A stretch of 25,325 nt of DNA from a virus. A program made the translations under genes and the position numbers. Positions within the stretch are counted from its first letter, which is position 1. Every line of letters begins with the position of its first letter. Shown here piece after piece: positions 1 through 25,325 of this stretch. The stretch lies in the IMG/VR virus record IMGVR_UViG_3300027797_001635, positions 1 to 25,325 of that record. One strand, 5' to 3'. The notes below the pieces were generated by a model. It was not told the origin of the DNA. It saw only the letters and a program-made list of their open reading frames with translations, and searched no databases.

Positions 1-760
1 ATGTACCATTTGAACCAGAAGTTCCTGATGTACCGCTTGTTCCAGATGAACCGTTTGTACCTAATCCACTTGTTCCAGAAGTTCCCGATGTACCCGCTCC
101 GCTTGTACCGGAAGTTCCACTTGTTCCTGATGTTCCAGAAGTTCCAGAAGTACCAGAAGTACCACTTATTCCCGATGTGCCACTTGTACCAGAAGTTCCA
201 GATGTACCAGAAGTTCCTGATGTACCCGATTGTCCTGGCGCTCCCAATGTGTTTATTGCCCAACTACTATAAGAACCACTACCGGTTTGTGCGGTTAGTG
301 TTACAGTCAATGCACCAGTACCACTATTATAAGCAGTTACCGTACCTGTCATTGTGTTATTAGCATCATATGCTAATAACATTTGCTGTCCAATTGTCCA
401 TTGTAATCCAGTTCCTATGGTAAAACTCATAGAACCTGCATTTGTTATTGTACGATTATCACTTGATGTTGTTGAAAATTTATCACCACTAAAGCCATCA
501 GTTCCAGAAGTTCCAGATGTACCACGTGTGCCAGATGTTCCCGATGAACCAGATGTTCCTGATGTACCACTAATTCCAGAAGTGCCACTACTACCAGAAG
601 TTCCTGATGTACCACTACTTCCTGAAGTTCCCGATGAACCAGATGAACCAGCTGCACCATTTGTACCTGCTGTTATTTGGGCTTGCAAAAAATCTAAGTT
701 AGTATCCATTTCCAACGCGGTCAATGGAGAACCTTTTGTAAGTCTTTTAACTAATGCCAT
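1..760 (-). CDS. Collagen-like (Gly-X-Y) phage fibre/structural protein, C-terminus beyond window
   Basis: I read this frame directly: it opens with ATG at 760 ([19 protein letters not shown]) and stays open to base 2, giving at least 253 residues. After a ~31-residue head come 20 Gly-X-Y triplets (about residues 32-91), mostly GTS and GSS. Next is a ~80-residue globular domain (about 92-172) with motifs [15 protein letters not shown] and [18 protein letters not shown], ending [13 protein letters not shown] second GTS array then runs from residue 173 to the window edge. The inter-array domain resembles modules common in phage tail or fibre proteins. Collagen-like triplets form trimeric fibres in phage and bacterial surface proteins, so a fibre or other virion appendage is likely. 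The Thr/Ser-rich Y positions and the two nearby glycosyltransferases make O-glycosylation plausible. There are 70 bases between its start and the upstream gene, with no clear promoter. The exact structural role is unknown. Confidence 0.85.
2..244 (-). repeat. Collagen-like triplet array 2 (at least 27 triplets, truncated by window)
   Basis: The second Gly-X-Y array begins GAPGQSGTS and continues to the window edge with GTS as the main unit and occasional GIS, GAS, GSS, GTN and GLS. It is separated from array 1 by a globular domain of about 80 residues. Nine-base near-repeats of this sort can change copy number by slippage or recombination. Confidence 0.88.
488..667 (-). repeat. Collagen-like triplet array 1 (20 Gly-X-Y codon triplets)
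   Basis: These are nine-base units encoding G-T-S or G-S-S, within the fibre gene. Codons for each residue vary (GGA/GGT, ACA/ACT, TCT/TCA), so the DNA repeat is imperfect while the protein repeat is nearly perfect. That pattern points to selection on the protein rather than very recent expansion. Confidence 0.9.
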
Positions 761-830
761 AATCTATATTTTACTATTATATTTCTAATATAACAATAAA
801 TATAAATATTTAGAGAAAAGTGAATGTATA

Positions 831-1304
831 TTATCTATAATATGATTTTAGAACATCTTTTTTGAATTTAACCTCCTCAATTTGCTTTATACCCGTTATA
901 TTGTATGTTCTGTATAGATTTGGGTTATCTCCGTATATAGCGGCATCGGGTTTTACAAAAGAATTAAATATTTTATTTCCTTTCATATCGGCTGCAATTA
1001 TCAAATCTTCTAGCTTTTCCGCCTTTGTCCATTTTTCTTCGGTTAATCCTTTTATGTATAACTTAGTAAGCCATTTAAAAAATCTTTCCGGCTTTATATC
1101 ACTAATTTTTATACAAGATAATTTCTTATCAGGTGTTTTTCCTATAACAAATACCAAAGTGGACGATGTACCACTTAATGTTTTTTGTTTACCATCCGAA
1201 TATTTGTAGGAATTGATTCTATAAATATTTCTAGGTAAGACTAGTGTTTTTGATACGCTAGTTTCACTTTCAATCAATGGTTTATATTGTAGTGCAAATG
1301 GCAT
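831..1304 (-). CDS. Hypothetical protein, 157 aa
   Basis: I do not recognise this protein. It starts at ATG 1304, one base after the stop of the glycosyltransferase at 1306, so it is almost certainly cotranscribed with it. It is basic and soluble-looking (MPFALQYKPLIESE, then many Lys), with no signal peptide or membrane segment and one cysteine. The central part (about residues 30-85) looks beta-rich, with hydrophobic strands such as STLVFVIGK, followed by FFKWLTKLYIKG. It sits between two glycosyltransferases and a collagen-like fibre gene, which suggests a part in virion appendage assembly or modification, but no motif supports a specific function. Confidence 0.7.
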   Translation of the reverse strand: MPFALQYKPLIESETSVSKTLVLPRNIYRINSYKYSDGKQKTLSGTSSTLVFVIGKTPDKKLSCIKISDIKPERFFKWLTKLYIKGLTEEKWTKAEKLEDLIIAADMKGNKIFNSFVKPDAAIYGDNPNLYRTYNITGIKQIEEVKFKKDVLKSYYR

Positions 1305-1305
1305 C

Positions 1306-2595
1306 TTATATTTTATTTAGTTTAGGTATTTGCATCTTTGATGAATTCACTTTTGGAATATTAAATGGAACTAATTTTGGTTGTATCTTAACATAGTGCT
1401 CCAACATTTGAGTAAATTTATCATTCATTTTATCTAATGTAAAATTATTTAATGTATTGGTTTTTAGTCCTTCAGATTTCTTACTATAAGTATCATATTT
1501 GTTGTAAACATCATATATTTTATTTGCTGCATTTGAATAATTTGCTGTAAACCATTGTGCTTCTTTCATACAAAATTGGTCTGCTGCTGATTCATGCACT
1601 GGTGTTAAACTACCTTCTAACAATACTGCATTTTCTGCGGGTAAGAAATCTAATTGCCCACTCCAACCACTAGCTATAATTGGTTTACCTGTCAAAGTAA
1701 ACTCAGCCATAGGTCTACCATATCCTTCACCTTTAGTAAATGATAACATTGCTTTAACTTTAGGGTGGTGGTATAAATTACTCATATCAGTTTCTTCCAT
1801 ATCACCATGTATTAAATATACAGATGGACATTTATCTCCAAGTGGTTTTAATACACTTTCCAATTTTTCTCTAGTTCCTTCCCTATCTATTACACTAAAT
1901 CCAGCGTGTGATGTTTTAACAATAAGACCTGGTCTTTTATCTTTTGGTAAGTATTGAAATACGGTTGCAAATGTTTTAATTGCCATACCAATATCTTTTC
2001 TATCCTGTCCTAACTCTCCCCTCAACCAATGCCCTACAATTAGAAAGTTGAAATCTTCTTTTACATTTTCCAATACATCTTTACCGCTTCCTTTGGAAAA
2101 TATTTCAGTATCAACTCCCTCAAAAAGAACTTCAATTGGTTTTGTTACTTTAATTTCTCCAACAATTTGTCCACTTGCTTGGTCTTTTTGTTGATATACA
2201 GTTCCACCAATATTTTGTCTTGTGAAATTAGATGGTACTATGATTAAATCCATATTGTTGCACCCATCAATAAAATCTTTTGGACAAATTGTAGTTTCAA
2301 CACCAGCAGTTATACCAATGTTATAACCACCCTTTGCACTAAACTCATTTGCTACTGATACCTGAATGAATATATCCGGCTTATCCCTAACTTCTGTAAT
2401 AACTCTTTCTAACATCCATCTTCCGAAATCACTTTCACCATCAACTTGATTTTGTGGAGTATTACCCCATCTTAAAGGTATAATCTTAATATCATACTTA
2501 TCCATCTTGCGTAAAGATTTCATTAAATCTCTAGAATGGTCACCGTAACCACTACGAGTGAATATAGGTCCTTGAAATACTAATGTTGGTTTCAT
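1306..2595 (-). CDS. GT4-family glycosyltransferase (GT-B fold), 429 aa
   Basis: This is a retaining GT-B glycosyltransferase that would transfer a sugar from a nucleotide-sugar donor. The N-terminal domain starts with a beta strand and a glycine loop (FQGPIFTRSGYGDHSRDL, about residues 7-24), typical of GT4 acceptor domains. The C-terminal donor domain has the EX7E signature GEGYGRPMAE (E290 and E298), followed by GKPIIASGWSGQLDFL, where the family usually contacts the donor. VLFEGVDTEIF (about 157-166) resembles the interdomain link of GT4 enzymes. Length is usual for the family. It lies 9 bases after the second glycosyltransferase and just before an unknown gene and the collagen-like fibre gene. 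The acceptor could be virion protein, host glycan or modified DNA; the position favours virion protein, but that is inference. Confidence 0.88.
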   Translation of the reverse strand: MKPTLVFQGPIFTRSGYGDHSRDLMKSLRKMDKYDIKIIPLRWGNTPQNQVDGESDFGRWMLERVITEVRDKPDIFIQVSVANEFSAKGGYNIGITAGVETTICPKDFIDGCNNMDLIIVPSNFTRQNIGGTVYQQKDQASGQIVGEIKVTKPIEVLFEGVDTEIFSKGSGKDVLENVKEDFNFLIVGHWLRGELGQDRKDIGMAIKTFATVFQYLPKDKRPGLIVKTSHAGFSVIDREGTREKLESVLKPLGDKCPSVYLIHGDMEETDMSNLYHHPKVKAMLSFTKGEGYGRPMAEFTLTGKPIIASGWSGQLDFLPAENAVLLEGSLTPVHESAADQFCMKEAQWFTANYSNAANKIYDVYNKYDTYSKKSEGLKTNTLNNFTLDKMNDKFTQMLEHYVKIQPKLVPFNIPKVNSSKMQIPKLNKI

Positions 2596-2604
2596 TTATA
2601 TAAC

Positions 2605-3987
2605 TTATTTAATTTTAAATACTTCGAATCTTTCTCTTGGTTTCCAATTTTCAAAAACTGATTCGATTCCGTTTTCTAATTGCTGACACATATTTGTATG
2701 TGTTAATCCCATCTCTCCGATAAATGCTTCTCTACCCACTAATGCGTTTGTTTTACGAACTTCTTTTGGTGTGTTGTACATTTTCTCAATTGTTTCAGCA
2801 ACATCCTCTATATCAACTCTATCATCCCAAATATAAGGTGTTGGTACTGAACCTGCTAATGCCAATGCTCTACTCCATACAGGCAATGCCCAAGGGCCAG
2901 GTTTAGCTTTACTTTCCCACTTTCTCCACTCATGCAAAGAACCAATTTTAATGTAATCTTCTGCAATTAGTATCTTACCATCAACTTCAAATCCACATTG
3001 GTCTTGCAATCCGCCAGTTACGTTTACAATGATTGGAGTCCCAGCCATTATCGATTCTGCAGTTGCTAATCCAAATCCTTCGTTGTTAGCTATGTTGATT
3101 GTTGCATCTACCATATTATAGATAAGATTCAATTCTTCTTGAGGTCTTCTCTTTTCTGAAAATATAATATTACATTCAGGTGCCATTACATCTATTACCG
3201 CGGGTAAATCAGTACCATTCTCATCAACAGGTTGTGTATGCATTACTAAACAAACTTTCTCTGCTTTTTCTTTACCTATCTTGTCACAAAACTTTTTAAA
3301 TGCTACAATAACATCTGCAGGTTGTTTTCTTCTGATATTACGATTTGACCAATATAGTACAAAATCATAATCCTTTCCACCTAAAATTTCTTTACGGAAT
3401 TCCGCAGGCACATCCGCTGGTTTATATACATTAGTATTAATACCATGTGGCACATAACTTACTTGCCAATCCTTTTTAGGTTTCCAAGTTGGTTTAGTAT
3501 CTAATGCTGATAATCTTTTAATGATACCATACGTTTGACGTGATATACAACCAATCCAATCACAACTTTCATAGAAGTTACGATTATATAATGGGTCTGG
3601 TAAATCATCCCAAATTGCGTAGAATAAAAGAGGAACATTTTGTCTAATTTCATGTTCGATATCATACAACCATGTCCAATAACGAGGGTCAGTAAAGTGT
3701 AGGATAGCATCTGGCTTTTCAGTATTGATTAATTGTCTAATCAAATCAGCGTTACCATAACCATTCCAAGGTAAAATCTTTACACTAGCATCAGCTATTC
3801 CATAATTTTTTTGAATATCTTCACTAACATCTAAAACTTTACCAGCTTCAGGATGATTAATAGCTGCTCCCACCTGAAACCAATCGTATTTATGAACTGT
3901 ACCAAGTACTAATTCTTTTGACATAGTAGCTATACCACTTGCCATTCTTAAATCATCCGAGAGTAAAAGGATTTTCTTTTTTGCCAT
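2605..3987 (-). CDS. GT4-family glycosyltransferase (GT-B fold), 460 aa
   Basis: This is a second GT-B glycosyltransferase, clearly diverged from its neighbour. The N-terminus MAKKKILLLSDDLRMASGIA matches the opening strand and Gly-rich loop of GT4 proteins. The interdomain region carries VPHGINTNVYKP (about residues 179-190), and the donor site has the EX7E motif NEGFGLATAESIMAGTPIIV (E303 and E311) followed by NVTGGLQDQ. A run near residue 211 (LYWSNRNIRRKQP) fits the start of the donor domain. It is 15 bases downstream of the small ribbon-helix-helix gene and 9 bases upstream of the first glycosyltransferase, so all probably share a transcript starting at the promoter near 5172. Two consecutive transferases suggest sequential addition of two sugars. 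The substrate cannot be read from the sequence. Confidence 0.88.
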   Translation of the reverse strand: MAKKKILLLSDDLRMASGIATMSKELVLGTVHKYDWFQVGAAINHPEAGKVLDVSEDIQKNYGIADASVKILPWNGYGNADLIRQLINTEKPDAILHFTDPRYWTWLYDIEHEIRQNVPLLFYAIWDDLPDPLYNRNFYESCDWIGCISRQTYGIIKRLSALDTKPTWKPKKDWQVSYVPHGINTNVYKPADVPAEFRKEILGGKDYDFVLYWSNRNIRRKQPADVIVAFKKFCDKIGKEKAEKVCLVMHTQPVDENGTDLPAVIDVMAPECNIIFSEKRRPQEELNLIYNMVDATINIANNEGFGLATAESIMAGTPIIVNVTGGLQDQCGFEVDGKILIAEDYIKIGSLHEWRKWESKAKPGPWALPVWSRALALAGSVPTPYIWDDRVDIEDVAETIEKMYNTPKEVRKTNALVGREAFIGEMGLTHTNMCQQLENGIESVFENWKPRERFEVFKIK

Positions 3988-4002
3988 AACTTATTTTGTT
4001 TC

Positions 4003-4203
4003 TTAAAATTGTGAACCTGAGATTTGTAATTGTAGGTATTCGTTCATTTCTTTTCTAAAATCATCGTCCTTTACATATCTTTCTACTGTTCTATTTACCA
4101 GCTTTTGAAGTGTAACATCCGAATCGAAAGATACTTTTTTAAATGATGAATATACATCTTTCAGTATTTTCACAGTTGTTAGTTTTGTTTTGTCTTGATT
4201 CAT
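4003..4203 (-). CDS. Small probable ribbon-helix-helix (CopG/Arc-like) protein, 66 aa
   Basis: This short charged protein begins with MNQDKTKLTTVKILKDVY. A predicted N-terminal strand (KLTTVKILKDVYSSF) is followed by two helices (DVTLQKLVNRTVERYVKD and DDFRKEMNEYLQLQ), the order found in ribbon-helix-helix DNA-binding proteins. There are no cysteines and no membrane segment. It lies 53 bases after the nuclease gene and 15 bases before a glycosyltransferase gene. If the fold is right it could be a local transcription regulator, but the similarity is only by pattern and the protein could equally be a short scaffold or toxin-antitoxin-type component. Confidence 0.55.
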   Translation of the reverse strand: MNQDKTKLTTVKILKDVYSSFKKVSFDSDVTLQKLVNRTVERYVKDDDFRKEMNEYLQLQISGSQF

Positions 4204-4256
4204 TATAAATATATTTGTATATATAAATATAAAGTTTTTAAAAAAAACATAATTTT

Positions 4257-5129
4257 TTATTTTGTAGCCTGTTTATCACATATTCCCCTATTTCCAAATT
4301 CACAAAACTTGCAATTCTTTTTAGCGGGACCAGGTACTTTAGGAAATGGAATATCCCTAAATTTACCCTCATCATCAAATACGGTATTAATAAACGCCAT
4401 AAATTCATCATATACTTTGGTTACCGACGGTGCTCCATTTGATGGAATATGTTTTGAAATATAAGGTATCGGAAATGCGGAATCTTCGGGTAATTTCCTA
4501 CGAAGAATTTGATATTCTACTCTAATTTTGTTTAAAGAAATATTAAATAATTCTGAATAGTACTTTTTATAAAGAAGAATTTGAGAGTTCTTCATTTTAT
4601 CCGCTTTTTGGTATTGATTCCATCCCATTGTAGATGTCTTAAGGTCAATAATAATAATTTCATTAGATGCCAAATCTCTCAATACAATATCTATGAATCC
4701 AATAAAATGTACACCTTCTTTGATAGTTGCGTTTAATGGAATTTCAATACCCACTAATTCAAATCCACTCTTTGAGTAGAATTTACTAGAATATTTTTTA
4801 AACCAAGTAAGTATTCTTCTACCATCTCCATAAAATTCTTCTAATTGTTCTTGAGTACAAGGAGTTCCTTCACTCATTTTTTCAACTTCTCCCTTATACG
4901 ATTTTCTCATATTTTCCAATAAGAGACCATCCATACTAATTTCATCAGCCTGCTTTTTGGAAACACCATACATTACCGATAAGTAGTGTTGAATAGTTTC
5001 ATGCATAGCACTACCAAAGATTGTATGGATGTTAGATGAACTTTCACCTAACTTATCTATGTAGTTTAACTTATATTGATGAGGGCAGTTACTCCACATT
5101 GAGTACTGCGAAAATGATACTTTTGCCAT
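4257..5129 (-). CDS. PD-(D/E)XK nuclease with four-cysteine Fe-S site, Cas4/AddB-like, 290 aa
   Basis: This is a RecB-family exonuclease domain. The visible motifs are GSAMHE (H43), GFIDIVLRD (D147), IIIIDLKTST (D162 and K164) and the QxxxY motif (Q183...Y187), which together form the metal-dependent nuclease site. C15 near the N-terminus (SMWSNCPHQY) and C273, C276 and C284 near the C-terminus (NCKFCEF, GIC) match the split four-Cys [4Fe-4S] arrangement of Cas4 and AddB. In phages such proteins process DNA ends for recombination or degrade host DNA. It is the first gene after a promoter at 5144-5175 that begins immediately after the gp62 stop; the leader is only about 14 bases. No CRISPR genes are nearby, so a recombination or replication role is favoured. 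Confidence 0.88.
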   Translation of the reverse strand: MAKVSFSQYSMWSNCPHQYKLNYIDKLGESSSNIHTIFGSAMHETIQHYLSVMYGVSKKQADEISMDGLLLENMRKSYKGEVEKMSEGTPCTQEQLEEFYGDGRRILTWFKKYSSKFYSKSGFELVGIEIPLNATIKEGVHFIGFIDIVLRDLASNEIIIIDLKTSTMGWNQYQKADKMKNSQILLYKKYYSELFNISLNKIRVEYQILRRKLPEDSAFPIPYISKHIPSNGAPSVTKVYDEFMAFINTVFDDEGKFRDIPFPKVPGPAKKNCKFCEFGNRGICDKQATK

Positions 5130-5143
5130 TATGTTTATTTATG

Positions 5144-5175
5144 TAAAGATACGAAAAAATGGTGATATTACCAAA
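5144..5175 (-). promoter_or_regulatory. Bacteroidetes-type promoter for the Fe-S nuclease gene
   Basis: On the minus strand, TTTG (5175-5172) is separated by 20 bases from TATCTTTA (5151-5144), close to the Bacteroidetes consensus TTTG-N19/20-TAnnTTTG with one mismatch at the last base. The upstream block reads ATTTGGTAATATCA, shared with other promoters here. It starts right at the gp62 stop codon. Confidence 0.65.
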
Positions 5176-5625
5176 TTAAACTTTGAGTTTTAACTTAGTA
5201 ATTAACTTAGGGTCAGTACCATACGCCTCTGCGATTCGTTTAATTTCTTCTCGACCTATCGTACTTTCATATAATACGTCAAGATATTCAGATGCCTCAT
5301 TTGTTGAAATTCCAAACCATTTGGCTACCAAATCAATAATCCATTGTTCATAATCTTTAACCGATTTACCTTTCATATATTTAAGATATGTTTTACCTTT
5401 TGGTAAAATTCCAATCAAAGCTTTGTAAACTGCACGAGGTGGTGCTTCTTGTATATATGGTTGTATTTCCGCTATCGTTTCAATCCAATCCGGATTCATA
5501 GACATATAACGAATGATTAACCAATTACTCCAAGTCTTTTTATCCGCATCATCTAACTTATCCCAATACTTTGGGTCCTGGTCTTTTGTTATTGCGTTAA
5601 TATGGTCAAATAATCCTTTTGCCAT
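5176..5625 (-). CDS. gp62: Clamp loader small subunit, gp62-like, 149 aa
   Basis: In T4 the gp44/gp62 complex loads the sliding clamp gp45 on primer-template junctions; gp62 is the non-ATPase subunit. The N-terminus (GLFDHINAITKDQDPKYWDKL, then KKTWSNWLIIRYMSMNPDW) is the pattern I associate with gp62-like proteins of T4-type phages: a short helix, a D/N-rich turn and a conserved RYMSM segment. The C-terminal half is helical and lysine-rich (GREEIKRIAEAYGTDPKLITKLKLKV). It is slightly shorter than T4 gp62. It overlaps the zinc-ribbon gene by one base (TAATG), and gp44 lies one gene upstream, which strongly supports the call because gp62 is weakly conserved in sequence. The stop is followed directly by the next promoter. 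Confidence 0.78.
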   Translation of the reverse strand: MAKGLFDHINAITKDQDPKYWDKLDDADKKTWSNWLIIRYMSMNPDWIETIAEIQPYIQEAPPRAVYKALIGILPKGKTYLKYMKGKSVKDYEQWIIDLVAKWFGISTNEASEYLDVLYESTIGREEIKRIAEAYGTDPKLITKLKLKV

Positions 5626-5882
5626 TAGTCTTCTACTTTTAAACCCGGAGGTAATAAGTCATTTAATACTTCACCGCAATCACCACATAAGAATAATTCT
5701 ACGGGTAGGACTTCATCCTTTGGTTTGCCTGATAATAGTTTTGAAATCTTACGAAATCCAAACCCTTGTACAAAAATCTCACCACCACACTTACATGCAA
5801 TTGGAGTTGTTTTTTCTAATGGAATTGGTTTTTCTTCTTGTCCTCCGATTGGTTGTCCACCTGCTCCTAAAATGTTAGCCAT
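5625..5882 (-). CDS. Small zinc-ribbon-like protein, 85 aa, between gp44 and gp62
   Basis: The N-terminus is flexible and Gly/Pro-rich (MANILGAGGQPIGGQEEKPIP). A likely metal site follows: C30-K-C32 on one knuckle and C66-G-D-C69 on the other, joined by about 33 residues containing FVQGFGFRKISKLL. Four cysteines in CxC...CxxC pairs fit a zinc ribbon. The tail EVLNDLLPPGLKVED is acidic. The gene sits 10 bases after gp44 and overlaps gp62 by one base in a TAATG junction, so its synthesis is probably coupled to gp62. A role with the clamp loader, or in transcription of late genes (which in T4 involves the clamp), is possible but unproven. Confidence 0.72.
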   Translation of the reverse strand: MANILGAGGQPIGGQEEKPIPLEKTTPIACKCGGEIFVQGFGFRKISKLLSGKPKDEVLPVELFLCGDCGEVLNDLLPPGLKVED

Positions 5883-5892
5883 ATTTATTTTT

Positions 5893-6831
5893 TTAAATTA
5901 TATTTAAAATTTGAATTAATGTAGCCGCTGCGATAATTTCTTTATCAATTGCTACTGCCGATTTACTTACACCATCTCCTAATACAAGAATAACATTGGA
6001 AGTATTTTCTCCCGCATATTCATCTACTTTATCGTATAACAATGTAAATAATTCCGTAAAATCAGTTGTTTTTGCATCTAAAATCGTCTGTCTTACTTTC
6101 ATATATTTGTTTCTCTTATCATCCTTTGATTTAAGTATTTCCAAAACTTTCATCTTATAATCATTATCTAAAAGATTTTGAATATCTACATGCAATTTTC
6201 CTTTAAGAGAATTTAATTGACAAGTATTGATTGATTTACGGATATCTGGATAACAAGAATCTATAATTGGAACTAAATCTTTAATATCAAATTCAACTCC
6301 TTCCGCTTTCAAAATTTTACTCATCTGCATCGCAACATCTTTCTTAGTTGGTGGGATAATTTGAAAAGTTTGACAACGGCTTTGAATTGGTTCGATAATT
6401 TTCTCAATGTAATTACACGTCAAAATGAAACGACAATGTGCTGAGAATGTTTCCATTAAGTTTCTTAAAATGGCTTGTGCGTTTGGTGTCATATAATCAA
6501 ACTCATCCAATATAATAATTTTATATTTTTTAAAGCCCATTGATGATGCGAAGTTCTTTACTTTATTTCTCACAGTCTCAACATTATTTTCATCAGATGC
6601 ATTGATAATCATATAATCACATTCAATTGATTTTACAATTAATTTTGCTAATGTTGTTTTACCAGTACCGGCTTTTCCAAAAAATAATAAGTGCGGTACA
6701 TCTTCGGTTTCCAAATAACCCGCTACTTTACCTTTTAAATGTTCATTACCTACATAGTCATCTAATTTAGATGGTCTATATTTTTCTACCCATAACGAAT
6801 GGGTTACTTCTTCTTGTTTATATTCAAACAT
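5893..6831 (-). CDS. gp44: Clamp loader ATPase subunit, gp44-like AAA+, 312 aa
   Basis: This AAA+ ATPase opens and closes the sliding clamp on DNA. The N-terminal WVEKYRPSKLDDYVG (about residues 14-28) is the RFC box of clamp loaders. Walker A is GKAGTGKT (52-59, K58) and Walker B is IIILDEFD (105-112, D109 and E110). Sensor 1 lies at LTCN (137-140), and the SRC motif (R152) supplies the arginine finger. The C-terminal third is helical and would form the collar. Length matches T4 gp44 (about 319 aa). It follows dUTPase by 11 bases and precedes the zinc-ribbon and gp62 genes, the expected partner order 44 then 62, with one small gene inserted. Confidence 0.95.
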   Translation of the reverse strand: MFEYKQEEVTHSLWVEKYRPSKLDDYVGNEHLKGKVAGYLETEDVPHLLFFGKAGTGKTTLAKLIVKSIECDYMIINASDENNVETVRNKVKNFASSMGFKKYKIIILDEFDYMTPNAQAILRNLMETFSAHCRFILTCNYIEKIIEPIQSRCQTFQIIPPTKKDVAMQMSKILKAEGVEFDIKDLVPIIDSCYPDIRKSINTCQLNSLKGKLHVDIQNLLDNDYKMKVLEILKSKDDKRNKYMKVRQTILDAKTTDFTELFTLLYDKVDEYAGENTSNVILVLGDGVSKSAVAIDKEIIAAATLIQILNII

Positions 6832-6842
6832 ATTTTATTTTT

Positions 6843-7268
6843 TTATTTTCCAGTTGAACCAAATCCACCATCACCTCTTTCAGTATCCGATAATTCAGCT
6901 ACTTCATCAAACTCAATTGGAGGATATGGTATAATCATAATTTGTGCAATCCTATCACCTACTTTATATGCAAGTGAATCTAATCCATTTTCTTTTTTGA
7001 ATGTAGCTTGTAGTTCACCTCTGTATCCACTATCAATTACACCAACTGAATTTGATAATATTAATTCATATTTTCTAATCGATGAACGAGGAAATACCAA
7101 TCCTACAAATCCGTTAGGAATTTCCATTACCAAATCAGTACCATAACTTACATCAAATGTAGTATTGGATATAATTCTAGTTGCTACTAAATCCATACCA
7201 GCATCACCATCCTTTGCATAAGTTGGAATTACTGCGTTTTCACTAAGCTTCTTTATTTTCACTCTCAT
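6843..7268 (-). CDS. dut: Trimeric dUTP diphosphatase, 141 aa
   Basis: It hydrolyses dUTP to dUMP and pyrophosphate, lowering uracil incorporation and feeding dTMP synthesis. All five motifs of trimeric dUTPases are visible: AGMDLVA (motif 1), PRSSIRK (2), GVIDSGYRGEL with the catalytic Asp (3), GDRIAQIMI (4), and the C-terminal flap RGDGGFGSTG (5). Length is typical of the family. The ATG at 7268 lies inside the end of the upstream 121-aa gene (26-base overlap), which suggests coupled translation. It is 11 bases upstream of gp44. dUTPase in the replication operon fits a phage that degrades host DNA and rebuilds its own nucleotide pool. Confidence 0.97.
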   Translation of the reverse strand: MRVKIKKLSENAVIPTYAKDGDAGMDLVATRIISNTTFDVSYGTDLVMEIPNGFVGLVFPRSSIRKYELILSNSVGVIDSGYRGELQATFKKENGLDSLAYKVGDRIAQIMIIPYPPIEFDEVAELSDTERGDGGFGSTGK

Positions 7269-7608
7269 TTTCTAAATTTGGTTTTGTTAATTCTAATTGC
7301 TTGTTTCTAAGTTGCTTACCTTCATCAGTCAATTCTCTAGCAAATAATTTAAATGATTTGCCGTTTTTGTGAGTAAATGTAATATACGATTCATTTGTAT
7401 TTGTAATAGTGAATATTACTTTAGGTTCTTCGTCATCATTATCGTTTTCACCAGTCCAAGCAAATATCTGAGGTTCATCTTCATCGAATTGAAAACACCA
7501 CTCACAATTTTCTAATTTTTCAGGTTCGCGTAATTTAATTTCACTCAATTGTTCTAATGGTTGTATTTCAACCACTTCTTGTTTTTTTACTTTTTTATTT
7601 TTTGCCAT
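7243..7608 (-). CDS. Hypothetical acidic protein, 121 aa
   Basis: I chose the ATG at 7608 (MAKNKKVKKQEVVEIQP). An upstream extension to 7662 would need a TTG start and would swallow the promoter. The protein has a basic N-terminus, a CEWC pair (C35 and C38), a very acidic middle (ENDNDDEEP) and a beta-like segment (KVIFTITNTNESYITFTHKNGKSFKLF), then a charged tail (ENESENKEA). No family is recognised. It is the first gene after a promoter at 7633-7663, 24 bases from its -7 box, and overlaps dUTPase by 26 bases. Being first in the dUTPase-gp44-gp62 operon suggests an early protein linked to replication, but nothing more can be said. Confidence 0.72.
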   Translation of the reverse strand: MAKNKKVKKQEVVEIQPLEQLSEIKLREPEKLENCEWCFQFDEDEPQIFAWTGENDNDDEEPKVIFTITNTNESYITFTHKNGKSFKLFARELTDEGKQLRNKQLELTKPNLENESENKEA

Positions 7609-7632
7609 AATTTTATTTTTTGTTTGTTTATA

Positions 7633-7663
7633 CAAATATACGAAAAAAAGTTTAGAATTCAAA
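7633..7663 (-). promoter_or_regulatory. Bacteroidetes-type promoter for the unknown-dut-gp44-gp62 operon
   Basis: The minus strand has TTTG (7663-7660), 19 bases, then TATATTTG (7640-7633), an exact fit to TTTG-N19-TAnnTTTG. The -33 element lies in the last codons of the polymerase gene and the -7 box 24 bases before ATG 7608. The bases before the -7 box are CG, as at several other promoters here. Confidence 0.75.
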
Positions 7664-10204
7664 AAACTTTTTTGCGTTTTGAGAATCCGCCGATGCCATT
7701 TCCCACTTCAATGCACCATAGAAATCATTTAATTTATTTTCTAATTCCGCTTTATAAATCCCATCTCTATCAACATATTGATTGATAAAATCTAAAATTT
7801 CTTTTGGGTCATTATAATCTCTAAATGCCAGAGTTTCTATCCCTAATGGATTACTTTTAAGATATACCCATTTAACTTTTTCACCATCTCTAATTGGTTC
7901 GTATTTAAACGGACATTCAAAGAATTTGAGTAATCGGTTATAGGTAATACCGGCTTTAACGTGTGCGGGTGTTCCTTTTTCAAAATTAGCAATAGCTAAC
8001 CCACTATCTTTTCTCCACTTACCTTTATCGTATTTACTTAATTCTTTAATAGCTCCACCTTTGGCGATTTTATTAATACGAAGATTTGGTAAACTCTTTT
8101 TAAATTCCAAAAGTGATTCATTTATTTCCTGATTTGTTTTACCCATTAGAATGTCTTTTAACATCTGAGCCATAAAATCCTGAAACGCTTTGGGGAATGA
8201 ACTTCTAACTACATCCAATCCTTTAACATCCAACTTATCACATGGTATTCCGTTTTTCAAAATCATCCATTGTGCATATCGTTTCTTTGCTACCCAAAAT
8301 CCAGCTTTACTGATATATTCCTTTTTAATTTCAAATCTATGTTTATCTTTTGGAATACAAAAAAATCGTTCAGCTAATAGGTCATAAAACGAATTTAAAA
8401 ATGCCTGTGTTTCATCTGCAATAGTATTTACTTCTTGCGCCATTCTATTTTGCTCAAACGTTTTATATTCAGGATATCTATGTTTTACCAAAGGTTCAGC
8501 CATCATATAAATTGAATCGGTATCTATATAAACATTATAATCTTCCTTTGTACCTAATTCTTTTTGATATTTAAGATTTGCCATTTCAGCAGTTTTTTTA
8601 ATTACAGTTTGTCCAGTAATTGTAACTGCCTCTGCGTTATCTATATCATAAAAACGAAATGCAACTAATCCTAATACACCATACATTGAATTTAAAAGAA
8701 TCTTTTGTACTAATTGACGTTTACCGTAGAATTCATATTTTTCAGTATCTCCCGCTTCTCCATACTTTTTTTCCAATTTTCTGAATTCAACCCTTTGTTT
8801 GAACCAACTATCCAATATATCAGCAATCAAACCCGGTTTCTTTTGAGTATATAATACTCCATTTGCAGCAACTCCCAATTGATTATCAGCAATAACTTCT
8901 TCTAATTCTTTTCGGTTATATGAAAATTCTTTTGTTTTTCCTACTATCGTATATTGTCTATCTTCACCTCTAACCCAAGATTCAGGATTCCAATCTGCAA
9001 TCTTACCAACCTTTGTTTCAGGACTAATGTTTAAGGTCATAATGATTGATGGATATAGGGATGTTAAATCCAAATCATATATCCAATCGTATTTTCCAAC
9101 AATAGGTTCTTTTACATATGCCCCAATGAATTTTTCTTCACCTGCTTCAGTTTGTTCTGCAAGTTTATCTTTATGATTTTTTGGTTTATTTGGTGCTACC
9201 AATCCTTTCTTTTTAAGATAAGCCAAACATGCTCCTTCTAAATACTTTGATGAAAAAATATAATCTTCATATGGAGTAAATCCAGAATGGCAAATAGCTC
9301 TTGATAAATCTATAAATTGTAATTTCGCATCCATCTCTACTATCAATTCAACATCAACAATATTATACTCAATAAACTTTTCCAAATCATTCTCAAATAA
9401 GTCATCCAAACTTCCTTCATATTCAATCTTACCTCTACCCAATTCTTTTGTTGCGATATGATTAAGTGTATATGAACTCTCTAATCCAAAGTTATAACGT
9501 TTATATAATCCAATGTAATCCATAATACTCACACCCGCAACACTATAACGCTTACGATATGGTGACCAATATGTCCTACCTATGCAAGAAAGACGACTTG
9601 CGTGTCTTTCACCACATACATTTTTAATACGATTGAAAAGATATGGAACGTCAAAGAAATCAATATTCCAACCCGTCCATATTGTTGGATTAACACCTTC
9701 ATAGTAAGTTAGATATCCCATAATGAGAGCACGTTCATCATCATATACATGCATATGAACATCCCTACCATTCTTATTAAATGATTTACCTTTTACTTTT
9801 TGTTTTTTATCAACAACAAATACATGATACTCTTTTGATACATCATCGTATGCCGCGATTGAAGTGATTTCATTTTCAGCTTTTTCAATGCTTGGAAGTC
9901 CTGTTATCATTTCTACCTCGATATCAAATGTTAAAACGATATGCCCCTTTGATGGTACATCATCTCCATATAGGTCAACTAAAACTCTAGTGGTTTCAGG
10001 TACATCTGATTCGAATAGTTCTTCTCCACTATCCTTTTCCCATTTAAATATTTTGGTTAATCTATCACCATACATCGATTGATGTTGGCCGTTTGGGTCT
10101 TTGACATATGCATATCTCTGATATGGAAATGTGCGATACCCTAACGTGTCATCCCATAGGTGTATTAAATTTTTTTGTCTTTCGAAAAATATGTTTTGGT
10201 ACAT
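7652..10204 (-). CDS. gp43: Family B DNA polymerase with 3'-5' exonuclease, gp43-like, 850 aa
   Basis: This is the replicative polymerase. Exonuclease motifs are ExoI LTFDIEVE (D94 and E96), ExoII GWNIDFFDVPYLFNRI (D182) and ExoIII YNIVDVELI (Y280 and D284). Polymerase motif A is DLDLTSLYPSII (D377/D379 region, SLYPS 382-386), motif B is KILLNSMYG (N505), and motif C is YIDTDSIY (D561 and D563). All catalytic residues are present. At 850 aa it is a little shorter than T4 gp43 (about 898). No intein or split is seen. The ATG overlaps the stop of the upstream methyltransferase by one base (TAATG), and the clamp gene lies upstream of that, so clamp, methyltransferase and polymerase should be made together. 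The gene ends inside the next promoter region. Confidence 0.97.
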   Translation of the reverse strand: MYQNIFFERQKNLIHLWDDTLGYRTFPYQRYAYVKDPNGQHQSMYGDRLTKIFKWEKDSGEELFESDVPETTRVLVDLYGDDVPSKGHIVLTFDIEVEMITGLPSIEKAENEITSIAAYDDVSKEYHVFVVDKKQKVKGKSFNKNGRDVHMHVYDDERALIMGYLTYYEGVNPTIWTGWNIDFFDVPYLFNRIKNVCGERHASRLSCIGRTYWSPYRKRYSVAGVSIMDYIGLYKRYNFGLESSYTLNHIATKELGRGKIEYEGSLDDLFENDLEKFIEYNIVDVELIVEMDAKLQFIDLSRAICHSGFTPYEDYIFSSKYLEGACLAYLKKKGLVAPNKPKNHKDKLAEQTEAGEEKFIGAYVKEPIVGKYDWIYDLDLTSLYPSIIMTLNISPETKVGKIADWNPESWVRGEDRQYTIVGKTKEFSYNRKELEEVIADNQLGVAANGVLYTQKKPGLIADILDSWFKQRVEFRKLEKKYGEAGDTEKYEFYGKRQLVQKILLNSMYGVLGLVAFRFYDIDNAEAVTITGQTVIKKTAEMANLKYQKELGTKEDYNVYIDTDSIYMMAEPLVKHRYPEYKTFEQNRMAQEVNTIADETQAFLNSFYDLLAERFFCIPKDKHRFEIKKEYISKAGFWVAKKRYAQWMILKNGIPCDKLDVKGLDVVRSSFPKAFQDFMAQMLKDILMGKTNQEINESLLEFKKSLPNLRINKIAKGGAIKELSKYDKGKWRKDSGLAIANFEKGTPAHVKAGITYNRLLKFFECPFKYEPIRDGEKVKWVYLKSNPLGIETLAFRDYNDPKEILDFINQYVDRDGIYKAELENKLNDFYGALKWEMASADSQNAKKFFEF

Positions 10205-11775
10205 TATGGTTTATAAAATATAAAAATTGGTTCGTATTTGTAAAATTGTCCTTCTATCTGCATGCTATTCTTTGCCTTTGATAAATCCATTCCCGTCATA
10301 GGACTCATTGTCATTCTTAGTTTCCCTTTATATTCACATCCTAAACTTGTAAGGATATCAATACTATCCTGTTCTAATGGATAGAACTTATCAGGACCTA
10401 CTTTAATATCTGCAATATTCCAGCAAATATATCTATCATTACGAAGATACTCATATATAGTTTCAAGCGTTGGTCTTAAAAAGCCATCTCTCCAACTTTC
10501 ATAGTTTCCGAATTTCTTAAATGACTGAGATTCATCATCGGAATATCTTTCTCTATCAAAGTAAGGTGGTGAAGTAAATGCGAAATCCAATTTACCCTTA
10601 TACTTTTGAAATCTAATTTCATCTTTGATTATTTCAGAACCGGTTGTAAATATTTCGTATGTGTTTGCGTGTCCCCAAAATGGGTTTGCAGCGCCAGGTA
10701 CTTTATTGTTAAAGAATTCTGCCAAATACTCGTATCTACTCTTTCCGATTTCTTCAATCCAGTTTTCAGTATTAGGGTCATTTCCTATGTAATGTATATT
10801 TCTATCATCCACGCTCAATGCTCCCAATATTCTACCACCCCAACCCGCCGATGGGTCATATATGTTGATTACATCCTGTTCTTTGATGTGTTGAGTAAAT
10901 CTTTGATATAGATATTTTGCAGTTAATGGTGGAAAGTTTACAACAGCCTGCGTTCCCATTCCAATACGAAATGCTGCAGTTGCTTCTGGAAATATTCGTT
11001 GTCCTAATGGGTATATTTTAATTTGAATTGGTTGTTTTGGTACATCTATTAAATTATCAACATTCTCACCCCAATCCGCAGTTTTAAGCGAAGATATATT
11101 TTCATATTTCAATATCCCAGCTTTGTATAGTTCTTTAACTTCTTGTGCGTTAATTGGTGGGGATGGAACTTTACTATCCGCTTGCGAAAGGCAAAATCCA
11201 TATCCATGCTTATTATTACCAGCTACCCATTTTTCAATCCATTCTTTACCACTTTGGATATGTGAATTATGAAAATCAGGATTATTCAAATGCAATGTTT
11301 TGGAAAAACGATACATACCGTCTTGTCTAGTCAATCGTCTCATTTGTTTAATAAACTCTGGCAAATATAAATCATCTGAAAACACATCATATATAGATGG
11401 TTTTGGTTTATCATATGCACTTCCACCGATTCCGGTTTTATACATAGCTGGAAAGAATTGATTTACCGGTGTTGCAAATTTATTGAAGTTAAAGATGACT
11501 TCGTTTCCGTCATCATCTTTTTCTTCAAATTTATTTACTTTATAAGTTTGTAACTTTGAAAATTGTTCAATCATTTCTGATTCATCTACTCCAATTCTCG
11601 GTGGTGCACCCGTCTCGTTCCACTTTCGTACAGCTAGCTCTCTAAAAAACGCCACCCACTTTTCAAAATCGGCGAATGGCATTTTGAGAACATCTTCATA
11701 CAATAAGTTTACTTTAGGTTCGTACAACCATTCATTCTTTTCGTAGAAATATTTATTTTCGTAATTAAAACTCAT
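10204..11775 (-). CDS. DNA methyltransferase-like protein (SPPY type), 523 aa, between clamp and polymerase
   Basis: The C-terminal half has the SAM-binding motif YDPSAGWGGRILG (about residues 306-318), an acidic motif II region (YIGNDPNTEN) and the catalytic-type motif FTSPPYFDRERY (SPPY 402-405). (S/N/D)PPY is the signature of amino-methyltransferases making N6-methyladenine or N4-methylcytosine. A further block, ICWNIADIKVG, is shared with two methyltransferases downstream of asnB. The N-terminal ~260 residues are not recognised and could recognise DNA or partners. It is joined to the clamp gene and to the polymerase gene by one-base TAATG overlaps. That suggests modification coupled to the replisome. 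No restriction enzyme is nearby. Target base and sequence are unknown. Confidence 0.85.
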   Translation of the reverse strand: MSFNYENKYFYEKNEWLYEPKVNLLYEDVLKMPFADFEKWVAFFRELAVRKWNETGAPPRIGVDESEMIEQFSKLQTYKVNKFEEKDDDGNEVIFNFNKFATPVNQFFPAMYKTGIGGSAYDKPKPSIYDVFSDDLYLPEFIKQMRRLTRQDGMYRFSKTLHLNNPDFHNSHIQSGKEWIEKWVAGNNKHGYGFCLSQADSKVPSPPINAQEVKELYKAGILKYENISSLKTADWGENVDNLIDVPKQPIQIKIYPLGQRIFPEATAAFRIGMGTQAVVNFPPLTAKYLYQRFTQHIKEQDVINIYDPSAGWGGRILGALSVDDRNIHYIGNDPNTENWIEEIGKSRYEYLAEFFNNKVPGAANPFWGHANTYEIFTTGSEIIKDEIRFQKYKGKLDFAFTSPPYFDRERYSDDESQSFKKFGNYESWRDGFLRPTLETIYEYLRNDRYICWNIADIKVGPDKFYPLEQDSIDILTSLGCEYKGKLRMTMSPMTGMDLSKAKNSMQIEGQFYKYEPIFIFYKP

Positions 11776-12494
11776 TATGCGCTTAATTGTTGTTCTACTA
11801 AGAAATATTTTGCAGTAAAGTCATCGATTTTAAATTCAACATGCGAAATACCTTGTGTTGATACTTTTAATATCACCGAAGTAGCTTCTTTGTTTGCAGT
11901 TAAAATTTCTTTTAGGTATTTTGCTGAGAACGATATTGGTTTTACTTCACCATCATACTTATCATTTACTACAAAAGTAACTCTAGTTGCATTGATATTT
12001 GAATATCCCAAAACAACGTTTAATTGCTTCTTCTCAGTTAAAACGGTAAACGTATCAACTTCACTTAATGCGTTTTTAGCTTTAATAAACTTATCAATAA
12101 ATGCACCATCGAAGTTGATTTCAATATCAAACTCTGGTAATTTTTTCAAATCTGGTACATTTGGGATAACCGCTAAATCTGCCAATGGGAATTGAAATTT
12201 TGTAGAACCATTTTTAACAAAAAGATTTACAGCTTTGTTTTCAATTTGTTGAACATCTAATTCAATATCGTCCCCAACTACTGCAAGTAGTTTTGATAAT
12301 TGAGATGTTGTGTACACTCCTAAATCAGGTGCATTAAATGCGAAATTATCTAATTGAATTTCACCTAATACAGTCTTGTCATCGGATATAAAACGAGTAA
12401 CTAATTTGTTATCTTCCGTTTTCCATGTAACCGATTCTACTAATCCACCCAAACTGTACTTTTGGATGAATCTTGTTAATTTTGCTTTGTTCAT
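11775..12494 (-). CDS. gp45: Sliding clamp, gp45-like, 239 aa
   Basis: This is the DNA polymerase processivity factor, a trimeric ring in T4. The sequence (MNKAKLTRFIQKYSLGGLVESV... FNAPDLGVYTTSQLSKLLAVVGDD ... NINATRVTFVVND) shows the alternating beta-strand pattern and the central DLGVY...LSKLL segment seen in gp45-like clamps. Length is close to T4 gp45 (228 aa). It ends FTAKYFLVEQQLSA. It is the first gene after the promoter at 12527-12558, with a 32-base A-rich leader and no Shine-Dalgarno. The stop overlaps the methyltransferase start by one base. The presence of gp44, gp62 and gp43 nearby supports the assignment. In T4, gp45 also activates late transcription. Confidence 0.9.
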   Translation of the reverse strand: MNKAKLTRFIQKYSLGGLVESVTWKTEDNKLVTRFISDDKTVLGEIQLDNFAFNAPDLGVYTTSQLSKLLAVVGDDIELDVQQIENKAVNLFVKNGSTKFQFPLADLAVIPNVPDLKKLPEFDIEINFDGAFIDKFIKAKNALSEVDTFTVLTEKKQLNVVLGYSNINATRVTFVVNDKYDGEVKPISFSAKYLKEILTANKEATSVILKVSTQGISHVEFKIDDFTAKYFLVEQQLSA

Positions 12495-12526
12495 TGTTTT
12501 TATGTTTAAATTTTAAATTGTTACTA

Positions 12527-12558
12527 CAAATATACGATAATTATTTTAAATTACCAAA
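12527..12558 (-). promoter_or_regulatory. Bacteroidetes-type promoter for clamp-methyltransferase-polymerase operon
   Basis: Minus strand: TTTG (12558-12555), 20 bases, TATATTTG (12534-12527), an exact match to the Bacteroidetes consensus. The upstream block is ATTTGGTAATTT and begins immediately after the stop codon of the preceding methyltransferase gene (12562-12560). CG precedes the -7 box. Confidence 0.78.
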
Positions 12559-12559
12559 T

Positions 12560-13774
12560 TTATTTTTCCCAAATCCATATTGGTTCTCCGAATGCATGGT
12601 TTTTGGTTTCTTCTGCTTTTTCTTTCAATTCATCCGAATAATATTCCGATACAGCCTTCCCAGCACCCCCACTGTTAGGTCTTTTTGTCATTTCCATACC
12701 TATACACCCTTTATAAATTAATCCCTTAGATTGAAGGAAATCGTTCATAGAATTGGTTATATCCACATATCCCTTATCTGGTGCGGAAAATACATCCGCT
12801 ATATTAACTGCTAGTATCCCACCTTTCTTAAGTGTAGGTATAATTTTTTCTAAAGTTGCGTGAAAGAATCCTTTATTCCAATCATCAAACTTTTTATATC
12901 TAACCCAACTCTGTGTAGCGTCTAAGCTATATTTTTCCGTATTGAAGTATGGTGGTGATGTAAAGATTGTATCAAAAAAGTTTTCATACTCGGAGTAATC
13001 CACATCTTCAGCTGCCATTTCTAACATTTTTGCATCCTTATCATCTTCAAAAAATGTTTTATGTTTTTTATAAAATTGTATTTGTTTTTCGTAGTTAGCG
13101 TGATTGTTACTATTCGGGTCAATTCCTAAATAGAATTTTGTTGTTTCTCCTGCAAAAAACCCACATAATCTATCACCCCATCCAGCAGAAAAATCTAATA
13201 TATTTTCACTTTGAAATTTATCATAGAAAGCTTTTGCGATAACTGGTTTAAATTGAGATGCTACATATTTTCGTAAAACGGTTGCCATCCTTAATGTTTC
13301 CTGATTTACCTCTAATAACATTTTATCTAAAGTAAAATACGCTCTTACTATTGTTTTAATACCATCTACCGTTTGCCATGCTTTCCAACCGGAAGGAGTT
13401 CTCACCCAATCAACTTTCCAACGAGTTTCAATATGAAATGGATTCGATGCATTATTACCAACATTTGTTCTTTTAAAATAGTAATTACTATTATCGTATG
13501 TAAGTGGATAGTTTGATACTCTTTCATTTCTAGGAAACCACTTACCTTCAATTAATATATCCGGCCACCAAGTTCCTTTTAATTTTTTATACGCATCAAT
13601 TGTATCTTGTTCCGTTATAATTGGTATTGGAGCGGGATATGTATGTAATACTTCTGATAGTTCGTTTACAATCTCCTCTTTAGTATATGTTTTTATAATA
13701 TCTTGCCACTCATCTTTATTTATATAAAGATATGGTTTCATATTATAAAACTTTTTAAAATGTTCTTTTATCAT
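12560..13774 (-). CDS. SPPY-type DNA methyltransferase paralogue A, 404 aa
   Basis: I place the start at ATG 13774, in an ATGA overlap with the upstream paralogue's TGA; a longer form would need a TTG start. The SAM-binding motif is LDFSAGWGDRLCGFFAG (DFSAGWG about 194-200), then YLGIDPNSNN, and the catalytic-type motif is FTSPPYFNTEKY (SPPY 273-276). QSWVRYKKFDDWNKGFFHATL and ILAVNIADVF follow. The family makes N6-methyladenine or N4-methylcytosine in DNA. The C-terminus (GCIGMEMTKRP, then GEPIWIWEK) closely matches the upstream gene, so the pair arose by tandem duplication. The N-terminal ~150 residues are shared with the paralogue but not with known domains I recognise. It is the last gene of the asnB-GNAT operon. 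No cognate restriction endonuclease is visible. Confidence 0.85.
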   Translation of the reverse strand: MIKEHFKKFYNMKPYLYINKDEWQDIIKTYTKEEIVNELSEVLHTYPAPIPIITEQDTIDAYKKLKGTWWPDILIEGKWFPRNERVSNYPLTYDNSNYYFKRTNVGNNASNPFHIETRWKVDWVRTPSGWKAWQTVDGIKTIVRAYFTLDKMLLEVNQETLRMATVLRKYVASQFKPVIAKAFYDKFQSENILDFSAGWGDRLCGFFAGETTKFYLGIDPNSNNHANYEKQIQFYKKHKTFFEDDKDAKMLEMAAEDVDYSEYENFFDTIFTSPPYFNTEKYSLDATQSWVRYKKFDDWNKGFFHATLEKIIPTLKKGGILAVNIADVFSAPDKGYVDITNSMNDFLQSKGLIYKGCIGMEMTKRPNSGGAGKAVSEYYSDELKEKAEETKNHAFGEPIWIWEK

Positions 13775-15000
13775 AATTTTTTCCAAATCCAAATGGGTTC
13801 ACAAAATGTTTTATCACCGGCCTCCGCGGCTTTTGCCAATGCTTCTTCACTAAATCTACTTTCATCACCTTCTATAATAGAAGCCGCACCCGCACTACCT
13901 GGTCTTTTAGCCATCTCCATACCCAAACATCCTTCGTATTCTGCTCCCAATGTTTTTATAAAATCATTCATTGGATTACATATTTCTTTATATCCTTTAC
14001 CATCACCCTTTGAACTTGCATAAACATCTGCTATATTAATAGCCAGTATTCCACCTTTCTTAATTGTAGGCCAAACATTTGCAATTGTTTTATGGAGAAA
14101 TTGTTTATTCCATGCATCTATATTTTTATATCTTACCCAACTTTGTGTATCATCATAAGAATACCTTTCCACGTTAAAATATGGCGGTGAACTAAATACA
14201 ATATCAAAGTGGTTTTCATACATTGATAAATCCGCATCTTCGGCAGGTGATTCGATAAAATCTGCCGTTTTATCGGTTTCAAAAAAACTATTATGGTTTG
14301 TATAAAATTCAGCCTGTTGTTTATAAATTGGTTGATTTTCTTTTCTAGGGTCAATGCCTACATAATGTTCTCCGAATTCAGATGCAAAGAAGCCACATAA
14401 TCTATCACCCCATCCCGCTGATATATCTAATACATTTTTAGCTTCGTAAAAATCATATAGAACTTTTGCAGCATTTGGTTTAAATTGTGAACATATGTAC
14501 TTTCGTAATGATAAACATACTCTTAACTGGTTTCTACCAACCTTATCAAATTTAAGAGTGTATAATCCACCCATAAGAGTTGTCATAAAATCTTTACTTG
14601 CCCAAGTCCTTTTTGGACCAGGTGATACTGTCCCATCTACACTCCAACGATTCGCTTGTTGAAAGTGATTTGATGAATCATTTCCTGTATTTAATCTACG
14701 AATGTATTGTGGCTTTCCTTTAAAATCCAAAGAATATCTAAATTCAGATGCTTTTCTAGGAAACCATTCACCTTCGGTAAATAATTCATTCCAGCGTATT
14801 CCTTTTAATGCCAAATATTCTTTTCTCGCATCATCCTCACTTATATCCGCATACGGGAGTGGGTATTCCATACAAATTGTAGCCAACGAATCTTTAACAT
14901 CATCTCTATTAAAAGTGGATTTAATATGTTTCCACTCTTGGGTGTTAATATCAAGATAGGGTTGCATACCTTTAAACTTATCAAAATAATCTAAATACAT
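13771..15000 (-). CDS. SPPY-type DNA methyltransferase paralogue B, 409 aa
   Basis: Motif I is LDISAGWGDRLCGFFAS (DISAGWG 192-198), followed by YVGIDPRKEN. The catalytic-type motif is FSSPPYFNVERY (SPPY 271-274), then QSWVRYKNIDAWNKQF and ILAINIADVY. The N-terminal region (KGMQPYLDINTQEWKHI) corresponds to NMKPYLYINKDEWQDI of paralogue A. The C-terminus GCLGMEMAKRPGSAGAA, then CEPIWIWKKL, also aligns. Motif I precedes the SPPY motif, as in gamma-type amino-methyltransferases. ATG 15000 overlaps the GNAT stop by 10 bases, and its own stop overlaps the next start in ATGA. Different target-recognition segments between the pair could give two specificities, or the two could act as a heterodimer. 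Substrate is unknown. Confidence 0.85.
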   Translation of the reverse strand: MYLDYFDKFKGMQPYLDINTQEWKHIKSTFNRDDVKDSLATICMEYPLPYADISEDDARKEYLALKGIRWNELFTEGEWFPRKASEFRYSLDFKGKPQYIRRLNTGNDSSNHFQQANRWSVDGTVSPGPKRTWASKDFMTTLMGGLYTLKFDKVGRNQLRVCLSLRKYICSQFKPNAAKVLYDFYEAKNVLDISAGWGDRLCGFFASEFGEHYVGIDPRKENQPIYKQQAEFYTNHNSFFETDKTADFIESPAEDADLSMYENHFDIVFSSPPYFNVERYSYDDTQSWVRYKNIDAWNKQFLHKTIANVWPTIKKGGILAINIADVYASSKGDGKGYKEICNPMNDFIKTLGAEYEGCLGMEMAKRPGSAGAASIIEGDESRFSEEALAKAAEAGDKTFCEPIWIWKKL

Positions 15001-15512
15001 ACTGTTTCTATATTTTTATCGGCAACTAATCTTAATCTAAAAACTATACCATTAATAATACCATCCTTTTTACTAGTCCAACTTATATCACTATCTTTTA
15101 CAAAACCATATCGTTCATAAAACAACACAGCTCTATAATTGAATGCTCTAACGGTTAAAAATAGGTTTTCCGCGTGAACTGATTTGCAATGCTTTACAAA
15201 TTCTTCTAATACTTCGGTAGTGGCATTTGATTTAGAATGATTAGTTGCAATTTGATGAAGAATAAAATCTCCTTTCTTTTTATATGTGGTTGCGTTTCTG
15301 CTCATTCTACCATGTGATTTATATCTACCAAAGGTGATAACAATACCATCTTGCAGTATCATTCCACCTTTTTCAATATATTTCTCCAACTTAAAGCCCT
15401 GTTTATGAAGGTGTGGAAATATTTCTGGGTACAAATCTATAATAGAAGATGCTTGATTTACTGCTTCTATCATTTCAGCCGAACCCTTTTCTGCTTTTAC
15501 AAAATTAAGCAT
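14991..15512 (-). CDS. GNAT-fold acyltransferase-like protein, 173 aa
   Basis: The GNAT fold is recognised from the C-terminal half: GDFILHQIATNHSKS (strand 4 and the pyrophosphate loop, about residues 81-95), NLFLTVRAFNYRAVLFYERYGFVKDSD (about 116-141), where N..A..FYE..GF is the classic GNAT ending. The usual R/Q-x-x-G-x-G/A acetyl-CoA loop is replaced by NHSKSNATTE, so cofactor binding is atypical or altered. MILQDGIVITFGRYKSHG lies in the central sheet. It overlaps asnB by 8 bases and methyltransferase B by 10 bases. Phage GNAT-fold proteins include Mom of phage Mu, which modifies adenine in DNA; the genetic setting makes a DNA modification role worth testing, but an ordinary small-molecule or protein acyltransferase is also possible. 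Confidence 0.75.
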   Translation of the reverse strand: MLNFVKAEKGSAEMIEAVNQASSIIDLYPEIFPHLHKQGFKLEKYIEKGGMILQDGIVITFGRYKSHGRMSRNATTYKKKGDFILHQIATNHSKSNATTEVLEEFVKHCKSVHAENLFLTVRAFNYRAVLFYERYGFVKDSDISWTSKKDGIINGIVFRLRLVADKNIETVCI

Positions 15513-16962
15513 TTTTAAAAAATTTATTTTGGTTTATTTGGTCTTTATACAAAGATATGGATTTTAATTGAGATTTCAAAATATCTTTTCTGGCTTCCAT
15601 CATATCACCAGTTCTACATCCTTTAGCGAAATACACTTTAGGTCTATATAATAGTTCATCAGAAATCTCTCCTTTAAAAGCTGCTCTTAATAAAGGTTTC
15701 ATATGATTGTTTTCCTTCTGATATAGAGGTGGTATGTTCAATGTATATTCTACAAATGGTCTCCAACTATATGGTGTACGAACTTCAACAGTACCACCCC
15801 ACATAATGGATTGATTGGTAGTTAAGAAGTTTGTTTTATGAACATCCTCTACTAATTTTCTTCTTGCTTTATCATAATCTTCCGGTCTCCAATGAAACGC
15901 TTGAATGTGTCCATAACTACCCCATATTTCATCCGAAAGGTCACCACTAAAGACAACTTTAAATCCCAATTCATTAATCTTCTTAGATAATGCAATTTGA
16001 GCTATCGCTGAACCTACATTCTGCCATCTACTTTGTTCAATAACATAAAGTGTTTCATTGATTGAATCTTCAACATCTTTCTCAGTTAGAATAATTTCAT
16101 GTAGTTTTACACCAAATTCTTTTGCAGCAATTCTGGCATATTTTATATCATCATTCTTAGTATCTCCATCTCCCATTGAAACCACAAATGCTTCAATATT
16201 AGGGTTTATCTTTGAAAGTATGTAAGTTGTTATCACCGAATCAATACCCCCACTTAAAATGGTGCAGATTGGAACGTCAGATACCATCTTTACTTTAACC
16301 GCTTCTTCCAACATCGTTCTGATATTCTTAACAATAGTTTCTCTATCGTCATTTATTATTTCATTTGGAAGTTTATAATATGTTACCGTATTATGTTCTA
16401 ATGTTTTATAGTTGTAATCTAAGAATGTACCTGGATAAATTGCCTTTATTTGTTTTTCGTATAACTCTGAAATTGGTAATCCTTTCTTTTCTGAACAAAA
16501 TACTAATTTACCATCATTATCAATTGCATACCACAATGGTAGTTCACCAACGTAATCTCTGACAACAATTATTTTATTGATTTTAGTATCAACTATTGCA
16601 AAAGAAAACATTCCATCCAAATCTTTGAATGAATCAGTACCAAACTCTAAATACGCATTGAGAATTATTTCAGTATCGGATTTTGTTTTGAATGGGGTTG
16701 TTATACTTTCTTTTAATTTCTTAGTATAAGTACTATCCCATAACTCACCGTTATATACTATACAAACGGTTTTATCTTCATTCCACATTGGTTGATTTGC
16801 AGATGAGGATAAATCTTGTATTGAAAGGCGATTGTGTCCCACATAAAGATTATCAATCTTTTCAACTGCGGAAGCATCTCTACCTCTATGAATTATTTTT
16901 TTTAAATGGGTATGGGTCTGCTTCTTAGAAGTAAACCAATTACCGCCTATTATTCCACACAT
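15505..16962 (-). CDS. asnB: Glutamine-hydrolysing asparagine synthase-like amidotransferase, 485 aa
   Basis: The N-terminal Ntn glutaminase domain starts MCGIIGG, with Cys2 as the nucleophile, so the ATG at 16962 is fixed by function. HRGRDA, HNRLSI (R45) and NGELW (71-75) are glutamine-site motifs, and SDTEI follows at 95-99. The C-terminal ATP-pyrophosphatase domain has the PP-loop LSGGIDS (236-242) and GDLSDEIWGSY, the equivalent of GxGSDExFGGY in AsnB. At 485 aa it is somewhat shorter than E. coli AsnB (about 554). The enzyme would adenylate a carboxylate and amidate it with ammonia from glutamine. Aspartate is the usual acceptor, but relatives amidate sugars and other molecules. It leads an overlapping operon with a GNAT and two DNA methyltransferases, and its promoter should give a leaderless mRNA. 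Confidence 0.92.
   Translation of the reverse strand: MCGIIGGNWFTSKKQTHTHLKKIIHRGRDASAVEKIDNLYVGHNRLSIQDLSSSANQPMWNEDKTVCIVYNGELWDSTYTKKLKESITTPFKTKSDTEIILNAYLEFGTDSFKDLDGMFSFAIVDTKINKIIVVRDYVGELPLWYAIDNDGKLVFCSEKKGLPISELYEKQIKAIYPGTFLDYNYKTLEHNTVTYYKLPNEIINDDRETIVKNIRTMLEEAVKVKMVSDVPICTILSGGIDSVITTYILSKINPNIEAFVVSMGDGDTKNDDIKYARIAAKEFGVKLHEIILTEKDVEDSINETLYVIEQSRWQNVGSAIAQIALSKKINELGFKVVFSGDLSDEIWGSYGHIQAFHWRPEDYDKARRKLVEDVHKTNFLTTNQSIMWGGTVEVRTPYSWRPFVEYTLNIPPLYQKENNHMKPLLRAAFKGEISDELLYRPKVYFAKGCRTGDMMEARKDILKSQLKSISLYKDQINQNKFFKNA
15550..15580 (-). promoter_or_regulatory. Possible internal promoter for GNAT-methyltransferase genes, inside asnB
   Basis: Minus strand TTTG (15580-15577), 19 bases, TATCTTTG (15557-15550), an exact consensus fit located in the last codons of the amidotransferase gene and 37 bases before the GNAT ATG. 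The upstream base context (TTTTGAAATC) lacks the GGTA extension of the stronger set. Chance occurrence inside AT-rich coding DNA is possible. Confidence 0.45.
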
Positions 16963-16966
16963 ATAA

Positions 16967-16998
16967 CAAATTTACGAAACTTTTTTGATATTACCAAA
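16967..16998 (-). promoter_or_regulatory. Bacteroidetes-type promoter for asnB operon, giving leaderless mRNA
   Basis: Minus strand TTTG (16998-16995), 20 bases, TAAATTTG (16974-16967), an exact consensus fit with upstream block ATTTGGTAATATCA. Only four bases separate the -7 box from the ATG at 16962, so transcription should begin at or within a base or two of the start codon. The -33 box lies one base after the thioredoxin stop. Confidence 0.75.
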
Positions 16999-16999
16999 T

Positions 17000-17269
17000 C
17001 TATTTTATCGCCTCATTGATGGCATTTGCGTATGCCATCTTAGAAGTTAATCCTTGAAATCTTTCAACAACTATCCCATCCTTTTCAATTATTACTAACG
17101 GAATAGAAGTAACATTATATTGTTGTGCTTCTTCAGGCGAATTATCAACATCATATTCTATGAATGTTGCTTTACCTGCAAAATCATTTTTCAATCCTTC
17201 TAATACCGGTCCTAATGCTCTACAAGGACCACACCATACTGCTCCAAATTTTTTAACTACTAAGCTCAT
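17000..17269 (-). CDS. Thioredoxin, 89 aa
   Basis: This is a compact thioredoxin with the active site VWCGPCRAL (C13 and C16) and a cis-proline at TSIPLVII. The protein begins directly at the strand before the active site (MSLVVKKFGAVWCGPC), so it lacks the N-terminal strand-helix of E. coli thioredoxin (about 108 aa), as in several phage and archaeal mini-thioredoxins. It contains AKATFIEYDVDNSPEEAQQYNV, the normal strand 3 and helix. ATG 17269 overlaps the end of the DUF5522 gene by 17 bases. With the ribonucleotide reductase two genes upstream in the same operon, it most likely reduces that enzyme's C-terminal cysteine pair. Confidence 0.93.
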   Translation of the reverse strand: MSLVVKKFGAVWCGPCRALGPVLEGLKNDFAGKATFIEYDVDNSPEEAQQYNVTSIPLVIIEKDGIVVERFQGLTSKMAYANAINEAIK

Positions 17270-17441
17270 TTTTTTTTGTTTTATATTGTTCTATTAATTC
17301 TATATTTCCTTTTATGTGGTTTGGTTCATATGGACAATGGCGGCAGCCACTCCCACAGCAATAACCTCGTTCAATGTGATACTCAGGAGTGAAAACCACT
17401 TTACCATTTTCCAAATAATATAATTCTTTATCATTTTTCAT
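17253..17441 (-). CDS. DUF5522-like small cysteine-rich protein, 62 aa
   Basis: The core YYLENGKVVFTPEYHIERGYCCGSGCRHCPYEPNH (in two parts: ENGKVVFTPEYH, then RGYCCGSGCRHCPY) matches what I recall of DUF5522, a small family frequent in Bacteroidetes genomes. Four cysteines (C28, C29, C33 and C36) in CC-x3-C-x2-C form a plausible Zn or Fe-S site. The function of the family is unknown. It is joined to the ribonucleotide reductase stop by a one-base TAATG overlap and overlaps the thioredoxin start by 17 bases, so it lies tightly between an enzyme and its likely reductant. A role in reductase maintenance, metal or redox handling is an attractive inference. Family membership is from memory of the motif. 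Confidence 0.75.
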   Translation of the reverse strand: MKNDKELYYLENGKVVFTPEYHIERGYCCGSGCRHCPYEPNHIKGNIELIEQYKTKKNELSS

Positions 17442-19297
17442 TATTTTATTTCACATGCACCACCAGCACAAGCTAATTCACCACTTAAATCCGTAGTATC
17501 TTCCATCTCTACAATTTTACTTAAATCAACATCGTTTAATGTTTTCATAAGTTCATCATATTTTTCTTTAGTACAATCTTCAAAAGGTGCCTGAATGTAA
17601 GTACCGCCATCATAAGGTAATACCGATAATCCATTGTAGAATTCTTTATTCTCCCACATCCACTCTCCAACTGCTTTCCACTCATGCTCTCTAATAGAAA
17701 TAGTTGCTGATACGTTATGAGTATTATTACCGCTTCTATGCCCCGGCTTAACCCACTCACTATGTACTTTCTTAACTCTCTCTAATAATTGAATAGGAGA
17801 TTCAGTTCTAAAGATTGCAGTATCAGGTGCTTTTTGAGGAATACCAATTACTGCTGTATCATGTGGTCTGAAATACTCATCCTCTACTAATTCAGGATGA
17901 TTAATTGCTAAGTGAGAATACATTGATTCGTTCTTACCAACTCTTACTCTACGAATATAATAATCGTTATGCCAAGCGTGAATACCAGATGAAGTTCCTA
18001 ATGCCAAAGAAGTAGTTCCAGCAGGCTTAACCGTTGTACATCTTGCCGATGCGTTAATACCTAATATTTCTGCTACTCTTTTGTTTTCTATTTTCACAAC
18101 TTTTGCCGCTTCTTTCATATCCAATTTCAAAACTGCACCACTTCCGATACCTGTCATTGAAATTCCTATTAAGGCATCCTTTTCAGTTGTTCTTTGCCAT
18201 ATAGGTCTTAAGTAATGAAAATCAGTATATCCAGCCTGCAATGTTCCTACAAATGATGCTGCTTTAACTCTAGCATTTAATTCTTCTTGAGTATCAACAT
18301 CACTTACATTCACTTCACATAAGTTACAGAATTGAAAAGGTCTTAATGCAATCTCACAACAAGGATTAGTTCCCCAATCTTTATCATTTGATAAGTAGAT
18401 ACCAGGCTCACCTGCTCCACTTGCTTCAATTCTTTTCCAAAGGTCTAAAAAATATTCTTTTGTAATTTTATGTCTCATTAATACTGCTGAGTTATTTGCC
18501 CTACCTCTTTGTGGATTTGTTTCCCACCACGCACCACTCTTACAACTAATCATTTGCTCGTCAGTTGCGGAAAATAGTGCAATTAGTGCTGCTCTACGGA
18601 TACCACCTGCTAATACTGCATCAGCAATGTGACAAACCATATCATGCACTTCAATTGGTTTTAATTTCTCACCATCTTTTTTTGCATCTAAGATACCTTC
18701 TAATTTAATAAGGCATTCTTTTAGAGGTTGAGGACCTGGTGCTTTACCACCTGATGTTACCAATCGTGCTCCTTTCTCTCTAATATCTCTAAAATCAAAT
18801 ACCGGCTTACTACCACCAAAGAAATATGCCTTTACAATTACTGAAACTGCATCAGCCCATCCTTCAATACTATCACCGATTAAAAATCTTCTTGTTTTAT
18901 CAGTTGATGGCTTTCTAATTTCAGGTAAAGCATCAACGTGATGCTGTTGTACTGAATAACCTACTCCAGTTCCACCTAATAGTAAGAACATAATTTCTGA
19001 AAATACTCTCCAATCATCTACCGGTGCAAATGCACAATTGTAAATTCTATTTGGTGATAATTCAATTGGTTTACCTGCGAACTGCATTGAACGCATTGAT
19101 GGTAATATTTTTTTATTCGATACGAATTTATATACTTCTTTTATTTCCTCTTTTAAATTTGGATATGTCTTTATATGCATATCCATATTTCTTTTTACCA
19201 ACTCTTTCCAAGTTTCTCTCCTTTTTAATTCCGGTCTGTACTTTGCATACTTCATATAAACCGTAATGTCCGATAAAATTCGTGTTGAAATGTCCAT
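17441..19297 (-). CDS. nrdJ: Adenosylcobalamin-dependent (class II) ribonucleotide reductase, 618 aa
   Basis: It reduces ribonucleotides to deoxyribonucleotides using a B12-derived radical, with no small subunit or oxygen needed. Key residues align by spacing with the Lactobacillus leichmannii enzyme: C88 in RIYNCAF (redox partner), C313 in NPCCEI (thiyl), E315, and C324 in FQFCNLC (eleven residues after C313, the other redox Cys). The tail ELACAGGACEIK has C610 and C615, the CxxxxC pair reduced by thioredoxin. LLLGGTGVGYSV and KPAGTTSLALGTSSGIH are conserved active-site loops. There is no N-terminal ATP cone (protein begins MDISTRILSDITVYMKYA), and the length is below the 739 aa of L. leichmannii. 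The gene leads an operon with DUF5522 and thioredoxin. The unusual CC in NPCCEI (commonly CG) is notable. Confidence 0.93.
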   Translation of the reverse strand: MDISTRILSDITVYMKYAKYRPELKRRETWKELVKRNMDMHIKTYPNLKEEIKEVYKFVSNKKILPSMRSMQFAGKPIELSPNRIYNCAFAPVDDWRVFSEIMFLLLGGTGVGYSVQQHHVDALPEIRKPSTDKTRRFLIGDSIEGWADAVSVIVKAYFFGGSKPVFDFRDIREKGARLVTSGGKAPGPQPLKECLIKLEGILDAKKDGEKLKPIEVHDMVCHIADAVLAGGIRRAALIALFSATDEQMISCKSGAWWETNPQRGRANNSAVLMRHKITKEYFLDLWKRIEASGAGEPGIYLSNDKDWGTNPCCEIALRPFQFCNLCEVNVSDVDTQEELNARVKAASFVGTLQAGYTDFHYLRPIWQRTTEKDALIGISMTGIGSGAVLKLDMKEAAKVVKIENKRVAEILGINASARCTTVKPAGTTSLALGTSSGIHAWHNDYYIRRVRVGKNESMYSHLAINHPELVEDEYFRPHDTAVIGIPQKAPDTAIFRTESPIQLLERVKKVHSEWVKPGHRSGNNTHNVSATISIREHEWKAVGEWMWENKEFYNGLSVLPYDGGTYIQAPFEDCTKEKYDELMKTLNDVDLSKIVEMEDTTDLSGELACAGGACEIK

Positions 19298-19357
19298 TTT
19301 TTTGTAAATTTTGTTTAGTGTGTTAAAATATTTAAGGAAATCCCTAAAATGTAAGAA

Positions 19358-19365
19358 TAAATATA
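19358..19365 (-). promoter_or_regulatory. Weak -7 promoter box upstream of nrdJ
   Basis: Minus strand CGTATATTTA: TATATTTA matches TAnnTTTG except the last base, and CG precedes it as in other promoters here. No TTTG is seen 19-20 bases upstream (CCTG occupies that place), so if real this promoter may need an activator. A terminator just upstream means nrdJ must have some promoter in this gap. Confidence 0.35.
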
Positions 19366-19391
19366 CGGCCTGACACTAAACGATACAGGTC

Positions 19392-19400
19392 TGTGGATAA
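19392..19400 (-). promoter_or_regulatory. Perfect DnaA box (TTATCCACA) in nrdJ leader
   Basis: The minus strand reads TTATCCACA, the consensus high-affinity DnaA box, in the 189-base gap between the Hc1-like gene and nrdJ and about 30 bases upstream of the -7-like box. DnaA boxes control nrdAB in E. coli. A single nine-base match can also be chance. Confidence 0.45.
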
Positions 19401-19462
19401 AAACTCTACTTTTTTTCAAATTTATTCATGTCAAAATACATAGTGTATTAAAACATAATAAA

Positions 19463-19480
19463 AGGGGTGTCGCCACCCCT
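19463..19480 (-). terminator. Intrinsic terminator after the gp32-recA-rnh-gp41-Hc1 operon
   Basis: Seven-base stem AGGGGTG / CACCCCT with a four-base loop, followed on the minus strand by TTTTATTAT. It lies seven bases after the stop of the Hc1-like gene and isolates the nrdJ operon from upstream transcription. Confidence 0.85.
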
Positions 19481-19486
19481 ATCATA

Positions 19487-19660
19487 TTATGCTGTTTTTT
19501 GCTCTGCGGTAGATGCTTGTCTATACGCAGTGATTAATTTCTTCAAATCACCGATAGCTTTTCTAGCTCTTGATTTGTTTACTTTTTTAGTTCCGTTGTG
19601 CTCTGTTTCAAATTGTGTAAACAAAGTCTTCATTTGTTCGAATAGTTCTTGACTGTTCAT
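19487..19660 (-). CDS. Histone H1 (Hc1)-like small basic protein, 57 aa
   Basis: I translated this by hand: MNSQELFEQMKTLFTQ, then ETEHNGTKKVNKSRARKAIG, then DLKKLITAYRQASTAEQKTA. The block NGTKKVNKSRARKAIGDLKKLI resembles the small Hc1/H1-like proteins common in Bacteroidetes, with an N-terminal amphipathic helix (ELFEQMKTLFTQFE) and a basic second helix. Such proteins bind DNA non-specifically and condense nucleoids. ATG 19660 lies 23 bases after the helicase stop, in an A/T-rich leader, and the terminator follows. It is the last gene of the gp32-recA-helicase operon, which fits a DNA-binding job in phage genome handling or takeover of the host nucleoid. The family call is from pattern memory, and other small DNA-binding proteins could look alike. 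Confidence 0.68.
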   Translation of the reverse strand: MNSQELFEQMKTLFTQFETEHNGTKKVNKSRARKAIGDLKKLITAYRQASTAEQKTA

Positions 19661-19683
19661 GTTTTTTGTTTTTTATTGTTAAT

Positions 19684-21081
19684 TTATCCTAATCCTGTAA
19701 CCATTTGTGGTTTGCCTCCAACCGGCATTGTTTCAACGTATTTTTTGTGTAAAAGTTGTCTTTCTATTTCATTCCCGTTTGCACTGGCTCTTTGTGATAG
19801 TACACCATCCGCAGATGTAGCGGTATATACTTCTATCGTACCATATGTAGTATCCATCTTTGCTGGGAATGTGATACCATCTTGTCCAAAACGATTCTTC
19901 ATAATGTGTACTCTCGCCGTATTACTAAGTTTATCTTTTGCTTTCCTACTTAAACTCATAATAAAATCGGCGTTCATTACTTTTGCATATGAATCTGCAA
20001 TTTTATCGGCTTCAATAATATCACTATCAATTGCTGAACGATTTGTTTGTGATGCTGTCCAAATTGGTATTCCCAATTCACCACTCATTCCTCTCAAATC
20101 AATATACACACCACCTTGTTCAGCGTATGTACTATCGGTTTTATTTGAGTGTGATAATAACAAGTCAGCGTAATCCACAATAATTAAATCGGGTTTGTTG
20201 CCGGCTGCTATCATTTTTTCTAAGTGAGTCTGAATTGTTTTTGATGATGCTCCTTTTGGTGGAAAGTATTTAACTTTCAGTTTACCTTTTAGTTTTTTCA
20301 ATGAAGTCAATACTTCATCTTTTCTATTCACCAATTCATGTGATGCTATATGAGAAAATACGGTATCGTATCTCAATCCAACATACTCTTGTGATAATTC
20401 CATTGTATAATGTGCCACGGTCTTTCCCGCTTTTACAGCAGCCGCGCCTAAAGCACATAACACCCAAGTCTTACCAACACCAGACGGTGCAACTACAACT
20501 CCTAATTCTCCAGAACCCAATCCACCATTCATCAATTCGTTAATACATTCCCAATCAGTTGATACAGTATCTCGAGATGATTCATCATATCTTTTTTCAA
20601 AATCAATAAGATAATCCATACCTAAATCCGAATCAACACCCACTTTCATTGCTCTATCAACTAACTCTTTAATTCTGTCATAATTGCCAGCTTTTAGTAA
20701 ATCAATTGATTGTACAATTACATTTTTTAAATTTTGATTTATACAAAACTTTGTGAATTCGTTTTTAATATATTCAAAATCTTCGTGTCCAATTGAAGTA
20801 TAAACTACTTTGAGTTGCTCTACTACTGCTTTCTTTAAAGATGGATTATCTAGCTTTGATACTTGCCCTTTGAATACATCCAATGTAGGTTCTTTCTTGT
20901 ACTCATCGTAATAATCTTTAATCTCTTGTACTATCCATTTGTTAGCATCTGATTCGAAAAACTTCTTATCAATGATTTCGCACAATGTGTCCATCATTCT
21001 AACATCGGTAAGTAAAGCAGATATTACTTTAGCTTGAAACGATTGCCCATATTTAGAGAGTGTATCTACTTGCTCTGACAT
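19684..21081 (-). CDS. gp41: Replicative DnaB-like helicase, gp41-like, 465 aa
   Basis: This is the hexameric 5'-3' fork helicase. The N-terminal helical domain (YGQSFQAKVISALLTDVRMM ... DKKFFESDANKWIVQEIKDY, about residues 11-57) matches the DnaB N domain. The RecA-type motor domain has Walker A APSGVGKT (198-205, K204), TMELSQEY with the catalytic Glu (E228), Walker B LIIVDYADLL (D303), and TASQTNRSA further on (sensor). KNRFGQDG near the C-terminus is a typical arginine-finger region of DnaB. Length is close to T4 gp41 (about 475). It starts two bases before the end of the nuclease gene's intergenic TAG, essentially abutting it, and is followed by the Hc1-like gene. No primase (gp61) or loader (gp59) is seen in the window. 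Confidence 0.92.
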   Translation of the reverse strand: MSEQVDTLSKYGQSFQAKVISALLTDVRMMDTLCEIIDKKFFESDANKWIVQEIKDYYDEYKKEPTLDVFKGQVSKLDNPSLKKAVVEQLKVVYTSIGHEDFEYIKNEFTKFCINQNLKNVIVQSIDLLKAGNYDRIKELVDRAMKVGVDSDLGMDYLIDFEKRYDESSRDTVSTDWECINELMNGGLGSGELGVVVAPSGVGKTWVLCALGAAAVKAGKTVAHYTMELSQEYVGLRYDTVFSHIASHELVNRKDEVLTSLKKLKGKLKVKYFPPKGASSKTIQTHLEKMIAAGNKPDLIIVDYADLLLSHSNKTDSTYAEQGGVYIDLRGMSGELGIPIWTASQTNRSAIDSDIIEADKIADSYAKVMNADFIMSLSRKAKDKLSNTARVHIMKNRFGQDGITFPAKMDTTYGTIEVYTATSADGVLSQRASANGNEIERQLLHKKYVETMPVGGKPQMVTGLG

Positions 21082-22125
21082 CTATTTTACTATTATATTT
21101 GTGTAAGTTGATTTCAACCAATCGTTTATATCCTTCCAATTTTGAAGTATTTTGTACTTCATTGCTGCTTTAATAAAATCCATCTTATCAAACTTTTTAT
21201 TAGATTCGTTGAAACGGTCTAGTATTTTAAGAGTTTGGTTTGTATTGATTTGTGCTTCTTCTAATTGCATCAAATGCCTATTTCTCAATACCTCATTTCT
21301 TTGTGAAAGGATATCAGCGTATATTTTTGCATCATCTTTCTTAGCTTCACATATATCAAAGAATTCATCAAAGGTAATTAATCTATCTTCCTCTAATTCA
21401 GGAAATCTTTTTAATACAGTCTTTAAACCACATCCTTTAACGCCAGGAATATTATCTGAATTATCACCATCCAATGTTCTGAATAGTAAAAGATTTTGTG
21501 GGTACATTCCCCATTCTGCTTTTACTAACTCTCTATCATAAAGTTTCTTTTTAGTTGGCGAATAAACTTTCGTCTTATCATCTACTAATTGTAAGAAATC
21601 TTTATCCGTTGATACAATAATACATTCTTCATCTTCACCTAATATTTGTCTAGCTATGTTAGCTATCACATCATCGGCTTCGATTCCATCATATATCATT
21701 GTTGTAATTGGAAGTGAATCTAACAAATCAACTAACCAAACGAATTGGCGTTTCATTGAAAGCTGTTCTTCTTCCTGTGACATCATTTCAGGATATTGTC
21801 TATTAACCCTAAAACGATTTTTACCTCTATCAGCTTTGTATCCTTCAAACACTTCCTTTCTACCTTTAGAACCACCCTTACCATCAAAGATAAGAACTAC
21901 TCTAGTTGGATTGAATTGGCGGATTTGAAACCCGATTGAATTTAATGAACCAATAACTCCACCCGTATGGTCGCCATCCTCATTCATTGTAGGGTTGGTA
22001 GTCCAACTACGGATGAAGGTATTAAGTCCATCAATGACAAGAACTCTACTATTACGCACTCTTAAGTGGTTTGTCTCATGTTCTGATTCTACTTCGTTAA
22101 GAAGCTTTTTGTATAAGTCTTTCAT
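21082..22125 (-). CDS. rnh: FEN/5'-3' exonuclease, T4 RNase H-like, 347 aa
   Basis: This flap endonuclease would remove RNA primers from lagging strands. I chose ATG 22125 (MKDLYKKLLNEVESE), as an upstream extension to 22155 needs TTG. Metal-binding acidic motifs: VLVIDGLNTFIR (D32), LIFDGKGG (D81), YDGIEADDVIA (E149, D151 and D152), IVSTDKDFLQL (D174 and D176) and LDGDNSDNIPG (D221 and D224). The last is followed by VKGCGLKT, a helix-three-turn-helix DNA-binding element. Compared with T4 RNase H (305 aa) it has a slightly longer N-terminus and C-terminus. It lies 19 bases after recA and abuts the helicase gene. The tail contains coiled-coil-like charged segments. Confidence 0.93.
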   Translation of the reverse strand: MKDLYKKLLNEVESEHETNHLRVRNSRVLVIDGLNTFIRSWTTNPTMNEDGDHTGGVIGSLNSIGFQIRQFNPTRVVLIFDGKGGSKGRKEVFEGYKADRGKNRFRVNRQYPEMMSQEEEQLSMKRQFVWLVDLLDSLPITTMIYDGIEADDVIANIARQILGEDEECIIVSTDKDFLQLVDDKTKVYSPTKKKLYDRELVKAEWGMYPQNLLLFRTLDGDNSDNIPGVKGCGLKTVLKRFPELEEDRLITFDEFFDICEAKKDDAKIYADILSQRNEVLRNRHLMQLEEAQINTNQTLKILDRFNESNKKFDKMDFIKAAMKYKILQNWKDINDWLKSTYTNIIVK

Positions 22126-22144
22126 TTTGTTTTTGTAACCTTTA

Positions 22145-23269
22145 TTAATCTCCAATTACTTCCGAATCTACTATGAGATTATCGGTATCCATTGAATCTT
22201 TTTTGTATCTTAAAATTGTTGCCTCACAAATCCTTTTATAGATTTGCTCTCTTACCGAAGGATTGGTTTCTAACATAGAAGGAAAATCTTTGGCTTGATA
22301 TTTGATAATCTCACCAGTATCGATGTCAGTATATTCATACCAAGCACCTGATTGTTTTACCAATCCATTATCCTTCATACTTCCTAACCATGCTCCAAAG
22401 TTATCGATACCTCTATCAAAGAAGATATCAAAATCAGCTGAACGTAATGGTGGTCCCATTCTATTCTTTACTACCTGACATCTTACTTTAATACCTACGA
22501 TTCTATCGTTACCACTGCTATCTTTAGCTTTAATCGTTCCCATACCCTTTAATCTTAAACGAACCGATGCGTGGAAAGCGATTGCTTTACCACCAGAAGT
22601 TGTCCAAGGGTCAGAGAATGGCATTGCGTTCATTTTCTGTCTTAATTGGTTTGTGAAAACTAGAGTGATTTTCTGTCTACCAATAAGATTTGTGATTTTA
22701 CGCATTGCTTTGGAAATGATAATTGCTTTATCCGTAGCGTAACCATCCTTACCATAATCAGCTTCCATCTCCTTTTCAGTTGATGCTGCTGCTACTGAAT
22801 CCACAACGATTGTTACATACTTATCTTTAGAGGAAGTTCTTACCTTCTCAATAATAGTTTCAGTATATTCAAAACATTGTTCAACAGTCTCAGCTACTAC
22901 ATAAAGTAATTTGGTTGTATCTACTCCAATGGCTTCTAAGAATTCTCTACTTACGGCGTTTTCAGTGTCAATCAATACTGCCAATCCACCTAGCTTCTGC
23001 GTTTCCGCAAGTAAGTGAGCTGATACTAATGATTTACCACTTTGTTCTAATCCGGTAATTTCGGTGATTCTTCCAACCGGTAATCCACCATAAGGGCGAT
23101 TTGATATTGCCACATCCAACATAGATGCTCCGGTTGAAACCCAGCCTTCTACGTTTGTTGGTGCATCATCATTATCTAAAAAGAATGCTACCTTTTGGTC
23201 TTTCGATTGTTTGTTAAGGGACTCAACGAGTACTTCCGCCAAGTCAACCTCTTTAGTTGCTTTTGCCAT
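22145..23269 (-). CDS. uvsX: RecA/UvsX-family recombinase, 374 aa
   Basis: This is a strand-exchange ATPase. Walker A is GLEQSGKS (73-80, K79), closer to bacterial RecA (GPESSGKT) than to T4 UvsX. The catalytic Glu is in LIDTENAVS (E103, near the RecA EHA position). Walker B is VTIVVDSVAA (D157). FTNQLRQKMNAMPFSDPWTTSGGKAIAFHASVRLRL holds the QLR (L2-type) and GG(K)A(L/I)KFxASVR signatures of RecA. The C-terminus (DTDNLIVDSEVIGD) is acidic, as in RecA. Length is close to both RecA (353) and UvsX (391). The gene lies 15 bases after gp32, its partner in presynaptic filament formation, and 19 bases before the FEN nuclease. Confidence 0.94.
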   Translation of the reverse strand: MAKATKEVDLAEVLVESLNKQSKDQKVAFFLDNDDAPTNVEGWVSTGASMLDVAISNRPYGGLPVGRITEITGLEQSGKSLVSAHLLAETQKLGGLAVLIDTENAVSREFLEAIGVDTTKLLYVVAETVEQCFEYTETIIEKVRTSSKDKYVTIVVDSVAAASTEKEMEADYGKDGYATDKAIIISKAMRKITNLIGRQKITLVFTNQLRQKMNAMPFSDPWTTSGGKAIAFHASVRLRLKGMGTIKAKDSSGNDRIVGIKVRCQVVKNRMGPPLRSADFDIFFDRGIDNFGAWLGSMKDNGLVKQSGAWYEYTDIDTGEIIKYQAKDFPSMLETNPSVREQIYKRICEATILRYKKDSMDTDNLIVDSEVIGD

Positions 23270-23284
23270 ATTAACTTATTTATT

Positions 23285-24103
23285 TTACGAATTGAAAAGG
23301 TCATCAAATGCCGATGCCACATCATCTAATTTCTTAGCTGGTGCTACTTCTGGTTTCGATGGAGTTGTATCGAATGGTGCTTCATCATCATTATTGGCAG
23401 TTGATGAAAGTGTTTCAGCGGATGCTGATTTTTCATCTTCTGATGCTGCTGATGGGTTTAACCAACCTTCTAATACATTTTTCAATTCTGCATAAGTTAA
23501 TTCAGAATACAATTCAGTAATTTCTTTCTGATTGTTTAAGTACTTATCCGTATCTTCTTTAGAAGCTGCCAATGGAGTTTCTTTTGGTTTAACACGGATT
23601 GTTGTTACAGGGTAAGAAGTACCACTGTCTTCAGCTGATACTACTTCAACAGTAATATCTCTACCTTCATTTGGGTCAGTAATATCACCATAATCGGCAT
23701 CTGCCATATAACCAAGAATCTCTTGATATACAGTTTTACCAAAGCCCCAAAATTTTACACCTTCACCTTCTTCACCTCTTACCAATACTGGTACGAATGT
23801 TCTAAGTTTCGGCTCCATTTTTTTAGCAGCTTTCCAATCTTCCTTATCGCCCATTCTTTTAAGTTTGTCAGCAAACTCAACAATTGGGTCAGGTCTACCG
23901 AATGACATCGGAGATAGATAAGTTTTGTTGTTAATGTTGTAGTGAAAGTACAATTCAATGAAAGGATTCTCTTTGTTGAATTTGTAAGGGACTAAACGAA
24001 TAGTGTGTTTTCCCGGTGCTGGTTTCCAAAGTTCTACAGTTGTTCTTTGGGTGTTTTGCAGTTTGTTAAGTCTGCTCTTAATTGCGTCTAAATTAATAGC
24101 CAT
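23285..24103 (-). CDS. gp32: Single-stranded DNA-binding protein, gp32-like, 272 aa
   Basis: This protein coats ssDNA at the fork and in recombination. The N-terminal MAINLDAIKSRLNKLQN (self-association region), the core (TVELWKPAPGKHTIRLVPYKFN ... PFIELYFHYNI ... RPDPIVEFADKLKRMG ... VLVRGEEGEGVKFWGFGKTVYQEIL) and the very acidic C-terminal tail (from about residue 220, ending DDVASAFDDLFNS) match gp32-type proteins. T4 gp32 (301 aa) has a zinc site with three cysteines and a histidine; this protein has no cysteine at all, so the zinc site is missing. It is the first gene after two tandem promoters, with an A-rich leader and no Shine-Dalgarno, as expected for a highly expressed gene. Confidence 0.9.
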   Translation of the reverse strand: MAINLDAIKSRLNKLQNTQRTTVELWKPAPGKHTIRLVPYKFNKENPFIELYFHYNINNKTYLSPMSFGRPDPIVEFADKLKRMGDKEDWKAAKKMEPKLRTFVPVLVRGEEGEGVKFWGFGKTVYQEILGYMADADYGDITDPNEGRDITVEVVSAEDSGTSYPVTTIRVKPKETPLAASKEDTDKYLNNQKEITELYSELTYAELKNVLEGWLNPSAASEDEKSASAETLSSTANNDDEAPFDTTPSKPEVAPAKKLDDVASAFDDLFNS

Positions 24104-24190
24104 TGTTTTAAGGTTTTAAGAGTTTATGTTTTATGGTTTTATTTAGGTGAGTGTCCTTCACCCTCTATGTATATAAATATAAAGAGATTA

Positions 24191-24222
24191 CAAATATACA
24201 ACAATTTATTGGACTTTCCAAA
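24191..24222 (-). promoter_or_regulatory. Proximal Bacteroidetes-type promoter of the gp32 operon
   Basis: Minus strand TTTG (24222-24219), 20 bases, TATATTTG (24198-24191), an exact fit to TTTG-N20-TAnnTTTG with upstream ATTTGGAA. It lies about 87 bases before the gp32 ATG and is one of two tandem promoters. Confidence 0.78.
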
Positions 24223-24281
24223 TCTTTTTTGAAGTATATTTTATAACCGATTTAAGCATTTATATGGGTTTGAGATTTACT

Positions 24282-24313
24282 CAAAGATACAAAAAATATC
24301 TGATACTACCAAA
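24282..24313 (-). promoter_or_regulatory. Distal Bacteroidetes-type promoter of the gp32 operon
   Basis: Minus strand TTTG (24313-24310), 20 bases, TATCTTTG (24289-24282), an exact fit, with upstream ATTTGGTAGTATCA, the extended block shared by other promoters. It starts right after the endolysin terminator and gives a leader of about 170-180 bases. Confidence 0.78.
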
Positions 24314-24320
24314 TAAAAAA

Positions 24321-24342
24321 GGGAGAATTTTTAGTTTCTCCC
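24321..24342 (-). terminator. Intrinsic terminator after the endolysin gene
   Basis: Stem GGGAGAA / TTCTCCC with an eight-base loop, extended by AAA/TTT pairs and followed on the minus strand by TTTTTTATTT. It begins seven bases after the endolysin stop, immediately before the distal gp32 promoter. A- and T-runs on both sides may make it work in both directions. Confidence 0.82.
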
Positions 24343-24348
24343 TTTCTT

Positions 24349-25188
24349 TTATGCTAATAATTGATAATACTCTTTAAAGTGTTTAATTCTATCAGGTAAT
24401 CCGATAGTACCACCATTTACTCTTTTAGTAATAGATGTTACAACCGTATCACTTGCTCCACCATCAGCCATTTTGTGTAATCCGTTTTTGTTGAAGAACC
24501 AAGCTGCTGATAATAGGGCGTATTTTTCAGCTACTACTTGTGGGTTAGCACAAACATCTTCACCAATTGATTTACCAAATGCAGTATAGTTATCCTTTCC
24601 TGTCAATTGAATATATCCTCTACCACAAAACTTTGCACCATCACCACTTGCTTCAGGTCCGTTACCCATTCTACCACCATATACTTTGTTTGCAATCTTC
24701 TCCGGCTTTCTTTCGTACGGTAGAGCTGATTCTAAAGTTGGGAAGTATTTCTTAAAGATACCATTCAAACCTTTAGCTGAATAGTTTAAATTTTCTTTTG
24801 TCAAACGGAATCCACCACTCTCATGTCCACATTGTGCTAAGAAGTGTGCTAATCTTAATGCCGAATCAATTTGAAACTTTTGTGCTACTGCAGGAATCAT
24901 TGAGATAACTGCATCAGGAATATGTCCTTTTAGTTTTTCTAATTTTAATCCACCTACTGATGCTATTGGTGCAGATACAATTGGAGTAGGAGCTGCTGCA
25001 GATTCTCCCATAATCTTTGCCCAAGTTGATGGTCCTACAATACCATCTGCAGTTAAACCATTCTTTGCCTGCCATTCTTTTACAGCTGCTTCAGTTTTAG
25101 GTCCAAAGTTAGTTACCGCTGGTTCAATACCCAGCTTTTGTTGCATTAACTTTACGTTTTCGTTATTATCTCCCTTTTTTAATAACAT
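24349..25188 (-). CDS. Endolysin: PG_binding_1 + GH19 glycoside hydrolase, 279 aa
   Basis: It degrades peptidoglycan at lysis. I chose ATG 25188 (MLLKKGDNNENVKLMQQKLG); a longer form to 25245 would need TTG and overlap the upstream gene. Residues about 2-61 are a peptidoglycan-binding repeat domain (VKLMQQKLG, then FGPKTEAAVKEWQAKNGLTADGIVGPSTW). An Ala/Pro linker (AAAPTPIVSAP) leads to a GH19 (chitinase-like lysozyme) domain from about residue 105: LAHFLAQCGHESGGF with the catalytic Glu (E123), YGGRMGNGPEASGDG (second Glu E179), and FCGRGYIQLTGKDNY. No signal peptide or membrane segment is seen, so a holin or other export would be needed. The upstream gene ends seven bases before the ATG, and a terminator follows the stop. 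Confidence 0.92.
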   Translation of the reverse strand: MLLKKGDNNENVKLMQQKLGIEPAVTNFGPKTEAAVKEWQAKNGLTADGIVGPSTWAKIMGESAAAPTPIVSAPIASVGGLKLEKLKGHIPDAVISMIPAVAQKFQIDSALRLAHFLAQCGHESGGFRLTKENLNYSAKGLNGIFKKYFPTLESALPYERKPEKIANKVYGGRMGNGPEASGDGAKFCGRGYIQLTGKDNYTAFGKSIGEDVCANPQVVAEKYALLSAAWFFNKNGLHKMADGGASDTVVTSITKRVNGGTIGLPDRIKHFKEYYQLLA

Positions 25189-25195
25189 AATCTTC

Positions 25196-25325
25196 TTATT
25201 TAGGTTGTTCTTCCGTAACTTCTTTATTTCCTTGTCCAAAATCAATTACCTCAAAAACTCTTGTCTGAATTTTCTTAGTACCTTCGGCATTTGTTAATAT
25301 GATTGAATTCTTAAACTTCTGCCAA
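25196..25325 (-). CDS. Partial CDS, C-terminal 42 aa of unidentified protein
   Basis: An open frame enters from the window edge and ends at TAA 25198-25196: WQKFKNSIILTNAEGTKK, then IQTRVFEVIDFGQGNKEVTEEQPK. The stop is seven bases before the endolysin ATG, so the two genes are likely cotranscribed. The end is charged and acidic with no membrane segment. The fragment is too short for identification. Its existence rules out an upstream extension of the endolysin. Confidence 0.6.
   Translation of the reverse strand, partial: WQKFKNSIILTNAEGTKKIQTRVFEVIDFGQGNKEVTEEQPK

Follow-up and report, generated by a model that had tools for sequence, protein, structure and literature searches.

On balance, the four-gene operon described here appears to be a post-replicative DNA base-hypermodification cassette, in which an AsnB-type amidotransferase and a GNAT-fold acyltransferase form an exchangeable tailoring module. 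The operon is encoded on the minus strand of the window, the whole 25,325-nucleotide stretch of viral DNA that was analyzed (Table 1). In agreement with the original prediction, its genes overlap by 8 (AsnB/GNAT), 10 (GNAT/M1), and 4 bases (M1/M2; 22 bases with an alternative TTG start of M2 at position 13792, which is likewise open), it has a promoter of its own, and open reading frame and domain calls revealed no restriction endonuclease gene within it. The four operon genes had been listed accurately, and a third methyltransferase paralog, M3, located outside the predicted interval, had been overlooked.

Table 1. Features of the operon and its surroundings in the window.
Feature	Position	Strand	Description
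AsnB-type glutamine amidotransferase	15505..16962	minus	485 aa; class II GATase and ATP-pyrophosphatase domains
GNAT-fold acyltransferase	14991..15512	minus	173 aa; virus-associated family
M1, SPPY-type DNA amino-methyltransferase homolog	13771..15000	minus	409 aa; 170-aa N-terminal region
M2, M1 paralog	12560..13774 (from ATG)	minus	46% identical to M1
M3, third paralog	10204..11775	minus	523 aa; flanked by the sliding clamp and DNA polymerase genes
Operon promoter, Bacteroidota-type TTTG-N20-TAAATTTG	16967..16998	minus	4 bases from the AsnB ATG
Clamp-gene promoter, second Bacteroidota-type copy	12527..12558	minus	delimits the operon on its downstream side

The AsnB and GNAT genes lie next to each other in 45 of 46 contig groups, with the single exception lying at a contig end, and the GNAT gene is located within 1–4 genes of an M-family methyltransferase gene in 38 of 45. 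Since the arrangement is repeated in dozens of other contigs, the gene order is not a product of chance; scattering of these genes in related phages was looked for and was not encountered. The AsnB–GNAT unit is kept together at two genome sites, Trx..clamp and gp44..gp62. GNAT and M1 are contiguous in the window group and in the divergent contigs L332 and L348, and in some relatives they are separated by nuclease-like ORFs (HNH, ParB-like, or GIY-YIG) that differ per lineage and look like homing inserts. A restriction partner was rejected on the basis of this lineage variability and of the contiguous order. It was only through M-gene searches that the distant GNAT members surfaced. Among contigs retrieved with M alone, L370, L372, and L373 encode very distant GNATs (31%) directly upstream of distant M genes, and in L366 such a GNAT lies within 3 genes of a distant M gene, in all cases without AsnB. 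Three other distant GNATs have neither AsnB nor M nearby.

This linkage bears on the reading in which M1–M3 shield the DNA from host restriction by making ordinary m4C or m6A, while AsnB and GNAT are unrelated auxiliaries, one making asparagine or another amide and the other acetylating host proteins. We regard this reading as rather unlikely, because AsnB is tied to GNAT, both are tied to M genes, and the link of GNAT to distant M genes persists where AsnB is missing. Some observations are in its favor: M1 is found without a recognized module in several lineages, and host-protein-modifying GNATs are common in jumbo phages (PMC7824862). Some AsnB–GNAT contigs lack M1 nearby, which counts against the cassette reading, as do the M1 genomes lacking a recognized module and the three distant GNATs with neither partner.

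Comparison of near-identical relatives revealed that the AsnB–GNAT pair is cleanly replaced by other enzyme modules, with the methyltransferase kept beside them. The modules are denoted as A (AsnB1 and GNAT), B (a TS-like protein, AsnB2, and a PLP enzyme), and C (AsnB3, a hydroxyacid dehydrogenase, and a PLP enzyme), and a further replacement consists of a PLP enzyme alone. M1 is 98% identical between L072, which carries AsnB–GNAT, and L073, which carries the PLP enzyme; the swap between L167 and L211 occurs in genomes with a 99% identical polymerase, and that between L211 and L216 in genomes with a 100% identical gp44. The 11 longer records each possess one module, comprising one AsnB gene in ten of them and a PLP enzyme instead in the eleventh, and GNAT accompanies AsnB1 only. 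The filling of the same slot by PLP, AsnB2, or AsnB3 modules, one per long record, also argues against unrelated auxiliaries beside plain methylation. M1 and M3 are core genes of this virus group, M2 is optional in relatives, and AsnB–GNAT is exchangeable; the gene set is thus not a fixed one.

The window AsnB shows a strong domain match (PF00733, 4.7e-47, plus GATase), and both the MCGI motif containing the glutaminase Cys2 and the PP-loop SGGIDS (SGGxDS) are invariant in its subfamily. The asparagine synthetase of E. coli and a second aligned PDB asparagine synthetase share the aspartate-binding loop ETYD(V/I)TT(I/V)RAS. In contrast, the window enzyme has EQSRWQNVGSA in place of this loop and GDLSDE instead of GEGSDE, so that, as judged from the alignment, it is atypical of asparagine synthetases in the acceptor loop. 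It passes the broad asparagine synthase model TIGR01536 (286.4 versus a cut-off of 267.1), as do the enzymes of modules B and C, which is compatible with asparagine production, but scores 288.8 against a cut-off of 499 for the AsnB model PRK09431. A role as an asparagine supplier, offered earlier as an alternative, is disfavored by the replaced loop and by the association of AsnB with GNAT rather than with metabolic genes. The AsnBs of modules A, B, and C each form one group in the tree, with A joining C, and share the signature SDExxxSYG with the amidotransferase of phage TurkishDelight. This protein, gp124, is the closest annotated-phage match of AsnB (29% identical over 92%), and its gene neighbors ParB, C5-methyltransferase, and CmoA genes in a carboxymethylcytosine-type cluster; its branch and that of the Motura homolog are too long for placement.

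The GNAT domain call, weak with a single sequence, becomes firm when a profile is used (E 1.5e-7), and the FPH, HQI, and VRxxNxxAxxFY motifs are invariant. The AlphaFold model (pLDDT 90) matches GNATs in Foldseek with an E-value of 1.8e-7, and among PDB folds it comes closest to PaiA, Ard1, and RimI-like acetyltransferases. No relatives were detected in 84,980 prokaryote genomes searched with the GNAT's own patterns, and none were found among isolated phages. Mom of phage Mu, which has a GNAT fold, produces carbamoylmethyl adenine. The window GNAT shares this fold and is likewise proposed to act on DNA, and the final group here could also be an amide; however, the window protein has no detectable sequence similarity to Mom (BLASTP aligned an unrelated stretch at 21 bits). 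Membership in the Mom family was thus rejected, and the likeness suggested by the original prediction is an analogy at best.

M1–M3 have the SPPY motif and hit PF01555 rather than PF00145, and SAM motif I and the catalytic SPPY motif IV are invariant or nearly so across 45 sequences of the three paralogs. By these motifs, they are classified as homologs of amino-type (N4/N6) DNA methyltransferases, and M3 probably belongs to the same functional group as M1 and M2. The N6_N4_Mtase calls for M1 and M2 are weak and consistent, with Pfam below the cut-off, and the family matches MTase_II in PADLOC (9e-9, weak and local). This resemblance to type II DNA methyltransferases would also suit ordinary protective methylation. 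A profile search of PDB sequences with M1 yielded no match, and its fold matches are generic or tRNA-type methyltransferases, with Trm11 and CmoB among them, the top hits having a TM-score of about 0.3; the fold search was therefore dropped as a guide to the group that M1 transfers. Considering these weak or local DNA-methyltransferase matches, the PDB result, and the generic folds, an RNA substrate for M1 is conceivable. The targets of the M-family and module enzymes might then be tRNA, rRNA, or a host protein, for instance RNA polymerase, instead of phage DNA, which would fit the linear I-to-IV motif order of M1, its N-terminal domain, the Trm11 and CmoB matches, and the protein or polyamine acetyltransferases among the GNAT fold matches. 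We consider this improbable, since the M genes are located among DNA replication genes, the nearest annotated-phage AsnB adjoins a DNA C5-methyltransferase and CmoA, and the alternative-module PLP enzyme is linked to DNA modification in two ways. First, the same enzyme is inserted in a ParB-DNA methyltransferase, in the interval between motifs I and IV, in three isolated phages (Erythrobacter R6L and ZS04 and Pseudanabaena Pam4), and it is encoded by an adjacent, overlapping gene in Microcystis phage Mae-JY30. The fusion proteins join an amino-methyltransferase to the enzyme that replaces AsnB–GNAT, but their methyltransferase is of another family, with a ParB domain and neither AsnB nor GNAT. 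Second, the enzyme is homologous to gp52 of Pseudomonas phage M6, whose gene adjoins that of an amino acid:DNA transferase (ADDT; PF18724, detected in gp51). No PDB sequence was matched by a profile built from one PLP family.

In the proposed hypermodification pathway, the core enzymes M1, M2, and M3 would bind SAM and target an exocyclic amine, that of cytosine or adenine, as suggested by the SPPY motif. AsnB would activate a carboxylate with ATP and amidate it using glutamine-derived ammonia, and GNAT would add an acyl group. The product would be a bulky amidated and/or acylated base in DNA that host restriction enzymes fail to cut. Precedent suggests that restriction evasion is the likely purpose, and the CmoY precedent that AsnB may act on DNA. 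In the system of Synechococcus phage S-B43, CmoY, an asparagine-synthetase homolog, ligates glycine onto carboxymethylcytosine in DNA, and a second CmoY cluster retains the glutaminase domain (Yang et al. 2025, PMC12783734). The window operon resembles CmoA–CmoX–CmoY in placing an AsnB-family ATP-dependent amide ligase, here also with a glutaminase domain, beside a homolog of SAM-family DNA methyltransferases. It differs in that its methyltransferases are of the SPPY amino type, whereas CmoX is a C5 enzyme (SPPC, PF00145), and in that it adds GNAT and has a module exchanged for PLP-based ones. The original proposal of a complex base-modification cassette, borne out in part, is strongly backed in comparative terms by the linkage, the module swaps, the PLP–methyltransferase fusions, and CmoY.

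Thymidine hypermodification in phages M6 and Salmonella ViI starts from 5-hmdU; amino acids are put on the base and then tailored, in combinations that vary, by PLP enzymes, acetyltransferases, and other enzymes. The homolog of M6 gp52 in the sister modules recalls this scheme, although here the SPPY methyltransferases stand in for the 5-hmdU route. ADDT was detected in none of the 11 related records, a weak negative given that no control genome matched, and CmoA (TIGR00740) was not found in these records, which extend up to 288 kb and are possibly incomplete, with only one control genome scoring above the cut-off. A CmoA-dependent route was therefore rejected, as was, more tentatively, an ADDT-dependent one. 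Thymidylate synthase occurs in three of the 11 records with no AsnB1–GNAT-specific pattern. With neither CmoA nor ADDT found in these relatives, the carboxylate source for AsnB lacks an explanation, which counts against the cassette reading. Speculatively, and with low confidence, the M-family enzymes might attach to cytosine N4 or adenine N6 a SAM-derived handle larger than methyl, and the exchangeable slot beside M1 might switch at least four final chemistries among close relatives. An aminocarboxypropyl handle, for example, would not need CmoA and could provide AsnB with a carboxylate and both GNAT and the PLP enzymes with an amine.

To our knowledge, phage hypermodification handles are otherwise placed on pyrimidine C5 or arise via deazaguanine. 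The latter route is exemplified by the 7-deazaguanine cluster of Achromobacter phage Motura, in which an AsnB-family protein is likewise encoded, immediately flanked by QueC and a transglycosylase gene, but with the active-site signature ADELGLGY versus SDEIWGSYG in the window. If the hypermodification reading is correct, a set of amino-type (N4/N6) methyltransferases, an AsnB-type amidotransferase, and a GNAT would represent a new chemical route. Candidate N6-A or N4-C carboxymethyltransferases linked to CmoA were reportedly not found (Yang et al. 2025, PMC12783734). The present phages might harbor an N4/N6 counterpart of the Cmo system operating without CmoA. AsnB1–3, the two PLP families, the TS-like protein, the hydroxyacid dehydrogenase, and the virus-associated GNAT are all candidate DNA-modifying enzymes, and whole-module swaps beside a conserved methyltransferase in nearly identical genomes allow a direct test of diversifying selection on DNA chemistry. 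It is very improbable that the AsnB–GNAT module makes a small molecule or a surface-glycan building block, as in O-antigen clusters: an AsnB homolog lies among glycosyltransferases in Synechococcus phage S-SCSM1 and the window has two glycosyltransferase genes, but these are approximately 11 kb from AsnB–GNAT and do not move with it, no sugar-nucleotide enzymes were recognized beside AsnB–GNAT, and its constant partner is a methyltransferase.

The carrier of the operon is a large virus of aquatic bacteria, known from its sequence record alone. A sigma-70 promoter and terminator scan of the window did not exceed shuffled sequences and is uninformative for such a host type, and an Rfam search gave no match. 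The Bacteroidota promoter motif occurs in nine copies in the window versus 1.5 expected, a number reached in none of 100 shuffles. Since the copy at the AsnB start ends 4 bases before the ATG, the AsnB transcript would be nearly leaderless.

The window is a 25-kb piece of a T4-like phage genome, in which nearly all genes lie on the minus strand. The minus-strand operon comprises AsnB, GNAT and the methyltransferase homologs M1 and M2, in this order, preceded on the same strand by genes for endolysin, SSB, UvsX, an exonuclease, DnaB, ribonucleotide reductase, DUF5522 and thioredoxin, and followed by those for the clamp, M3, DNA polymerase, dUTPase, the clamp loader, an exonuclease and two glycosyltransferases. 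This content and layout are certain, and the coordinates and overlaps (8, 10 and 4 bases) of the original prediction, which had proposed a possible cassette for complex base modification, are correct. The motif TTTG...TAnnTTTG, which we take to be the Bacteroidota promoter type, occurs in 9 copies against 1.5 expected, and the host is therefore probably a member of Bacteroidota. The distance between one copy and the AsnB start codon implies a leaderless or nearly leaderless mRNA; another copy precedes the clamp gene. A 61% relative of M1 also occurs in a Flavobacteriales metagenome bin. Ribonucleotide reductase and DUF5522 are swapped in L009 and L023 for a different pair (337 and 593 aa) at the same place. 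The glycosyltransferases, downstream of the replication genes, have DNA or a surface glycan as a possible target.

Coordinates of features in the window and in loci of other viruses compared with it (L-numbers)
Sequence	Positions	Strand	Feature
Window	1306-3987		Two glycosyltransferase genes (phrog_2170)
Window	10204-11775		M3
Window	12560-13774	minus	M2
Window	13771-15000	minus	M1
Window	14991-15512	minus	GNAT
Window	15505-16962	minus	AsnB
Window	16967-16998		Promoter motif copy, ending 4 bases before the AsnB ATG
Window	17441-19297		Ribonucleotide reductase with B12-dependent insertion-domain match; DUF5522
L019	11752-12492		SGNH/GDSL-like hydrolase
L062	12420-13331		SGNH/GDSL-like hydrolase
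L149	9346-9999		HD-domain protein, immediately upstream of AsnB1
L361	1170-1952		HD-domain protein, two genes past a distant M gene
L278	6890-7981		2-oxoglutarate-type Asp/Arg hydroxylase (Pfam match)
L370	3847-4458		The same (Pfam match)
L372	4649-5263		The same (sequence-like)
L282	2326-4764		Fold-type II PLP enzyme within or directly after ParB-DNA methyltransferase (isolated phage)
L354	2899-5388		The same (isolated phage)
L283	4120-5711		The same (isolated phage)

Loci were collected in IMG/VR with GNAT, M1, AsnB, M3 and two PLP enzymes as queries, and those sharing an identical gene were merged, giving 144 groups at the time of the count. AsnB1, the AsnB of the window type, adjoins GNAT in 45 of 46 groups, the exception (L172) being cut at the contig end; GNAT adjoins an M gene in 28 of 45 groups and lies two to four genes away in 10 more. 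Since the unit is seen both between thioredoxin and the clamp, as in the window, and between gp44 and gp62 (L062-L076), it keeps together at different genome places. The M alignment alone, searched against 84,980 prokaryote genomes, yielded 18 distant M loci. Four of these also have a GNAT of the window's family, immediately upstream of M in three and within three genes of it in the fourth, and none of the four has AsnB (L144 and L370 GNATs share 31% identity, E 3e-18). A PLP enzyme adjoins M in one distant locus, and one carries an HD protein resembling that upstream of AsnB in marine relatives. Neither M nor AsnB lies close to three further distant GNATs (L351-L353). AsnB, GNAT and the M-family genes very likely work together.

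The enzymes beside M1 are exchanged among relatives as AsnB1-GNAT (module A), TS-like-AsnB2-PLP (B), AsnB3-D-2-hydroxyacid dehydrogenase-PLP (C) or a PLP enzyme alone (D), and two modules never occur in one of the groups counted. Of the 11 longer related records searched (up to 288 kb), 10 contain one AsnB gene each and the other carries module D; GNAT is confined to those with AsnB1. Close relatives differ cleanly in their modules: L072 (A) and L073 (D) share 98% identity in M1, 97% in the next gene and 96-97% in the reductase; L219 and L222 (A/D), 99% in polymerase; L167 and L211 (A/C), 99% in polymerase, 98% in thioredoxin and 92% in M1; and L211 and L216 (C/D), 100% in gp44 and 95% in M1. 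The M1 tree of 71 proteins requires at least 18 module label changes (minimum possible, 4; shuffles, 33.5), a count slightly inflated because loci with AsnB more than four genes away were labelled as none.

M1 and M2 are paralogs with 46% identity, and M3, between clamp and polymerase, is a third (31-32% over the catalytic domain). Across 45 sequences from all three paralogs, motif I (DxSxGWGxR), YxGxDP and SPPYF are invariant or nearly so; enzymes acting on exocyclic amines are typically of the SPPY class. The best curated match of M1, whose predicted structure has a pLDDT of 90, is a type II DNA methyltransferase model (9e-9). Some relatives (L014, L029) carry a further, shorter M paralog close to DnaB, and in several without the window's M2-clamp order an SGNH/GDSL-like hydrolase gene comes immediately after M1 or M2.

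In AsnB (485 aa) both the class II glutaminase (Cys2) and the PP-loop (SGGIDS) are intact. The loop ETYD(V/I)TT(I/V)RAS of E. coli AsnB and a second aligned PDB enzyme is replaced by EQSRWQNVGSA, constant across the subfamily as WQN(V/I/L)GSA, and GDLSDE stands where asparagine synthetase has GEGSDE. With 286 bits the protein exceeds the 267-bit cut-off of the broad TIGR01536 model, and with 289 it falls below the 499 required by the model for E. coli AsnB. Its best match in an annotated phage genome, TurkishDelight gp124 (29% over 92%), neighbors two ParB genes, a C5 DNA methyltransferase and CmoA (Cx-SAM synthase). The signature SDExxxSYG is common to AsnB1-3 and the TurkishDelight protein and is not in the two cellular asparagine synthetases aligned. 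The GNAT assignment, weak from the single sequence, is firm by profile (RimI-like, E 1.5e-7), and the predicted AlphaFold model (pLDDT 90) matches PaiA, Ard1 and RimI. Three motifs, FPH, HQI and VRxxNxxAxxFY, show no variation, while the window copy has a degenerate glycine-rich loop for CoA binding.

The PLP enzymes of modules B and C and of D are mutually homologous (hhalign 98%). Three phages, Erythrobacter R6L and ZS04 and Pseudanabaena Pam4, encode the D-type enzyme within a ParB-DNA methyltransferase as one polypeptide, where the insertion separates motif I (DPFAGG) from motif IV (SCPPY); this protein as query matched 316 phage records, nearly all over part of its length. Microcystis phage Mae-JY30 encodes the PLP enzyme as a separate gene overlapping the ParB-DNA methyltransferase, and in Pseudomonas phage M6 a 26% homolog (gp52) adjoins an amino acid:DNA transferase gene.

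Yang et al. 2025 (PMC12783734) show that glycine is joined to 5-carboxymethylcytosine in DNA by CmoY, a homolog of asparagine synthetase. In a large cluster of CmoY relatives the glutaminase domain is retained, which suggests that ammonia serves as the amine there. The window likewise encodes an asparagine-synthetase-family protein, with a glutaminase domain as in that cluster. A carboxymethyl handle is unsupported, since CmoA was not found in the 11 related records. On the basis of such precedents and the PLP, AsnB and methyltransferase associations, the operon may decorate DNA and guard it from restriction; cultured phages with the PLP-methyltransferase pairing offer the quickest real test of decoration. 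Hypermodification of DNA by AsnB, GNAT and the M-family genes is the best explanation, and a moderately probable one. Tailoring of an amino-acid-like substituent would be a fitting role for each of the amidotransferase, acetyltransferase, PLP enzyme and hydroxyacid dehydrogenase; speculatively, such a substituent could come from SAM itself (aminocarboxypropyl).

The HD protein of L361 is 40% identical to the one upstream of AsnB1 in marine relatives, and an HD gene is also present in the phage M6 cluster. In divergent viruses, the Asp/Arg hydroxylase, perhaps a further tailoring enzyme, adjoins PLP-M or GNAT-M pairs. Large lineage-specific ORFs (450-770 aa; HNH, GIY-YIG, ParB-like or unannotated), some resembling homing endonucleases and others unclassified, occur near AsnB/GNAT and M1 in L149, L166, L029, L328, L081, L082, L083 and L211. 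Most of them separate the tailoring module from M1; in L029 the position is upstream of AsnB.
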